NCBI RefSeq assembly: GCF_000738005.1
Contig: NZ_JHAL01000002.1
Coordinates: 990,634 to 1,054,633, forward strand
Length of the DNA stretch: 64,000 bases
Direction of reading: 5' to 3'
DNA from: Bifidobacterium crudilactis
GTDB taxonomy: Bacteria; Actinomycetota; Actinomycetes; Actinomycetales; Bifidobacteriaceae
Part shown: in pieces, positions 1-64,000 of the stretch
Layout: each line of letters begins with the position of its first letter
Position numbering within the stretch: position 1 is the first letter of the stretch
The notes under the pieces: generated by a model
The model's input: only the letters and a program-made list of their open reading frames with translations
The model's database searches: none
What the model was told of the DNA's origin: nothing
Position numbers and translations under genes: made by a program

Positions 1-64
1 CGGCATCCACGAATTCGTGAACATCAAGGTCATCGCCGAACCCGACATCGACGACGCGTTCTGA
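1..64 (+). CDS. 3' end of a truncated gene, unidentified
   Basis: The reading frame starting at base 2 gives a 20-residue acidic C-terminal tail ending in DIDDAF and a TGA at 62-64. It is followed by a strong hairpin at 97-142, as expected at the end of a transcription unit. The rest lies upstream of the window and the tail is too short to identify. A second frame is also open here, so the assignment rests on protein-like composition and the adjacent hairpin. Confidence 0.45.
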   Translation, partial: GIHEFVNIKVIAEPDIDDAF

Positions 65-96
65 GGCAGGCCATTCGACTCGCATATTATCTGCAG

Positions 97-142
97 ATTG
101 GCCCGGTTGAGCCCACTTCGAGGAAGGGCGAGCCGGGCCAAT
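97..142 (+). terminator. hairpin after the truncated first gene
   Basis: Perfect 10-bp inverted repeat: ATTGGCCCGG at 97-106 and CCGGGCCAAT at 133-142. The inner sequence also has a short GAGCCC/GGGCGA pairing. There is no clear T-run, so it may be a terminator without a canonical U-tract. It begins about 30 bp after the stop codon at 62-64. Confidence 0.5.
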
Positions 143-440
143 CGAAGCCACCGAACTGGAAACAGGTATTCAAGGACCACAATCGACCGGTTGTCCGCAA
201 ACCGTCTGGGACCCCATGTGTGAAATCGGGACAGCTCGCACAGAAGGATACGTTTTCAATAGCGTCGGCAGCATCCTGATATTTCCGGAGCCACTCAACC
301 GATAGTGGTCCGGTTTGCGAGGAGCCTCGGCTGTAGGCTCCTCATGGTCAATTTCCAACCTATAGCCGGCCAAGAGATCTGGCCGCCGCTCGTGGCTTTG
401 GTATGCTTTGACGTCTTCGTCCACAAGCACCGTTTGAAAA
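143..440. other. intergenic stretch without a recognised gene
   Basis: This lies between the first terminator and the ychF terminator. A minus-strand frame stays open across most of it down to about 170, but it runs through the ychF terminator and has no ribosome site or recognisable protein motif. I see no repeat, RNA gene or promoter I can support. Confidence 0.4.
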
Positions 441-486
441 TGACGACCGGCCCTGGACCTACCTTCGTAGGCTGAACCGGTCGTCA
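441..486 (-). terminator. rho-independent terminator of ychF
   Basis: Outer perfect 10-bp stem: TGACGACCGG at 441-450 with CCGGTCGTCA at 477-486. An inner hairpin CCTAC-CTTC-GTAGG lies at 458-471. Read on the minus strand the stem is followed by TTTTC, giving a short U-tract. It sits 12 bp after the ychF stop. Confidence 0.75.
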
Positions 487-497
487 CATTGACAAAC

Positions 498-1583
498 TCA
501 TACGTTGAAACGGAACTCGACGATGTCGCCGTCCTGCATGACGTATTCCTTGCCTTCAAGGCGAAGCTTGCCCTCTTCTTTGACCTTGGCATAGGAACCT
601 GCGGTGATGAGGTCGTCATAGGAGACGATTTCGGCTTTGATGAAGCCTTTTTCGAAATCGGTGTGAATCACGCCGGCGGCCTGCGGTGCGGTCCAACCCT
701 GATGAATCTGCCAGGCGCGGACCTCCTTCTCTCCTGCCGTGAGGAAGGTCTGAAGCCCGAGGATGTCGAATCCGACGCGGGCCAGCTGGTCGAGGCCGGA
801 TTCCTTCAGCCCTGCATCCGAGAGCATCTCCTTGGCATCGTCCTCATCGAGTTCGGTCAGATCGGCTTCGAACTGGGCGTTGAGGAAAATCGACGGCGCA
901 GGCGCCACAGAAGCGGACAGGCGCTGTTTCAGCTCGTCGTTCTGCAACTCGTCGTCATCGACGTTGAAGACATAGATGAAGGGCTTGGCGGTCAGCAGAT
1001 GCAGGTCATAGATGTCGTCTTTGTCAATCCTCTTGGCATTTGCGGCATGGTCTATGGTCTCCCCAGCCTCGAGAATCTCCTGGGCCTTCTTCACCGCATC
1101 CAGATACGCCGGTGTGATCTTCCGACCGCGCAGATCCTTCTCCAGACGGGGCAAAGCCGTCTCGATGGTCTGCAGGTCCGCCAAAATCAGCTCGGTGTCG
1201 ATGGTGTCGATGTCGTCCGAAGGATCGACCTTGCCGTTGACGTGCACGATGTCGTCGTCCTCGAAGGCCCTCACCACTTCGCAGATGGCATCCGCCTCGC
1301 GAATGTTGGCAAGGAACTTGTTGCCCAGACCCTCCCCCTCGGAAGCTCCCTTGACGATGCCCGCGATGTCGACGAAGGTCACCGTGGCCGGGATGATTTT
1401 CTGAGTGTGCACCAGCTCGGCCAGCGGGGCCAGACGCTTGTCCGGCAAAGGCACGATACCCGTATTCGGTTCGATGGTGGCGAAGGGGTAGTTCTCTGCA
1501 AGAACATTGTTTCGGGTCAATGCGTTGAACATGGTGGATTTGCCGACATTGGGCAAACCGACGATTCCTATGGTTAGTGACAT
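498..1583 (-). CDS. ychF: redox-regulated ATPase/GTPase YchF (Obg-like, OLA1 family)
   Basis: 361-residue cytoplasmic P-loop NTPase of the Obg/TRAFAC class. Family members bind ribosomes and often prefer ATP over GTP. The G1 motif GLPNVGKST is at residues 9-17, and a C-terminal TGS domain carries the run [10 protein letters not shown], typical of YchF. The family usually has 360-365 residues. I chose the ATG at 1581-1583 ([10 protein letters not shown]) because the family normally starts directly at the G domain; a longer in-frame start to 1622 adds 13 non-conserved residues. It appears to be a single-gene unit ending at the terminator at 441-486. Confidence 0.95.
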
Positions 1584-1694
1584 GGTGTCCAGTCTATTGT
1601 CGAAGGAAGATAACTGCTTCAAAAGAATAGCAACGTTGCGAAAAAACGCTCGAAAGCTGTCCTGGTGATGCAGTCATCTCCGTAAATGCATGAA

Positions 1695-2492
1695 TTATGC
1701 TTCCACGGCGTCGATGGCGTCGATGACGGCACCTCTGAAAGCGTGCCGCTCAAGCTCCGCGACACCTTTGATTGTGGTGCCGCCGGGCGAGCAGACGGCA
1801 TCCTTCATGGCGGCGGGAATCGTGCCGCTTGCGATGTTCAAAGCACCGGTCCCCTGGACCATCTTCGCCGCAAGCCGGTAGGCCGAGGCTCGTGGCAAGC
1901 CATGCTTCACACCGGCATCGGCGAGCGCCTCGATGAACATCGCCGCATAGGCAGGGCCGCATCCGGCTATGGTGCCGCCGATAGAGAGCTGCGAGGATTC
2001 CACGGTTTCGATCAGCGCGATGTCATGGAACAAGTCGTGGAAGAGCTCACGCTGCTCGTCCGTAAGAGTGTCCGAGGATTCGGTGACCAGCACACCCTGG
2101 CCGACGGCAATCGGAGTGTTCGGGATGGTGCACACCACGTGGGCCTGTTCGGGCAGGAAGGCGGCGAATCGTTCCAGCGTGAACCCTGCCGCGATGGAAA
2201 CGACGAAAGTGGAATCATTCGCAAGTTCGCTTGCGATCGGCTTGCAGAGTTTTTCGACAAGATAGGGTTTCACGGCGACGATCACCACATCGGCCGCGGC
2301 GGCCACCTCGGCCGCGGAATGCAATGCTCTCGCGCCGATGGACTTCGTGGATTCCTGCAATTTCTCGAAATGGCCGGCACATGCGACTATCTGATTGCCT
2401 CTCACCACCCCGGCATCGACCAGACCTTGCGCGATGGCCTGCGCCATATTGCCGTATCCGATAAATCCGACTGTCAGACTGCTCAATTCCAT
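1695..2492 (-). CDS. proC: pyrroline-5-carboxylate reductase
   Basis: 265 residues. It reduces 1-pyrroline-5-carboxylate to L-proline with NAD(P)H, the last step of proline synthesis, in the cytoplasm. The N-terminal Rossmann motif GFIGYGNMA is at residues 9-17. The C-terminal helical dimerisation domain carries the family signature with SPGGTT followed by ELERHAFRGAV. The start at 2490-2492 is favoured by AAAGGA six bases upstream; longer in-frame starts lack this. The neighbouring proline iminopeptidase-type hydrolase on the same strand would release proline from peptides, so the two genes both feed proline pools, although a hairpin and about 160 bp separate them. Confidence 0.93.
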   Translation of the reverse strand: MELSSLTVGFIGYGNMAQAIAQGLVDAGVVRGNQIVACAGHFEKLQESTKSIGARALHSAAEVAAAADVVIVAVKPYLVEKLCKPIASELANDSTFVVSIAAGFTLERFAAFLPEQAHVVCTIPNTPIAVGQGVLVTESSDTLTDEQRELFHDLFHDIALIETVESSQLSIGGTIAGCGPAYAAMFIEALADAGVKHGLPRASAYRLAAKMVQGTGALNIASGTIPAAMKDAVCSPGGTTIKGVAELERHAFRGAVIDAIDAVEA

Positions 2493-2614
2493 ATCATGTC
2501 CTTTCATCCGCATCAATCTTGCCACGTTTGCAGGGTGGTGCAATGCCATGCCAACACCCCGTGAACCGCGCCGACCCCGCTGACTCTATCCAGCCACACT
2601 GTGCATATATGCGC

Positions 2615-2635
2615 AACCCGGCCGTGCGCCGGGTT
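2615..2635 (-). terminator. small hairpin after the iminopeptidase gene
   Basis: AACCCGG at 2615-2621 pairs perfectly with CCGGGTT at 2629-2635 around a 7-base loop, about 20 bp past the hydrolase stop codon. There is no U-tract. It is flanked by a small TGCATATATGC palindrome. It is probably a weak terminator between the hydrolase and proC. Confidence 0.4.
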
Positions 2636-2654
2636 CTCCCGCAGCGTACACGTA

Positions 2655-4085
2655 CTATCCTTTGGCCTGCGCGAATACGGCCTCCAGGTCTCCCCTGTCC
2701 CTGGCCTGGTCGAATAGCGTCCGAAATACCACGTCACCGTGCACACCATCGTGTTCGTAGCTGTTGGTGACCCACGCATGTGCATTGCCGACGCGCGACA
2801 GCGTATCCAGTTGCATGCCAGAATCCACATACATGTCGTCGTAGTACACCGCGGATTGCAAGGGCACGTCGTTCGCTGCCAAACGCTTTGCATCGTAGAT
2901 GCTGTTCCAATGAGACTCTTCCATCAGCACGTCGACGGCCGCCTTGAACGGCCGCAACTGGCGTTCCTGCTCGAACATCCACGGGAAGATGGCCTCTCCG
3001 GTGAAGAGCAGAGGACGACGGTCACTGCCGAATTCGGGCAGTTCGTCACGAACGCGCTGTGCGGCCCATCGCAGGGGTTCGATGTCGCCATCCGCATAGA
3101 TAAACTCCTGCAACGGCCAGTAGAGGGACTTGGTTGACGTGCGAGTCATGACGGCGTTGAGAAAATCATCGCTCAGACGTATGCCGCTTCCACTGTGTGA
3201 AGCGGCACTGTGCGAAACAGCACTGTGTGAAGCAGCAGGGTGTGAAGCAGCAGGGTCTGAAGCTCCGTAAAGCGAACCATCCCCGTTGCTGAACGCGGTG
3301 TCGAACAGCCAATGCATGCGCTCGAAACTCGGCTTCATGCCGAAGTCGCTTCCCAATGTCTGCAGACGCTCCGGGGTTAGGGCATCGCCGTTCTCCAATG
3401 ACACTTTCTGCGTGTTCAGCAGTTCGACCACCGTTGACACCCGTTCGACGTCCTGCGGGTATCGCGCATAATATTGCCGTGTTTTGGCCTGCATCCTTGG
3501 GAAGGTATGCCGATACACCTCAACGGCATCTGCCGGGATATGAGGAATGCCGCCTGTGGTGAATGCCGTGGCGACGCCTTCGGGGAACATCGACAGGTAA
3601 CTCATCGTGAGGAACCCGCCGTAGCTCTGCCCGAGCGTCACCCAGGCGCGGTTGCCGAATGAGGTTCTGCGCAGATGCTCGAAGTCTCTGACAATCGAAT
3701 CTGCCAGGAAATGCTTGAGAAATGCCGCGGCCTGCCTTGGGTCGCCGAAAGCCGTCATCGTGCTCGCGTCGAGATGCTCCGAGCGGCCCGTGCCACGCTG
3801 GTCCGGAAGCACAATGCGAAAGTGCCTGAGTGCTTCGTCAATCCAACCGTCGCTATGCGTATCCAAAGGCCTCGGCCCCGCACCGCCGGGACCGCCCTGA
3901 AGAAACAGCAGGACCGGAAGGTCCTGGTTCACACGCTCGGGCGCACACAGCACTCTGTAGAACAGACTGATGGCCTTGCCTTCGAAACCTTGTCCCGGTG
4001 TGTTCCCGTTCCAGTCAAGCGGCACCTTGCACGAGTGGTCCTCGACATACATGCCGGGAATATAGTAGCTGGCCAGTTTCGTCAT
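2655..4085 (-). CDS. pip: proline iminopeptidase-type alpha/beta hydrolase (peptidase S33)
   Basis: 476 residues, cytoplasmic (no signal peptide). Family S33 enzymes release N-terminal proline from peptides. Visible motifs are the oxyanion-hole QGGPGG at 63-68, DQRGTGRS at 95-102 and the nucleophile elbow GQSYGG at 152-157 with Ser154 as the catalytic residue. The C-terminal half has the cap and the later Asp/His region (WVTNSYEHDGVHGD, His probably catalytic). The cap contains an odd low-complexity insert of repeated AASHS-type pentapeptides (about residues 274-298) encoded by 15-bp tandem repeats. It is divergently oriented from the histidine kinase gene. Substrate specificity within S33 is inferred, not proven. 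Confidence 0.85.
   Translation of the reverse strand: MTKLASYYIPGMYVEDHSCKVPLDWNGNTPGQGFEGKAISLFYRVLCAPERVNQDLPVLLFLQGGPGGAGPRPLDTHSDGWIDEALRHFRIVLPDQRGTGRSEHLDASTMTAFGDPRQAAAFLKHFLADSIVRDFEHLRRTSFGNRAWVTLGQSYGGFLTMSYLSMFPEGVATAFTTGGIPHIPADAVEVYRHTFPRMQAKTRQYYARYPQDVERVSTVVELLNTQKVSLENGDALTPERLQTLGSDFGMKPSFERMHWLFDTAFSNGDGSLYGASDPAASHPAASHSAVSHSAASHSGSGIRLSDDFLNAVMTRTSTKSLYWPLQEFIYADGDIEPLRWAAQRVRDELPEFGSDRRPLLFTGEAIFPWMFEQERQLRPFKAAVDVLMEESHWNSIYDAKRLAANDVPLQSAVYYDDMYVDSGMQLDTLSRVGNAHAWVTNSYEHDGVHGDVVFRTLFDQARDRGDLEAVFAQAKG
3191..3265 (-). repeat. five 15-bp tandem repeats inside the iminopeptidase gene
   Basis: Five in-frame 15-bp units with consensus CACTGTGTGAAGCAG (plus strand) occupy 3191-3265 and encode Ala/Ser/His-rich pentapeptides in the hydrolase. 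Units differ by one to three bases. Because each unit is 15 bp, gain or loss keeps the reading frame, so copy number could vary between strains. Confidence 0.85.
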
Positions 4086-4267
4086 CCATCAACCTTTCTG
4101 CGCAGCGTCTGCGCACGACGGCGATTCGGCATACCACTGCCAACGAGTCGAATCAGCGCCGAACATCATTCATCATCCGAATCCAGTGTATGCCGATGCA
4201 CAAGGAATTCTCGGAATCATCCTTGGGAAGCACGCGCCACGCCACCGGCAGGCGTTACCCTCGAATC

Positions 4268-6886
4268 ATGGGTCTTATGGAACGCGTCGTGGGATGGATG
4301 GACAGGCATACCGTCATCGTGGACCTGCTGCTGTTTCTTCCGCTGTGCGTTCTGACGGGAATGGTGATCGTCAGCACCGAAAACGCGCAAGGCCTGCTGT
4401 TCAGCGTTTCCGACATCGGTCAGGTCATATGGTCGCAGATATATATCCTTCCCCTCGCCATGAGACGTCGATACCCGCAGATCGCCGCCCTGACCTTCGT
4501 GGGGCTGTGCATGCTGCACATGATATTCGGCCCTTCCATCATGCTCACCGACGTGGTTGCTCTGGTGATGCTGTATTCGGTCATTGTGTACGGCGACCCC
4601 CGCAACACCCGGGCCTTCATCGCATTGTCCTTCATGATGTCGCTGATTGCCACGGCCGTCATCACATCGAGCTACACCATCGGACCGTTGTTCTCTGATG
4701 CCGCGAACACCACCGGATGGCTGGGATATGACTCCTGCCCGAGCAACAGCCCCGACCTTGTGCCATGGCCCTGCATCAGGGACGTCTCCACAAATGCGAC
4801 AGCCGTATTGCTTCTCTTCCTCATATGCCTGGTCGCGGTCATCATCATGGCTTTCTGGCAGAGGGCACGCCTGTACACCATCCGGATGATGCAGGAACGA
4901 AACGCCTCTCTCGAAGCGAGACAACGCGAGGAGGCACGCATTGCAGCCCTCGCGGAGCGACGGCGCATTGCCAGAGACATGCACGATGTCGTGGCGCACA
5001 CCTTATCCACGATTATCGTGCAATCCGATGCAGGGCGATACGCGGGTTCCCATGACCTCGGCATAGCCCGTTCGACGATGCAGACAATCGACCGTGAAAG
5101 CGATGCCGCCCTGCGGAACATGCGCCAGCTGCTGGGCATCTTCGAGGATTCTCCGGCCGATATTCCGCGAATGACCGGCGGGCATGCGACGACGCCACTT
5201 CCCGAAGCGACACCGCTCAGGTCGAATCGCGGTGCATTCCCGCAGGGTACTGACGATTCGACGCCACGCAAGCACATCGGCAGCGCCGCTTCCGCCATCG
5301 TGGTTCAGAGTGGTGAGACTGCCGAGCTGGGCTTCGAGACGATTGACGAGCTGATTCGCGAACATGATTCACTGCCCGGAAACCACAGGATTGTTCATCG
5401 CATAGACGGCACTCCCCGAATCGATGCCTTGAGTCCGGCAGCGTCCACGGCCGCATATCGCATGGTCCAGGAATCATTCAGCAACATCAACAAATATGCC
5501 GGAGACGATGTTCAGGTGCTCCTTCGGGAACGCTGGTCGAATTCCGGGTTGCACATCAGCATCCAGGACAATGGTCTGGGCATGGGTTCCACACAGGACG
5601 GGCACCAACCTGGTTTCGGCCTGCTGGGAATGAAGGAACGTGTGGAGGCCCTGGGTGGCCGCGTCCAGGCGGGACCCATGCCGCAGGGCGGATTCCTCGT
5701 GGAGGCCGAGCTGCCGCTGAGCCATGCCAGTCACCAGGAAACATCCGGCGCGGAGGACTCTCATAATCCAGGGCTGAAGGAACGCATCACCGAATTCTTT
5801 CATCATCTGCGTTCCAAACCCTTCGAGCAGGCATCCTCCGCATCAGGCAAGCGCTTCAACCTGATAGAACGTCTGTCGCAATGGAGCGAACGCCACTACA
5901 CGCTGATAGACACCCTGATCATGGCGGTCATCATCGTTCTGGGCATTTGGAGCCAGGCGTTATGGAGCGGACTCGTGACCTTTTCGGATATATTGCCGAT
6001 TACCGAAAAGACGGCTCCGGTCGGTGCGGCCTTCGTCATCTTCGCCTTGGTCGCGCCGCTGTGTTTTCGCCGCCGTTTCCCCCAGACGACCGCAGGCATC
6101 GTGGTCGTGGCGTGCGTCCTGCAACTGCTGTGCGTTCCTGATGTCTACCTGGTCAACATTCTGGCCCTCCTGTACCTTCATGCGGTGATTCTGCTGGGTC
6201 CGTCCTCACGTATCCGCTGGACCATCATCACGACCTTCGCGATGTGCGTCCTTCTTGGGGTAAAGCTCTTCGTCGCCGAGTTCTGGGGCTATCCGACACT
6301 GCTCCTGGCAATGTTCAAATCTCCGCTGGTGAACAGCTCCAGCACGGATTCCCTCTCCACGTCACTCACAGCGTCCGTGGTCATCGGTCTGGGCACCTTG
6401 GCTCTGTGCAGCGCCACAACCGCATCAGCCTTGTGGACGAGGACCAAGGGCAACAACGCCCTGGTACTGAGAGAACGCGAAGAGGCCCTCCGCGACGAAG
6501 AGGAGCAGCAACGCCGTCTGGCGGCCAGCGTAGAACGGGACCGCATCGGCAATGCCATCCAACACGAAGTCACCAGCACGCTGCAGGCAGTCAGACGAAA
6601 GGCGATTGACGGACTCGACAATCTCGATACGATTACCGACACGAGTCAGAAGGAAGTCGCGCAAAACGTGCAGGACTCTTTCGCGGCAATTGGCAAGGAA
6701 GGCAGACTCGCTCTGGCCCATATGCGCCGTCTGCTGCGCATATTGCGGGAGTCGAAAAGCGATGCCGGCGGCGAGACAACCTCCGGGACTCCTCAGGACG
6801 GCATGGATCTCGCACCCGCACCCACTCTGGAAGAACAGCTTAAACACCTTGCCCGAGTGACTTCATCGGATTCCGGCACCAGGTAA
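4268..6886 (+). CDS. double-length NarL-type sensor histidine kinase with a degenerate second half
   Basis: About 872 residues. First half: several membrane segments (about 4310-4880), then a HisKA_3 dimerisation/phosphoacceptor motif with ERRRIARDMHD (histidine at about 4981) and an ATPase domain with an N-box (ESFSNINKYAG) and G-boxes (DNGLGMG, GFGLLGMKERV). Second half: another membrane block (about 5910-6440), a charged coiled coil and a HisKA_3-like helix (ERDRIGNAIQHEV), but the protein ends with no second ATPase domain. It thus looks like an internal duplication whose second copy kept the sensor and dimerisation parts only. The start is uncertain: ATG 4268 is chosen near the first membrane segment, and 4190 and 4277 are alternatives without clear ribosome sites. 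It is followed by its probable response regulator. Confidence 0.85.
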   Translation: MGLMERVVGWMDRHTVIVDLLLFLPLCVLTGMVIVSTENAQGLLFSVSDIGQVIWSQIYILPLAMRRRYPQIAALTFVGLCMLHMIFGPSIMLTDVVALVMLYSVIVYGDPRNTRAFIALSFMMSLIATAVITSSYTIGPLFSDAANTTGWLGYDSCPSNSPDLVPWPCIRDVSTNATAVLLLFLICLVAVIIMAFWQRARLYTIRMMQERNASLEARQREEARIAALAERRRIARDMHDVVAHTLSTIIVQSDAGRYAGSHDLGIARSTMQTIDRESDAALRNMRQLLGIFEDSPADIPRMTGGHATTPLPEATPLRSNRGAFPQGTDDSTPRKHIGSAASAIVVQSGETAELGFETIDELIREHDSLPGNHRIVHRIDGTPRIDALSPAASTAAYRMVQESFSNINKYAGDDVQVLLRERWSNSGLHISIQDNGLGMGSTQDGHQPGFGLLGMKERVEALGGRVQAGPMPQGGFLVEAELPLSHASHQETSGAEDSHNPGLKERITEFFHHLRSKPFEQASSASGKRFNLIERLSQWSERHYTLIDTLIMAVIIVLGIWSQALWSGLVTFSDILPITEKTAPVGAAFVIFALVAPLCFRRRFPQTTAGIVVVACVLQLLCVPDVYLVNILALLYLHAVILLGPSSRIRWTIITTFAMCVLLGVKLFVAEFWGYPTLLLAMFKSPLVNSSSTDSLSTSLTASVVIGLGTLALCSATTASALWTRTKGNNALVLREREEALRDEEEQQRRLAASVERDRIGNAIQHEVTSTLQAVRRKAIDGLDNLDTITDTSQKEVAQNVQDSFAAIGKEGRLALAHMRRLLRILRESKSDAGGETTSGTPQDGMDLAPAPTLEEQLKHLARVTSSDSGTR

Positions 6887-7026
6887 TCCTGTGTCGTGTA
6901 CGCGCGGATTGCGTAGAACGATGATTTCCCAGGACGAATATTCAGTAGAATGAGCATGCTCGCACATGACCGTACGGTGGTATCAGCTTGACGGTGGCGA
7001 CCGTGCGCAGCAGGAGAAGAGGGAAC

Positions 7027-7791
7027 ATGATGGAGCACGAAGACCAGGTCATCACCGTGGTTATCGCCGATGACCAGGAATTGGTCCGTGCGGGTTTCTC
7101 CCTGGTCATCGGTTCGCAGCACGATATGCGCGTTGTAGGACAGGCTGCCGACGGCCGGGAAGCTCTGTCCTTGGCGGAAAGTCTTCATCCCGACGTGGTG
7201 CTGATGGATGTCCGCATGCCGCTTATGGATGGCATCGAGGCGACCCGTCGCATCACCGAGTCGGGTTCCGCCACATCCCAAGACGGCGCTCCGGAGATTA
7301 CCAGAGTGGTGATACTGACCACTTTTGACCTCGATGAATACGTGATGGCCGCCATCAATGCCGGAGCTTCGGGATTTCTGCTCAAGGACACCGAACCCGA
7401 GACGCTGTTGGCATCCATACGAACAGTCAAACAGGGCAACGCCATCATCGCTCCGTCCGCCACGCGTCGACTGATAGAAAACATGCTTCAGGAGGAAGCG
7501 CAGCTGGCTGCCGACCGCAACACCGCACAGGAAAGCGGCCCATCCGGCCCGTCGCATGAGACCGACAGGAATTCCGGGGAATACATCGACCCGGAATTGG
7601 CCGAGCTCACCCAGCGTGAACGCGAGGTGCTCATCGAGATAGCCCACGGTCTGAGCAATCAGGAAATCGCCGACCTGCTGTTCATCAGCCTGCCGACCGT
7701 CAAAACGCACGTCGCCCATATCCTGCAAAAAATCAACGCCCGGGACCGGGTGCAGGCGGTGGTATTCGCGTACGAGAATCACCTCGTCTAA
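7027..7791 (+). CDS. NarL/FixJ-family response regulator
   Basis: 254 residues. The N-terminal receiver domain has acidic residues D15/D16 and the phosphoacceptor D61 in VVLMDVRMP; the Lys of FLLKD is also present. The C-terminal LuxR-type helix-turn-helix has LTQREREVLIEIAHGLSNQEIA and a recognition helix around SLPTVKTHVAHILQK. It follows the fused histidine kinase by 140 bp and is its likely partner, since HisKA_3 kinases pair with NarL-type regulators. Start: ATG 7027 (or the adjacent ATG 7030) after AGGAGAAGAGGGAAC. It converges on the ABC exporter genes, which are plausible targets by proximity only. Confidence 0.92.
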   Translation: MMEHEDQVITVVIADDQELVRAGFSLVIGSQHDMRVVGQAADGREALSLAESLHPDVVLMDVRMPLMDGIEATRRITESGSATSQDGAPEITRVVILTTFDLDEYVMAAINAGASGFLLKDTEPETLLASIRTVKQGNAIIAPSATRRLIENMLQEEAQLAADRNTAQESGPSGPSHETDRNSGEYIDPELAELTQREREVLIEIAHGLSNQEIADLLFISLPTVKTHVAHILQKINARDRVQAVVFAYENHLV

Positions 7792-7833
7792 ACCGTCCGT
7801 CGCATATTGGCGTGCAAAAGGGCCACCGAATAC

Positions 7834-7904
7834 GATAACTGCACTAAAAGGACAGCTTTTCGCAACAATTTCTCGGGAAAAGCTGTCCTTTTAGTGCAGT
7901 TATC
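7834..7904. repeat. family 1 palindromic repeat, copy 1
   Basis: A perfect 27-bp inverted repeat: the left arm at 7834-7860 starts GATAACTGCACTAAAAGGAC and the right arm at 7878-7904 ends TTTTAGTGCAGTTATC, with a 17-base loop containing AATTTCTCGG. It lies between the convergent response regulator and ABC permease genes, where it could act as a bidirectional terminator. Five related copies occur elsewhere in the window. Confidence 0.95.
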
Positions 7905-7952
7905 ATCTCAACATCTGCAGATGAGCTCCCACAACGATGCACACACTCGCAT

Positions 7953-10625
7953 TTAGGCTTCAGCGAGCGCCTCGACGGGCGATGTGCTCACCGCATGTTT
8001 GGCCGGAAGGACGCTGGCAAGCAGCGCTGCGACCACCGCCACCCCAACGATGGCCGCATCCATCCCCCAATCAAGCGGATAGGCGACCGCGCCGAATTGT
8101 GCGAATACCAGGTAGGACCCGATCCATCCGAAAACGGTGCCGAGAACCAGTCCCACGACAACGCTGCAGCCGGAGATGAGCAGAGCTTCGATCGCCAGCG
8201 AGGCTCGCAGTTGTCCTCTGGTCATACCGATGGCTCGCAGAGTCGCCGATTCCCGCAAGCGTTCGATCACCGAAAGACTCAGCGTATTCGCCACGCCTAT
8301 CAACGCAATCACCACGGCGACGGCCAGCAAGGCGACCAGTATCATCAGCAGCACGTTGACGATCTGTTCCCATTGCGACCTGACGGCTATGGATCCGCCG
8401 ACGTTGACGCCATCCACATCGCTCAATGTGTCCTTGATGTTGGTGACCAACGTTCCGGCATTCTGCTGCCCGTCCGAACTAATCCATATCTCGTTGCCCT
8501 CGGCACGGATGCCCGCCGCGCCGAGCGTCCCCGGTTTGACGATGCCATACAATTCGTTGTCGCTCTCGACGCCCCTGTAGTTGGCGCCAACGACTCGGAA
8601 CTCCCTGGACACCCCGTTCTGTGCCGTCCCAGTGGAGGATGTACCGTCCTGACCGTTATCAGAGCCCGATGCATTCAGCCCCAGGGTCACCTTGCTCCCC
8701 TGTACCAGACCGTTCTTGCCGGTGGCCAGCGCCTTCGGCACCAGGATGTCACCATCCTGAACAGCGGAAACCGATGCATGCATCAGTTCGCTCACACCGG
8801 ACGCTGAAAGCTCGTACACACTCATCCCCTGCTGGTGTCCGTCCACTGACAGCATGGCAGGTACGGTCGGCACCAAGCCTGCCGCATGCACACCGCCAAC
8901 CTTCTTGACTTTGTTCACATCCGCGGCAGTGAGATGATTTCCAGTCACCTGAATATCGACACTGTATCGAGCATCCAAGGCATTGCTCATCGTCTGCTTC
9001 GCACTGGCCGCACCCGTTCCCAGGCATGACACCAGAGTGACTCCTATGAGCAGCGCGGCACCCGTCGAAGCCACACGCCTAGGATTCTTCTGGATGTTGG
9101 CGGAAGCGATCCGCGTGGCCGGTCCGATGTGCGACAGCAGTGCACCTACGCCCTTGAGCAGCCATGGCATCCATCGGCTCGAACACAACAGCACCCCGAC
9201 GAAGAACATCATCACGCCGAGTATTCCCACACCCAGTATCTGCGTGGACTGATCAGCGGTCAACGCAGCGGATTCACCGGTGAGCGACCTTCTGGTCAGC
9301 ACTATGGGCAGTATGACGGCCACCACTCCGAGAACCATCAGGAGCAGACTCGTCATCGTCGAAAGCCACCCGTGACGCCTTTTCACAGAGGCTTCCATTG
9401 GTTGCAAGGCCTCAAGTGGCGTAACCCCAGTCGCTGCGCGTGCGGAGCCGGATGATGCCAGGATGGTGATGACAATGCCGAACAGTATCGGCACGACGAA
9501 CACGGGCCATGACAGCACCACACTGAACTGCGCTCCGGCAAGATTGACACCACTGACGCCAAGCAAGGTCATCAGCAGCAAGGCGCACCCTACACCCACC
9601 ACCGAGCACACGAGTCCGAGGATGCTCGCCTCGACGAGCACCGAAGCGTAGAGCTGGGATTTGCGAGCGCCTATCGTTCTGAGCAGGGCCAACGTCCTGC
9701 GTCGCTGCGCGATCATCACCTGGAAGGTGTTCGCGATGACTATGGCGGCGACGAACATCGCGAGCACGCCGAATGCAAGAATGAAGGTCGTGGTGATATT
9801 CACCTGTCCGCCTCCGAGGCTTTTCATCATGCTGTCCTCAAGGGCTTTACGCTCTTTGACCTGGAAACCGTGTGGAAGCGCCGCATCTATTTTACGCAAG
9901 GTCAGCGTCTGCTGTTCCGCCGTCGCAGGTGCGAGTTCGATGAACATCGTGGAGATGGGCAGATTCTCAAAGTTTGTTGTGGAGCCAAAACCGGCCAAGC
10001 CGGCAAAATCCTGCTCCACCACGATTGCGGCACCGCCGTAATACGCATAGGCGCCTGCCGTGTCCTTGCTGATACCGACGACCGTCATCGTCCGGGAATC
10101 GTTCTGTCCTGCTTCGTCACCACCTGACGGGGCCGTGCTTTTGACCGTGTCGCCGACATGCAGCGACAGCAAATTCGCCATCGACTCGGGAACAGCGATT
10201 TCACCCGAATGCGCAGGCCACAGCCCTGATGCAAGGCTGACAGGCATGACGCCGCTCGAATTGGCCATGCCTATCACGGCCGTGGAGGAATGTTCGTTGC
10301 GGCTGCCTCCCGAAATCTCGATCTGGCTGACCGTGTCGGGACGCACACCGGAAACACCCTGTATCTCGCGAATGCGATCCAGATTCATGCTCGCAACGGT
10401 TTCGGATGTACTTCTGCCGTCTTCCGCATCAGAGCTGCCGGTATTGCTCACCGCATACTGCGCGTCTCCGAAACTGGCGGACACCTGCTGCCTCAATGAA
10501 TGATCGAGCGCATTCCCGAACAGGAAGGTACTTGATACGAACATCGTGCCGATGATGATGGCGATACCCGCGGGAACGAGCATTCGCATACTGCGTTTCA
10601 TGAGTTTGAACGTTATTGACCACAT
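7953..10625 (-). CDS. MacB/FtsX-type ABC transporter permease
   Basis: 890 residues. Membrane permease of the FtsX/MacB superfamily with two FtsX repeat units: one N-terminal segment, a large extracytoplasmic domain (about residues 40-270), three membrane spans, a central pair of spans, a second extracytoplasmic domain and three C-terminal spans. FtsX-type signatures are the runs near ALLRTIGARKSQL and ATLRAIGMTRGQL, one in each half. The start ATG (complement of 10623-10625) has AAGGA ten bases upstream. It is encoded just downstream of its ATPase on the same strand. Such exporters carry peptides, antibiotics or lipids; the substrate here is unknown. Confidence 0.92.
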   Translation of the reverse strand: MWSITFKLMKRSMRMLVPAGIAIIIGTMFVSSTFLFGNALDHSLRQQVSASFGDAQYAVSNTGSSDAEDGRSTSETVASMNLDRIREIQGVSGVRPDTVSQIEISGGSRNEHSSTAVIGMANSSGVMPVSLASGLWPAHSGEIAVPESMANLLSLHVGDTVKSTAPSGGDEAGQNDSRTMTVVGISKDTAGAYAYYGGAAIVVEQDFAGLAGFGSTTNFENLPISTMFIELAPATAEQQTLTLRKIDAALPHGFQVKERKALEDSMMKSLGGGQVNITTTFILAFGVLAMFVAAIVIANTFQVMIAQRRRTLALLRTIGARKSQLYASVLVEASILGLVCSVVGVGCALLLMTLLGVSGVNLAGAQFSVVLSWPVFVVPILFGIVITILASSGSARAATGVTPLEALQPMEASVKRRHGWLSTMTSLLLMVLGVVAVILPIVLTRRSLTGESAALTADQSTQILGVGILGVMMFFVGVLLCSSRWMPWLLKGVGALLSHIGPATRIASANIQKNPRRVASTGAALLIGVTLVSCLGTGAASAKQTMSNALDARYSVDIQVTGNHLTAADVNKVKKVGGVHAAGLVPTVPAMLSVDGHQQGMSVYELSASGVSELMHASVSAVQDGDILVPKALATGKNGLVQGSKVTLGLNASGSDNGQDGTSSTGTAQNGVSREFRVVGANYRGVESDNELYGIVKPGTLGAAGIRAEGNEIWISSDGQQNAGTLVTNIKDTLSDVDGVNVGGSIAVRSQWEQIVNVLLMILVALLAVAVVIALIGVANTLSLSVIERLRESATLRAIGMTRGQLRASLAIEALLISGCSVVVGLVLGTVFGWIGSYLVFAQFGAVAYPLDWGMDAAIVGVAVVAALLASVLPAKHAVSTSPVEALAEA

Positions 10626-10706
10626 ATACGTGAATTCCTTATCTCAGACTTTCCAACACACCGCCGCCCGACCGGTTCAACCACCATGAGCGCCGAGTAT
10701 GAGCAT

Positions 10707-11657
10707 TCACCGAAGCTTCGCTCCGGCATCGACGGCATCCCTGCTGCGGCTACCATTGAACGCGGCTGCGGAGGTCTTGCGCCGTTCCTCCAACAGCAGG
10801 GCGTTCATCTGGTCAGCCGTGGGATGCTGTACATCCGCCACGATCCGACCATCCGCGAAGACGATGGCCCGATCGGCATAGGAGGCGGCGACAGCGTCAT
10901 GCGTCACCATGATGATGGTCTGTGCGAATTCACGAACGGAACGCTTGAGGAATTCAAGCACTTCGGCGCTCGACACCGAATCGAGATTGCCCGTGGGCTC
11001 ATCGGCGAACACGATGGACGGCTTGCTGATCAGCGCTCGGGCAATGGCCACGCGCTGCTGCTGTCCGCCGGAAAGCTCATGAGGACGATGGTCGAGACGA
11101 CCTTCGAGACCGAGCGTCTCGACCAGAGTGCGCATCCACTGCTTGTCAGGCTTCGCTCCGGCGAGTGTCAGCGGCATGACGATGTTCTGTTCCGCCGTGA
11201 ACATCGGCAGTAGGTTGAAGCTCTGGAAGATGAATCCGACGTTGTTCCTTCTCATCAAGGTCAGCTGCTTGTCGTTCATCGTCGTGATATCCGAACCGGA
11301 AAAGACGATGTTGCCGCTGGTCGGCGTATCAAGACCGGCCAGTGTATGCATCAACGTCGATTTGCCCGAACCGGACGGCCCCATAATGGTAGTGAACCTG
11401 CCCTGCTCGAAACTCACGTTCACCCCACGCAGCGCATGGACGACGTTCTCGTCCTCGCCATAGTCCTTGACCAGATCCACTGCCTCGATCGCCACTCCGG
11501 GACGCTTGGTCACATAAGCATGCACACCGCTGATGGCTGCGGCTGCGCTCCCCTCCGCGGTACCGCCGGGGTTTGCGGAGCCCGCCGTGGTCTGATTGCG
11601 GGTGTCGTCCCATATATTGCCGTTTTCCACTGTTGGTGATTCACTCGTATGGCTCAT
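10707..11657 (-). CDS. ABC transporter ATP-binding protein (MacB/LolD type)
   Basis: 316 residues. Cytoplasmic ATPase: Walker A GPSGSGKS at 93-100, Q-loop in [10 protein letters not shown], signature LSGGQ at 195-199, Walker B VFADE at 216-220 and the H-loop in MVTHD. An unusual Ser/Gly/Ala-rich N-terminal extension of about 55 residues precedes the domain. The start ATG has AGAGGAAGCC upstream. It is co-directional with the permease 81 bp downstream and most likely co-transcribed. A 13-bp palindrome CGGAGACTCTCCG at 11683-11695, just upstream of the start, could be an operator. The response-regulator operon converging from the other side suggests, but does not prove, control by that system. 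Confidence 0.93.
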
Positions 11658-11990
11658 GGCTTCCTCTCTCTGAACAGCGAACCGGAGACTCTCCGATGTA
11701 CTGTCACCAAACTATCCGGGCGTGGTCCGGGCCGTCATCGTGCGTGAGGGTGACTTCGGGAACATGAGGAATCGCGCGAATCATCCCAGAGAATGAGGAA
11801 AGCGGCGACAACTTGCAACTGAGCGTGAATAGGCGCTTAACGTCGAATACCTGAACGTAATCTTGCCATGCGTATGCTGTACGCAACCGCGTGGCGCATA
11901 TAGCCTTGAACCATATGCACAACACGTTGCCGGGCCGGTACACACCTCCTGGACGGAACCCTTCCTGCACAAAGGTCGAAAGGAATACGT
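11658..11990. promoter_or_regulatory. divergent intergenic region between the ABC ATPase and the class IV aminotransferase
   Basis: About 330 bp that must hold the promoters of both divergent genes. The only distinct structure is the palindrome CGGAGACTCTCCG at 11683-11695, near the ATPase start. I cannot identify convincing -10/-35 pairs, and no open frame here looks protein-like. Confidence 0.35.
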
Positions 11991-12941
11991 ATGGCAAATA
12001 TCGTTCTTGGCAAAGGCAATGCCTCTGCCCTGTTCTCTGCGAAGGCTCCATCCGCGGGACGAAGCGGCAAGCTGCTGGAATTCGTTGAACCGGAGGCTCT
12101 GATTGTCTCCCCATTCGACCTGGCGGTTACCAGAGGTGACGGCATCTTCGAAGCGACCACCGTATGGAAGGGGTATCCGGTATCGCTGGAGAACCATCTG
12201 CTCAGACTCGCCTATTCCGCCAGGCTCATGGATATGCCCGAGCCGAATATGGCGGCGTTTACGCAGGCGGTGGAGGATCTCATAGCCCATTATGACGGCG
12301 ACGAGCCCGGTCCTTTGCTGCGAATACTCATCTCGCGAGGCATGGATGACGCTACCGGCGTCGGCAAGGGCAGCGATGGCCTGCCGAGTGTGTGGATGTT
12401 CATTGACTCCATGGGCAATCTGCATGAAACCGATCCCATTTCCATGATGTCGTTGACCAGAGGGTATTCGTCCGACATCACAGCCAAAGCTCCCTGGCTG
12501 CTGAACGGGGCGAAAACCCTCAGCTATGCCGTCAATCAGGCCATACACAGGGAATGCGACCGGCACTCCGTCGGAGACGCGATTCTGACGACCGAGGATG
12601 GATTCGTGTTGGAATGCCCGAATTCCTCGATAGTCGCAGGTTTCGGCAACCATTACGTCACTCCGGACCCCTCCATCGGTATTCTGCACGGCACCAGCCA
12701 ACGTGAGTTGTTCGCCTTCGCGCAGCAAGAAGGCGGCAGCTTCGAATACAGGAAACTCCCCTTCGAGCAGTTGCTCGAGGCGGACAGCCTCTACATGACG
12801 CACGGTGGTTGGGTGATTCCCGTAGGCGAGTTGGATGGCAACCACTACTCCGTCGACGCCGAATTCGTGGCGGCAATGAACGATGCCATCCACACCGGAC
12901 GCACTCATGACGACGCATTGTCCATTGGACCAAAAGTCTGA
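11991..12941 (+). CDS. class IV aminotransferase, probable aminodeoxychorismate lyase
   Basis: 316 residues. Fold-type IV PLP enzyme. The motif RGDGIFEA at 48-55 and the catalytic lysine at 175 (in NGAKTLSYAVNQ) are typical of aminodeoxychorismate lyase/branched-chain aminotransferase-like proteins. PabC converts aminodeoxychorismate to p-aminobenzoate and pyruvate in folate synthesis. The absence of BCAT-specific features and the size near 300 favour a PabC-like or D-amino acid aminotransferase-like role, but no folate genes adjoin it, so the exact reaction is open. The start ATG has AAGGAATACGT upstream. Confidence 0.8.
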   Translation: MANIVLGKGNASALFSAKAPSAGRSGKLLEFVEPEALIVSPFDLAVTRGDGIFEATTVWKGYPVSLENHLLRLAYSARLMDMPEPNMAAFTQAVEDLIAHYDGDEPGPLLRILISRGMDDATGVGKGSDGLPSVWMFIDSMGNLHETDPISMMSLTRGYSSDITAKAPWLLNGAKTLSYAVNQAIHRECDRHSVGDAILTTEDGFVLECPNSSIVAGFGNHYVTPDPSIGILHGTSQRELFAFAQQEGGSFEYRKLPFEQLLEADSLYMTHGGWVIPVGELDGNHYSVDAEFVAAMNDAIHTGRTHDDALSIGPKV

Positions 12942-13014
12942 GAAATATCAGGTATAAATCCCAAGGCGTGCATATCAAATATCGGCCTTGGCTCACTGCA
13001 GACGTGGTGAATTA

Positions 13015-13085
13015 GATAACTGCACTAAAAGGATAGCTTTGAGCAACAATTTCTCGGAAAAAGCTGTACTTTTAGTGCAGTTATC
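13015..13085. repeat. family 1 palindromic repeat, copy 2
   Basis: Arms begin GATAACTGCACTAAAAGGAT and end TTTAGTGCAGTTATC, with two mismatches between arms (GGATAGC against GTACAGC). The loop GCAACAATTTCTCGG matches copy 1. It lies between the convergent aminotransferase and O-acetylhomoserine sulfhydrylase genes. Confidence 0.93.
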
Positions 13086-13113
13086 GTATTAGGTGGCCCT
13101 TTGAACGGCATAC

Positions 13114-13153
13114 GGCAACGCCCCATCGGGAAATGAGCCGATGGGGCGTTGCC
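13114..13153 (-). terminator. strong GC-rich hairpin after the sulfhydrylase gene
   Basis: A perfect 16-bp stem: GGCAACGCCCCATCGG at 13114-13129 and its complement at 13138-13153, with an 8-base loop. It starts 20 bp past the sulfhydrylase stop. No T-run follows on either strand. It probably terminates the minus-strand gene and may act in both directions. Confidence 0.65.
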
Positions 13154-13172
13154 ACGTTCTGTGAGTTTAGAG

Positions 13173-14483
13173 TTACTGGGCCAGTCCGGAGGCTTTCACT
13201 GCGGCAAAACCAGCTTTGAGATCGTCGAGGATATCCTCGATGTTTTCGGTGCCGATGGAGAGTCGGATGGTTCCCTGGTGAATCCCCTGGTCCTCAAGTT
13301 CCTCAAGGGTCTCCTGCGAATGGGTGGTCGATGCGGGGTGAATCACCAGAGACTTCACATCCGCCACGTTGGCAAGCAACGAGAACAGATGCAGGTTGTT
13401 GATGAACACGCGAGCCGCATCCTTGCCGCCCTTGATGTCGAAGGTGAAAATCGAACCAGCGCCGTTGGGGAAGTACCGTTCATACAGCTCGTGGTCGCGA
13501 CGGCCTGGAACAGCGGGATGGCTGACATGCTCGACCTCGGGCACGGTCTGCAGGTAATCGACCACCTTCAGGGCGTTTTCCACATGCCGTTCGACGCGCA
13601 GGCTCAGTGTCTCGGTGCCCTGCAGCAGCAGGAAGGCGGCGAAGGGCGACAGGGTCGCACCGGTGTCACGCAGCAGAATCGCGCGAATGCGTGTAACGAA
13701 GGCGGCCGGCCCCAGGGCCTCGAAGAAATTCAGGCCGTGATAGCTCGGGTCCGGTTCGGTGAGTGTCGGGAACTTGCCCGGCACCTCGGCCCAGTCGAAG
13801 TTGCCGCCTTCGACCACCACGCCGCCAAGCGTGGAGCCGTGCCCTCCGATGAATTTGGTGGCGGATTCGACCACCACATCCGCTCCATGCTCCAAAGGAC
13901 GGAAGAGATACGGGGTGGCGAAGGTGTTGTCGACAATCACCGGAAGATGATGCTTATGGGCAATCTGCGAAATCGCCTCAAAATCCACGAGGTCGGCGTT
14001 GGGATTGCCGAAGGTCTCGAAGAATACGAGCTTGGTGTTGTCCTGGATGGCATCCTCGAAGTTCTGCGGCTCCTCCGGATCGATGAAGGTCGTGGTGATG
14101 CCGTCGCGGGGCAGCGTGTGGCGGAGCAGGTTGTAGGTACCACCGTAGATGTTCTTCGCGGAGACGATGTGGTCTCCGGTTTGCGTGATGTTGCGTACGG
14201 CATATTCGACCGCAGCGGCACCTGATGCCACGGCAAGGCCTGCGGTGCCGCCTTCGAGCGCGGCGATGCGGTTCTCGAACACACCCTGTGTGGAGTTGGT
14301 CAGACGGCCGTAGATATTGCCCGGGTCCTGCAAGCCGAATCGTGCTTCTGCATGGTCGAAGTCATGGAACACATAGCTCGTGGTGGCGTAGATGGGGACG
14401 GCTCTGGCATCAGTGGCCGGGTCGGCTTCTTCCTGCCCGACGTGCAACTGCTGGGTTTCAAACCTGTAGTGATTCTCGGTCAC
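13173..14483 (-). CDS. metY: O-acetylhomoserine aminocarboxypropyltransferase/sulfhydrylase
   Basis: 436 residues. Cys/Met metabolism PLP enzyme (fold type I). The family reaction makes homocysteine (or methionine from methanethiol) from O-acetylhomoserine and sulfide. The PLP lysine is K210 in [12 protein letters not shown]; the YGR motif at 58-60, the substrate-binding SGAAA region and the DNTFATPYL motif are present. The length of about 430 and the LHVGQ N-terminus fit the MetY branch rather than cystathionine gamma-synthase (about 390). The start ATG is preceded by AAGGAG with good spacing. Standing alone, it ends at the hairpin at 13114-13153. Confidence 0.93.
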
Positions 14484-14827
14484 GGTAACTCCTTAACGAT
14501 GTTGGCGTATGTGCGAACTGCTGCGTGACGGCTGTGGCACTTCCACATCCCGTCACTGTCCTGTGTCTTGAAGGTAGTTCAGATACGCTCCTTTTGACAA
14601 GCTGTGAAGCTCCTCCGGTTATCGCAAGTATTTATAACGCTTTGCAGGCATCATATTTCGCAATGGCTTTCGATTTCGGGCACGACGAAAAGCCTGTTTC
14701 AACACGCCGCCCCTCCTGTGAAAAAGGGCAAAGACCGTTGACATGGTCGGTAACATAGGCAAATGGGCGCATAAGGTACAGTCGTTGCCTGATGCATCCG
14801 TCTGCCAAGCGAAGATAAGGGGTTTCC
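14484..14827. promoter_or_regulatory. divergent intergenic region between metY and the pyridoxal kinase gene
   Basis: About 340 bp carrying both divergent promoters. TTGACA at 14738-14743 is a plausible -35 box for the kinase, but the -10 box is unclear. I do not see a riboswitch fold or an operator I can support. No protein-like open frame is present. Confidence 0.35.
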
Positions 14828-15706
14828 ATGACCAGTGATGTGACGCTGTACGAGCGCGATCCGCAATACATTCCCAGAGTGGCCGCCGTGCATGATATGT
14901 GCGGATACGGCAAGTGCTCGCTGACGGCGGCCATTCCCATCCTTTCGGCCGCGGGCTGCGACGTTTGCCCCGTCCCCACTGCACTGTTCAGCGCCCACAC
15001 CATGTACAAGGACTACACCTTCCACGACACCACCGATATGCTGGGTGGCTATCTTGACGCCTGGCAGAAGGAAGACGTCGAGCTAGACGGCATATACAGC
15101 GGTTTCCTGGGGAGCGCCGCACAGGTCGACATCATTCAGCGGCTTTACAACGAGTACCCGGGTGCACTTCGACTGGTGGACCCCGTGATGGGAGACGGCG
15201 GGAAGATGTATCCCACGTATACCCAGGAACTTTGCGACGCGATGGGCAGGCTAGCCGACGGCGCCGATGTGCTGATGCCGAATCTCACCGAGGCGAGCAT
15301 TCTTGCGAACAGAGAGTACCCCGGCCAAAATCTCGATGACCACGAGGTCGACGACTGGATGGATACGCTGCTTGGACTCGGCGCGAAGAACGTCGTGCTC
15401 AAAGGCATCGACAGGCAGGACGGCAAGATTCGCAACTTCGTCGCATCCGCATCGACGGGCGTCGCCGGCACGGTGGAACTGACGCACGACAAACATCCCT
15501 ACATGATTCACGGCACAGGCGACGCCTTCGCCTCGGCTCTGTGCGGTGCCGTGCTCGCCGGAAAAGGTCTGGCGGAATCCGCCAGAATCGCCGGTGAATT
15601 CGTTCGTTCGGCCATGGTCAGCACCCGCAGGCAACCGCACTTCGAGCAGCGCGGGGTAAGCTTCGAACTCAATCTCGGAGAGCTCACCGGCCTTGTCGCC
15701 GCATAG
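14828..15706 (+). CDS. pdxY: pyridoxal/pyridoxamine kinase (PfkB-type superfamily)
   Basis: 292 residues. Phosphorylates B6 vitamers to feed PLP; cytoplasmic. Ribokinase-like fold: the anion-hole/catalytic motif HGTGDAFAS at 228-236 has D232 as the probable base, DPVMGD at 118-123 is typical of PdxK/PdxY/ThiD proteins, and PNLTEA at 151-156 is the second nucleotide-binding signature. The start ATG 14828 has AAGGGG upstream. The nearby PLP enzymes MetY and MalY would use its product, but no operon links them. Distinguishing PdxY from PdxK is not possible by motif alone. Confidence 0.88.
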   Translation: MTSDVTLYERDPQYIPRVAAVHDMCGYGKCSLTAAIPILSAAGCDVCPVPTALFSAHTMYKDYTFHDTTDMLGGYLDAWQKEDVELDGIYSGFLGSAAQVDIIQRLYNEYPGALRLVDPVMGDGGKMYPTYTQELCDAMGRLADGADVLMPNLTEASILANREYPGQNLDDHEVDDWMDTLLGLGAKNVVLKGIDRQDGKIRNFVASASTGVAGTVELTHDKHPYMIHGTGDAFASALCGAVLAGKGLAESARIAGEFVRSAMVSTRRQPHFEQRGVSFELNLGELTGLVAA

Positions 15707-15837
15707 CTTATTCGGCATTCTCGCCTCGTACCGAATTTTGCAGCAAACAGACATGCAGCAAGGCACGCAGGGTGGCGACTCGGGTAGGCGGCGGCACACC
15801 AAGAGCCGCCTCCACGCATTGGACACGGTCCACATAC

Positions 15838-15887
15838 ATCATCGAGGCCTGCACATTCGACCACACGTCCGTGCAGGCCTCGATGAT
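15838..15887. terminator. 17-bp perfect hairpin between the kinase gene and yraN
   Basis: ATCATCGAGGCCTGCAC at 15838-15854 pairs perfectly with 15871-15887, with a 16-base loop. It lies 130 bp after the kinase stop and about 25 bp before yraN. With no T-run, it could be a factor-assisted terminator or an mRNA structure in the yraN leader. Confidence 0.55.
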
Positions 15888-15914
15888 TCCGCATCGGCAT
15901 GATGGACTGTGCTC

Positions 15915-16349
15915 ATGACAGCACAATCATCTCAGATACAATCTTCCGGCAATCACGACACCTTAGGCAGCGAACTGCTGAATCCCAACATCGATGCACA
16001 GGCACTCGGTCGTTTGGGCGAGGAGTTCGTCTCATCCTGGTTGAAATCCAGAGGATGGGACATTATCGACCGCAACTGGAGCAGCAGGTACGGGGAGCTC
16101 GATATCGTGGCTTTCGACGATGAGCGGACACTGGTGTTCGTAGAAGTCAAAACGCGCAGAAGCAACCGGCAGGGCACCGGGCAAGAGGCCGTTACCTACA
16201 GAAAACGCATGAATCTGCGGTCAGCTGCGTCACAGTGGCTCCTGGCCCCCGAACACCGCTGCCGACGCAATGGCCTACGCTTCGATGTCGTCGCCTTGGA
16301 CGCGTCCGGTGCGTCATTGCGGATACGCCATATCATGAAGGCGTTCTGA
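15915..16349 (+). CDS. yraN: YraN-family (UPF0102) endonuclease-like protein
   Basis: 144 residues from ATG 15915; a GTG at 15909 would add two residues. The domain shows ALGRLGEEFVSSWL, then the restriction endonuclease-like core RYGELDIVAFD and FVEVKTRR, matching the D/E-x-K active-site pattern. Family members are about 120 residues and of uncertain role, often beside comM and dprA as here. Its stop codon overlaps the comM start by one base (TGATG), indicating translational coupling. The N-terminal 25 residues are not conserved-looking. Confidence 0.9.
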   Translation: MTAQSSQIQSSGNHDTLGSELLNPNIDAQALGRLGEEFVSSWLKSRGWDIIDRNWSSRYGELDIVAFDDERTLVFVEVKTRRSNRQGTGQEAVTYRKRMNLRSAASQWLLAPEHRCRRNGLRFDVVALDASGASLRIRHIMKAF

Positions 16350-17947
16350 TGGCCATCGGAACCGCACAGTCCGTCGGCATGGTGGGGCTACGGGGCTTCA
16401 TCGTGCAGATGCAGGCCTTCATATCCCCCGGCTTGCCCCACTTCTCCATCATTGGCCTGCCGGATACCTCGGTCAACGAAGCCCGGGAACGGGTCAGGTC
16501 CGCCTGTTCCGCGTCGGGATTCCGATGGCCGGAAACCCGCGTTACCGTCAATCTGTCACCGGCCTCACTGCCCAAGCGCGGTGCAGCGCATGATCTGGCC
16601 ATTGCGGTCAGTGTGCTGGCCGCAGGACGAATGATTCCGACCAAAGATTTCGACGGCATGATAGCTCTGGGAGAATTGAATCTCGACGGCAGCGTGCTGC
16701 CCATCAACGGCATCCTCCCCATGCTTATGCACGGCGCCCGGCGTGGAGTGCGGAAGGCTTTCGTGCCGGCCGCCAATATGGACGAGGCGGAACTGATACC
16801 GGGAATCGACATCGTCGGTCTTCACCATCTCACTGAACTGATTCTGCAATTAGGCGGCACCTGCGAATTGAAGACGTCGAGCGCGAATACCTACGCCGAG
16901 TCCTCGTCTTCTCCCCTGTCGAATGTTTCGGTCACCGGTCCCGCAACTCTTGGAAACCGTGACCCTGCAACGACATCCCCTGCGCATCGACCAGGGTCAG
17001 GCGGAGTGGACATGAGTCAGGTTTCCGGTCAGGAATCGGCGAAGTGGGCGTTGACCGTAGCCGCAGCGGGCGGGCATCATCTGATTATGACCGGACCGCC
17101 GGGCTCAGGAAAAACGATGCTGGCGGAACGATTGCCGACTATCCTGCCGCCGCTTGGCGAGGTGGAACAGCTTGAGGTAGCTTCGATACGCTCATTATGT
17201 GGCACTCTGCAGCAGTACGGGGTCACCGATATCCCGCCTTTCGAGGCTCCACATCATACCGCCTCGAATGCATCGCTTGTCGGTGGTGGCGGAGGGCTGG
17301 CTCAACCCGGAGCCATCACCAGAGCCCACCACGGCGTGCTGTTCATGGACGAAGCGCCTGAATTCTCACCCAGGGTGTTGCAGTCCTTACGCGAACCATT
17401 GGAAACCGGTCTCGTCGCTCTTGCCAGATCGCAAGGAACCACCGTCTATCCGGCACGATTCCAACTGTTGATGGCTGCGAATCCATGCCCATGCGGCTTT
17501 GCGTACGGGACAGGGGAACGTTGCACCTGCGCGTCGCGGGAACGCCGTCGATATTGGAATCGGCTCTCCGGACCGATACTCGACCGCATAGATATTCAGA
17601 CGGAGGTTCTTGACGTTCCATGCCTTCCTGCCGACTCCGGTTCCGAGAAGGACAGCAGCGAGAGCATTCGAGCGACAGTCATTGCCGCGCGAGAACAAGC
17701 ACGGCTCCGATACCAGGAACATGGCTGGCGATGCAATGCGGAGGCGACAGGCGGATGGCTGCGCGAGCATAGCTCACCGGCGGTGCTGGCACGAGTAGAC
17801 CAGGCCCTTCGTACATCACTGCTCAGCATGCGCGGCGCGGACAGGGCATTGCGCTTGGCGTGGACTCTTGCCGACCTGCATGGACATGACGGCCCCGAAA
17901 CTGAAGACATTGACCTGGGCATACATCTGCGCACCAGACTGTCCTGA
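16349..17947 (+). CDS. comM: ComM-type Mg-chelatase-like AAA+ ATPase (YifB family)
   Basis: 532 residues. The N-terminal ChlI-like domain (FIVQMQAFISPGLPHFSIIGLPD) precedes an AAA+ domain with Walker A GPPGSGKT at about 249-256 and Walker B LFMDEAPEF. A Cys-rich CPCG...RCTC segment at about 380 is typical of the family. ComM is a helicase aiding branch migration of DNA during natural transformation in some bacteria. The start ATG 16349 overlaps the yraN stop. The next gene is dprA, also a transformation/recombination protein, so this is a conserved DNA-handling cluster. Competence itself is not shown by the sequence. Confidence 0.93.
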   Translation: MAIGTAQSVGMVGLRGFIVQMQAFISPGLPHFSIIGLPDTSVNEARERVRSACSASGFRWPETRVTVNLSPASLPKRGAAHDLAIAVSVLAAGRMIPTKDFDGMIALGELNLDGSVLPINGILPMLMHGARRGVRKAFVPAANMDEAELIPGIDIVGLHHLTELILQLGGTCELKTSSANTYAESSSSPLSNVSVTGPATLGNRDPATTSPAHRPGSGGVDMSQVSGQESAKWALTVAAAGGHHLIMTGPPGSGKTMLAERLPTILPPLGEVEQLEVASIRSLCGTLQQYGVTDIPPFEAPHHTASNASLVGGGGGLAQPGAITRAHHGVLFMDEAPEFSPRVLQSLREPLETGLVALARSQGTTVYPARFQLLMAANPCPCGFAYGTGERCTCASRERRRYWNRLSGPILDRIDIQTEVLDVPCLPADSGSEKDSSESIRATVIAAREQARLRYQEHGWRCNAEATGGWLREHSSPAVLARVDQALRTSLLSMRGADRALRLAWTLADLHGHDGPETEDIDLGIHLRTRLS

Positions 17948-18058
17948 ATGGACCGGTCACCAGCGCCCATCCGGACGACAACCACTCCTTCTCACCATCA
18001 CCCCGACATAACCCACCATCACCGCACTATCACCTCACCACGAAAGGGAATCAAGGAC

Positions 18059-19738
18059 ATGAATGACGACCCCCGCGAGGGGAACACGGCACGAGAAGCG
18101 ACGGATGCCAAGGAACATCCACACCAGGCATCGCAACACGACTCACCGTGCTCGACCTCGACAATAGCCGTGACAATGACCTCAACAGCGGCTACGACAG
18201 CTGACACGACAGTAAGTGAATCCGCGAAGCCTGCCCTGCAACAGCACGACCACGCGATTCCCGACATGGAAGACACACTTGCCAGGGCATTGTTGAGCTA
18301 CTGCGCCGATGGTCCTGACCCCATCATGCACAACTTGGTCCTGGCCAGCATGAAAGGCAAGATGGAAGGACCTGCCGCCATCCTCGATTGCCTCAGGCGG
18401 GAATACTCCTGCAAGACTCCCGGAACCGGACGGTATGCGCAACGTTTGCAACATGCCTTCATGGAATACCTGACTGAAGTCGAACCCTCACATATTGACA
18501 CAGGGCGCAGGTCATTCACCACGAGGATGGACCGCTGGCTCGTTCGATATGCCCAGATACCCGACCTTCGCGATGAGGACCTCCATGCATGGATCACCGC
18601 AGGTGGAAAGTATTGGATACTTACCCCGGAACATCCGCACTGGCCGAAGCTTCTGAATGATCTGCACCTGCGTGCCTATGTGCCTGTTCCTCTGTGCCTA
18701 TGGGGGCAAGGCCAGTCCTCAACGCTGGCGCTGTGTCAACAACCCGTTGCGATTGTCGGTTCACGCGAACTGGACGATTACGGACGGCAGGTGACACAGG
18801 CCATAGCCTGCGCAGTGGGCAACGCAGGCCATGTCGTGATTTCCGGGGGTGCCATCGGTGCGGATGCCTGCGCGCATCACGCTGCAATCAGTTGTCGCAG
18901 CGGAACATCCAGAAAGAGAAGGCCGGACGATGCTGACTCATCGGGGATGACCGTCGCCGTCTTCGCAGGAGGGCTCGACCACATGGGACCTGCCCGAAAT
19001 CTCGAACTCTTCGAAGCCATACTCTCATCCGGCGGCACGCTGCTCAGTGAGCTGAGCCCCGACACCATACCTGCGGCACCGAGATTTCTCTTCCGAAACC
19101 GCATCATCGCCGCCTTGGCAGGCTCGGTGGTCGTGACACAGGCCAGAGTACGTTCGGGGGCGTTGAATACCGCTCATTGGGCGGATATGCTGTGCCGTGA
19201 GGTCTATGCCGTCCCGGGCATGATAACCACTCCGAACAATGCGGGCTGCAATGCCCTGATTCGAGATCATAAGGCCGAATCCATACTCAAACCCGAAGAA
19301 GTGGCGAACCTCGTCCCCCATCGGCACGAACCCATGCGACGCTCATCAAAGAAGAGGGCGGGCACCACAAGTTTGCCTATCGGAGGTCTGTTTCCTCAAC
19401 AGGCGACATCAACACCGGTAGCCGATAACCATACAGGCAACGGCAGCGAAACGGGCAGTACGGATACGACATTCACGCCCCTTCAGCACAGCCTGCTGTC
19501 CATCATTCGCACAGCATCCTCGAATCGGCCGTTGCGAGTCGAAACATTACTGACCATGTTCAATCGGCGCCACACCGAGGGGAACCTGTACGGCAATACC
19601 TCTTCACCACCACAGACGCCGCCGACCATCGAGCAGGTATTGACGGCACTCGGGACCTTGGAAATCGCAGGATTCATCGCCTACGACAACAGAGGCCTGC
19701 TCAAGACGGTCACGCCCGGGAATCGGCAATCGCCATGA
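18059..19738 (+). CDS. dprA: DNA-processing protein DprA
   Basis: 559 residues from ATG 18059, which has AAAGGGA nine bases upstream; an ATG directly after the comM stop (17948) is in frame and would add 37 His/Thr-rich residues. The Rossmann-like DprA core has VAIVGSRELDDYG near residue 230, SGGAIGADACAH, VFAGGLDHMGPARN, SELSPDTIPAAPRFLFRNRIIA and the later SGALNTAHWA and VYAVPG. DprA loads RecA on single-stranded DNA during transformation. Unusual features are a long Thr/Ala/His-rich N-terminus and a winged-helix-like C-terminal tail after a low-complexity linker. It follows comM closely, suggesting one operon. Confidence 0.93.
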   Translation: MNDDPREGNTAREATDAKEHPHQASQHDSPCSTSTIAVTMTSTAATTADTTVSESAKPALQQHDHAIPDMEDTLARALLSYCADGPDPIMHNLVLASMKGKMEGPAAILDCLRREYSCKTPGTGRYAQRLQHAFMEYLTEVEPSHIDTGRRSFTTRMDRWLVRYAQIPDLRDEDLHAWITAGGKYWILTPEHPHWPKLLNDLHLRAYVPVPLCLWGQGQSSTLALCQQPVAIVGSRELDDYGRQVTQAIACAVGNAGHVVISGGAIGADACAHHAAISCRSGTSRKRRPDDADSSGMTVAVFAGGLDHMGPARNLELFEAILSSGGTLLSELSPDTIPAAPRFLFRNRIIAALAGSVVVTQARVRSGALNTAHWADMLCREVYAVPGMITTPNNAGCNALIRDHKAESILKPEEVANLVPHRHEPMRRSSKKRAGTTSLPIGGLFPQQATSTPVADNHTGNGSETGSTDTTFTPLQHSLLSIIRTASSNRPLRVETLLTMFNRRHTEGNLYGNTSSPPQTPPTIEQVLTALGTLEIAGFIAYDNRGLLKTVTPGNRQSP

Positions 19739-19823
19739 CTGTGACGCATACGCCATCGTTGTTCAGTGCCGCTTCATTCGTGCAGATTCGGCATACGTCA
19801 TCACCCTGCGCAGCAGAAGACCG

Positions 19824-20168
19824 TCAGGCATCCCATTGGCACCGCTCGAGGTCCACACGCCACCCTTGAGCACCCGCCGCTTCCGCACCCCCTTTAGGGA
19901 TGAATCGCACATGCTCGGCTTCAAGCAATTCGCGCTGTCGCTCCGGTCCTCCGAAGGCAAAACCCGGTGCCAGGGAACCATCCCGAAACACCACGCGATG
20001 ACAGGGAATCACCCCGGGTTCCGGATTCACATGCAGAGCATATCCGACGATTCTCGCATTACGCGGATTCCCCGCCAAAGCCGCGACCTGTCCGTAGGTC
20101 GCTACTGTTCCTTCCGGAATCCTGCGCACAACCTCATACACACGTTGGGAAAAATTGAGTTCTGCCAT
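19824..20168 (-). CDS. MGMT-family single-domain protein with catalytic cysteine
   Basis: 114 residues. It corresponds to the C-terminal DNA-binding/methyltransferase domain of O6-alkylguanine-DNA alkyltransferase: the helix-turn-helix region RRIPEGTVATYGQVAALAG and the active-site PCHRV with Cys56. Alkyltransferase-like (ATL) proteins have Trp at this position, so this protein could still accept alkyl groups although it is only one domain long. The C-terminal tail ends with WRVDLERCQW. Start: the ATG at 20166-20168 begins the conserved domain; the ribosome site is weak, and a longer frame to 20288 overlaps the divergent sdhA start. Confidence 0.85.
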   Translation of the reverse strand: MAELNFSQRVYEVVRRIPEGTVATYGQVAALAGNPRNARIVGYALHVNPEPGVIPCHRVVFRDGSLAPGFAFGGPERQRELLEAEHVRFIPKGGAEAAGAQGWRVDLERCQWDA

Positions 20169-20286
20169 AGCACCATCTTCAACGTGGCGCTCGACAGGTG
20201 CTCGACAGTCATTCGGCAGGGCGACGCTCCGGACGCTGACAAGAAATGCTGATGCCCTCTCCGCCTGTTGTGCAACAATCGGTGTC

Positions 20287-22257
20287 ATGGATTCGAGTGA
20301 GCTTGAAGAATATTATGACGCCGTCATCGTAGGCTCGGGGGCCGCCGGATTGTCCGCAACCCTCGCATTGCTGCGCACATGGCAGGGCTCACCCTCGACG
20401 TCCGGCACACTTCCCAAAGTCCTGGTCATCTCCAAACTTCAGGCGTTGCGCGCGCACACCGGATCGGCGGAAGGCGGCATCGCCGCAAGTCTGGGCAATG
20501 TCGACAAGGATGACTGGCATTGGCATTATTTCGACACCATCAAGGGCGGCGATTGGCTGGTCGACCAGGATGCGGCTCGTCTTCTGGCCGAGGAGGCGCC
20601 CTCGACGGTCATCCGTCTGGAACATGATGGGGTCGCCTTCTCTCGAACGCCGGACGGCCATATCGCGCAAAGGCGTTTCGGAGGCCACACATCCGATTTC
20701 GGCGGCACCCCAGTTCGACGTGCCGCATTCGCCGCAGACCGAATCGGACATCAGATACTGCACAGCCTCTGGCAGCAGTGCGTGGCCTTGGGCGTGCACT
20801 TCGCCGAGGATTGGTATGTATGCGATTTGTCATTGGATACACGTGACGTCAGCGAAACGGACGGCGCTGCAAACGTCAATCGCGTCAATCGTGTCAATGG
20901 CGTCATCGCCGTCGACACTCGGACAGGCACGGTGCGTGGCATCAACGGCACTCATGTGGTCTTGGCAACGGGCGGTGCAGGCCGGCTGTTCACCACCACC
21001 TCCAACTCCTGGGACCTGACCGGTGACGGCCTATCCCTTGCCTTGAACGCCGGACTGCAGATTGAGGATGCCGAATTCATCCAATTCCATCCCACTGGTC
21101 TGGCTCATACCGGTATTCTGCTCTCGGAAGCAGCCAGAGCGGAAGGCGGGGTTCTGCGCAATGCCGATGGCGAGGCTTTCATGGCACGATATGCACCGGA
21201 ACACGCCGACCTCGCCGCCAGAGATGTCGTATGCCGTGCGATTCGCGAGGAAGTGCTCGCCGGACGGGGCGTTCCAGATCCGCGCCAGACCAATGGTCCG
21301 AAAGACTGCGTGTGGCTCGATCTCCGTGCCCTCGACCCTGCCCATATGGAAGCGACCCTCCCCCAGGTGTGCGAAACCATCCGCGATGTCGCCGGTCTCG
21401 ACCCGAGCAAGGACCTGATACCCGTCAAGCCGACGGCCCACTACACCATGGGCGGCATACCGATTGACACCAGTGGCCGCGTCTATACGTGGGAGAACGG
21501 AGAACGGCATGTCGTCGGCGGCCTCTACGCCGCCGGTGAATGCTCATGCGTCGGCGTACATGGCGCCAACCGTCTGGGTGGTAATTCCCTGCTCGACGCC
21601 TGCCTCTTCGGCACGCATGCCGGGGAGAGCATAGCCCGCGACCTTCTCCACGACGTTGACGGCGACTCGAATGGGCCAGACAGCGGTCACAGCAGTATGA
21701 TTCCCCCAACCGACATCACCGCATGGCAGGAACGTCTGGATACGCTGCTGCATCCTGCCGCAGACGGCAACCACGACCAAGCAACGGCGATGGATGAGCA
21801 GGAAAAGGGACTGCGAGCATCCACGCACAACAGCAAAGCCGACGGTTTTGCCGGTGCCGATGCCGACAACGCCTACCGCGTGATGGCCGACCTCGGCGCA
21901 TTGATGGAAGAGCACGTCGCCGTGTCATGCGATCAACAGAGCATCGACAGTGCCAGACACCTTCTGGAGCAGGAGTTCAGCTCGAGGGTCCGGCGGTTGA
22001 AGGCGCACAGCGAGTCCGCCGCATACAATCAGGAGCTCATTGCGATTTTCGAAGCCGAGCACCTGTTCACCCTGGCCAAGGCCGTCCTGAATGCGATGGC
22101 GGCTCGCTTGGAGTCACGAGGCTCGTTGAAACGTCGCGACTACCCGGAACGTGACGATACGAGATTCCTGGCGCATTCGATGATCGACACGGAGGGTAAG
22201 CTATGTTGGCAGCCGGTGCATATCCTCGACGTGCCGGCCGCCCGGCGTGAGTACTGA
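20287..22257 (+). CDS. sdhA: succinate dehydrogenase/fumarate reductase flavoprotein subunit
   Basis: 656 residues. FAD-binding subunit interconverting succinate and fumarate. The dinucleotide-binding motif GSGAAG is at 16-21, followed by SAEGGIAASLGN (covalent or close FAD site region), QFHPTGL, KPTAHYTMGGIP and GANRLGGNSLLDACLFG, all typical of SdhA/FrdA. L-aspartate oxidase was considered, but the 3' neighbour is the iron-sulfur subunit 45 bp away, which fits SdhA/FrdA. A low-complexity segment near residues 460-535 interrupts the usual C-terminal domain. In anaerobic bifidobacteria the direction is likely fumarate reduction (inference). Confidence 0.92.
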   Translation: MDSSELEEYYDAVIVGSGAAGLSATLALLRTWQGSPSTSGTLPKVLVISKLQALRAHTGSAEGGIAASLGNVDKDDWHWHYFDTIKGGDWLVDQDAARLLAEEAPSTVIRLEHDGVAFSRTPDGHIAQRRFGGHTSDFGGTPVRRAAFAADRIGHQILHSLWQQCVALGVHFAEDWYVCDLSLDTRDVSETDGAANVNRVNRVNGVIAVDTRTGTVRGINGTHVVLATGGAGRLFTTTSNSWDLTGDGLSLALNAGLQIEDAEFIQFHPTGLAHTGILLSEAARAEGGVLRNADGEAFMARYAPEHADLAARDVVCRAIREEVLAGRGVPDPRQTNGPKDCVWLDLRALDPAHMEATLPQVCETIRDVAGLDPSKDLIPVKPTAHYTMGGIPIDTSGRVYTWENGERHVVGGLYAAGECSCVGVHGANRLGGNSLLDACLFGTHAGESIARDLLHDVDGDSNGPDSGHSSMIPPTDITAWQERLDTLLHPAADGNHDQATAMDEQEKGLRASTHNSKADGFAGADADNAYRVMADLGALMEEHVAVSCDQQSIDSARHLLEQEFSSRVRRLKAHSESAAYNQELIAIFEAEHLFTLAKAVLNAMAARLESRGSLKRRDYPERDDTRFLAHSMIDTEGKLCWQPVHILDVPAARREY

Positions 22258-22302
22258 TATGTCTCCGGCACTCGATGACCGTATACAGAGAGGAAGGGAA
22301 CG

Positions 22303-23331
22303 ATGACGACAACACCAGCACAGCGGTCCAACGGCTCTATCGCTCTGACCCTTCGCGTTACGAGATTCACCCCTCGCCAGGAACGAGCAAGGAAGCAACG
22401 CAATCCTTTCGCCGCTCAAAGCGCTTCTTCTCCTTTCGCACAGCGCAAACGGCAACGGGGTAAGCAGTGGGTTCAGGAATATCAGCTGAACGTATATCCG
22501 CAGGACACGATTCTGGATTGTCTGCTGGCAGTCAAGCGCGATATCGACCCGACCCTGGCCTTCCGCTATTCATGTGGTCACGGGATGTGCGGGTCGGATG
22601 CCGTAAGCATCAACGGCACACCGACTTTGCTGTGTACGGCGACCGTGGCGGCTTGGGCGAAGAAGGATACGCCTCTTCACGCCACCGACTCGAGCGGATT
22701 CCGCCAGACCGGTGTGTCTTTGAAGACTTCCGCAGGACCGAGCGCAAAGAATGACGAACAGTGCGAAATCCAAGAGCATACAGCCCCGTCCGCAGGCTTC
22801 GACGGTCTCGGTACGAGCAACGAACAAGACGGCACCCAACATAACGGTGCCGAAGCCATGACGGTCGACCTTGCTCCACTCCCCGGGTTTCCGGTTCAGC
22901 GCGACCTGATTGCCGATATCGACCAGATGATGGAGCAGATCAAAAGGCTCAAACCCTACCTCCAGGCCAGCGGGCAGCTTCACACCACGCAGGATGGCGC
23001 GGTGAACATGTTCGAATATCTGCAGAGTCCTGAGGAGCTGCAGCGATTCGAGCTGCTCAGCAATTGCATTGCCTGTGGCGTGTGCGAGGGAAGCTGCCCG
23101 GTTTATGCGGGTGGAGAGGCATTCATCGGACCGGCGGCCCTTGTCATCAACTCCCGGTTCATCAACGATTCTCGTGACGATGCCACCAAGGAACGCCTCG
23201 ACGATATCAGCGATGCTGACGGCATCGCCGCCTGCCAATCCGTGCGGGCATGCTCCCGTCACTGCCCGAAAGGCATAGACGTAGGAGAAGAGATGTGGAA
23301 GCTGGTCGAACTCCGGCCCTCTGGGAGATAA
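22303..23331 (+). CDS. sdhB: succinate dehydrogenase/fumarate reductase iron-sulfur subunit
   Basis: 342 residues. Three cluster regions: [2Fe-2S] with C91, C96, D99 and C111 (YSCGHGMCGSD...LLC; an Asp in the third position is also known in E. coli SdhB); a ferredoxin-type NCIACGVCEGSCP; and CQSVRACSRHCPKG for the third cluster. Unusual are a basic insertion at about residues 25-55 and a Ser/Gly-rich insertion of about 60 residues between the [2Fe-2S] domain and the helical domain. The start ATG has AGAGGAAGGGAACG upstream. The stop codon TAA (23329-23331) is the TAA of the GATAAC end of repeat copy 3. No sdhC/D membrane gene follows. Confidence 0.93.
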   Translation: MTTTPAQRSNGSIALTLRVTRFTPRQERARKQRNPFAAQSASSPFAQRKRQRGKQWVQEYQLNVYPQDTILDCLLAVKRDIDPTLAFRYSCGHGMCGSDAVSINGTPTLLCTATVAAWAKKDTPLHATDSSGFRQTGVSLKTSAGPSAKNDEQCEIQEHTAPSAGFDGLGTSNEQDGTQHNGAEAMTVDLAPLPGFPVQRDLIADIDQMMEQIKRLKPYLQASGQLHTTQDGAVNMFEYLQSPEELQRFELLSNCIACGVCEGSCPVYAGGEAFIGPAALVINSRFINDSRDDATKERLDDISDADGIAACQSVRACSRHCPKGIDVGEEMWKLVELRPSGR

Positions 23332-23397
23332 CTGCACTAAAAGGACAGCTTTTGGGCAATGATTTCTCGGAAAAGCTGTCCTTTTAGTGCAGTTATC
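23327..23397. repeat. family 1 palindromic repeat, copy 3
   Basis: The left arm starts GATAACTGCACTAAAAGGAC and the right arm ends TCCTTTTAGTGCAGTTATC, with near-perfect pairing over about 26 bp and the loop GGGCAATGATTTCTCGG. The sdhB stop codon lies within the first six bases of the left arm. It separates sdhB from the co-directional methyltransferase gene. Confidence 0.95.
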
Positions 23398-23469
23398 TCA
23401 TTCAAAGCTCACAGAACCGGCTCTGCCGCGACAAGACATCCAGCACCAACACCACTAGAGTATGACATT

Positions 23470-24141
23470 ATGAACAAAACCTCTTACACCAACCTCTCCA
23501 AGGCTTGGGAATTCATCGAGTCGCGTGCGGTTGACAAGCAGCGCAGCTATTTGCAGGAAATCCGCAGCAAGGTCGAGTCGCAGGGACATGAACAGGGTTC
23601 CGCGGCACAAGCCTCGTTCCTCAATACACTGATAAGGCTCACCGGGGCCCGGTCGATTATTCTCGTCGGCACGGCTGCAGCTGTGGAAACCGTTGAAATC
23701 ATTGATGCCCTTCAAGGAGGCGGACAACTCACGGTCGTCGACTCCAGCTCTGACGGTGCAGCAGTCATCCGGGCCATCTTCAACGACCTCGACGATGAGA
23801 GCGACACACGCATGCGCGCGGTCAACGCCTCTGCAGGAGTGTTCCTGCCTAGGTTGAACGCGGAGGATTACGACCTCATCATCGTAACCGGCGACGCCTC
23901 GAATTACCTTGCCAGCTATCAACAGTCATCACGCCTGCTGAAACAAGGCGGAGCGACCGTATTCACCGATATGTTGGGATTCCAGGCATCCGATTCACAG
24001 GGAGGGCTGCTCAACCCGGTCGATCGTGATGCGAAAACCCTGGAGCTGCGCAAACTGCTGAGCATGGTCGACGATGACGAGACCACAGACAGCACCCTCA
24101 TACCGGTCGGCACAGGAATGCTCATCGCCACGCATCACTGA
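23470..24141 (+). CDS. SAM-dependent O-methyltransferase (family 3 type)
   Basis: 223 residues, cytoplasmic class I methyltransferase. The SAM-binding region is SIILVGTAAAVETVEIIDAL, where the usual Gly-rich T/G-x-G-x-S motif is replaced by VGTAAA. Acidic VVDSSSDGA ends the second strand and DLIIVTGDASNYL marks the later motif. The fold resembles the catechol O-methyltransferase-like family present in most actinobacteria next to unrelated genes; the substrate is unknown. The start ATG 23470 lacks a clear ribosome site. Its terminal helix ends with LIPVGTGMLIATHH, typical of the family. Confidence 0.8.
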   Translation: MNKTSYTNLSKAWEFIESRAVDKQRSYLQEIRSKVESQGHEQGSAAQASFLNTLIRLTGARSIILVGTAAAVETVEIIDALQGGGQLTVVDSSSDGAAVIRAIFNDLDDESDTRMRAVNASAGVFLPRLNAEDYDLIIVTGDASNYLASYQQSSRLLKQGGATVFTDMLGFQASDSQGGLLNPVDRDAKTLELRKLLSMVDDDETTDSTLIPVGTGMLIATHH

Positions 24142-24259
24142 CCCATCGACCGTCATGTACTCTCAATGATGTGATGCCTGGCGGTCGCAGCCTGATGTTC
24201 TGTTCCCAGACCGGAACGTTCATCAGCCTACGAACCGATGATCCAAATCGCGTGTGGAC

Positions 24260-25225
24260 TCAGTGCTCTCCGATACCGCTGGTGGCCACATCCACAGCCT
24301 CGTCCGCATCGTCAGTCACAAGCACCCGCTCCGGGTCGAGCGCAGAAATCATGCCGCTTTCCATAACCGTGGTGTTCAACCAGTCGAACAGCCCCTGCCA
24401 GTATTGCTTGTCATACAACACCACGGGGATGCTTGACACTTTGCTGGTCTGGACGAGCGTCAGCAGTTCGAACATTTCGTCCAGAGTCCCGAAACCTCCG
24501 GGGCAGATGATGACGCCCGAGGAATACTTGACGAACATGGTCTTTCGCACAAAGAAATACCTGAAGCTAATGCCCAGATTCACCCAGCTGTTCACACCCT
24601 GCTCGTGAGGGAGTTCGATGCCGAGACCGACGGACTTGCCGCCTGCGAGCGCGGCACCTCGGTTGGCAGCCTCCATCACTCCGGGGCCTCCCCCGGTGAT
24701 GACGGCGATGCCGCGTTGTGCGACTTTCTTGCCCATATGCCGTGCCGCCTTATACACCGGGTCGATACGTGGCGTCCGTGCGGAGCCGAATATCGACACC
24801 GCCGGTCCTAGTTCAGCCAAGGCGCCGAATCCGTCGACGAACTCCGATTGGATGCGCATCACCCGCCAGGGGTCCATGTGCAGCCAGTCCGTGCTGCTGA
24901 CCGGTGCGAGAAGGTTCCCTGTGGTGTTGTCTTTCGGAATCATGTGCCCGCGCATGATGACCGGGCCCCGATGATAGGTATCGCCAAGTGGTGACTGTGA
25001 TTCCTGCTGCTCGGGTGCATCCGTGCGCTGGTTGTCGTTCAAGCCTTCATCTGCCTGATGCTGCACTGATGCGTCCGTCTGTGACATCTCTCCTTCAACG
25101 GAGATGTCACTCATGTCATTGTCCCCATGCTTCTTTGCATTCGCGGGTTTGTTGCCGTGCTTGCCGCTCTTCGCCGAAGCGGCTTTCTTCGTAGTCATGG
25201 TCTTGTTATGAGACTTTTTCGCCAT
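24260..25225 (-). CDS. LOG-family (TIGR00730) nucleotide phosphoribohydrolase-like protein
   Basis: 321 residues. The core has SIFGSARTPR, the nucleotide-binding GGGPGVMEAANRGA and the hallmark PGGFGTLDEMFE. LOG proteins cleave cytokinin-type or purine nucleoside 5'-monophosphates to base and ribose phosphate; in bacteria they probably process nucleotides. An unusual Lys-rich, then acidic N-terminal extension of about 100 residues precedes the domain. The start has AAGGGAG six bases upstream (about 25226-25240). It is preceded upstream by repeat copy 4 and is a single gene. Confidence 0.88.
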   Translation of the reverse strand: MAKKSHNKTMTTKKAASAKSGKHGNKPANAKKHGDNDMSDISVEGEMSQTDASVQHQADEGLNDNQRTDAPEQQESQSPLGDTYHRGPVIMRGHMIPKDNTTGNLLAPVSSTDWLHMDPWRVMRIQSEFVDGFGALAELGPAVSIFGSARTPRIDPVYKAARHMGKKVAQRGIAVITGGGPGVMEAANRGAALAGGKSVGLGIELPHEQGVNSWVNLGISFRYFFVRKTMFVKYSSGVIICPGGFGTLDEMFELLTLVQTSKVSSIPVVLYDKQYWQGLFDWLNTTVMESGMISALDPERVLVTDDADEAVDVATSGIGEH

Positions 25226-25358
25226 TCGCGCTCCCTTGAGATTTTCCCACCACTAGGGTATCAATGATTCCTTTTGTTCAGCCTGTTGCGATGCTCGGGT
25301 GGACAACCCACACAGACAATTCAGCTGGAATTCATCCGGCGCTCGTAAGGCCCGGTAC

Positions 25359-25427
25359 GATAACTGCATCAAAGGACGGCATTTCCGTGAATTCGTAGCA
25401 CAATGCTGTCCTGTTGATGCAGTTATC
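25359..25427. repeat. family 1 palindromic repeat, copy 4 (diverged)
   Basis: Ends are GATAACTGCATCAA and TTGATGCAGTTATC. Inner stem positions differ from copy 1 on both arms at once (ATCAA against ACTAA, GCATT against GCTTT), so pairing is kept. It lies between the LOG gene start and the nhaA stop, which are co-directional. Confidence 0.88.
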
Positions 25428-25488
25428 TCACTCAACATGGCTGCTGGCTAAGGGCGAATCGGTCAGGCGTCCTTTCATACCGCTGTAT

Positions 25489-26754
25489 CTATGACACAGC
25501 ACCAAGCTCGTCATATCGCTTAGCCTGGGCATGCAGCATGAATGCCGATACGACCGCCGCAATCACCGAGGCCAGCAACACCCCTATCCTGCTTTCCGTG
25601 ATGAGCAGAGCATCCTGGTATGACAGGGATGTCAGCAGCATCGAGACGGTGAAACCGATACCGCAGGCGACCGCCATCGGGATAAGGTCGACCACACGCA
25701 GATGTTGTGGAAGCGAGAGCTTCAGCACTCTTGTCGAGAGCCATGCGGTGCATATGATTCCCAAGGGTTTGCCCACGCACAGTGCAATCACCACACCACA
25801 CACCACCGGTGAAAACAGCTGTCCGAAGCCCGCGGAACCCAATTCCACTCCCGTGGTGAACAAGGCGAATGCCGGAAGCGCTATCAATGACGAGTAGGGC
25901 AGCATGCGTTTCGCGTAGTGTTCAGCCCTGGAGCGCTTTTCCCTATGCACCGCTCTAGCCGGGGTGAGCAGCCCGGCCAACACCCCTGCAAGTGTGGGGT
26001 GTATACCGGCTTCGAACATCATTACCCATGTCAGTACCCCGATTAGGGCAATTGGCAGCCACGGCACACGCTTGAAACGAATCAGCCAGCGCCATAGCGC
26101 CGCACATACGGCTATACCCACGAACCAATACCATGCATTCACGTGTGAGAAGAACACGGCGATGATGATGATGGCGAGCAAATCGTCGACGGTCGCCAAA
26201 GTCATCAGAAATGTTCTGATGGCTCGCGGCAGAGCTTTTGCAAAAATCGCCAGCACCGCAAGAGAGAAGGCTATGTCGGTCGCGGTGGGTATGGCCCAGC
26301 CTTGCGCCAGGGCGGAGAACGTGCCAGTGGCTCCCGAAGCGCTGCCAACGAGCAGACCGTCCGCTCCGCGCGGCCACAGCGAGAGCGTCGAGATGAAGAG
26401 CACCGGTGGCACAATCATTCCACCGACCGCACAGATCATCGGCACCGCCGCATGCTTCGGATTGCTCAGCGACCCGTTGCGCAGCTCCTGCTTCAGCTCC
26501 AATCCCACCACCAGGAAGAAGATTGTGAGCACGCCATCCTGAATCCAGTGGCTCACCGTGAGGTCGATATTGCTGAAGGGTATGCCGATGGGATACTCGG
26601 CAACACGTCTCATGGTTTCGGCGGTGAAGGGCATATTGGCCAGAGCCAGAGCGATGACGGCGCACAGCAGCGTCAGGATTCCGCTCCCCCGTTCCGATTC
26701 CGCCAGCCTTAGGAGCTTACCTTTGAAGTCTGCAAGAATTCGATTGACTGCCAC
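25489..26754 (-). CDS. nhaA: Na+/H+ antiporter NhaA
   Basis: About 421 residues. Integral membrane antiporter exchanging sodium for protons, for pH and salt homeostasis. About 11-12 hydrophobic helices can be seen. Conserved family stretches include LALANMPF, FFLVVGLELKQE, the GWAIPTATDIAFS run containing the transport Asp pair (TDIAFS and LATVDDLLAI), and KPLGI. The start is uncertain: GTG with GAGGA ten bases upstream gives 26754, eight bases after the malY stop; an upstream GTG at 26784 would overlap malY by 23 bp. It is likely co-transcribed with malY. A C-terminal cytoplasmic tail follows the last helix. Confidence 0.93.
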   Translation of the reverse strand: MAVNRILADFKGKLLRLAESERGSGILTLLCAVIALALANMPFTAETMRRVAEYPIGIPFSNIDLTVSHWIQDGVLTIFFLVVGLELKQELRNGSLSNPKHAAVPMICAVGGMIVPPVLFISTLSLWPRGADGLLVGSASGATGTFSALAQGWAIPTATDIAFSLAVLAIFAKALPRAIRTFLMTLATVDDLLAIIIIAVFFSHVNAWYWFVGIAVCAALWRWLIRFKRVPWLPIALIGVLTWVMMFEAGIHPTLAGVLAGLLTPARAVHREKRSRAEHYAKRMLPYSSLIALPAFALFTTGVELGSAGFGQLFSPVVCGVVIALCVGKPLGIICTAWLSTRVLKLSLPQHLRVVDLIPMAVACGIGFTVSMLLTSLSYQDALLITESRIGVLLASVIAAVVSAFMLHAQAKRYDELGAVS

Positions 26755-26761
26755 TCCTCGT

Positions 26762-27943
26762 CTATCCTCGTTCGCCAAGCGCACGGGCGATTCCCGAACA
26801 CGCCTGTTCCAGCATCGTTCTCGGGCATGCCAGATTCACGCGCTCGAAACCCTTGCCGGAGTCGCCGAACAGCGCTCCTTCGTCGAAGAACACCCGCGCA
26901 CGATTGCGCATGAAGTCGCGCAGTTCGTCGCTGCCCATACCCAGTCCCCGGCAATCGAGCCATGCGAGATAGGTTCCCTCGGGTTCCACGAGCGTCACAC
27001 CCTCCTGTGCCTCAGCGAAGCTTCTCAACACATCAAGGTTGCCGTCGAGATATCCGCGCAGCTCATTCAGCCATGCCTCTCCATGCTCATACGCGGCCTG
27101 ACACGCCACAAGACCGAAGTGATTCACGCTGAGACCTGCGACGTTGTCGGCGGCGATGTCGAATCGCCGTTTCAACTCAGGATTGGAGATGACGACATTG
27201 GAGGTTATCAATCCCGCGAGGTTGAAGGTCTTGCTAGGTGCCGTGAACTCGATGCAGTTGGCGGCCACGTCCCCGCCAAGGGTGGAGAACATGGTCACTT
27301 CATGCCCGTCATAAGCGAAATCGGCGTGAATCTCATCGACCAGCATCGTGACATCGTGACGCAGACATATCTGTGCCACCGTAGACAGTTCGTCTCGGCT
27401 CCATACACGTCCCACAGGATTGTGGGGGTTGCACAGCAACATCGCCGTGCATCGGGGGTCGGAGGCTTTGCACTCCAAATCGGCATAATCCATCACATAG
27501 CGTCCATCGTCGCCGAGCACCAGTTCGTTGTCGAGAATGCTCAGACCGTTGCGCACCGCCGCATTGGTGAAGGGGTAATACACGGGTCTTTGGATGATGA
27601 CGGCATCCCCCGGGTGGGTCACGGCTCTTAAGGCCGTAAATACGCCGGTCATTACCCCGTCGCTTACGGAAATCCACTCACGCTTGATATCCCAATGATG
27701 GTGCCGAAGCATCCAGGATTGCACCGCCGCGTAATAGGCATCGGTGCAGTACTCGTAACCGTAGATGCCGGTATCCACCGCCCGATGGAGGGCCTCCTGA
27801 ATTTCCGGGGCAGTTTTGAACTCCATATCCGCAACCGAAAGCGCAATCACATCATCACTTTCCGGCCCCATGACCTCACGCACTTCGGCCCACTTCTCGG
27901 AAGCCCAACCATGATGGTCGATGATGGTGTCAAAATCGTACAT
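26762..27943 (-). CDS. MalY/PatB-type aminotransferase, C-S lyase
   Basis: 393 residues. PLP fold-type I enzyme of the PatB/MalY branch, usually cystathionine beta-lyase, giving homocysteine, ammonia and pyruvate. Visible are the N-terminal VADMEFKTAPEI, NPHNPVGRVW, LVDEIHADFA and the PLP lysine at 238 in APSKTFNLAG. The start ATG at 27941-27943 has GAGAGGGATAGC upstream. The next gene, nhaA, follows after a few bases on the same strand. Together with MetY in this window, it suggests a route between cystathionine, homocysteine and methionine. Confidence 0.9.
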   Translation of the reverse strand: MYDFDTIIDHHGWASEKWAEVREVMGPESDDVIALSVADMEFKTAPEIQEALHRAVDTGIYGYEYCTDAYYAAVQSWMLRHHHWDIKREWISVSDGVMTGVFTALRAVTHPGDAVIIQRPVYYPFTNAAVRNGLSILDNELVLGDDGRYVMDYADLECKASDPRCTAMLLCNPHNPVGRVWSRDELSTVAQICLRHDVTMLVDEIHADFAYDGHEVTMFSTLGGDVAANCIEFTAPSKTFNLAGLITSNVVISNPELKRRFDIAADNVAGLSVNHFGLVACQAAYEHGEAWLNELRGYLDGNLDVLRSFAEAQEGVTLVEPEGTYLAWLDCRGLGMGSDELRDFMRNRARVFFDEGALFGDSGKGFERVNLACPRTMLEQACSGIARALGERG

Positions 27944-28092
27944 GCTATCCCTCTCCAACGCTATGCCCCGTATTGCTCAGGTATTCCTGCCATCTGGCGG
28001 TATTGCAACACTCGGTTCATGCTACAGCTCTGGTCGGAACACTCGGTAACGGTATTGCGCACACACTTGACGGAGATTCGTGACACACCGGT

Positions 28093-28121
28093 TTGCAAAA
28101 CACGGTCGACCGAGCTATTGT
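28093..28121 (+). promoter_or_regulatory. probable promoter of the tRNA-Arg gene
   Basis: TTGCAA at 28093-28098 and TATTGT at 28116-28121 with a 17-bp spacer, about 39 bp upstream of the tRNA 5' end. The start of transcription would be near 28128. It is the best sigma-70-like match in the 27944-28159 gap, which otherwise holds nothing I recognise. Confidence 0.5.
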
Positions 28122-28159
28122 ATTCGAGTTGCCTAAAAGCTTCGGCATGCGGACAACAT

Positions 28160-28236
28160 GCGCCAGTAGCCCAATGGATTAGAGCAGCTGACTACGGATC
28201 AGCAGGTTGCAGGTTCGAATCCTGTCTGGCGCACCA
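28160..28236 (+). tRNA. tRNA-Arg(ACG)
   Basis: 77 nt including an encoded CCA. The acceptor stem GCGCCAG pairs with CTGGCGC (28226-28232), followed by discriminator A and CCA. The anticodon stem GCTGA/TCAGC encloses the loop CTACGGA, giving anticodon ACG. The T-arm is GCAGG-TTCGAAT-CCTGT, and the D-arm carries GCCC/GAGC pairing around AATGGATTA. The ACG anticodon (A34 probably edited to inosine) reads CGU/CGC/CGA. Confidence 0.97.
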
Positions 28237-28237
28237 G

Positions 28238-28274
28238 AAGCCTTGGAATCCTTGAGATTCCAAGGCTTTTACTT
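28238..28274 (+). terminator. rho-independent terminator of the tRNA
   Basis: AAGCCTTGGAATC at 28238-28250 pairs with GATTCCAAGGCTT at 28256-28268, followed by a T-rich tract TTACTTTT. It begins two bases after the tRNA CCA. Confidence 0.9.
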
Positions 28275-28396
28275 TTCTCCGACTTCCTTTTGTGAATTGA
28301 CGCACCCCTCACCCAAGCGTCAGTATCACGTCTGCAACCCACTCGAATCACTGCAGCACCACACAGCTGGAACATGGAATGCGACTGCGTGTATCG

Positions 28397-28432
28397 GCAC
28401 GCGAAGCCAGATAATTTACTGGCTTCGCGTGC
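28397..28432 (-). terminator. hairpin after the LPYTG surface-protein gene
   Basis: Perfect 14-bp stem: GCACGCGAAGCCAG at 28397-28410 and CTGGCTTCGCGTGC at 28419-28432 with an AT-rich 8-base loop. It sits 27 bp past the surface-protein stop. There is no T-run. It separates that gene from the convergent tRNA unit. Confidence 0.6.
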
Positions 28433-28458
28433 TAATGCACACAGTTCCGAGGAAAGAG

Positions 28459-31400
28459 TCAGACCAGATTCGCGTCTCGTTCGGCACGCTTCGACAGGTA
28501 GTACGGGCGGATAGCGAACGCGAGCATCAGGCCGCCGACGACGAGCAGGACGAGAATGCCGACACCGCCCGTGTAGGGCAGGTTCGCCAGACTCCACGCC
28601 GGGTCAAGGACCATGACATGCTTACCATCCTGGGACACGTAGGCCAGGTTCGTGCCCGACGTGGCATACGTGACCTTCGTCACCAGCGTCGCATCCGCAT
28701 CCCACTCAGGAAGGATATCCACCCCGAAATCCGACACCGCGAAATAACCGGAAGGAGCCGTGGTCTCCTTGAACGAGAGCTCACGAGCCTCCACGCCCAG
28801 CAACGACAGCGTGCCGTCAGCTTTGGTGGTCACCGTAGTGGCACTGCCCGTCTCACCATCGACCGCCAGACGATACACACCATCAGAGCCCACGAACTTC
28901 AACGGCTGCCCGTCACGGGACACCTCGAACTCCACGCCACCAAGCCTCTTGGACGGGTCATCCTTGTCCAGCTTCACCACGTCCAGCTTGAACGTGTAGG
29001 CGTTCGCCGTCGCGGCCTTCGACTCCAAACCAGCACCCGCATCCGTCCAACCGTTGGATACCTCGCCGATACGGGAGCGGGTCAGGGTCGCGGTATTCAC
29101 ATTCGGCTTCAACGACTCCCCCTCAACAGGAGACGACACCACAGCCGACGCACTCAACACCGCCTTGTACCGGAGTCGCATCAACGAACCCGCAGGCACC
29201 GTGTTCTTATTCCGCACACCACTAATGCCGTCCGACTCCGCGAACAAGACCTTCAACCCGTCCACCGACAACTTATCACCAGACACCACAATCGACGAGG
29301 GCGGCAAAGTCTGCGGCTGGGTGGGCGAGAGCGCATCCACGAACACCTCAACCCCCGACCCATCAGCAGGCAACGTCAACCCCGACGCCGCCACATCAGC
29401 CACATCGAACACATACGAGTCATACGACACCGACGAGAACCCACTCAAGTCAGGCACCCGCAACGCTATCTCAAACTCCACCTCGGAGCCCACATCGAAG
29501 CCATCCATACCCGCATCGTTCACTATCCGCTTCGCAATATCCGTCACCGTGGTCTTCAACGCCGCCTGGCCAAGGCGAGGCTTGCCCTTAACCCCGGCGT
29601 CCACGAAATCCACGAAACGACCTTCATCACCGAGAGCCTCGTTGAAGACCTTCGTACCCACGATAATCGGCAAAGAACCACCAGACGACTGCGTGGAATC
29701 CACGATCAGATACAAGCCCGGACCAGACACCTTAAGCGTTGCAGAGCCAGAAACACCAGCAAGCGGCATACTCTTGACCCCACCCAGCTCCGCATCACTC
29801 TTACCAGCCAACTGTTGGGCAAACAACTGCAAACTCCCCGCATACGGACTAAACGCCGAAGTCACATCATCACTCAACGGGTCAGTCGGATACCCAAGCC
29901 ATTTCGCCGCCACCCAACCAATAGGATTATCCGCATCCACATTCGAACCACCAGCAATCTCAGCGGCATCCTTCAACACCGTGCCCAAACCCTCAGAAGT
30001 ATCCAAACGCACACTCTTCAACGCACCAGTCTGGTCAAACACCTCGTCCTGGTAATCACCAATCCTGTACGCCGTCAACGTGCCCGCCGTGGTGCCCGTC
30101 AGCTCGATACCATAGGAAACCGGGTTCCTGATATCCAACGCGCACACACCATCACCATCCGCCGTCACGGTCCCCGTCACCGGCTTGGTCGCACGATTCG
30201 ACCAACCCACCGTATCCGAACCATCCTCCTGACCCCACACCGACAAGATGTAAGCCTTATCAGGCGTCAACGTCTCGCACGGCACCACCATATTGCCATC
30301 CGACTTCGCCGCCGCATCACGATTTGTCCGACCCGAAGCCACCACCTTGCCCGAATCATCAGTAGGGTCAACCAGCTTCCACCCCAACCCAGACTGCACG
30401 TTAATACCCTCAGCATCCGTCAAGTCCGACGCCCCTGCAAGATTCTTCAACTCCCACTTGCCACCGGACACCTGCACGATAGTCGGCTTCCCCGTCAACA
30501 CCACACTCGTCCCAGCATCCACAAACGTCAACCGCAACGAATCAGGAGAAGCGCTATTCGGAGCATTCAACACCTGAGACTGGTCCCCACTATGCGCCGA
30601 CAGCAACAGGTTTTCAAAATTCAGACGAAGAGCGGGCCGCAACCCGTCATCAGCCCAGTACGTATAGTCACGGGGCACGGAACCGGTGCTATCCACATGG
30701 AACGCTATATTCGTGATATCCCACCGAGCAGAGCGCAACCAAGAGCCCAATGCCCCATTGTTACAAGAACCGGCAGAGCACCGGCGCTTCGCTCTGTCAT
30801 CGGAAACAAGGCCATCGCTGACATTGAAATACTCAGCCATATCACCGGTCGACAACGGAAACGCACGATACAACCCAACTGAGGTTTGCTGACCGTTAGG
30901 GCCCGCGGCGTCGTATCTACCCGTGCAACCAACAGCATTTGTACACACCGCATTCAACGGCGAGGCAGCACCCACCTGTTCCAACTCGACATCTGAATAA
31001 TACGTATTCGAACCCAAGTGACGAGACACCCTAGCCACATACGACTCATACGACGCCACGCCATCATTAGCAGTACCTGCATCAAACGTGTTACACGGCC
31101 CCCAGGCGCACGACGTACCACCGGCAAACGTGAACGGACTGGTCATCACATCATCAGCCCACAACAACACCTCATTCGCAGCCAATCGAGTCGTCGACGA
31201 AGTCGCCCAATTAGCATATGTGGGCGGCTGTGGATTACGATTCTTAGGGTCCGCGGGGCCTTTACCCAACACCAGATACTTGCCATCAACCTGGGCCGCT
31301 GTCTCGGTGCTGACACCAGCGATGTACGCCGCATTCGCCAACGACCCCGACCTGCCGAACAGCACTTTACGAGCATTAGCCTCGCTAGTAATTGACCGCA

Positions 31401-31602
31401 TCGGCATCTCACCAGCTGACATTGTGCTGAAATACCCATCAGGCCCCAGCTCCACCTCCCCACCCACCGCTCGCTCCGTCCGCACCATCACCAACACACC
31501 AGCCAAGAACATGAACGCTACAAGATGAACACAAAGAAGAACGGAAATTCTGTTCTTCACCTGTGAGCCACCAGCAACATCACAAGAATCTAACCAACGC
31601 AT
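28459..31602 (-). CDS. large LPYTG-anchored, pilin-like surface protein
   Basis: About 1047 residues. The N-terminal signal segment (LLCVHLVAFMFLAGVLVMV) precedes a 400-residue region with Cys residues and a motif LRPALRLNFENLLLSA, resembling DUF6273-type domains. Next comes a fimbrial isopeptide D2-like region and a SpaA-type prealbumin-like domain with the E-box FKETTAPSGY, which predicts intramolecular Lys-Asn/Asp isopeptide bonds. It ends with LPYTG, a hydrophobic helix and a basic tail for sortase attachment. No sortase or second pilin is next to it, so it may be a stand-alone adhesin. ATG at 31602 is chosen; GTG at 31614 or 31560 are alternatives. The upstream poly-G tract may affect its expression. 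Confidence 0.88.
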   Translation of the reverse strand: MRWLDSCDVAGGSQVKNRISVLLCVHLVAFMFLAGVLVMVRTERAVGGEVELGPDGYFSTMSAGEMPMRSITSEANARKVLFGRSGSLANAAYIAGVSTETAAQVDGKYLVLGKGPADPKNRNPQPPTYANWATSSTTRLAANEVLLWADDVMTSPFTFAGGTSCAWGPCNTFDAGTANDGVASYESYVARVSRHLGSNTYYSDVELEQVGAASPLNAVCTNAVGCTGRYDAAGPNGQQTSVGLYRAFPLSTGDMAEYFNVSDGLVSDDRAKRRCSAGSCNNGALGSWLRSARWDITNIAFHVDSTGSVPRDYTYWADDGLRPALRLNFENLLLSAHSGDQSQVLNAPNSASPDSLRLTFVDAGTSVVLTGKPTIVQVSGGKWELKNLAGASDLTDAEGINVQSGLGWKLVDPTDDSGKVVASGRTNRDAAAKSDGNMVVPCETLTPDKAYILSVWGQEDGSDTVGWSNRATKPVTGTVTADGDGVCALDIRNPVSYGIELTGTTAGTLTAYRIGDYQDEVFDQTGALKSVRLDTSEGLGTVLKDAAEIAGGSNVDADNPIGWVAAKWLGYPTDPLSDDVTSAFSPYAGSLQLFAQQLAGKSDAELGGVKSMPLAGVSGSATLKVSGPGLYLIVDSTQSSGGSLPIIVGTKVFNEALGDEGRFVDFVDAGVKGKPRLGQAALKTTVTDIAKRIVNDAGMDGFDVGSEVEFEIALRVPDLSGFSSVSYDSYVFDVADVAASGLTLPADGSGVEVFVDALSPTQPQTLPPSSIVVSGDKLSVDGLKVLFAESDGISGVRNKNTVPAGSLMRLRYKAVLSASAVVSSPVEGESLKPNVNTATLTRSRIGEVSNGWTDAGAGLESKAATANAYTFKLDVVKLDKDDPSKRLGGVEFEVSRDGQPLKFVGSDGVYRLAVDGETGSATTVTTKADGTLSLLGVEARELSFKETTAPSGYFAVSDFGVDILPEWDADATLVTKVTYATSGTNLAYVSQDGKHVMVLDPAWSLANLPYTGGVGILVLLVVGGLMLAFAIRPYYLSKRAERDANLV

Positions 31603-31636
31603 ACTCAGCACCACCCTAGGGATGTCAAAAACAGCA

Positions 31637-31645
31637 CCCCCCCCC
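31637..31645 (-). repeat. nine-base poly-G tract upstream of the surface-protein gene
   Basis: Nine C on the plus strand (G9 on the coding strand), 35 bases before the ATG at 31602. Just downstream on the coding strand is TTGACA (complement of 31623-31628), a possible -35 box. The reading frame through the tract is open for a short way but has no upstream ATG/GTG before a TGA near 31697, so the tract is most likely in the promoter or leader rather than in the coding part. Confidence 0.7.
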
Positions 31646-31906
31646 GCGACCGGAAAACCGCCCCGCCAAAACCGCCAAATTGTTGTTGCTATATGTCAGG
31701 ACTTCCGTGACACAGCACAGCGCACCCCACGCGGAGGGAACATGCCAGAAACATGATGTCGTTAATCATACATGTCGTATAGTTTGTTCGCTGCAGGCCA
31801 ACAAACTGGCAGCACTCCACCACACATGGCGTACCTTGATACATGCAGCATGTGAATGTAGCCAATAGAGGCCAGGACTCTGCCATGCCGTTGTAGTCTC
31901 TATCGT
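31646..31906. other. intergenic region between divergent surface-protein and acetyltransferase genes
   Basis: About 260 bp that should contain both promoters. It is noticeably richer in A and T around 31660-31830 than the flanking genes. I see no further repeat, RNA or protein-like frame. Confidence 0.3.
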
Positions 31907-32407
31907 ATGCAGCTGATAGAGATGTGGCGTCTTGACGCCGACAAGGTATTTGACCTGGTGTCATCCTTTCCGCAGGATGAGAACGGTTTTGAAAATGATG
32001 CATGGAATATGCAACGAGAGGACATCCCCCGCTATCTTCACACTCTGGAAGATATCGCACATGGAAAAGTGCTGCATAAAGGGTGGGTGCCTGCCACGAA
32101 ATTCGTGCTCCTCGATGATGACGACAACGCTGTCGGCATCTTCAACCTCAGACATCGCCTGAATGCGCACCTGCGAAGTGGTGCGGGCCACATCGGCTAT
32201 GGCATTGCGCGCGCATATCGAGGACGTGGCTACGCTTCGAAAGGACTGCACCTGTGCCTGCTGAAGGCGAAAACGCTCATAGACGAGAACGAGGTGTATA
32301 TGAGCGTGCTCAAAACAAATCGTGCCAGCCTGGCCGTCCAATTGAAGAACGGTGCCCGCATCGACCATGAGGACGAACTGGAATACTTCACCCGCATCAC
32401 GCTGTAA
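31907..32407 (+). CDS. GNAT-family N-acetyltransferase
   Basis: 166 residues, cytoplasmic. The GNAT core is visible: FVLLDDDDNAVGIFNLRHRLN (strands 2-4), GHIGYGIARAYRGRGYASKGL carrying the acetyl-CoA pyrophosphate-binding R/Q-x-x-G-x-G/A motif, and NRASLAVQLKNGA near the end, typical of YjaB/RimJ-like family members acting on small molecules or proteins. The substrate cannot be predicted. Start ATG 31907; no strong ribosome site, so initiation may be leaderless or weak. It is followed by 258 bp before the D-glutamate block. Confidence 0.83.
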   Translation: MQLIEMWRLDADKVFDLVSSFPQDENGFENDAWNMQREDIPRYLHTLEDIAHGKVLHKGWVPATKFVLLDDDDNAVGIFNLRHRLNAHLRSGAGHIGYGIARAYRGRGYASKGLHLCLLKAKTLIDENEVYMSVLKTNRASLAVQLKNGARIDHEDELEYFTRITL

Positions 32408-32665
32408 ATCACCCATGAAGCTGGTGTGATACCTGGCCAGATGGGTTCCCGGTGTCTTCTGACAAGACCTTGACCACCCCTTGGCGTTTTCCACGTTGCC
32501 ATCAGGCAATGTAACGCGAGTTCGCCGACGAAGTGCCGTCACAGGAGCGCTTGTCTGCGCTCGGTAACATCCCCGTTGTCAGTCCGAAATGTTTCATGAG
32601 CATGACACTTCTAGTGTGGAGCCTACTTCGTGGATGGTGATACGGGATGCGAGAGAAGGCGGAAC

Positions 32666-33472
32666 ATGAGCGGCGATAAACAGCGCACACTGAACGAGAC
32701 GAGCAGCCCCGCCGTGGCGAGAGCAAGATTCCGCGAAGGTGACGTTCAACCCACCGCCGGCATCTCACGAGGATTCGCGCAGGCCAATATGATTGTGCTT
32801 CCCAAAGCCTATGCCTACGACTTTCTGCTCTTCGCACAGCGCAACCCCAAGCCGTGCCCTCTTCTTGAAGTGCTGGATACAGGAGAGACCCGACCTCGCA
32901 TCGCGGAGCACGCCGACATTCGCACGGACATACCGAAATACCGTATTTGGCAAGACGGAGAGCTTGTTGACGAGGTCACGGACATATCCGACATATGGCA
33001 GACTCGTGACGATTTGGTGACCTTTCTGATTGGATGCAGCTTCACCTTTGAATTTCCTTTGATGGAGGCAGGCATAGCGATGCATCATATCGATGCCGGT
33101 CGCAATGTGCCGATGTACGACACCTCGATTCCATGCAGCAGTGCCGGGGTCTTCTCCTCATCCATGGTGGTCTCCATGCGTGGCATTCAACCGAATCGCA
33201 TCGCGGATGCCGTCAGAATCTCGGGTTACTATCCCAGCGTGCACGGCTCCCCTGTACATGTCGGCGATGCCAGAAGCATCGGTATCGAGAATCTGCAATC
33301 ACCGCAGTATGGCGATGCCCCTGTTCTAGAAGACGGAGATATCCCCGTGTTCTGGGCGTGCGGCGTCACACCGCAGGCGGCCGTGATGGCCTCCAAACCA
33401 TCCTTCGCCATCACCCATGCACCCGGTCATATGTTCATCACCGATGTTCCAGACCAGCGGTACATGGTGTAG
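32666..33472 (+). CDS. DUF1445 (YcsI-type) putative hydro-lyase, D-glutamate cyclase N-terminal domain homologue
   Basis: 268 residues. The family signatures are clear: [18 protein letters not shown] near the N-terminus, [18 protein letters not shown], the central [11 protein letters not shown] region, and [12 protein letters not shown] with [12 protein letters not shown] at the end. In the mammalian mitochondrial enzyme DGLUCY, this domain is fused to a DUF4392 domain and cyclises D-glutamate to 5-oxo-D-proline. Here the DUF4392 partner is a separate gene at 37900-38982, with 5-oxoprolinase genes between them. Start ATG 32666 has AGAAGGCGGAAC upstream. The reaction in this organism is an inference. 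Confidence 0.9.
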
Positions 33473-33660
33473 AGGAGGTCATGTAGAAAACGACGCGCTG
33501 GAGACGACCGGCAAAAGACGACAACCCTCTTCGCGGCAGCTTCGCACTCCCCTGGTCCACCCGCATCCCCGATATCCTTCACTAGACCCACCAATTCCGC
33601 ATCCCAGCATTCTCATCCTCGCAGCACAGCTCAATCCAGAACAAAGGAGCCCGATACCGT

Positions 33661-34425
33661 ATGACAAGCATTGATATCAACAGCGACATGGGTGAGAGCT
33701 TCGGCAGATGGCGGCTGGGCGACGACGATTCGATGCTTCGTCTCATCTCCAGTGCCAACATCGCATGCGGCTTCCATGCAGGAGACCCCTCGGTGATGCT
33801 GTACACATTGAAGGGGGCCCATGCGCACCATGTCAGCATTGGCGCTCATGTCTCGTATCGTGATCTGGCCGGATTCGGCAGACGTTCCATCGACGTGCCC
33901 ATGGATGTTCTTCAAGCCGATGTGGAGTACCAAATCGCGGCGATACAGGGGCTGGCGCGGGCCACGGGAGTCGAGGTCCGCTATGTCAAACCCCACGGTG
34001 CCCTATACAACCGCATCGTCGACGATGAGAAACAGGCATCGGCCGTCATCCAAGGCATTCTGGCCATAGACCCTGAGCTCGCCCTGCTGACGCTTCCCGA
34101 TTCGATCGTGGGCACCCTGGCAGACCGGTCGGGTTTGCAAGTATTCCATGAGGCCTTCGCCGACAGGGCCTACACGCCCGAAGGCCATCTTGTTCCACGT
34201 ACACAGGCCGATGCTGTGATAACCGACCCGGATAGAGTTGCCGAAAGAGTGTCACGATTGGTGAGCACCGGCGATATCGAGGCAATCGACGGCTCAAGGA
34301 TACGGGTCTCGGCGGATTCCGTCTGCGTTCATGGTGACTCTCCCGGAGCCGTGACGATGGCGGAGTCCATTCATCGTCGACTGTCAGCAGATGGCATCCG
34401 CCTGGCCTCATTCACGCAGCGGTGA
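33661..34425 (+). CDS. pxpA: 5-oxoprolinase subunit A (LamB/YcsF family)
   Basis: 254 residues. It belongs to the LamB/YcsF family, recently shown in bacteria to form an ATP-dependent 5-oxoprolinase (5-oxoproline to glutamate) with PxpB and PxpC. Typical motifs are the N-terminal DINSDMGESFGRW, NIACGFHAGDP, the metal-type residues of IGAHVSYRDLAGFGRR, YVKPHGALYN and EAFADRAYTPEGHLVPR. The full family length (about 250) is present. The start has AAAGGAG upstream. It lies six bases upstream of the pxpB-pxpC fusion. The order DUF1445-pxpA-pxpBC-BC/BCCP-DUF4392 suggests co-transcription. Confidence 0.95.
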   Translation: MTSIDINSDMGESFGRWRLGDDDSMLRLISSANIACGFHAGDPSVMLYTLKGAHAHHVSIGAHVSYRDLAGFGRRSIDVPMDVLQADVEYQIAAIQGLARATGVEVRYVKPHGALYNRIVDDEKQASAVIQGILAIDPELALLTLPDSIVGTLADRSGLQVFHEAFADRAYTPEGHLVPRTQADAVITDPDRVAERVSRLVSTGDIEAIDGSRIRVSADSVCVHGDSPGAVTMAESIHRRLSADGIRLASFTQR

Positions 34426-34431
34426 AGAATC

Positions 34432-36090
34432 ATGCGACTCCTCACCGTCGGCACATCAGCGCTTCTGCTTGAACTCCCCGATTTGGCATCCACCCTATCC
34501 GCCTTCACTGCCGTGACCAGCGCCGCCCTGCCCGGAATCGTTCAAATCCTGCCAGCCGCACAAACGCTGCTAATCACCTACGAGCCTGCGATAACCAACG
34601 AGACGGAACTCAAGGCCGCACTTTCGGATATTCCCATGGACGATACAGTGCCTCCCAAGGGCAAAACCGTCGTCATACCGGTCGTATATGACGGGGATGA
34701 CTTGCAAGAGGTCGCCGCAATCATGGGAATATCAAGCGATTCACTGATACAACGCCATGCGGGGCATCCATGGACTGCGGCATTCAGCGGATTCGCACCC
34801 GGATTCTGCTATCTTGCCGACGGCGACCCACTATTCGATGTTCCGAGGAAAAGCACTCCCCGCGTCAGTGTGCCTTCAGGAGCGGTCGGTCTCGCCGGAA
34901 CCTTCAGCGGCATCTATCCCAGAGCAAGTTCCGGTGGGTGGCAACTTATCGGCACCACCGCTCAACATCTGTGGGACGAGAGACGCGACCCTCCAGCCTT
35001 GCTGCGACCAGGAGACACCGTATGCTTCGTGCCTTCGCGCGAGCGCCTCGTGTCGACAGAGGCGGCTCCACTCCGGCCGACTTCCGTCTCGCAGACGCCC
35101 GGCCCTGACCACCAGACACCTTCGACCGAGGATGGAAAGCTCTCCACGACGATGCCGCATGGAAGGAAACGCGAGCGCCGCCACCTTCGGGTGATTCACG
35201 CCGGATTGTTCAGCACCGTTCAGGATGAAGGCAGGAACGCTGCGAATATGGGCGTATCCGAATCGGGTGCCATGGACCGTTTCTCATTCCACCTGGCAAA
35301 TGAGTTGGTGGGTAATCCTGAAACCACGCCCGTAATCGAAATCACGGGCGGAAACTTCATCTTCATCGCGGAAGGCGACTTGGTGGTCGCCGTCACCGGC
35401 GCACCGGTGAGGGTGAACATACATTCCGGCGATACTCCCGACACAGCGATTGTTGACGTCCTTCGGCAAGAGGCCGTGGTACTGCGCGACGGTGAGACAT
35501 TGACCGTATCAAGTCCAAGCTCGGGCCTACGCAACTACCTGGCCGTGCAAGGAGGCATCGCCGTCAGTCAGGTGATGGGCAGCGCCTCGACGGACACCAT
35601 GTCGCAACTCGGCCCGGCGGTTCTGCGCGATGGCGCAAGACTCGAAATCGGCACTCGGAGTCTCGGCACCGTATCCCCCGGTCTTCCATGGCCGAAGATG
35701 CCACGCGCAGGTCAGATTACCGAACTAGCCGTGAGCTTGGGCCCTCGGGACGAATGGTTCACCAGGCACGGTCTTGACGCTCTGTTCCGACAGGTATGGA
35801 AGGTCAGCCCTCAATCCAACCGCGTAGGACTGCGTTTGCAAGGCGCCGAGACTCTGGAACGCAACACCGATGACGAGCTGCCCAGCGAAGGCACCGTCCC
35901 CGGCGCGATTCAGGTACCCAGCAGCGGCCAGCCCGTGATATTCATGCGCGACCACCCAGTGACCGGCGGGTACCCGGTAATCGCGGTTCTTGACCCGGAA
36001 GCTGTGGACACGGCCGCTCAGATGCCTGCGGGGGCCTTGATTCGATTCGTGAATCACTCGGTCAACAACACCAAGGAGTCTACACAATGA
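34432..36090 (+). CDS. fused 5-oxoprolinase subunits B and C (KipI-KipA fusion)
   Basis: 552 residues. N-terminal PxpB/KipI domain (about 1-205): PVVYDGDDLQEVAAIMG and HPWTAAFSGFAPGFCYL, then RASSGGWQLIGTT. A Pro/Ser-rich linker of about 35 residues follows, then the PxpC/KipA domain from about residue 245: IHAGLFSTVQDEGRNAANMGVSESGAMDRFSF, and later TGGYPVIAVLD. In most bacteria these are two genes. The same KipI and KipA modules form the carboxyltransferase part of urea carboxylase, which matters here because the next gene encodes a biotin carboxylase-BCCP fusion. The stop overlaps the next start (ATGA), so the products are probably made in equal amounts. Confidence 0.93.
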   Translation: MRLLTVGTSALLLELPDLASTLSAFTAVTSAALPGIVQILPAAQTLLITYEPAITNETELKAALSDIPMDDTVPPKGKTVVIPVVYDGDDLQEVAAIMGISSDSLIQRHAGHPWTAAFSGFAPGFCYLADGDPLFDVPRKSTPRVSVPSGAVGLAGTFSGIYPRASSGGWQLIGTTAQHLWDERRDPPALLRPGDTVCFVPSRERLVSTEAAPLRPTSVSQTPGPDHQTPSTEDGKLSTTMPHGRKRERRHLRVIHAGLFSTVQDEGRNAANMGVSESGAMDRFSFHLANELVGNPETTPVIEITGGNFIFIAEGDLVVAVTGAPVRVNIHSGDTPDTAIVDVLRQEAVVLRDGETLTVSSPSSGLRNYLAVQGGIAVSQVMGSASTDTMSQLGPAVLRDGARLEIGTRSLGTVSPGLPWPKMPRAGQITELAVSLGPRDEWFTRHGLDALFRQVWKVSPQSNRVGLRLQGAETLERNTDDELPSEGTVPGAIQVPSSGQPVIFMRDHPVTGGYPVIAVLDPEAVDTAAQMPAGALIRFVNHSVNNTKESTQ

Positions 36091-37826
36091 ACAGTGCAAT
36101 GAAACGTGCAGTGAACAGAGTGCTCATAGCCAACCGTGGCGAGATTGCCGTAAGAATCATTCGCGCCTGCGCCGATACCGGCCGCACCTCCATAGCCGTA
36201 TATGCCGATGATGATGTCGACGCGCTTTTCGTGCAGCTTGCCGACGAGGCTTATCCCTTGGAAGGCCGCACACCGCAGGACAGTTATCTGCATATAGGCA
36301 ACATCATCCAACTGGCGGTGCGAGCCAATGCTGATGCCATCCATCCCGGGTACGGTTTTCTGTCGGAAAACGCGGATTTCGCCCAGGCTGTAATCGATGC
36401 CGGTCTGGTCTGGATAGGGCCGCCGCCGGAAGTGATACGACTGCTGGGCGATAAGGTTCAGGCCCGTCGTATCGCGGCGGAAGTCGGGGCGCCGATGGCT
36501 CCGGGCACCACATCCCCCGTAGCGGATGCGGAAGAGGTGGTGGACTTCGCCAAAACCCACGGGCTGCCGCTGGCCATCAAAGCCGTGTATGGCGGCGGCG
36601 GGCGAGGTCTGAAAGTGGTCCGCCGCCTCGAGGACATCAACGAAGCCTTCGCATCCGCCACACACGAGGCTGAATTGGCTTTCGGTAACGGCTCGAGTTT
36701 TGTCGAACGGTTTCTCGATAAACCACGGCACGTCGAAGTCCAGATACTCGCAGATGCACTTGGTCACACCATCGCCGTGGGGACTCGCGACTGTTCGCTC
36801 CAGCGCCGCAATCAGAAGCTCGTCGAAGAAGCCCCGGCCCCCTTTCTGAGTCAGGAGATTAGCGATCACCTGAAACAGTCGGCGATAGCGATTTGTCGGC
36901 AGGCCGGATATGTAAGTGCCGGAACCGTTGAGTTCCTGCTATCCGCTGACGGTCTGGCCTCATTCATGGAGGTCAATACCCGATTGCAGGTGGAGCATCC
37001 CGTGACCGAGGCAACCAGCGGCATCGACCTGGTCATCGAACAGTTCCGCATCGCCGAGGGCGAGTCCATTGAAGGGCTCGAAGTCTTAGAACATGGTCAC
37101 GCGATGGAATTCAGAATCAACGCCGAAGACCCTGCCCATGGGTTCATACCGTTCCCCGGAACCATCACCGAACTCGATGTACCAGGTGGTCCGGGAGTGC
37201 GTTTTGACGCCGGAGCGCGCCGACATTCCACCGTATCGTCGCAGTTCGATTCCATGCTTGCCAAACTCATCGTCTACGCTCCGAATCGCGAGCAATGCAT
37301 CAGGAGAGCCAGAAAGGCTTTGAGTGAATTGCGGATAGGCGGGGTTCCTACGGTTATCGGTTTCGACCGGAAAATTCTCGAAAGCGCCGACTTCGTCTCG
37401 AACGATCATCTCGGGGTCTATACCCGATGGATAGAGGAATCGTTTCTCAAAGACGCCGACCCACAGGAATTTGCGGACCGTGCCGCCTCACCGAATATTC
37501 TGCGAAGCTGGATTGAAATCGACGGCAGACAACTCAGAATCGGGCTCCCCGATTCCCTGCTTCTTCAGCAACCCGGCACTGCGCATGCACAGCCGGCAAC
37601 CGTCGAACCGGACCCCGGCAGCATCCGTTCCACCATCACCGGCACTCTGGTCCGCTGGCTTGTTGAGGATGGTGACATCTTGAGAGCCGGAGACCCGGTG
37701 GCGGTTGTCGAAGCCATGAAAATGGAGACACAAATCACGGCTTTGGAATCCGGCGTTTTGCAACAATCCCGACACCCCGGCGACAGCATCTCCTTCGACG
37801 ACGAAATAGGCCGAATCGTCTCATGA
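36087..37826 (+). CDS. biotin carboxylase fused to biotin carboxyl carrier domain
   Basis: 579 residues. The N-terminal biotin carboxylase (about 1-450) shows RVLIANRGEIAVRIIRA, HPGYGFLSENADFA, the ATP-grasp glycine loop YGGGGRGLKVV and EVNTRLQVEHPVTE with the catalytic Arg/Glu. A linker leads to a C-terminal biotinyl domain (about 508-579) with the biotinylation motif EAMKMET, Lys545. No acetyl-CoA carboxyltransferase is nearby. Its ATG overlaps the pxpB-pxpC fusion stop by four bases. Similar biotin carboxylase genes sit in other 5-oxoproline clusters. Possible roles are carboxylation of the lactam or a urea-carboxylase-like reaction; neither is proven. Confidence 0.92.
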   Translation: MNSAMKRAVNRVLIANRGEIAVRIIRACADTGRTSIAVYADDDVDALFVQLADEAYPLEGRTPQDSYLHIGNIIQLAVRANADAIHPGYGFLSENADFAQAVIDAGLVWIGPPPEVIRLLGDKVQARRIAAEVGAPMAPGTTSPVADAEEVVDFAKTHGLPLAIKAVYGGGGRGLKVVRRLEDINEAFASATHEAELAFGNGSSFVERFLDKPRHVEVQILADALGHTIAVGTRDCSLQRRNQKLVEEAPAPFLSQEISDHLKQSAIAICRQAGYVSAGTVEFLLSADGLASFMEVNTRLQVEHPVTEATSGIDLVIEQFRIAEGESIEGLEVLEHGHAMEFRINAEDPAHGFIPFPGTITELDVPGGPGVRFDAGARRHSTVSSQFDSMLAKLIVYAPNREQCIRRARKALSELRIGGVPTVIGFDRKILESADFVSNDHLGVYTRWIEESFLKDADPQEFADRAASPNILRSWIEIDGRQLRIGLPDSLLLQQPGTAHAQPATVEPDPGSIRSTITGTLVRWLVEDGDILRAGDPVAVVEAMKMETQITALESGVLQQSRHPGDSISFDDEIGRIVS

Positions 37827-37899
37827 CAAGCGCCTTCACTCGCTCGTCTCAGCCGGAAAGCACATCGCAAGCGCTACGCCTTGCGCAGGAAGGGTGACC

Positions 37900-38982
37900 A
37901 TGTCACAGCAATATAACCGCACATCATCCTCGGCAAAGCCCTCGCCGCAGCGCTTGACCTCAACACAGCGCTCCATCACAACACCGTGCTTGCCTTCAAC
38001 ACAGCGCTTGCCTTCAACACAGCGCCCGGTCCCTAGACAACGCCTGTCGCCCAAACAGTGGTTGACCTCTCGTATCCACACCGCTCTCCAACGACGCGCC
38101 ATATCGAGAATAGAGGCTGAGGCCGCCCACGATGTCGGCCGCGGAAGCGAATCGTTGGCGGTACTGACCTATGGTGAACTCTTCACAGCCGCACGGTTTC
38201 TGGCATCCAATCCACAGACGAAAGCCTTCGTGGTCACAGGATTCTATGTGCCCTCCGCAGTGCGGCCCGCCGCTGAGACGGACGGTCCTGTGGGTGCTTT
38301 GGAATTGTGCGCGGCTCTTCGCGCCATAGGCGGCGATGCATGGCTAGTCAGTGACACACCCTGTGAAGGAGTCCTCAGACCTTCTGCGACGACAGTGTTG
38401 CCCGACAATCATGTGTTGATTGCCCCCGTGGACGAAACCTTCGAAACCTGGCTGCAGGACATCATGGAACTGATACGCATCGAGCATATCGACACGGTGA
38501 TTTTCGTCGAACGAGTGGGTCCTTCATATGGTGGACTTCCGCGGAATATGAGAGCGGCATGCATCAAGGAGTGGACGGCACCGCTGTCTCGTCTGGCGGG
38601 TCTGGGATTGCACAGCATCGGCATCGGCGACGGCGGCAACGAAATCGGGATGGGCAAAATTCTGGCCGAGGACATGCAACGACTCGTACGGTACGGAGAT
38701 GAAATAGGCTGCTCGGTCTCCACTGACGAGCTCATCATAGGCGGCACCTCGAACTGGGCAGCCCATGCACTGGTGGGTGCTCTTCGCGTTCTGGGGCACA
38801 AACAGGTCGAACATCTGCTCGAAGACTCCTGGCATCACGAGGTATTGTCTGCACTAGTTGCCGAGGGAAGCATCGACGGCGTCACGCACGACAATGTCCC
38901 CAGCGTCGACGGACTCAGAGGGGATGACTACTTCGGAACGATACGGTACATCTCCAGGATTGCCCAAGGTCGACATTGGTGA
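37900..38982 (+). CDS. DUF4392 protein, D-glutamate cyclase C-terminal domain homologue
   Basis: 360 residues. After a low-complexity N-terminus rich in STQR repeats (about residues 10-55), the DUF4392 domain runs from about residue 75: FVVTGFYVPSAVRPAAETDGPVGALELCAALRAIG, IDTVIFVERVGPSYGG, the hallmark GIGDGGNEIGMGK and SNWAAHALVGAL. This is the C-terminal half of DGLUCY, encoded apart from its DUF1445 partner (32666-33472). The start ATG 37900 has AGGAAGG upstream; a GTG two codons earlier is possible. It follows the biotin carboxylase gene by 73 bp and ends the apparent operon. Function by homology: D-glutamate to 5-oxo-D-proline. Confidence 0.88.
   Translation: MSQQYNRTSSSAKPSPQRLTSTQRSITTPCLPSTQRLPSTQRPVPRQRLSPKQWLTSRIHTALQRRAISRIEAEAAHDVGRGSESLAVLTYGELFTAARFLASNPQTKAFVVTGFYVPSAVRPAAETDGPVGALELCAALRAIGGDAWLVSDTPCEGVLRPSATTVLPDNHVLIAPVDETFETWLQDIMELIRIEHIDTVIFVERVGPSYGGLPRNMRAACIKEWTAPLSRLAGLGLHSIGIGDGGNEIGMGKILAEDMQRLVRYGDEIGCSVSTDELIIGGTSNWAAHALVGALRVLGHKQVEHLLEDSWHHEVLSALVAEGSIDGVTHDNVPSVDGLRGDDYFGTIRYISRIAQGRHW
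37953..38024 (+). repeat. 18-bp repeats in the DUF4392 gene
   Basis: Three 18-bp units of CTTGCCTTCAACACAGCG type, at 37953-37970, 37989-38006 and 38007-38024, the first with two substitutions. They encode the STQR-type low-complexity N-terminus and keep frame on gain or loss. Confidence 0.8.
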
Positions 38983-39088
38983 AGATGCCGCCTGAAGGCG
39001 ATATTGCCCTACACGGAGAAGATTGATGGCGCACGGCAATCCGATGCGAAACAGGACTGTGTGAACCATCCAAATCAACCGATTCACC

Positions 39089-39130
39089 GCATTCAGGTCA
39101 AACCCCTTGTGGTCCGTTTGACCTGAATGC
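39089..39130. terminator. bidirectional hairpin between convergent genes
   Basis: A perfect 15-bp stem: GCATTCAGGTCAAAC at 39089-39103 with GTTTGACCTGAATGC at 39116-39130, loop 12 bases. It lies between the end of the D-glutamate/5-oxoproline block (38982) and the end of the minus-strand anchored protein (39158). No T-run. Confidence 0.65.
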
Positions 39131-39157
39131 ATGCCGCGGCGTGGCACATCACGGGTG

Positions 39158-40534
39158 CTACCTGTCGCTGCTATGCCCACGGGAACGGTTGAAAGCTATG
39201 ACGCCCATTCCCAATGCGACGAAGACCATCATGACCGCACCGGCACCTAGCACTGCCCCACTGCCTCCTGTTTGGGCCAAGGTTCCGGCCTTGCTCTTGT
39301 TGCTGCTTGCCGAGGCCGCCGGAGTTGTGGTTGTGGTTGTCAGAGCTGTTGCGGGAGTCGTCGTTGTCGTAGTTTCTGAATGTGTCGGTGTATTGCTATC
39401 CGTTGGCGTGGTCGCAGGTGATGTTGGCGTGCTCGGCGTTTCGGTTGGTGTGCTCGGCGTTTCGGTTGGCGTTGCGGGAGTGGTCGTAATCACTGGTGTC
39501 ACCGGATCGGTTGGCACGACCGGCGGCACCTTCCCTTTGTACGGGAAGTAATGCTGTTCGGACCCCATGAAGGTACCGCTATTCACTACGATGGTTCCCT
39601 GAATATTCGCCGCACGCTTGTCCAGATGGGCTTTCGGCGCCAGTATGGAACCATCCAGCGAATCTCCGGATTGCACGATGCTGTTCGCTTCCGGCGCCAC
39701 CCACAGCATGGCGCCGGGATCTCGCGCACCCGCCAGCGTCAGATTGAAGGTCACTGCTGAGCCCGATATGGGGACGACGAGGAAGGTTCCTGCATCCACG
39801 TTCGGCGAAGCGCCACTGAAGGAGAGTTCCGTGATTCCGGCGAGCGTGCCCGCATCGACGGGCCAATAATTCGTTTTCCCCTCGGTAAGAGCAATTACCG
39901 CCTTCGTTCCGGATATGCTGACCGAGGCCTGTACCCCATGCGTATCCGTCTGTGGATACACGGCAATCTGTTGCGCCAGCCGTTCCGCAGAACTCTTGGA
40001 AAACAGGCTGGAGAACAGCGTAGGGCTGGTTACCTGTTCGCTCCCCTCCATCGAGTTGTTGGCCACAATGCTCGGGTCGCCTGACGGACCGGCACCCTTG
40101 CTGACCACACGAGTGTGCATCTGAGCATTGTTGCCGTCTCTGTTCAGCACATCCGACTGAGCAGCATCCCCTATTCGTATGGAACCGCTGAGCACTTTCA
40201 ATTGTGCAGCGGAATTCGAAAAATCGACGTTGTTGGCGAGCAACCCAACGCCGGAACCGCCACTCCTGGCGCTCTGCTGGGTAGCTGTGTTTGAATTATG
40301 GAAGCTCAATGTCCCTCCGACAGCAACCGCTCCTTCCGACTCAGCGGAGAGATGCGCATCACCTAAGGTAACGACATTCCACTGCATATAGTCCTGCATC
40401 AGGAAATGCTCCTGATCTGCCGATGCGGACATCTGTGGAATCAATGCGCCTACCGTTGCACCTGCTGCGATTAGGGCTCCCAGACCCATCGTCAGCCTTC
40501 GATGGCGTAAAACAGTATTTCGTTGATTGTTCAT
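39158..40534 (-). CDS. wall-anchored choice-of-anchor A-type surface protein
   Basis: 458 residues. The signal peptide LGALIAAGATVGALIPQMSASA precedes a choice-of-anchor A-type domain (about residues 45-325; DYMQWNVVTLGDAHLSAESEGAVAVGG near its start, later GTIVVNSGTFMGSEQHYFP). A Thr/Pro/Ser-rich stalk with two in-frame 21-bp repeats (39429-39470) encoding ETPSTPT follows, then LAQTG, a hydrophobic helix and a basic tail, a sortase-type signal with a non-canonical LAQTG. Such proteins often bind host glycoproteins. The start ATG at 40534 has GGA seven bases upstream; an earlier ATG at 40546 has none. Confidence 0.85.
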   Translation of the reverse strand: MNNQRNTVLRHRRLTMGLGALIAAGATVGALIPQMSASADQEHFLMQDYMQWNVVTLGDAHLSAESEGAVAVGGTLSFHNSNTATQQSARSGGSGVGLLANNVDFSNSAAQLKVLSGSIRIGDAAQSDVLNRDGNNAQMHTRVVSKGAGPSGDPSIVANNSMEGSEQVTSPTLFSSLFSKSSAERLAQQIAVYPQTDTHGVQASVSISGTKAVIALTEGKTNYWPVDAGTLAGITELSFSGASPNVDAGTFLVVPISGSAVTFNLTLAGARDPGAMLWVAPEANSIVQSGDSLDGSILAPKAHLDKRAANIQGTIVVNSGTFMGSEQHYFPYKGKVPPVVPTDPVTPVITTTPATPTETPSTPTETPSTPTSPATTPTDSNTPTHSETTTTTTPATALTTTTTTPAASASSNKSKAGTLAQTGGSGAVLGAGAVMMVFVALGMGVIAFNRSRGHSSDR

Positions 40535-41077
40535 GATTGTTTCCATTCAGCAAGGCGCTGCTCAATATAGTCGATTCAGCGCAAGAACACATGTTGATGC
40601 ACACGAACCTTCATCGTGAATGGGATTTTCCCTAGCAGGTCACCGCCGATTTGGTTCGTGTGTTTGGGTACAGAGCATTATGTTCTGTAAACAGACCCGT
40701 GTACGCAGCCAGCGATTTCCTTACAACCTCGCTCGCTTCGATTCCCCTCGGATGAGATGAGCATTTCAGAACCCCCATATACCACTGCACTCCAGATGGT
40801 GATATGTCTAAGAATGCTTCCCCTGATACGTCAGTGTTCAGGATAGCAAATTTCCGGATCGGCGTTTCTGACACATCTCAAAATGCGCAGAGGCAACGGA
40901 TCTCATAGTCTCAATCGCGTTGGAATATCGGGGATATCCCATCGATGACATGCATCACTCGTATGACGCTGCGAGGGTTGGAACATTAATGCACAGCACA
41001 GGAACTCTTCAGGAAAAGGTAACGTGCATGGGCAATACTCTTACCATTATGTCGCGTTATCCGACAGGAGGGTCTTC
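40535..41077. other. gene-poor region between the anchored protein and a small Cys-rich protein
   Basis: About 540 bp. AATATA on the plus strand at 40564-40569 (TATATT on the minus strand) is a possible -10 box for the anchored-protein gene. A GTG-started minus-strand frame at 40632-40874 could encode an 80-residue protein with no recognisable motif and no ribosome site; it may be a remnant or spurious. I see no repeats or RNA. Confidence 0.3.
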
Positions 41078-41269
41078 TTGAACACTCGTCTACGATGCAG
41101 CATCCCACTGTGCGAAAGGGAAGCCACCAGAGCATGGGACACATTGCACTCCGTCAGTGCGCCGGCCGGAACGCTCGGCGCGGTTCCCATCTGCGATTTC
41201 CACCTCTGGCTGCTTGGGCAAGGCGCGAACATCACCGTCAGCTCTCATGGCCTCGATGCCATCATCTAG
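41078..41269 (+). CDS. small Cys-rich protein of unknown function, TTG start
   Basis: 63 residues from TTG 41078, which has a near-perfect AGGAGG six bases upstream; an in-frame GTG at 41024 is a weaker alternative. The first half has RCSIPLC and the second AVPICDFHLWLL, so C-x5-C plus C-x2-H spacing could bind zinc. It converges on clpX, 47 bp from its stop. I do not recognise the family. The strong ribosome site and the cysteine pattern are the reasons to accept it. Confidence 0.5.
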   Translation: MNTRLRCSIPLCEREATRAWDTLHSVSAPAGTLGAVPICDFHLWLLGQGANITVSSHGLDAII

Positions 41270-41316
41270 CACCCGGCTTTGCCGCTCCTGTTCGGGGCGG
41301 AAGCGACGGTATTCGG

Positions 41317-42627
41317 TTAGGCGGCTCTGCGATGCCGGCGCTCCGCCACCACACGCTGTGGCTCAGTCTTGCCGTCGATGGCCTCGCCATCGACCACAAT
41401 CGCTTCGACATCCTGCAATTCGGGAAGCTCGAACATCGTCGATTCCAAGGTCTTCTCGATAATCGACCGCAGGCCTCTGGCCCCCACACCTCGTTCCATG
41501 GCGGTTTGAGCAATACGCTCGACAGCATCGTCAGTGAAGCGCAACTCCACGCCGTCACTGGCGAAGAGCTTCTTGTATTGCTTGACCAGAGCGTTTGCGG
41601 GGTCGGTGAGCACGTGTTCGAGCTCTTGCTCGCTCAGTTCATGCAATACACTCACCACAGGAAGACGCCCGATGAACTCCGGCAGCAATCCGAATTCGGA
41701 GAGGTCGTCTGCACTGACTTCGTTCAGCATCGTCTCCGGGTCACGTTGAACGGTATGCCACGAGGCGCCGAAACCGCTTTCGTGTTTTCCCAGACGCCGC
41801 TCCACAATCTGGTCCAGCCCAACGAAAGCTCCCCCGCAGATGAACAGGATGCCACGGGTGTCTATCCGCGCGGTTTCCTGGTCGCGATGTTTGCGCGTCC
41901 CCTCGAGCGGGACGCTGGCGATGGTGCCTTCGAGGATTTTCAGCAGGGCCTGCTGGACGCCTTCACCGCTGACATCACGGGTGATTGACGTGTTCTCACC
42001 TGATTTACGGGCGATTTTGTCGATTTCGTCAATATAGATGATGCCATGCTGAGCTCTGTCCACATCGCCGTCCGCAGCCTGAAGCAGACGTTGCAGCACC
42101 GTTTCGACGTCATCACCGACATACCCGGCTTCGGTGAGCGTGGTGGCATCGGTAATCACGAACGGTACGTTCATCACCTTCGCCAAAGTCTGTGCCAGAT
42201 AGGTCTTTCCCACACCTGTGGGTCCGAGAAGGAGGATATTCGATTTGGCGACTTCCGCGCCGTCAAAGTCATCATCCTGCTGTGGGTGCGCACCGCCCTT
42301 GTCAATCTGTCGCGCGGACTGGCGCAATTCCATGTTGACCCGTTTGTAATGGTTGTACACGGCCACGGCAAGCGTGCGCTTGGCATCCTGCTGACCGATG
42401 ACGAAACGGTTGAGGTAGGCGAAGATTTCACTGGGAATCGGCAGCTTCAAGGCGTTGACTTCAACGTCATGGGTGCGCTCTTCCGAAATAATGTCCACAC
42501 ACAGCTCGATGCATTCATCACAGATCGCCGAATTCGGGCCGGTGACCAGTTTGCGGACCTGGTGTTCGGTTTTTCCACAGAACTCGCAGCGTGGAATATC
42601 CTCGTTGTAGCTGACTACACGCCCCAT
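41317..42627 (-). CDS. clpX: ClpX ATPase subunit of the Clp protease
   Basis: 436 residues. The N-terminal C4 zinc-binding domain has C14, C17, C36 and C39. AAA+ motifs: Walker [13 protein letters not shown], Walker [11 protein letters not shown], sensor-type residues and the pore loop [15 protein letters not shown] belongs to sensor regions. ClpX unfolds substrates for the ClpP1P2 peptidase encoded just upstream on the same strand. The start at 42625-42627 is set by GGAGGATAC directly before the ATG; an earlier in-frame ATG at 42645 lacks this. It is separated from clpP2 by about 145 bp, so it may have its own promoter. Confidence 0.97.
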
Positions 42628-42771
42628 GTATCCTCCAGAAGCCATTCGATGAAAAACCCGTCACCCTGCACACTATTGTGCACCGGGTAACGGGTGATCT
42701 GCGTATTGACGCCGGGCGTCTGCACAGTACCTCCGCCAACAGATGAGCATCATCTGCATTCGGAGGATGTC

Positions 42772-43443
42772 TTACTTCCTGCTTTCCAGCACCTCGTCGA
42801 CGATGCCGTACTCCTTGGCCTGCGCGGCGGTGAGAATCGTGTCGGTTTCGATGTCCTTGCGAATCTTCTCGACCGGCTGTCCGGTGTGCTTGGCAAGCGT
42901 GCTTTCCAGCCATTCACGCAGGCGGAGCATTTCCTTCGCCTGAATCTCGATTTCCGTGGCTTTGCCGAAGTCCTGCTGCATTGCGGGCTGATGAATCAGC
43001 ACGCGGGCGTTCGGCAGCATCAGGCGTTTGCCTGCGGCTCCTGCAGCCAGCAGTATCGCCGCAGCCGATGCGGCCTGCCCCAGGCATACGGTCTGCACAT
43101 CCGGCTTGATGTACTGCATGGTGTCATAGATGGCGGTCATGGCGGTCATCGAGCCGCCGGGAGAATTGATGTAGATCATCACGTCCCGGTTCGGGTCCTG
43201 ACTTTCCAGAACCAGCAGCTGCGCCATGATGTCGTCGGCCGACGCATCGTCGACCTGCACACCCATGAAGATGATGCGGTCGTCGAACAGCTTGGTGTAT
43301 GGGTCCTGACGTTTGAATCCGTATGGCGTCTTCTCTTCGAACTGCGGAAGAACGTAACGACTCTCAGCGCGAATCCCGGATACACCGCGTGCCCCGGCGA
43401 GCCTTTCGGCACGTGCGACGAACTGTGCTTCTTGCGATGCCAT
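42772..43443 (-). CDS. clpP2: ATP-dependent Clp protease proteolytic subunit 2
   Basis: 223 residues. Serine protease with the catalytic triad S126 (GQAASAAAI), H151 (RVLIHQP) and, by alignment with ClpP1, D201. The N-terminal extension of about 40 residues is longer than in ClpP1. Actinobacteria use a mixed ClpP1P2 tetradecamer. It follows clpP1 by only three bases, so the two are translated together. Confidence 0.96.
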   Translation of the reverse strand: MASQEAQFVARAERLAGARGVSGIRAESRYVLPQFEEKTPYGFKRQDPYTKLFDDRIIFMGVQVDDASADDIMAQLLVLESQDPNRDVMIYINSPGGSMTAMTAIYDTMQYIKPDVQTVCLGQAASAAAILLAAGAAGKRLMLPNARVLIHQPAMQQDFGKATEIEIQAKEMLRLREWLESTLAKHTGQPVEKIRKDIETDTILTAAQAKEYGIVDEVLESRK

Positions 43444-43446
43444 TCG

Positions 43447-44064
43447 TCACTCTCCCTTCTGGGCGTTCATCGTGCCCGGCGTGGTCACGATCTTGTCCAC
43501 GAAACCATACTCCAGAGCGGCTTCGGCAGTGAACCAATGATCGTACTCGTTGTCTCGGTATATTTCCTCGACCGTGTGACCGGTCTGCTCAGCGGTAAGC
43601 TGGGACAGCGTCCTTTTCATGTCCATGATGAGTTCCGCATTGATACGGACGTCGGTCTGGGTTCCTCCGACACCGCCCGAAGGCTGATGCATCAGCACAC
43701 GGGCGTGCGAAGTGATGAAACGCTTGCCTTTGGTGCCACTGGACAGCAGGAACTGACCCATGGAGGCGGCCATGCCCACGGCAACGGTCGCCACATCCGG
43801 TTCGATAAGCTGCATGGTGTCGTAGATGGCCATGCCGGCGGTAATCGAACCACCGGGCGAATTGATATACAGCCAGATGTCTTTGCTGGGGTCTTCGGCC
43901 GCAAGCATCAGCATCTGAGCGCATATGACGTTGGCATTGGAGTCCTTGACCTCATCACCGAGCCAGATAATGCGGTCCTTGAGCAGACGGTTGAAAATCG
44001 GATCGGTCGGCGAGAACGATTCACCCTCAGCCAGAACCGGTGAAGTTGCAAGAGAATTGCTCAC
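43447..44064 (-). CDS. clpP1: ATP-dependent Clp protease proteolytic subunit 1
   Basis: 205 residues with triad S101 (GMAASMGQF), H126 ([10 protein letters not shown]) and D175. The start is GTG at 44062-44064, preceded by AAGGAG with good spacing. In actinobacteria the clpP1-clpP2 operon is usually controlled by the ClgR regulator; I looked for its box upstream and did not find a convincing one. A hairpin (44150-44189) separates it from the trigger factor gene upstream, so the Clp genes probably use their own promoter. Confidence 0.96.
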
Positions 44065-44149
44065 CGTGTCTCCTTCTATGTGTGGTTATGTTTCGAGCGT
44101 ACAGCCCATAATCGACGCTGCATGCGGCTTTGCGCTCTCGGCTATGCTA

Positions 44150-44189
44150 AGGCCCCAAAGACCCACGGAATCATGGGTTTTCGGGGCCT
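44150..44189 (-). terminator. terminator hairpin of the trigger factor gene
   Basis: AGGCCCC at 44150-44156 pairs with GGGGCCT at 44183-44189, and the stem extends inward (AAAGACCCA with TGGGTTTTC) with two mismatches, giving about 15 bp. It sits just past the trigger factor stop at 44213. No T-run. Confidence 0.6.
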
Positions 44190-44212
44190 GCGTTTCTGCG
44201 CTGAGAAAACTA

Positions 44213-45589
44213 CTACTCCGCCGAAGCCTCGTCCTTGTCGGAGAGCTGATCGGCGACCGCCGCTGCCGCTGACGCAGCTTCGACGCTTTCCTTCTCCTCT
44301 TCCTCGGCTTCGTCTCCTAGGAACTTGCTCAGGTCGAGCACGTTGCCCTCGGTATCCTTGAAGGTCACCGCACGCATACCTGCGAGCAGACCCTTGGAAC
44401 GTCCGACTTCCTGCACTGCGGAGCCGAGCTGTCCGTTGTTGACGATGGCGTTGATGAAGTTGCTGGGGTCCATGCCGTACTGCTGGGCGATGGAGGCCAG
44501 GAAGTTCGTTACGTCGGCCTGTGTAACGGTGATCTTGAGCTGCTCGGAAAGTGCGTCGAGCACGATCTGATCGCGCAATTCCTTCTCGACGGCTTCCTCT
44601 GCCGCGGCCTTGTCCTCTTCAGGAGCCTGCGGGTTGTTCTGCGCATTCTTCTCGCGGTCAGCGAGCATCTCTTCCTTCACACCCTTCGGGACGGGAATGT
44701 CGACGCCTTCCTGCAGACGAGCGATGAATGCGTCACGCGCCACGGTGGCCTGACGGCCTTCGGCATCGGCTTCGCTTTGCTTGCGCACATCGGCCTTGAG
44801 TTCATCAAGAGTATCGAACTCGGAAGCCTCCTGAGCGAAATCATCATCCAGCTCCGGCAGTTCTTCGGACTTGACCGAATTCACCTTGACCGAGACCTGA
44901 GCCTTTTCACCCTCGTGCTCACCGGCCTCGAGAGTGCCTTCAAACGTGGTTTCCTCACCGGCGGAGAGACCATCGAGAGCCTCGTCCAAACCATCGAGCA
45001 TGGTGGCCGAACCCAACTGATAGCTGACGCCTTCCTGAGAATCGACGGACTCGTCACCGATTTTGGCATCCAGATCGATGTTGGCGTAATCGCCCTTGGC
45101 GGCCGGACGGTCGACACTCACCAAAGTGCCGAAACGCTGACGGAGGGCTTCGAGACGAGCGTTGACATCCTCATCGCTCACCTCGGGCTTGGCTACTTCA
45201 ATCTCCAAGCTGTCGACTGCGGGCAGGTCGAACTTCGGACGAACCTCGACCTCTGCCGTGAACTTCAGCTTGGTGTCGTCGGTGGCGGTCTCCGGGACTT
45301 CCTTGACGTCCAGCTTCGGCTGAGCCATCGGGTGGATTTCCTTCTCGGCGAGCGCCTTGGAGTAAAGCTCCGGAACACCGCTGTTCACTGCTTCGCCGAT
45401 AACGGAGCCGAAGCCGACACGCTGGTCGATGATCTTTCCCGGGACATGACCCTTGCGGAAACCCGGGATGTTTACCTGCTTCGCGATCTCCTTGCGGGCC
45501 GCATCCAGATAAGGATCGAGCTCCTCTTGATCGGCGGTGATTGTAAGCCTCACCTTGGTGGGCTCAAGATTCCTGACGCTGATTTTCAC
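44213..45589 (-). CDS. tig: trigger factor (ribosome-associated chaperone/prolyl isomerase)
   Basis: 458 residues. N-terminal ribosome-binding domain with the signature GFRKGHVPGKI at about residues 45-55, a central FKBP-type PPIase domain (DYANIDLDAKIGDE...) and a C-terminal chaperone domain, followed by an acidic Ala/Glu-rich tail. It captures nascent chains at the ribosome exit. Start: GTG at 45587-45589 with GGAG upstream and KISVRNLEP as the first residues, the family N-terminus; a longer frame adds 32 unconserved residues. It is immediately upstream of the clp genes, the widely conserved tig-clpP-clpX order. The upstream RNase D gene stops 48 bp before this start. Confidence 0.96.
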   Translation of the reverse strand: MKISVRNLEPTKVRLTITADQEELDPYLDAARKEIAKQVNIPGFRKGHVPGKIIDQRVGFGSVIGEAVNSGVPELYSKALAEKEIHPMAQPKLDVKEVPETATDDTKLKFTAEVEVRPKFDLPAVDSLEIEVAKPEVSDEDVNARLEALRQRFGTLVSVDRPAAKGDYANIDLDAKIGDESVDSQEGVSYQLGSATMLDGLDEALDGLSAGEETTFEGTLEAGEHEGEKAQVSVKVNSVKSEELPELDDDFAQEASEFDTLDELKADVRKQSEADAEGRQATVARDAFIARLQEGVDIPVPKGVKEEMLADREKNAQNNPQAPEEDKAAAEEAVEKELRDQIVLDALSEQLKITVTQADVTNFLASIAQQYGMDPSNFINAIVNNGQLGSAVQEVGRSKGLLAGMRAVTFKDTEGNVLDLSKFLGDEAEEEEKESVEAASAAAAVADQLSDKDEASAE

Positions 45590-45636
45590 GCTGCGCTCCA
45601 ATTCATCACATTCTGTATTCTGCCTCAAGGCAACCG

Positions 45637-46941
45637 TTACATGATAGCTCGACTTACGGACTCTGCAAGCAGCCCAATCTGCCAATTCCTGGCACCCTGC
45701 TCGCTGAGGAAGCCTGCCACGTCAAGACCCTCGGGGTCCTCGACCCAGCACAGATTCCGCAAGTATTGCGGTTTGATGATGATCTCCGCCGGAGTGCGGG
45801 TATCCTGGGCGATTTGGTTCACCACCTGGCGGACCTTGGCAAGCCGCTCGAATCGCTCCGGATGACGCTGCTGCCACAGTCTCATCGAACGCGGCGCGTT
45901 GCCGTCCTCTCCATGCACATTGCTCTTCTTGCGTGCCGGAAGCACCGGCAGCTCATCATCCGGAATGCTCAGAGCCTTGACGATGGCCGTCTTCCATACC
46001 GAAGGCTTGACCATGCGCTGAATCGGAGCGTATCGCTCGAACATGTGATCCTGCTCGCTGCCGGTATGCACGCGGACCCGTTGATTGAGCGAACGTATGG
46101 ATCGGAAGGTGCGCAGATTGCGGGGTTTGATCCTGGCGGCTTCCATGATGGCCGCGTCGGAGAGCAGCAGGCTCGGAGATATGTCGTGTTCACGCGCCAA
46201 CGCATCACGTGTGGTCCAGAGTTCCTTCACCACCGCCAGACCACGGCGGTCATGGTGCAGGTCGGTGATGTGCGACACACGGAGCCAAGGGTCCTGCCTC
46301 GGGGCTTTCGGCGCCGTACCTCGTTCGAGCAGCCAGGCGAATTCCTCCTCTGCCCAAGAATCCTTGCCCTGCGCCTTGAGTTCGGCGCGCATACACGTTT
46401 CCAGATCAATCAGCAGTTCGACATCCAGAGCCGCGTAGTTGCGCCAATCGCGTGGCAACGGTCGGTAGGACCAGTCTGCTGCCGAGTGTTCCTTGGCCAA
46501 CACCAGGCCGAGGTAGTGCTCGGTGACCGCCGCCAACCCGAAATGGTGTGCGCCCAGCATTCTGGCGGCCAGCTCAGTGTCGAACAAGGCCTGCGGCTTC
46601 ATGCCGAGATCCGCGTAGCCGGGAAGATCCTGCAACGAGTCGTGAATAATCCATGTGGCGGAGCCTACGGCATCGTTGAACATATCCCAGGATGCACCTG
46701 TGCCCTGCAAGGCCACGGGGTCAATCAGCGCGATGCCCGCACCCTCTCGTTTGAACTGCACGAGCCAGTCCTCATGACCGTAACGGAAGCCCGAAGCCCG
46801 TTCGGCGTCTGCGGCTACGGAACCCTGCGCCTGTGAGAACCGCAGACACATCTCCCGATAAGCCGTAGGCGTGTCAATGACCTCAGGAACCCCGGAACGA
46901 GGTTCGGCCAATAGTCGGGGCTCCTGATACTCACTCAGCAA
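45637..46941 (-). CDS. rnd: ribonuclease D-like 3'-5' exonuclease with HRDC domain
   Basis: 434 residues. DEDD exonuclease: the D-x-E motif is in AADAERASGFRYG, the second Asp in IIHDSLQDLP, and the third region is in NYAALDVELLI. A C-terminal HRDC-like helical domain starts near VVKELWTTRDALAREHDISPSLLLSD. RNase D trims tRNA and other RNA 3' ends. The start is probably TTG at 46939-46941, with AAGGAG nine bases upstream; ATG at 46984-46986 would add 15 residues with no ribosome site. It is downstream of the DUF3000 gene, an order also seen in other actinobacteria such as mycobacteria. Confidence 0.9.
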   Translation of the reverse strand: MLSEYQEPRLLAEPRSGVPEVIDTPTAYREMCLRFSQAQGSVAADAERASGFRYGHEDWLVQFKREGAGIALIDPVALQGTGASWDMFNDAVGSATWIIHDSLQDLPGYADLGMKPQALFDTELAARMLGAHHFGLAAVTEHYLGLVLAKEHSAADWSYRPLPRDWRNYAALDVELLIDLETCMRAELKAQGKDSWAEEEFAWLLERGTAPKAPRQDPWLRVSHITDLHHDRRGLAVVKELWTTRDALAREHDISPSLLLSDAAIMEAARIKPRNLRTFRSIRSLNQRVRVHTGSEQDHMFERYAPIQRMVKPSVWKTAIVKALSIPDDELPVLPARKKSNVHGEDGNAPRSMRLWQQRHPERFERLAKVRQVVNQIAQDTRTPAEIIIKPQYLRNLCWVEDPEGLDVAGFLSEQGARNWQIGLLAESVSRAIM

Positions 46942-47011
46942 TACGTCTGACTCCTTGCATTCGGACGGGCATCGCCATAGTGGCATCAGCCCATCCGTTG
47001 CCGTACGGCGT

Positions 47012-47716
47012 CTAGGACGCCATCTCTCTGATGAAGCGGGCCCACATCTGCACTTGTCGACCTGCGTCGAGACCGTGCGATGTCACCCCTGCAGGCGTCC
47101 ATGATACCCGTATCTCACAACCACAGCCGTTGTCCTGCTCGATGGCGCCGAATGACCGATTCTGAGTCAAGGTGACGGTGCCTCTCACACTGTCCGGCTC
47201 CGCCTCGGTGAGATGGGCGGTCATATCGTCCAGAAACATGTCCGCAGTGAGCGAGTCATGCTCCTGGGCGGCAATCTCGGTGGTGAAGAATCCCACGCAG
47301 CGCCATTGAGAATCCCATTCCGCAAGCGGAACATGGGAGTAGAGCACCATGATCCAACCGCTGGGGCTTGCGAGTCGAGACCTCGCCGTGTTCTGGCTTT
47401 TATGCGCAGACGAAACGGGAGAGGCGCGTAGGCCCTCCGAATACGAAAGGCCATCGAGAGCCGATGGGTCGTATGCGTCTTTTCTGCACGAAAGCTCGAC
47501 GCCGATGCCCGCATCAGCCATGGAAGAAGGTACCTGAATCTCCTGGTAGTCGATGGATTCCACTCTGACCATGTGATGCACGGACTCGACGGCGTACCAC
47601 AACTCGTCGCGGACACCTGCAGGTCGGCTCAAGGAGCAGATCGACTGCTCGCCCTCGCCGGATTCACGGGTGTGAAAGGCCACGTCACGCACGGGAATGG
47701 AATAAATCTCTGCCAT
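47012..47716 (-). CDS. DUF3000 family protein, next to RNase D
   Basis: 234 residues. Function unknown. The protein is cytoplasmic, with conserved-looking stretches GWIMVLYSHVPLAEWDSQWRCVGFFTTEIAAQEHDSLTADMFLDDM and a Cys-rich NGCGCEIRVSW near the end. DUF3000 is typical of actinobacteria and adjoins RNase D there. It starts at the ATG on the complement of 47714-47716, where no ribosome site is visible, so it may be leaderless. It stops about 70 bp before the RNase D start, and the two are probably co-transcribed. Repeat family 2, copy A lies just upstream. Confidence 0.8.
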   Translation of the reverse strand: MAEIYSIPVRDVAFHTRESGEGEQSICSLSRPAGVRDELWYAVESVHHMVRVESIDYQEIQVPSSMADAGIGVELSCRKDAYDPSALDGLSYSEGLRASPVSSAHKSQNTARSRLASPSGWIMVLYSHVPLAEWDSQWRCVGFFTTEIAAQEHDSLTADMFLDDMTAHLTEAEPDSVRGTVTLTQNRSFGAIEQDNGCGCEIRVSWTPAGVTSHGLDAGRQVQMWARFIREMAS

Positions 47717-47795
47717 GGTTCAAGGCTAGGTGAGAAAGTGCCGTTTCCCCCGCAACGACACCACAAATCGTTGCCCCTGACACCGGTTTACCCGT

Positions 47796-47904
47796 TTGTG
47801 TAGGGATTATTGATAAGACAATGCCCCTCGGCGGCATACGTCCATTGGAATTGCGCCTTTTTCGTTGACAACACCCCTCGGAATACTCGTAAATCCCTAC
47901 ACAA
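47796..47904. repeat. family 2 terminal-inverted repeat element, copy A
   Basis: 109 bp bounded by TTGTGTAGGGATT (47796-47808) and AATCCCTACACAA (47892-47904). Inside are two direct repeats of the type GACAA-N-ACCCCTCGG at about 47818-47836 and 47868-47881. It lies between the DUF3000 start and the pflA stop. The second copy at 55825-55933 has the same ends and exactly the same length but a different interior. Confidence 0.85.
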
Positions 47905-47929
47905 TCGGGAAATCAACGACACGGATGCA

Positions 47930-48811
47930 TCAATACACCAGAAAACCGTGGCTTTCGAACTGCTGGACGACTCGCTGCTTGAGCTTGGCGGAGGGCCCTT
48001 TGGCATCCTCCAGCGGGTAGGGTATGCGCATCTCATGCCACTTCGGACGACCCAACTGGTGAAATCCCAGCACATCGATATGCTCCACCACATCACCGAA
48101 CTGCTCGCAGATCTGCGCGACCTTCTCGACGTTCTCGACCGAATCGGTCAGACCCGGCACCAGCACGAAACGCACCCAGATTTTCACACCCAATCGGGAG
48201 AGCCGGTTGCCGAAGTCGATGGTAGGCTGCAAAACCCCACCCGTAACCTCCTTGTAGGTGTCTTCATCACCGGACTTGACATCGAGTAGGCACAGATCAA
48301 TGTCTTTGATCATGTCGTCGGTGTAGTTCCTGTTCAAAAAGCCGGATGTATCGAGGCATGTATGCACACCCATCTCCTTGGCGGCGCGGAACACACGCGA
48401 CACGAATGCGGGCTGCATCATGGACTCACCACCGGAGAAGGTGATGCCACCGCCCGTCGCCTTGAACAGATCCTTGTAGCGGTCGATTTTGTTGATCATC
48501 GCGCTGAGGTATACCGGCTGACCGTCGCGCATCTTCCACGTATCGGGATTCTGGCAGTACTGGCAGCGCAAGGGACATCCGCTCATGAACACCGTCATGC
48601 GGGTCCCCGGTCCATCAACGGAAGTGTTGATATCCCACGAATGCACGAAACCGATATCGCCGTCCTTGAGAGAACGCAGCCTGTCGCGCCTGTCCAAGCC
48701 CACCGGCGACTCAAAGCCGGACAGACCGCCCATAAGCGTCTGCCGCTGGTATTCTTTGGATTCCTTGAGCATGTGAGGTTTGGTCGTATGGAATTCCATG
48801 ACCTGAGACAT
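47930..48811 (-). CDS. pflA: pyruvate formate-lyase activating enzyme
   Basis: 293 residues. Radical-SAM enzyme that installs the glycyl radical in PflB. The cluster motif C-x3-C-x2-C is C79, C83 and C86 (SGCPLRCQYC), preceded by GPGTRMTVFMSG, and the SAM-binding GGGITFSGGE is present. The start ATG has GGAGGAGGACGTCG upstream; an ATG six codons earlier is possible. It lies 91 bp downstream of pflB and is oriented the same way. Both are needed for anaerobic conversion of pyruvate to acetyl-CoA and formate, an important ATP/redox branch in bifidobacterial fermentation. Confidence 0.96.
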   Translation of the reverse strand: MSQVMEFHTTKPHMLKESKEYQRQTLMGGLSGFESPVGLDRRDRLRSLKDGDIGFVHSWDINTSVDGPGTRMTVFMSGCPLRCQYCQNPDTWKMRDGQPVYLSAMINKIDRYKDLFKATGGGITFSGGESMMQPAFVSRVFRAAKEMGVHTCLDTSGFLNRNYTDDMIKDIDLCLLDVKSGDEDTYKEVTGGVLQPTIDFGNRLSRLGVKIWVRFVLVPGLTDSVENVEKVAQICEQFGDVVEHIDVLGFHQLGRPKWHEMRIPYPLEDAKGPSAKLKQRVVQQFESHGFLVY

Positions 48812-48902
48812 CGACGTCCTCCTCCACAATGGTGTGCGGGGACGGGACCAAGGCCCCGCCCCCGCACGATAATCAGCTACTGCACTGCACCGACCCGAGA
48901 GG

Positions 48903-51278
48903 TCAGTCGCTTACCGCACCTTGGTGGAAGGTACGGGAAATCACGTCGAGCTGCTGTTCCTTGGTCAGCTTGACGAAGTTCACCGCATACCCCGACACAC
49001 GAACCGTTAGATGCGGGTATTTGTCCGGATTCTCCACTGCATCCTCAAGCTGCTCCTTGCGCAGCACGTTGATGTTGGCGTGGTACAGGCCATGGCCGTT
49101 GCCTGCGTCCAGAATGCCGACCAGGTTCCCGATGCGCTCGTCCTCGTCTCGTCCCAATCCATCGGGAGTGATGGTGTTGGTCAACGATATGCCGTCAAGC
49201 GCATCGTTGTAGTCGATCTTGCCGACCGAGAACATCGAAGGCAGCATGCCGTGCGAATCCATGCCGTTCTCCGGGTTGGCGCCCGGAGCGTATGGCTCGC
49301 CCTTCTTGTGCCCGGATGGGAAGGAACCGGTGTTGTGACCATACTCGACGTTAGAGGTGATCGTAAGGATGGACTGGGTCGGTACGGCTCCGCGATACAC
49401 CGGGAGGCGCTTGACCTGGCTCATCACCGTGCTGACAACCCACTTCGCCAGCTCGTCGGCACGATCATCATCGTTGCCGTAGACGGGGAATTCACCGACG
49501 GTCTTGTACCCGACGATCAGATCGTCGGCACCCTTCTCGCAGAACTCGTCGGTACCCTTGGCGTCCTTGTTGTAAATCGGGTAGACCTTGGCGTACTTGA
49601 TGGCGGCCAGGGAATCCGCCGCAATCGACAGGCCCGACATGCCGCAACCAAGCGTGCGGTACACCTCTTTGTCGTGCAGAGCCATCTCGATGGATTCATA
49701 GGCGTACTTGTCATGCATGTAATGGATGATGTTCAGCGCCTGGACGTAGGTCTCGCTCAACCACTGCAGAGCCTTCTCGTAGTTGGACTTGACCTTCTCG
49801 AAGTCAAGGGTGCCGTCCTCGTTCGGAGTCACCGGCTCGATGTAGCCCTCGTCGATGACGCGCATACCGGTCATCTCGTCGAAGCCGCCGTTGATGGCGT
49901 ACAGCAGCGCCTTGGCGCTGTTCACGCGAGCCGCGAAGAACTGCATCTGCTTGCCCACTCGCATCGGGGAGACACAGCAGGCTATGGCGGCATCGTCACC
50001 CCAGTGAGCACGAATCTCCTTGTCGGATTCGTACTGAATCGCGGAGGTGTCGATGGAGATGCGAGCGCAGAAGCGCTTGTACCCTTCCGGCAGCTTCGGG
50101 TCCCAGAAGATGGTGATGTTCGGCTCGGGCCCGGGTCCGAGGTGCTCAAGGGTCAGGGTGTTCAGCAGACGGAAGGAGGTCTTGGTGACCATCGAACGTC
50201 CGTCATCGCCGAAACCGGCATCCGACCAGGTCGCCCAGTAGGGGTCGCCGGAGAAGATGTTGTCGTAATCCTTGGTACGCAGGAAGCGCACGATACGCAG
50301 CTTCATCACGATGTTGTCGATGATTTCCTGAGCGTCCGTCTCGGTGATGAGACCGCTCTTGAGGTCACGCTCGAAGTAGCAGTCGAAGAAGGCGGACAGA
50401 CGACCGATGGACATTGCAGCGCCGTCCTGGCTCTTGACCGATGCCAGATAGCCCATGTAGGTCCACTGAACCGCTTCCTGTGCGGTCTGTGCGGGACGGC
50501 TCAAATCGAGGCCGTACTCCTGACCGAGTTTCGCAAGCTTCTTGAGGGCTTTGATCTGCTCGTCATGTTCCTCGCGGAAACGAATCCAATGCTCGATTTC
50601 AGGCTCCGTGAAATCGTTGCGGTACGGCACGGAATCCTTGTCGCGCTTCTTGAAGGCGATCAGGGCATCCACACCGTAGAGGGCAACGCGGCGATAATCA
50701 CCGATGATGCGGCCGCGACCATAGGCATCGGGCAGTCCGGTGAGAATCTTGTTATGGCGGGCGACCTTGATGCGCTGGGTATACACTCCGAACACGCCGT
50801 CGTTATGGGTCTTGCGGTAGCGGGTGAAGATTTTCTTGATTTCCTGGTCGGGCTCTTTACCGGCTTCGATGATGGCCTGCTCGACCATGCGCCAACCACC
50901 GTTCGGCATCATTGCACGCTTGCATGGCACATCGGTCTGCAATCCTACGATGACGTCATCCTGTGTTTCGCCCGCCGACTTACCGTCAATGTATCCTGCG
51001 GCAAAGGCATCGATGTCGGCCGGGATATGGGTCTCAACGTCATATACGCGCTGCCTGCGCTCAACGGCAAGATAGTGCTCGTCGAGGTAGTTCCACAGGG
51101 ACTTCGTCTTCTCGGTCGCAGGAGCGAGGAAGGATTCGTCACCGTCGTAAGGGGTGTAATTCTTCTGGATAAAGTCTCGAACGTCTATATCATTCTGCCA
51201 GTTTCCCGCGGAAAAACTCTCCCATGCCTTGGCCTTGAGATCATCCTGCGAGACGGCTGTAGATTCAACTGCTGTCAT
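48903..51278 (-). CDS. pflB: pyruvate formate-lyase
   Basis: 791 residues. Glycyl-radical enzyme: pyruvate plus CoA to acetyl-CoA plus formate. The catalytic adjacent cysteines are in [12 protein letters not shown], and the radical glycine is at about residue 763 in [10 protein letters not shown] near the C-terminus. Conserved parts such as [14 protein letters not shown] and [15 protein letters not shown] ([13 protein letters not shown]) are seen. The start ATG at 51276-51278 follows AAGGAGTGTCT. A TACAAT (complement of 51333-51338) may be the -10 box, and a CRP/FNR-type palindrome lies about 50 bp further upstream (51372-51387), suggesting control by carbon or oxygen signals. Oxygen-sensitive when active. 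Confidence 0.97.
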
Positions 51279-51343
51279 AGACACTCCTTGGTATTTTTCA
51301 GTAGACGCTTCGTCACGTCGCTGTAGTGAACAATTGTACAGAG

Positions 51344-51362
51344 CAGAGCTGGGCAAGCTCTG
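51344..51362. terminator. short hairpin in the pflB upstream region
   Basis: CAGAGCT-GGGCA-AGCTCTG, a 7-bp perfect stem at 51344-51362, between the SPOR-like gene and pflB. It could be the terminator of the upstream small gene or a regulatory structure in the pflB leader. No T-run. Confidence 0.4.
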
Positions 51363-51371
51363 ACAGTTAAT

Positions 51372-51387
51372 AGTGAGCTACATCACA
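51372..51387 (-). promoter_or_regulatory. CRP/FNR-family operator-like site upstream of pflB
   Basis: AGTGA-GCTACA-TCACA on the plus strand, that is TGTGA-N6-TCACT on the minus strand, close to the TGTGA-N6-TCACA consensus bound by CRP-family regulators. It is centred about 100 bp upstream of the pflB ATG and about 44 bp upstream of the TACAAT -10-like box, a position fitting activation or repression. No regulator of this family is in the window. Confidence 0.55.
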
Positions 51388-51416
51388 TTCAGCGGACCGC
51401 ATACGAAGATTGTGTA

Positions 51417-51608
51417 TTATTTGGCGTTCTTCCACTTGGTGTCCTGCTCCTCCCACTCCTTGTTGCGCTGAGCGACGATCTTCCATGCGTTCCGGGCATC
51501 CTCCTCGCTTGCATACGGGCCCATGCGCTGGCTGATTGGCGATTGCGGGCCAAGCTCCGGCTGTTCCGTAACCGTATTGAAATACCACTGCTTGCTGTTG
51601 TTGCTCAT
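51417..51608 (-). CDS. small SPOR-like protein
   Basis: 63 residues, cytoplasmic (no signal or membrane helix). The sequence WYFNTVTEQPELGPQSPISQRMGPYASEEDARNAWKIVAQRNKEW resembles a SPOR-type repeat, which in other proteins binds glycan strands of peptidoglycan at division sites; without a signal, an extracellular role is doubtful. The start ATG has GGAGGAG upstream. It is between pflB and repeat copy 5. Function unknown, but the strong ribosome site and the recognisable pattern support it as a real gene. Confidence 0.75.
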   Translation of the reverse strand: MSNNSKQWYFNTVTEQPELGPQSPISQRMGPYASEEDARNAWKIVAQRNKEWEEQDTKWKNAK

Positions 51609-51636
51609 AACTCCTCCTTAATCGGTCATCCTATGA

Positions 51637-51707
51637 GATAACTGCGCTACAAGGACAGTAAAACGGTGCAAATTCTTCCGAAAAGCTGTCCTTGTAGCGC
51701 AGTTATC
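51637..51707. repeat. family 1 palindromic repeat, copy 5 (variant stem)
   Basis: Ends GATAACTGCGCTACAAGGACAG and CTTGTAGCGCAGTTATC. The stem changes CACTAA to CGCTAC with matching changes on the other arm (TTAGTG to GTAGCG), so pairing is preserved. It lies between the nadE stop and the SPOR-like gene start. Confidence 0.93.
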
Positions 51708-51721
51708 TGTCATCTTCACGG

Positions 51722-53416
51722 CTACTCGCGGAAAGCGTTGGTCACCGGCAGCCTTCTATCCCTGCCGAAGGCAAGAGCCGTGACTTTGGGCCCCATCGGA
51801 TACTGACGGCGCTTCCATTCCGCACGATCCACCAAACGCATCACCGTATCCACCGTTTCGGGGTCGAAACCATCCTTGAGCAGGTCCGCCCTGCCGTGCG
51901 CATGCTCGATGTATGCGGCGAGCACCTGGTCCAGCAGCTCGTATTCCGGCAAGGAATCCGAATCCTGCTGCCCCGGCCGCAACTCCGCACTCGGCGGCTT
52001 AGTGATGGAATTGACCGGAATCGGCGGCTGCTCACCGAGCTCTTCGGCCCTGCGGTTCCGCCACCGCGCCAAGTCCCACACCCTGACCTTGAGCAGATCC
52101 TTGATGGGCGCATAACCGCCGACCGCATCGCCGTAAATCGTCGAATACCCGCATGCCAGTTCAGACTTGTTGCCGGTGGCAAGCGCCAGCAGACCCTTGG
52201 CATTGGAATAGGCCATGACGATGACGCCTCGAATCCTCGCCTGAAGATTCTCGGCCGCCACACCTTCCAGATGAAGCTGCTGCTGGTACGCCTTGAACAG
52301 CGTTTCGACCGGCTGAATCTCATACCTGGCTCCGAGATTCTTCGCCAAATCCGCCGCGTCATCCTTGGAACCGAGAGAAGAATACATGCTCGGCATCGAA
52401 ATGCCCCAGATGTGCTCGCCACCGCAGGCATCGGCCGCCATGGCGGCCACCAGCGCAGAGTCGATGCCGCCGGAGAGCCCAAGGCAAACGCCTGTGAAGT
52501 GGTTTTTGGCCATGTAGTCCTTCAGCCCGAGGACGCACGCCCGATACACTTCCTCATCGGGGTCTAGAGCCGGGCTGCTGGTAGAGACCGTCGCATCCAG
52601 GCGACGCCTGCCGTCGTCGCCATCTTCAAAGGTCAATTGCCAGAAACTCAGATCCTCGCGGAAACTTGGGGAACGTTCCAGCAATTGGCCGTCGGGGTCG
52701 ACCACGAAGCTGCCACCGTCGAATACCAGGTCATCCTGCCCTCCGACCTGATTGAGGTAGATGACTGGCGCGTTGACCTCGACGGCTCGTCGGGCGGCCA
52801 GCTCCTGCCGCACGTGGCCTTTGCCTTCTTCATAGGGTGAACCGTTGATGGTCAGCAGCACGTCGATATGCTGTTTCGCCAGCTCGGCGACCGGCCCGCC
52901 ATCCTGCCATATGTCCTCGCATATCGCCAGACCGACTCGGACGCCATGAATCTCCAGAACGACGCTGCGCTCCCCCGGCGTGAAGATTCTGAATTCGTCG
53001 AACACGCCGTAATTAGGCAGGAAGTGCTTGTCGTAACCGGCCCACACCACGCCGTCATGCAACACCACGAGACGATTTCTCGGACGGTCGTGCTCACGAT
53101 CGGTACCGACCGTGCCAACCACCACGAAAAGATCGGCAAGGCCTTCCTGCTGCAGACGCTTCGCCAAGTCATTCGCCGTCTGCCATGCAGCCTTGCGGAA
53201 AGTGGCGCGGAAAGCGAGGTCCTCGATGGGGTACCCCGTCAACGTCATTTCCGGGAACACCACCACCTGCGCTCCCCGCTCAGCGGCTATACCGCTTTGC
53301 TCAAGCACCTTGGCGGCGTTGCCTTTCAGGTCTCCGACACAGGTGTCGATCTGCGCCAACCCGAAAAGAAGGCCTGTAGAGGGTGATGCTGCTGATGTGC
53401 TTTCGCTGCTTGTCAT
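51722..53416 (-). CDS. nadE: glutamine-dependent NAD+ synthetase
   Basis: 564 residues. Makes NAD+ from deamido-NAD+, ATP and glutamine. The N-terminal nitrilase-type glutaminase domain has Glu56 (FPEMTLTGY), Lys130 (YDKHFLPNYG) and the catalytic Cys166 (AICEDIW). The C-terminal synthetase domain has the ATP-binding SGGIDS at 315-320 and later GNKSELACGYSTIYGDAVGGYAPIKD. The start ATG is at the complement of 53414-53416; its ribosome site is weak. Its 3' end abuts repeat copy 5. It is a stand-alone gene. Confidence 0.96.
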   Translation of the reverse strand: MTSSESTSAASPSTGLLFGLAQIDTCVGDLKGNAAKVLEQSGIAAERGAQVVVFPEMTLTGYPIEDLAFRATFRKAAWQTANDLAKRLQQEGLADLFVVVGTVGTDREHDRPRNRLVVLHDGVVWAGYDKHFLPNYGVFDEFRIFTPGERSVVLEIHGVRVGLAICEDIWQDGGPVAELAKQHIDVLLTINGSPYEEGKGHVRQELAARRAVEVNAPVIYLNQVGGQDDLVFDGGSFVVDPDGQLLERSPSFREDLSFWQLTFEDGDDGRRRLDATVSTSSPALDPDEEVYRACVLGLKDYMAKNHFTGVCLGLSGGIDSALVAAMAADACGGEHIWGISMPSMYSSLGSKDDAADLAKNLGARYEIQPVETLFKAYQQQLHLEGVAAENLQARIRGVIVMAYSNAKGLLALATGNKSELACGYSTIYGDAVGGYAPIKDLLKVRVWDLARWRNRRAEELGEQPPIPVNSITKPPSAELRPGQQDSDSLPEYELLDQVLAAYIEHAHGRADLLKDGFDPETVDTVMRLVDRAEWKRRQYPMGPKVTALAFGRDRRLPVTNAFRE

Positions 53417-53485
53417 GAATCCATCCTAAGCCCGAAGCCTGAAGCCGCATGTCCGGGATGCTCAGCAGGAGTGCGCCCCCTCGAT

Positions 53486-54667
53486 TCAGCCCAGGTGCTG
53501 CAGCAGCAGCTTCGCCGTGGAGACGTAGAAACGCACTGCGGTCGGCAGACATTCATCCAGGCCAAGGAATTTGGGGCTGTGCAGGTTATGGTGCCCGGGC
53601 CTCCCGTTGGAGCCTATGAATGCGAATACCGCGGGAATCGCATGGGCGTAATCGGAGAAATCCTCGCCTGCCATACTCGGCTGAATCCTCTGCAGCGAGG
53701 CATACTCTCCGACATGATCGGCGACCAGAGCGCTCAGATGCTGGTCACCGATAAGAGGATTGCTGACATCCTCCCATTCGACATCCGCCTCGATGCCATA
53801 TCCCGCGCCGATGCCGGCAATCTGCGCACGCAGACGGTCGCGCAGCAGCACCCGGTCCTCCTCACTGAAGAATCTGGCGGTGCCCATGAATCCCGCTTCA
53901 GCGGGAACAACATTCCACACGCTCCCCCCGTGAACCTCCGTGATGGACAGCACAGCGGAGTGGAAGGGCGAGGCATTCCTGCTCACGATGGTCTGCGTGG
54001 AGAGCATCATCGTCGCCATCGCCTCCATAGGACCTGTTCCCTTGTGCGGATAACCGGCATGGGTGCCTTCGGCGTGGAGTCTGACCGCAAAGCGGGCGCA
54101 ACCGGCCATCATGGCTTCGGTGCCTATGGCAATCTGACCCGGAAGGTAATCGGGATTGTTGTGGATTCCGGCAATGGCCTGCACGCCTTCGATCGCACCC
54201 GCCTTCATCACCGCCTGCGCTCCTTTCCCCACCTCCTCGGCAGGTTGGAAGATCAGGTCTATGGTTCCGTGCAGGGATTCCCTCATCTTCTGGAGTTCAA
54301 AGGCGGCACCCAGCAGTGCGGCCATATGAATGTCGTGTCCGCAGGCATGCATATAGCCCCTGTTCAGGGAATGGCAGGAGTATTCCGACTCCTCGAACAC
54401 CGGCAAACCGTCGATGTCGGCGCGCAAAGCGATGTGAGGCCCCTGCCGATCACCGGTGATGCGGGCGAACACACCGCTGTCAAGGTTGATATCACGCACC
54501 GCAATACCGTGGTCCATCAACTCCTGTCTCAGGAATGCGCTGGTTTCATACTCCTTGAACGCCAACTCGGGATGCTGGTGCAGATACCTGCGGATTGTCA
54601 GCAACTCACTGGCATCACCCGTGGAATCGGCGTTCACACCGGAATGCTCGCTCTCTTGACCACTCAT
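53486..54667 (-). CDS. M20-family amidohydrolase (hippurate/N-acyl amino acid hydrolase type)
   Basis: 393 residues. Zinc-dependent amidohydrolase: RADIDGLPVFEESEYSC, the MHACGHDIHMAALLG motif with metal-binding residues, FQPAEEVGKGAQ carrying the catalytic Glu pair, and the C-terminal MAGEDFSDYA. This family removes acyl groups from amino acids (aminoacylase, hippurate hydrolase or N-acetyl-diaminopimelate deacetylase). Start ATG with GGGGAGAGATGT upstream. It is 69 bp downstream of the nadE start on the same strand order, with no shared operon certain. Substrate cannot be named from sequence. Confidence 0.9.
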   Translation of the reverse strand: MSGQESEHSGVNADSTGDASELLTIRRYLHQHPELAFKEYETSAFLRQELMDHGIAVRDINLDSGVFARITGDRQGPHIALRADIDGLPVFEESEYSCHSLNRGYMHACGHDIHMAALLGAAFELQKMRESLHGTIDLIFQPAEEVGKGAQAVMKAGAIEGVQAIAGIHNNPDYLPGQIAIGTEAMMAGCARFAVRLHAEGTHAGYPHKGTGPMEAMATMMLSTQTIVSRNASPFHSAVLSITEVHGGSVWNVVPAEAGFMGTARFFSEEDRVLLRDRLRAQIAGIGAGYGIEADVEWEDVSNPLIGDQHLSALVADHVGEYASLQRIQPSMAGEDFSDYAHAIPAVFAFIGSNGRPGHHNLHSPKFLGLDECLPTAVRFYVSTAKLLLQHLG

Positions 54668-54993
54668 ACATCTCTCCCCTGCTCACAGGATTCACTTGTC
54701 TATGGAACATCTGCATGAACCATCACCGCAAAGCAGACGGACTCGTCTGCACGTTACCTAGACTCTACCCGCCGGAAATATCCCGTGGCAGCGCGACCAC
54801 GCAGCCGAGCGGTGGAACATGGAGCGCAATGCGCTTCACACAGGCGAGGCGAGTAACCGCCAAGAACGCGAAGACGCACCTAGCGCATGGCGCGCCCAGT
54901 TAGCTGGGCTGCGCGCATCCACGGACCTTCCGTAGGCGTCAGCTGATAGTCTCGGAAGGCGAAGGGACAACGTCGATCCAAGGAGCATGAGAC
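54668..54993. promoter_or_regulatory. divergent region between the amidohydrolase and HAD phosphatase genes
   Basis: About 325 bp. The clearest structure is a hairpin at 54891-54916, CCCAG-TTAG-CTGGG with CGCG extensions, about 80 bp upstream of the HAD gene start. The HAD ribosome site is near 54980. I cannot identify promoters. No other feature is visible. Confidence 0.35.
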
Positions 54994-55809
54994 ATGTGCG
55001 CTCAATCCAACACCACAGCACCAGTCAAGGCGGCATTCTTCGATATTGACGGTACGCTCACCAGTTTCAATACTCATTCGGTGCCGGATTCGACAGTAAC
55101 CGCGCTTGGTGATCTCAAGGCCAAAGGCGTGAAGATTTTCATATGCACCGGCAGAGCACCTTCGCAACTTCATGCCGCACAGCGGATGATTCCAGTGGAT
55201 TTCGATGGCTACATCACTTTGAATGGCCAATATTGCTATGACGCCAGCGGGTTCAAAGACGAACTCACCCTGGACAAGGAAGACATCGGCCTTTTCATCG
55301 ACTATCTCAAGAACCATCCCACGCTGGTAAGCAGTTTCGCGGAAGTGGATTACACCTATTTCAATCAGGACAACAAAACACTGCGTGACGCATGGTCCGT
55401 GCTCGGCAAAAGCGCGCCCGACGTTCAGGTGGACACGGTGCAACGAGCATTGGAACACCCCACCTACCAGATGAGTCCCTTCATCCATATCGAGCAGGAG
55501 CAGGAGATAGTCAGCAAGCTGCCGCATACCAAAGGGGTGCGCTGGCATCGGGCCTTCACCGATCTGATTCCCGCAGAAGGTGGGAAATCGCGGGGCATCC
55601 GGTGTTTCATTGACCATCTTGGGCTCGAAGCGAAAGAAACCATCGCTTTTGGAGATGGCGGCAACGATGCCGATATGCTGGCCTTCGCCGGTATCGGTGT
55701 GGCCATGGGCGGTGCCACCCCCAACGCCAAAGCGTCAGCTGACTACATCACCACGGAAGTCGATGATGACGGCATCCTCAACGCGCTGCGGCATTTTCAC
55801 GTTCTATAG
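54994..55809 (+). CDS. HAD-superfamily Cof-type phosphatase
   Basis: 271 residues, cytoplasmic. Motif I FFDIDGT with the nucleophile Asp17 and Asp19, motif II ICTGRAPS, the C2B cap insert and motif IV GDGGNDADML. Cof-type phosphatases act on sugar phosphates, pyridoxal phosphate or nucleotides. The start ATG has AAGGAGCATGAGAC upstream. It ends at repeat family 2, copy B, on the convergent side of the oleate hydratase gene. Substrate is unknown. Apparently a stand-alone gene. Confidence 0.92.
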   Translation: MCAQSNTTAPVKAAFFDIDGTLTSFNTHSVPDSTVTALGDLKAKGVKIFICTGRAPSQLHAAQRMIPVDFDGYITLNGQYCYDASGFKDELTLDKEDIGLFIDYLKNHPTLVSSFAEVDYTYFNQDNKTLRDAWSVLGKSAPDVQVDTVQRALEHPTYQMSPFIHIEQEQEIVSKLPHTKGVRWHRAFTDLIPAEGGKSRGIRCFIDHLGLEAKETIAFGDGGNDADMLAFAGIGVAMGGATPNAKASADYITTEVDDDGILNALRHFHVL

Positions 55810-55824
55810 CCGCCACACCTGCGG

Positions 55825-55933
55825 TTGTGTAGGGATTTGCCTGCATCCTCCTCGAATGAGTTTCCTTGAACATTGAAAGTTCAACGTTCAAGGAAAGCGG
55901 ATAGATGGATTCTTCGAGAAAATCCCTACACAA
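55825..55933. repeat. family 2 terminal-inverted repeat element, copy B
   Basis: 109 bp with ends TTGTGTAGGGATTT (55825-55838) and AAATCCCTACACAA (55920-55933). The interior is itself palindromic: CTCGAA/TTCGAG at 55851-55856 and 55913-55918, and TTTCCTTGAAC/GTTCAAGGAAA at 55861-55871 and 55886-55896. It lies between the convergent HAD phosphatase and oleate hydratase genes. Confidence 0.88.
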
Positions 55934-56006
55934 ACGTCATCGCATGAGGATTCGTGCCCTTGGCGAGCACGAATCGAACCATTCAGCGCTTGCCTGCGCG
56001 CGAATC

Positions 56007-57689
56007 CTATCTGAACATCGTTTTCGTGGCTGACAGCAACACCTTCGGATTCTTCTCATAATGATGCAGAGGAGTCAATCTGTCGCTGGGAATCCCCAGG
56101 AAGCGATACACCGCCACCTGAGCACAACGAATCGAGTACTGCTCGGTAAACACCATATCGAAAGGCAGATGCGCGAATTGGCTGATGAAGGCGAGGTTCC
56201 TGGAATGACGAGGAACGACCAGAGGCCTATCGACCACGGAACGCTGATTGAACAGTGCGCTGGCATATGGCATATGCGCGGGAACGACATTGACGATGGA
56301 TTGCATAATCTCATCGTGTCTTTGAGCGATTCCCGAAGCCCGGGTATCCGCCTGAGCCAGCAATGACAGCGTTTCTTCCAGCATTTCCCTGCCGGTCATT
56401 TCGATGAAGGGCTTCTTGACGAACACTCCGCTTTCACGAGGATTCAATGCATATCCCCAGAAAACGCCTTCATTCTCTTTCTGTGCCTTATAGTGCGGCT
56501 GGTGGTGCACCACCAATGAGAGCAGTTCAGGACTGTCGATGAAGGTGTTCAGAGCATTGCCCGGCCGCTGCTGGGTGATGGCGGCAATCTCGTTAATCAG
56601 CAGATGCGAATTCGTGGTGACCGTGAAACTGGTCCATTCGCTCTGGGAACGGTCGCCGAAGAACTTATCTGGGTGCCCGAGATCATAGAAATGCTCGGCT
56701 GCCTGCTTCCACAAGGCCGCACTGGGCGCATAGCGCATATCCTCCTTGATTGGCGTGTCCAGATCGCCCAGGGATGCGCTGTCGGTGATGGAACCATTCG
56801 TGTCGAATACCAAGTCCTCTGGCGCGACGTCAATCACGCCCTCCTCACCCTGCCGTTCTCCGGCCACGATGCGGTATTTCAGCCCCGTCACCTGAATCTC
56901 ATCGCGCAACGCAGAGTCCTTGAACACGAACTCCGTCACCATCGTGTTGTTGATGAAGTGCACGCCTTTGTCTTCGAGCCATGCCCGCAGAGGCAGAATC
57001 AGACTCTCGTACTGGTTGTAGGGGGTGCGTGTCACTCCTTCGAGCGTGTTGATTCGGCTGAATTCCAGAATCATACGGTTCATGTAGCGGCGCAGTTCCA
57101 TGGCCGAACTGCTCTTCTTGAAGGCGAAGGTGGTCTCCCACATGTACCAGAAGTTGGTACGGAAGATGTGCGGACTGGTGGCGAACCATTGCTCGATGCT
57201 GACATCGTTCAGCTGTCGCTCGTCGGATTCGGGCATCAGCATCAGCTTGCTCAGCAGCATGCGGTCACGGTTGTTGAATTGCATATGGCTGTAATCATTC
57301 GCATCGCCCTTGTTGCGGATGCCTTGGAAGGAGTCGATGAGTCTGCCGACATCATGGGTCGGGTGCGCATGGTCGAAACGGAGAATCTCCTCGGTGACGC
57401 TCAGCCCCGGCGTATCCAGGGATGGAATGGATGAGAACAGGTCCCAGAGATTCTCATAGGTCTCCTCGTTGAGCATGCGTCCGCCACGATTGACGAAGCC
57501 CTGTCTGCGATGAACTTCGGAAAGGCCGTATTCACGGGTGAATTCCTCTACGTCGTTCCCATCGTTGGCACCGTGGTCGTCAAGCCCCAGAATGGTGACC
57601 TGGCTGCCTCTCCAATACCCGTCACGAATAAGATATGCCGCCGCCGCCAGATTGCCGATTCCTGCGCCGATCATGTACGCCTTAGCCAT
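56007..57689 (-). CDS. ohyA: oleate hydratase (myosin-cross-reactive antigen family)
   Basis: 560 residues. FAD enzyme adding water to the cis-9 double bond of fatty acids such as oleate, giving 10-hydroxy fatty acids; thought to help detoxify unsaturated fatty acids and described in bifidobacteria. The FAD-binding GAGIGNLA is at 8-15. The family-wide stretches DFRFDHAHPTHDVGRLI-like (LRFDHAHPTHDVGRLI), NDYSHMQFNNRDR, TSPHIFRTNFWYMWETTFAF and QYESLILPLRAWLE are present. The start ATG 57689 has GAAGAGGGCAGC upstream; a long in-frame extension to 57923 has no family similarity. Membrane-associated in related species. Confidence 0.95.
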   Translation of the reverse strand: MAKAYMIGAGIGNLAAAAYLIRDGYWRGSQVTILGLDDHGANDGNDVEEFTREYGLSEVHRRQGFVNRGGRMLNEETYENLWDLFSSIPSLDTPGLSVTEEILRFDHAHPTHDVGRLIDSFQGIRNKGDANDYSHMQFNNRDRMLLSKLMLMPESDERQLNDVSIEQWFATSPHIFRTNFWYMWETTFAFKKSSSAMELRRYMNRMILEFSRINTLEGVTRTPYNQYESLILPLRAWLEDKGVHFINNTMVTEFVFKDSALRDEIQVTGLKYRIVAGERQGEEGVIDVAPEDLVFDTNGSITDSASLGDLDTPIKEDMRYAPSAALWKQAAEHFYDLGHPDKFFGDRSQSEWTSFTVTTNSHLLINEIAAITQQRPGNALNTFIDSPELLSLVVHHQPHYKAQKENEGVFWGYALNPRESGVFVKKPFIEMTGREMLEETLSLLAQADTRASGIAQRHDEIMQSIVNVVPAHMPYASALFNQRSVVDRPLVVPRHSRNLAFISQFAHLPFDMVFTEQYSIRCAQVAVYRFLGIPSDRLTPLHHYEKNPKVLLSATKTMFR

Positions 57690-58100
57690 TGCGCTGCCCT
57701 CTTCCGGTAATTCCTCGATGAATTCCCTGCAGTCGACTCCGTCAGTCGCTGAATCCCAAATCCGTCGAATCGCCCGGCATTGGTTTCGACAACTCCCTGC
57801 ATGAACTGCATCCACTGTAGACCTCGAATCCTGAGCTTCGCCGCAAAGCGCAAAGTTTCGGCAGTGGAAGCAATACATCTCAGATGAGGACGGTGGTGGC
57901 GGCAGACTTTCACAGAGCGGCATAGAAGGCGAATCGGATGTATGCGGACTTGCGCAAAACGAATCCCAATGCCATCGGCAATCCCGGGAACCGGGACTTC
58001 ACATGAAGGAAGACGGCTCTCTGCATCCACCTGCGCCACTACGAAGCGGGGGCCTGGGCAAATGCCCGGACCCCGCTTATTGGTGGTATTAACGCAGTGT
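57690..58100. promoter_or_regulatory. intergenic region between oleate hydratase and PAP2 phosphatase genes
   Basis: About 410 bp that must hold the oleate hydratase promoter at its low-coordinate side and the PAP2 terminator at its high-coordinate side. A long minus-strand frame covers part of it but has no ribosome site or family similarity. Apart from the hairpin at 58044-58078, I see nothing to call. Confidence 0.35.
58044..58078 (-). terminator. hairpin after the PAP2 phosphatase gene
   Basis: AAGCGGGG at 58044-58051 pairs with CCCCGCTT at 58071-58078, and the inner GGGCAAATGCCC forms a further 4-bp stem. It lies 23 bp past the phosphatase stop on the minus strand. No T-run. Confidence 0.55.
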
Positions 58101-60905
58101 TCAGCGCACGCGCTTACGAAGCACCAAGGTGAGCACGGCTCCAGAGAGAAGCACCACGAAGGCGACGATGATGACGGAGCCTTGTGCACCGGTGGTCGCC
58201 AGGGCGCCGTTCTTCTTAGCGGCGGTGGTATCGGCGGCAGCCTTGTCCTTCGTTGTGGGGGAAGGAGCGGGTGTGTCCGACTTGCCGTTGTTCATGTCGG
58301 GCTTGGTCGGAGCGTCGCTTTGCGTCTCCACCGAGGCGACATTCTGACCGGTGGTCACGGCGATGACGTCACCCTTGGTATTCAAGGTGACTTTCGAGCT
58401 GTACGCGGCGGCAAGGTTGATTCGTCCCCAGCCTTCGCTTGACGCATCGAGGGGGTATCCCGAATCGATTTCCGTCATTGCCAGCACCTCTTTGAGTTGC
58501 GCATCCGTAAGTGTGCTGTACCCGGGAACATCCCGAAGCAGGTTGACCGCGGCATCGGGCACGACCGCCGCCTGTCCCGCTTTGCCGGTCTGGGCGAAGC
58601 CATAGGTCATACGCGATGTGTAGGCGGCAATCTCGGATGTCGTACCAGAGACCGCCTTCGTCGAGACGCTGTCGGTGAAGGCGTTCTGATACCCCTTGGA
58701 ACCCTTGGCATCCGTTGCCGTGATGCAGGCTTCCAAAGTGTCGCCGTAGCCATCGGCCTTGCAACGGGAAGTCAGGTAGTTGACCAGTTCCTCACGCGCC
58801 GAGTTAGCCTCGGAGCGGGTGTCCTCGTCTCCCAACGCGGTGGCGACACCATACTGACCTGCAATATGACCGCCCATGATGTCGAGCGGGTAATGCACGC
58901 CGAGCACGATGCGGTTGTTGCCCGCCTCCGAGACCCTGGTCATGATTTGCGTACCGAATTCCGGCAGTATGCTGGCCAGACCTGCACCCTGCGTGAACGC
59001 GAAGGTGGTGTGGCCTGATGGGAACGAACCTGACGCTGCTAGACCGTTGTACTGCCCCTGCTCTTCATACGCCGCCACCTTCTTGATGCCCAAGGTCTGC
59101 TGCAGTCCGTTGAGATTGAGCGTGGTGCCGTTGTAGTTCACGCGGTCCACATAGGGACGAGGATGCGAGAAGGCGGTCTTGGCCTTGCCCGTGCTGGCCG
59201 AAGCGCTCATATCGTCGAGATAATCCGAGGTCTTCTCCAACGAGCCGTTATTGACGCCATCCTCGTAATATCCTCCTATGACGGTTCCCAGAGCATCATG
59301 CAGGGTCTTCTCCGAGTTCATCTCGGCGTCGACGACCGCTCTTGCCTGCTGGTCGTTGGTACCGGAGGCGGTTTCCGTGGCGGCCTTGTTGTTGATGGAG
59401 ACGGTCAGATCGTCATCATGCTTCAGCACGCTCTTGCCTTCATCGGTAACGCCTACTCCGGCCTTCCAATAGGTGCCGAAATCGGCGAGAAGACCGGTTA
59501 TCGCATCAGTGCTTGACACACTGACCGAAGGTTTGCTGTTGCCGAAGGTGATGGAGAGAATGTTCTGCTTGTCCGCGCTCAACGTGACCTTGGCGCTGTA
59601 CGCCTTGGCGAGATTGAGCCGCTCATAACCATTCGATGACGAGTCGAAGGGGTAACCGGAATCAATTTCACTTGCGGCGAGGATGGCTTTGCGCTGGGCA
59701 TCGGTGAGTGTCGGGAACGCCGTCAGGAGGAGGTTCTCTGAACCTTCGGGCACAACCGCGGCCTTACCGGAGGCACTGGTCTGCGTGAATCCGTAGGTCA
59801 TGCGCGACGTGTAGGCGGTGATTGCCGAGGCCCGGTCCGTGACCGGCTTGGTTGAAACGGCATCCGTGAAGGTATTGGTGTAGCCGGCCTTCGCATTCGC
59901 CCCGGTCTTGTCGATGCAGGCTTGGAGGGTATCGCCATACCCTGCGGCCTTGCACTGGGCGGTCATGTAGTTGACCAGCTCGTCGCGGGCGGGCAGCAGT
60001 TGGTCGTTGCGGAAGCTTTCATCCGACCAGCGTGCCGTATTGGCCGCCTCGCCGTTGATGCGTCCACCCATCACATCGAGCGGATAATGCACTCCCAGGG
60101 CAATGCGGTTGTTGCCGGCTTCGGAAGCCCTGGTAACGATTTCCGTGCCCAATTCAGGCAGCAGCGTCGCCAGACCTATGCCTGAAGAATAGGCATAGGT
60201 GGTGTGGCCCGAGGGGAAGGCCTGTGATGGTGCACCGAACATGCTGGCATAGTTGGCGCCATGCGTCGTACCGGTGCTGCTGTCGGTCCAGTCAGGAATG
60301 CGGCTGATGTTGAGTTCGGCCTTGAGCCCATTGAGGTTGTTGTCGCCGTTCATGGAACGGTTCTGTGTATCGGAGGCGACGGTGAAGAACGGGCGTGGGT
60401 AATTGAAATACTGTTTTGCAGCCCCCGTGCCGAGATACGTGGTCACCGTAGCGTTGTTGGCGAACAATAGGTTGTTCGTTTTGGGCAATGAGCCGTCGCT
60501 CAGACCGGTGGTGAGGAATTTGCTCAGAATCGGGCCAAGGGCATCCGCATAGGTTTCCTTGGCATTCTGGTCGGCGTCAATCAGGGCACGTTGTGCCTGG
60601 GTGTGCGTGCCATCCACGGTCGCCTTGTCGCTCGCCGTGGCGTTGTTGATGCTTTCCGTGAGTTCATCGTTCTTTGACAGCACGCTCTTCCCTGCGTCGC
60701 TGACAGTTCCGCGGTATACGTCACCGCTCGCATTGTTGGCGTTCGCCTTTGGCGTCCACCAATTGTTGTATTCCCCTAGCAGTGTGACGACATTCGGTTT
60801 ATTGCTGTCTGACGTGTAGCTTGTCGCAGCCTGTGCAGCCGTTGCTGGCACCAGGGTAGCCAAGGCCAGCGCGGACGCTGAAACAAGTTTCAAAGCTCTC
60901 TTCAT
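58101..60905 (-). CDS. secreted, wall-anchored acid phosphatase with two PAP2 domains
   Basis: 934 residues. Signal peptide with KRALKLVSASALALATLVPATAAQA. Two complete PAP2-type phosphatase modules: the first has K-x6-RP at about 164-172, SGH at 232-234 and R267-x5-H273 (NNRIALGVHYPLDV); the second has RP at 583-584, SGH at 630-632 and R665-x5-H671. Both keep the acid-phosphatase signature, so both may be active. Each ends with an EIDSGYPxDxSSxGxxRxNLxxAY-type repeat. The C-terminus has LATTG at about 902, a hydrophobic helix and a basic tail, a variant sortase signal. Start ATG 60905 has GGAG upstream. Likely releases phosphate outside the cell. Confidence 0.9.
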   Translation of the reverse strand: MKRALKLVSASALALATLVPATAAQAATSYTSDSNKPNVVTLLGEYNNWWTPKANANNASGDVYRGTVSDAGKSVLSKNDELTESINNATASDKATVDGTHTQAQRALIDADQNAKETYADALGPILSKFLTTGLSDGSLPKTNNLLFANNATVTTYLGTGAAKQYFNYPRPFFTVASDTQNRSMNGDNNLNGLKAELNISRIPDWTDSSTGTTHGANYASMFGAPSQAFPSGHTTYAYSSGIGLATLLPELGTEIVTRASEAGNNRIALGVHYPLDVMGGRINGEAANTARWSDESFRNDQLLPARDELVNYMTAQCKAAGYGDTLQACIDKTGANAKAGYTNTFTDAVSTKPVTDRASAITAYTSRMTYGFTQTSASGKAAVVPEGSENLLLTAFPTLTDAQRKAILAASEIDSGYPFDSSSNGYERLNLAKAYSAKVTLSADKQNILSITFGNSKPSVSVSSTDAITGLLADFGTYWKAGVGVTDEGKSVLKHDDDLTVSINNKAATETASGTNDQQARAVVDAEMNSEKTLHDALGTVIGGYYEDGVNNGSLEKTSDYLDDMSASASTGKAKTAFSHPRPYVDRVNYNGTTLNLNGLQQTLGIKKVAAYEEQGQYNGLAASGSFPSGHTTFAFTQGAGLASILPEFGTQIMTRVSEAGNNRIVLGVHYPLDIMGGHIAGQYGVATALGDEDTRSEANSAREELVNYLTSRCKADGYGDTLEACITATDAKGSKGYQNAFTDSVSTKAVSGTTSEIAAYTSRMTYGFAQTGKAGQAAVVPDAAVNLLRDVPGYSTLTDAQLKEVLAMTEIDSGYPLDASSEGWGRINLAAAYSSKVTLNTKGDVIAVTTGQNVASVETQSDAPTKPDMNNGKSDTPAPSPTTKDKAAADTTAAKKNGALATTGAQGSVIIVAFVVLLSGAVLTLVLRKRVR

Positions 60906-61228
60906 GTGTTCTCCAACTGTGTTCATGATTCATCAAACCCTCGAGAACGTGTGCCGTATCCCCATGCGCAGACGCAGCGGTGAAATTCGGGGGCACTTCC
61001 GTTCTAAACCTTGAACTCCTCAGGCACGCCCCGGTACATTGGGCTTCATGAAATGTTCATCCCGACTTCACCCAGCAACGCCTTCAGCGAAGATAACTGC
61101 ACTAAAAGGACAGCTTTTTTGAACGAAATAACGAAAATTGCTGTCCATTTAGTGCAGTTATCTCTGATATTGCAGTTATCACCGCCCCGGCCACACAGTG
61201 GTCTGCCAAGCGTGACAGACTGAGTGGT
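60906..61228. promoter_or_regulatory. divergent region between the PAP2 phosphatase and cyclophilin genes
   Basis: About 320 bp with repeat copy 6 at 61092-61162. It should contain the promoters of both genes, so the palindrome may lie within or near one of them. I cannot assign -10 or -35 boxes. No protein-like frame. Confidence 0.35.
61092..61162. repeat. family 1 palindromic repeat, copy 6
   Basis: Left arm GATAACTGCACTAAAAGGAC, right arm ending CATTTAGTGCAGTTATC, with a single mismatch pair in the stem and a different loop. A third, lone GCAGTTATC end follows at 61171-61180. It lies in the divergent gap between the PAP2 phosphatase and the cyclophilin gene, so this copy is not at the end of either gene. 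Confidence 0.92.
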
Positions 61229-61768
61229 ATGACAACAGCTATCATGCACACCTCAGCAGGTGATATCCGTATCAATCTCTTCGACGACAAGGCTCCTGAG
61301 ACCGTGGCCAACTTCATCGGCCTGGCCAACGGCAGCAAAGCATGGACCGACCCCTTCACCGGCGAGGAAAGCAACGAGCCCTTCTATAACGGGCTGACCT
61401 TCCACCGCATCATCAAAGACTTCATGATTCAAGGCGGTTGCCCTCTAGGCACGGGAACCGGCGGCCCGGGCTACAACTTCGACGATGAAATCGACCCCTC
61501 ACTGAAATTCGACAAGCCATATCTCTTCGCGATGGCCAACGCCGGTCTGCGTCGCGACCCACGCACAGGTGCGGTTCACGGCACGAACGGCTCACAGTTC
61601 TTCATCACCTCCGTGCCCACGCCCTGGCTCAATGGCCACCACACCATTTTCGGCGAAGTCGCCGATGCCGACTCACGCAAGGTCGTCGATGCTCTGGACG
61701 CGGTGGCCACGGATTCCTCGGACGTCCCGCTTGAACCCGTGATGATAGAAACCATCGACATCGCCTGA
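61229..61768 (+). CDS. cyclophilin-type peptidyl-prolyl isomerase
   Basis: 179 residues, cytoplasmic. Cyclophilin core: DIRINLFDDKAPETVANFIGLANG, the catalytic FHRIIKDFMIQGG with the conserved Arg, GTGTGGPGYNFDDE, FAMANAG and the NGSQFFITSVPTPWLNGHHTIFGEV block. It speeds cis-trans isomerisation of proline bonds. Start ATG 61229; a GAG run lies upstream but the ribosome site is weak. A hairpin follows the stop. Typical length for the family. Confidence 0.95.
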   Translation: MTTAIMHTSAGDIRINLFDDKAPETVANFIGLANGSKAWTDPFTGEESNEPFYNGLTFHRIIKDFMIQGGCPLGTGTGGPGYNFDDEIDPSLKFDKPYLFAMANAGLRRDPRTGAVHGTNGSQFFITSVPTPWLNGHHTIFGEVADADSRKVVDALDAVATDSSDVPLEPVMIETIDIA

Positions 61769-61786
61769 ACAAACCCTACTGAGAAC

Positions 61787-61852
61787 AACGCCCCCGATGA
61801 CGACTGGCTGTAAGTGCTATGCCGCGCTCCTGACCGTCGATTCGGGGGTGTT
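61787..61852 (+). terminator. hairpin after the cyclophilin gene
   Basis: AACGCCCCCGA at 61787-61797 pairs with TCGGGGGTGTT at 61842-61852, one G-U pair, with a 44-base loop that may fold itself. A T-rich TTCTGTTTG follows. It ends the cyclophilin unit about 19 bp after its stop. Confidence 0.55.
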
Positions 61853-61896
61853 CTGTTTGCATCGTCAATAAGAGAGCGGGAGTATCCTAAGGCACG

Positions 61897-62388
61897 ATGA
61901 ACACCACCATCAAGGCCCGCAACAGCTATGCAAAAGGCACCAGAAGCTATACCATGTCACGCATCCGTGGGAAGGATACCGGAATTGAGCGTCTTGTACG
62001 GAGCTTTCTCTTCTCCAAAGGCCTGAGATTCCGTAAAAACGACAAACGGTATCCCGGGCATCCGGATGTGGTGCTGCCGCGTTGGCATACCATCATCTTC
62101 GTCAATGGCTGCTTCTGGCATGCGCATGACCAATGCGCGAAGTCGTCCACGCCAAAATCCAATGTCGAATTCTGGACGAAGAAACTCATGCGCAACAAGG
62201 AACGAGATGCGCAGCAACAACGTGAGCTCCAGGAAGCCGGGTGGAATGTGCTCGTGGTCTGGGAATGCGAATTGGACCGAAAGCACCGGCAGGAACGTCT
62301 GAACAGCCTCTACCGACAGATAGTCACTCCTCCTGAGGCGGAAGAGCATATTCAGACCTCCGATGTCACTCGTCGGACGCTAAGCTGA
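61897..62388 (+). CDS. vsr: Vsr-type very short patch repair endonuclease
   Basis: 163 residues. Nicks next to T:G mismatches that arise from deamination of 5-methylcytosine. Family motifs: MSRIRGKDTGIERLVR, RKNDKRYPGHPDVVLPRWHTIIFVNGCFWHAHDQC with the metal-binding Asp57 and histidines, and later FWTKKLMRNKERD and VLVVWECEL. Usually Vsr genes sit beside a cytosine-5 methylase, but none is seen in this window. It is 128 bp downstream of the cyclophilin gene and followed by the oxidoreductase gene. The start ATG 61897 has a weak upstream GGCACG. Confidence 0.92.
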   Translation: MNTTIKARNSYAKGTRSYTMSRIRGKDTGIERLVRSFLFSKGLRFRKNDKRYPGHPDVVLPRWHTIIFVNGCFWHAHDQCAKSSTPKSNVEFWTKKLMRNKERDAQQQRELQEAGWNVLVVWECELDRKHRQERLNSLYRQIVTPPEAEEHIQTSDVTRRTLS

Positions 62389-62554
62389 GAACAAGACTAA
62401 CTGAGGTGTCACCTGCTCAACGACGAATACGGAGTGCGGACCTCTCAGACCGACTGGCACGCGAATACCGTCATACACCAAGCATTCGAACACAGCGAAG
62501 GGCGTCAAGACGGTGCATACGCAACGGCCGATGATGCCCATAGGGGGAACAGCA

Positions 62555-63595
62555 ATGAATTCACCAACACCACATCCACACGGCACTCAAGCAAACAAGA
62601 CGGTCAATGTCGCCATTCTCGGCGCCGGCGGCATAGCCAACACCATGGCGCGAACATTGCTCGCCATGAAATCCGACGAACGATACCGGGGACTCATCAA
62701 CCCCTATGCCGTTGCGGCCAGGGACGGCGAGCGAGCGCGCGGCTTCGCCGAACGGTACGGATTCCCCGTCTCCTACGGTTCGTACGAGGATATGGTCGCG
62801 GACCCGGATGTCGACCTGGTGTATATCGCCACCCCGCATAGCATGCATGCCGAGCAGGCACTGATGTGTCTGGAGGCGGGCAAACATCTTCTGGTCGAGA
62901 AATCCTTCACGGCAAACGCCGCTCAGGCTGAGGAAGTATTATCCCTGTCCGAATCGAAGGGGCTGCTGTGCACCGAGGCCATCTGGACCAGATACATGCC
63001 CTCCCGCGGCATCATCAACGACATCATCGACTCGGGAACCATCGGCGAGGTGACCTCGGCAAGCGCCAACCTGGGCTACCCCATCACCGCCAACGCCAGG
63101 CTCGTCGAGCCAGAACTCGCCGGAGGCGCACTGCTCGACGTGGGTGTGTACCCATTGAACTTCCTTGATATGGCCCTGCAGGGCAGGGAACCCTCAAGAA
63201 TCGCCAGCGCATACCAGCCGTACGGCACCGGTGTCGACGCACAGAGCTCCACCACCTTGTTCTATGACGACGGCATCATGGCCGTGGCCACGAGTTCGAT
63301 GCTGGGCCAATCGGATCGCACCGGGTGCGTATGGGGAACCAAGGGCGTGCTGGTCTGCCAGAACGTCAACGACATTTCCTCCATCGTGGTGTATGGACCG
63401 GGGTATGAGGTGGTAGGCGACTATCCGATACCTCCGCAACTCACCGGATACGAGTACGAGGTCGCCTCTGCGGCTCAGGCAATACGTGACGGCGCCACCG
63501 AATGCAGTGAGATGCCCCACAGCGACACCTTGAGAATCATGCGCATGATGGATGAGATACGAGGCATCTGGGGACTGCGCTATCCCTTCGAGTGA
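62555..63595 (+). CDS. Gfo/Idh/MocA-family oxidoreductase
   Basis: 346 residues. NAD(P)-binding Rossmann domain with AILGAGGIANTMAR near residue 15, then VYIATPHSMHAEQALMCLEAGKHLLVEKSF with the catalytic-type Lys of EKS, and a C-terminal alpha/beta domain with GGALLDVGVYPLNFL. Members oxidise or reduce sugars or inositols. No transporter or regulator of sugar genes is adjacent, so the substrate is unknown. Start ATG 62555 has GGGGGAACAGCA upstream; an earlier in-frame ATG at 62513 adds 14 residues that are not family-like. Confidence 0.92.
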   Translation: MNSPTPHPHGTQANKTVNVAILGAGGIANTMARTLLAMKSDERYRGLINPYAVAARDGERARGFAERYGFPVSYGSYEDMVADPDVDLVYIATPHSMHAEQALMCLEAGKHLLVEKSFTANAAQAEEVLSLSESKGLLCTEAIWTRYMPSRGIINDIIDSGTIGEVTSASANLGYPITANARLVEPELAGGALLDVGVYPLNFLDMALQGREPSRIASAYQPYGTGVDAQSSTTLFYDDGIMAVATSSMLGQSDRTGCVWGTKGVLVCQNVNDISSIVVYGPGYEVVGDYPIPPQLTGYEYEVASAAQAIRDGATECSEMPHSDTLRIMRMMDEIRGIWGLRYPFE

Positions 63596-63668
63596 TTCAG
63601 AAACGCAGTGCCGAGTGGTGCTCAACACACCCGTCGGCGCTGCGTTCCTAGATGCACAGTCCGATTGG

Positions 63669-64000
63669 TCACACGGTTCCTGTGACGGCACGACCGGATG
63701 CGAAACGACTCAACGCTCCTGTTTTGGCGATGCCGATATACAGCACCCACATCAATGCGCCCGAAATAACCGCACCGGAGATGGCGTTCGTGATGATATT
63801 CACCAGCGCGAAGCTACCGGTGATGCGCACGCCTGCATACGTGGTGAAGAAGGAGAACACCGAGCCTGCTATCCCGGTCAACACCCCCGCGAAGACCGCT
63901 GACCAGATATCCCAACGCCTGTACAGCAATATCAGAAATGCCAGTTCGGTGAACGCTCCTTGAACTAGCCCTGCGACAATCGAGCCCGCGAATCCCCACT
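63669..64000 (-). CDS. ECF transporter S component, partial (C-terminal part)
   Basis: The last about 110 residues of a membrane protein whose start is beyond the window. Four hydrophobic segments are visible; WGFAGSIVAGLVQGAFTELAFLILL followed by RRWDIWSAVFAGVLTGIAGS is like ECF S subunits of the thiamine/hydroxymethylpyrimidine type (YkoE-like). S subunits bind a vitamin and dock on a shared energising module. It ends about 75 bp from the oxidoreductase stop on the opposite strand. Substrate is a guess without the N-terminus. Confidence 0.7.
   Translation of the reverse strand, partial: WGFAGSIVAGLVQGAFTELAFLILLYRRWDIWSAVFAGVLTGIAGSVFSFFTTYAGVRITGSFALVNIITNAISGAVISGALMWVLYIGIAKTGALSRFASGRAVTGTV

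Follow-up and report, generated by a model that had tools for sequence, protein, structure and literature searches.

What kind of element is the palindrome of about 71 bp that recurs in this stretch of DNA, and what could have spread it? The window, by which we mean the whole 64,000-nucleotide stretch that was analysed, corresponds to C2:990634-1054633 of the 2.36-Mb draft genome (G000). A preliminary description had listed six copies, and all six lie exactly at the coordinates claimed for them, with the 9-bp ends GATAACTGC and GCAGTTATC seen on each. A seventh copy, at 1609-1678, had been overlooked. The features are as follows, in window positions.

1609..1678, unstranded: copy 7, 70 bp, one end mismatch, 17/26 pairs
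7801..7833 (limits approximate), minus strand: one-sided tail of copy 1, GTATTCGGTGGCCCTTTTGCACGCC..., read on the minus strand
7834..7904, unstranded: copy 1, 71 bp, in the convergent gap between gene 7027-7791 (+) and the ABC permease gene 7953-10625 (-)
13015..13085, unstranded: copy 2, 71 bp, in the convergent gap between class IV aminotransferase (+) and O-acetylhomoserine sulfhydrylase (-) genes
23327..23397, unstranded: copy 3, 71 bp, in a co-directional gap
25359..25427, unstranded: copy 4, 69 bp, ATCAA subtype, co-directional, 61 bp behind nhaA
51637..51707, unstranded: copy 5, 71 bp, 14 bp behind the nadE stop codon
61092..61162, unstranded: copy 6, 71 bp, in the divergent gap between PAP2 protein (-) and cyclophilin (+) genes
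61172..61180, minus strand: an extra single GATAACTGC end, 9 bp from copy 6

There are 14 exact matches to the 9-mer end in the window. Twelve of these are the ends of the six copies, and the other two lie at 1609 and 61172. A covariance model built on 28 copies, of which 13 come from G000 and 15 from the sister species G024, recovers the six copies on either strand with E-values of 3e-19 to 6e-13, and the seventh, which is more decayed than the others, with an E-value of 3e-8; copies 1, 2, 4, 5 and 6 belong to the training set of the model, and copy 3 and the seventh copy lie outside it. RNA folding energies of the six copies range from -33 to -48 kcal/mol. The stems described earlier are present, but their lengths are more variable than the claimed 26-27 bp: copy 1 is paired over 28 bp rather than 27, the stem of copy 2 is interrupted by mismatches, and that of copy 5 extends over 23 bp. 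The paired stem changes reported for copies 4 and 5 are real. An Rfam scan of the window gave tRNA as its sole match. A gene for a Vsr mismatch endonuclease lies near copy 6, at 61897-62388.

A detailed census of 1.258 Mb, or 53% of the genome, yielded 93 copies. The unit is an inverted repeat of 68-71 bp with nearly fixed ends, a freely varying loop, and a stem whose pairing is maintained by double changes. Its length is 71 bp in 73 copies, 70 bp in 17, 69 bp in 2 and 68 bp in 1, and the ends carry no mismatch in 68 copies, one in 18, two in 6 and three in 1. The 9-bp ends are near-invariant, the 23-bp stem varies in pairs, and the loop is hypervariable; mean identity among the 73 full-length copies is 0.97 for the ends (a value inflated by the search criterion), 0.86 for the arms and 0.49 for the loop. 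All 23 outer pairs are Watson-Crick in 43 of the 93 copies, and among the 73 full-length copies 38 are perfect 23-bp palindromes, including 9 whose arm departs from the consensus. The covariation pointed out in the preliminary description holds across 28 sequences, in which both sides have changed at 14 of 26 pairs and 90.1% of cells are paired, compared with 79.4% after shuffling and 32-50% with slid partners.

Paired variation reaches even the ends in some copies (GATACCTGC with GCAGGTATC), and a paired end change also occurs in G024 (GATAAGTGC with GCACTTATC). This observation bears on the idea that the paired 9-mers form a dispersed recognition sequence, such as a DNA-uptake signal or a nucleoid site, for which the fixed 9-mer ends and the nearly fixed distance between them would speak. 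In the same 1.258 Mb, 4 single exact ends lie outside palindromes, where chance alone would give 6.7; single GATAACTGC sites are not over-represented, and the uptake signal was rejected. A recognition sequence of this type seems very improbable.

The flanks are non-random for about 5 bp on either side, with T at +4 in 64% and at +5 in 58%, and the exact unit may therefore slightly exceed 71 bp. A tail of ~40 bp, GTATTCGGTGGNCCTTACACGCCAAAATGCGAAGAGCC, adjoins about 15 copies on one side. Its core scores at least 14/19 at 14 of the 93 copies and at 4 of 2000 random places, the motif having been drawn by eye from the same copies on which it was scored. The tail of copy 1 scores 14/19, and a similar tail adjoins 13 or 14 other copies among the 93. 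Seven weaker tail matches away from copies have 3 or 4 mismatches each and appear to be due to chance.

Exact-ended copies number 106 in the whole genome, and a reversed-pattern control gives none. Within the genus (27 genomes), such copies are found only in this genome and in G024, which has 30, and the same two genomes are the only ones among 189 of the family. At the level of the order, exact-ended copies occur in 1 genome, our own, of an even sample of 149, and a pattern that matches 70-bp copies alone (11 in the own genome) hits 1 of 396 genomes, a weak negative because of that restriction; G024 and the next relative, Bifidobacterium psychraerophilum LMG 21775 (G023), lie outside both samples. 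The covariance-model scan, in which at most the best 150 candidates per genome were scored, gives lower bounds of at least 75 copies (at least 150 two-strand matches) in G000 and at least 42 copies (at least 84 two-strand matches) in G024. It gives one weak match in G006 (8e-6) and none in the other genus genomes among the best candidates scored. The model-based search of the genome and of related bifidobacteria that was proposed at the outset thus turned up further copies in two species.

A NadE tree groups G000 with G024 (support 91/84, under the threshold for a firm branch) and places B. psychraerophilum as the next relative. The latter has no copy within the 400 kb read and no exact-ended copy genome-wide. 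Phage and plasmid records contain no match to the palindrome; two viral contigs match one arm, and four others with exact ends have no stem and look like chance. No description of the repeat was found in the literature covered, which mostly excludes subscription papers, and none of the matches listed for texts containing the exact 9-mer concerns bifidobacteria by its title.

The palindrome has dispersed within its own genome, in part recently. Many pairs of copies are identical at 68-70 of 71 bases (96-99%), mostly in unrelated flanks. For example, the copies at 1105418 and 407093 agree at 69 of 71 bases, with flank identities of 7 and 11 of 40; another near-identical pair, 81823 and 1150381, has related flanks. 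In G024, a pair of copies separated by 4.2 kb shows no difference across the full 71 bp, and the similarity stops at the first flanking base. Synteny was compared with each relative at 25 sites, taken from 34 copies in the region, of which the rest gave no clear flanks. A family member is retained by B. psychraerophilum at 0 of the 25 sites; the preliminary description had proposed to look for empty sites in close strains, and this species offers sites without the element. Together with the near-identical copies at unrelated places and the identical pair in G024, these element-free sites support the earlier suggestion of a REP/MITE-like mobile palindrome.

A small number of copies are shared by descent with the sister species at corresponding sites. 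Family members are kept by G024 at 3 of the 25 sites (992242, 1155194 and 1164667), where the stem sequences differ from those of G000 yet still pair, and a strongly altered palindrome occupies a fourth (1098140). The first of these sites is that of copy 7, at which B. psychraerophilum has a bare GATAACTGC in the same place, either a remnant or a pre-existing target; two such 9-mers in 400 kb are about the number expected by chance, so that position alone speaks for this one. No element occurs at the place corresponding to copy 5 in either relative. At the site orthologous to copy 1, G024 has an 82-bp palindrome of unrelated sequence with a perfect 28-bp stem (C1:1638381-1638462).

Seven large surface-protein genes with LPXTG-type ends, recognized by eye, have the palindrome 24-26 bp behind each stop codon:

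G000 C1:81823, 296037 and 518102: palindrome behind the stop codon
G000 C2:3331, 914654, 1150381 and 1251729: palindrome behind the stop codon

Six of the seven genes have nearly the same 3' sequence, and these six paralogues are presumably SpaA-like, as judged by eye. The copies that follow these LPXTG-type paralogues probably arose with the genes by duplication and not by six insertions, which may apply to about five of the 93.

Gene context, taken from a simple gene caller (896 genes), places 40 of the 93 copies in convergent gaps, 46 in co-directional gaps, 6 in divergent gaps and 1 inside a called gene. Random placement in gaps would give 16% convergent, 54% co-directional and 30% divergent (chi-square p ~1e-13). 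The spread of the window copies had been taken to mean that they are not plain terminators, and this argument fails genome-wide, because the 86 copies in convergent or co-directional gaps are distributed as terminators would be, and REPs likewise. The preliminary description is thus partly supported: its paired changes are confirmed and the mobility it suggested is supported, but its argument against terminators does not hold. For the co-directional copies, the median distance to the preceding stop codon is 29.5 bp, and in 36 of the 46 the start of the following gene is farther away than that stop. The element and a gene end overlap in six G000 gaps, five times by exactly the bases GATAA, which give the stop; within the window, the GATAAC of copy 3 provides the TAA stop codon of an SdhB-like gene ending at 23331. 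Copy 7 is 16 bp behind gene 1695-2492 (-) and upstream of a gene for a YchF-type GTPase. The 34 copies of G024 comprise 14 in convergent, 14 in co-directional and 4 in divergent gaps, and 2 at stretch edges; two of the 34 are weak, including one at 1583671 that fits better into the second family described below.

The strong 3'-end bias is what would be expected of ordinary intrinsic bidirectional terminators that have never been mobile and are alike in sequence by descent or convergence. Such terminators would also be consistent with the unrelated hairpins (score of at least 9) that stand in the place of the element at 11 of 25 syntenic sites in B. psychraerophilum and 10 of 25 in G024, and with the median of only 31 bp that remains besides the element in the 14 occupied convergent gaps of G024. 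Moreover, the palindrome shares with them the arrangement of an A-tract, a G+C-rich stem and a T-tract in 62 of the 93 copies, as well as its location. However, the other 31 copies have no such tracts, and the palindrome differs from bidirectional terminators in forming a dispersed sequence family with conserved outer ends, 9-bp sequences that lie beyond any terminator core. Near-identical copies behind unrelated genes, the identical pair in G024, and the occurrence of exact-ended copies in only 2 of 189 family genomes likewise argue against an origin as plain terminators, which we consider unlikely.

Whether the mobile palindrome acts at the 3' ends of transcripts is a separate matter. The distance to stop codons does not differ between the 31 copies without tracts and the others (p 0.70). 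In the 46 co-directional copies, mismatches on the transcribed strand comprise 14 G-T, 20 A-C and 25 others; A-C mismatches are not fewer than G-T, and there is thus no sign of RNA wobble tolerance. Convergent gaps hold another strong hairpin in 8 of 40 cases when occupied and in 29 of 73 otherwise, and a canonical terminator in 2 of 39 and 17 of 63, respectively. After control for gap length, 2 other terminators are seen in occupied gaps versus 5.2 expected (z -1.85), and the value for any hairpin is z -0.35; because the raw scarcity shrinks in this way, it is not relied upon. A perfect 16-bp hairpin, GGCAACGCCCCATCGG..., is located at 13114-13153, in the same convergent gap as copy 2 and 28 bp from it, so that copy 2 is not the sole candidate terminator there.

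These data are also compatible with a DNA-level palindrome that has no host function, is kept symmetric by template switching between its arms, and sits behind genes because insertions elsewhere were purged. This proposal shares mobility with the explanation we prefer and denies a 3'-end function alone. The lack of an excess of G-T over A-C mismatches, a location independent of A/T tracts, and the weakness of the terminator depletion are in its favor, whereas it accounts poorly for the conserved ends and for the survival and re-pairing of copies at sites common to both species. We regard it as possible but doubtful. In sum, mobility and a REPIN-like build are well supported, and terminator activity is no more than plausible.

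REPINs are tied to domesticated RAYT transposases. The corresponding profile, Y1_Tnp (PF01797, RAYT type), matches 0 of 27 genus genomes at E<=0.001 (controls match in 5 of 14) and 0 of the 3 genomes of the clade at E<=10 (controls match in 10 of 14). Thus, the known REPIN mover is missing, and the RAYT gene that had been put forward as a possible partner was not found in the 27 genomes of the genus. Target duplications, also put forward earlier, are absent in that none of at least 4 bp directly adjoins the palindrome at any of the 93 sites; duplications of 3 bp are present at 4 of 93, against 0.96 by shuffling. These results bear on the possibility of a MITE, an internally deleted DDE-type insertion sequence with GATAACTGC inverted ends, to which a short, intergenic inverted-repeat element in many copies would otherwise correspond. 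Because single ends show no excess, no larger element with these exact ends resides in the 53% of the genome read, and this, with the missing duplications, makes a MITE of this type improbable. Copies bracket 6 genes in the G000 stretches and 0 in those of G024, and none of these appears transposase-like by eye.

A second palindrome family, AACTGTGC...GCACAGTT, has 23 exact-ended copies in G000, 24 in G024 and 0 in the 25 other genus genomes; its reversed control gives one match in each of 14 of those 25. Its length is 64 bp in 40 of 47 copies and 63 or 65 bp in the remainder, and several pairs are spaced 92-94 bp apart. The G000 copies include the following.

C1:81702: second-family copy
C2:857642 and 857735: second-family copies
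C2:1148454, 1148547 and 1148640: second-family copies

A related, imperfect palindrome is found in the window at 28384-28445, and the 400 kb of B. psychraerophilum contain one diverged member. The pairs at 92-94 bp recall the tandem REPIN clusters described in the portions of PMC3116915 available. Both families are confined by their exact ends to G000 and G024, and both therefore ask for a mover there. Tentatively, this might be a REPIN-like system whose mover lies outside the Y1/RAYT group and might serve both families, and the palindromes might have become the standard two-way transcript ends of these two genomes.

The explanation that best fits these observations, at a probability of roughly two in three, is that the palindromes are small, non-autonomous mobile elements that are REPIN-like in build and distribution and have no recognisable RAYT transposase. 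An IS200/IS605-derived palindromic element would agree with them in lacking a target duplication, but the missing Y1 gene does not fit. Other short, dispersed, non-coding and often palindromic repeats include RUP, BOX, ERIC and Correia/NEMIS, several of which are MITEs with target duplications. The palindrome differs from them in sequence and length, and no target duplication is seen here.

According to the parts of PMC3116915 available, REPINs are symmetrical, depend on spacer length, undergo compensatory changes, and have a 71-bp spacing in group GI. The palindrome resembles the REPINs of Pseudomonas and other bacteria, so far as the available text of PMC3116915 and PMC8049555 describes them, in its symmetry, conserved ends, set-length spacer of free sequence and compensatory changes, and also in a population that numbers around a hundred copies or more and is inherited vertically. 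Unlike REPINs as presented there, it has another end sequence and is accompanied neither by a Y1/RAYT gene in the genus genomes searched nor by an excess of singlets, such as the REP singlets common in Pseudomonas (PMC3116915, in part). The GTAG or CGTC tag is likewise absent from the unit, whose ends are GATAACTGC and GCAGTTATC.

The accessible sections of PMC3733652 place most REPs in the gaps of uni-directional and convergent genes and note that a REP can provide the stop codon. The palindrome is comparable to those GTAG/CGTC-tagged REPs in occupying convergent and co-directional gaps near stop codons and in sometimes giving the stop. It differs from them in ends that read GATAAC..., in being a single palindrome of ~71 bp where REPs have units of 20-40 bp, and in showing no bias toward G-T stem pairs, for which the same sections cite evidence in REPs. 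Because a RAYT, which is a defining part, was not found, and because tags and singlets differ, we class the palindrome as REPIN-like in its working and not as a REPIN.

How might such an element work? The palindrome presumably moves as a folded single-stranded hairpin, because there is no target duplication, the length is fixed, and pairing is kept despite the absence of an RNA wobble preference. The enzyme that moves it would be one still to be found, or one since lost. The likeness of the two arms may be maintained in part by copying from one to the other during replication. Copies would survive chiefly behind genes, where they may be harmless or may act as a two-way transcript end, and the palindrome could give a stop codon (GA-TAA-C) from either side.

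A dense, partly recent and stem-covarying population without a RAYT would mean either that another enzyme can move such hairpins or that the mover is gained and lost over time. The set of three species, two with exact-ended copies and one without, makes the question of the mover testable. In addition, the palindrome offers a natural series of 3'-end hairpins within one bifidobacterial lineage.
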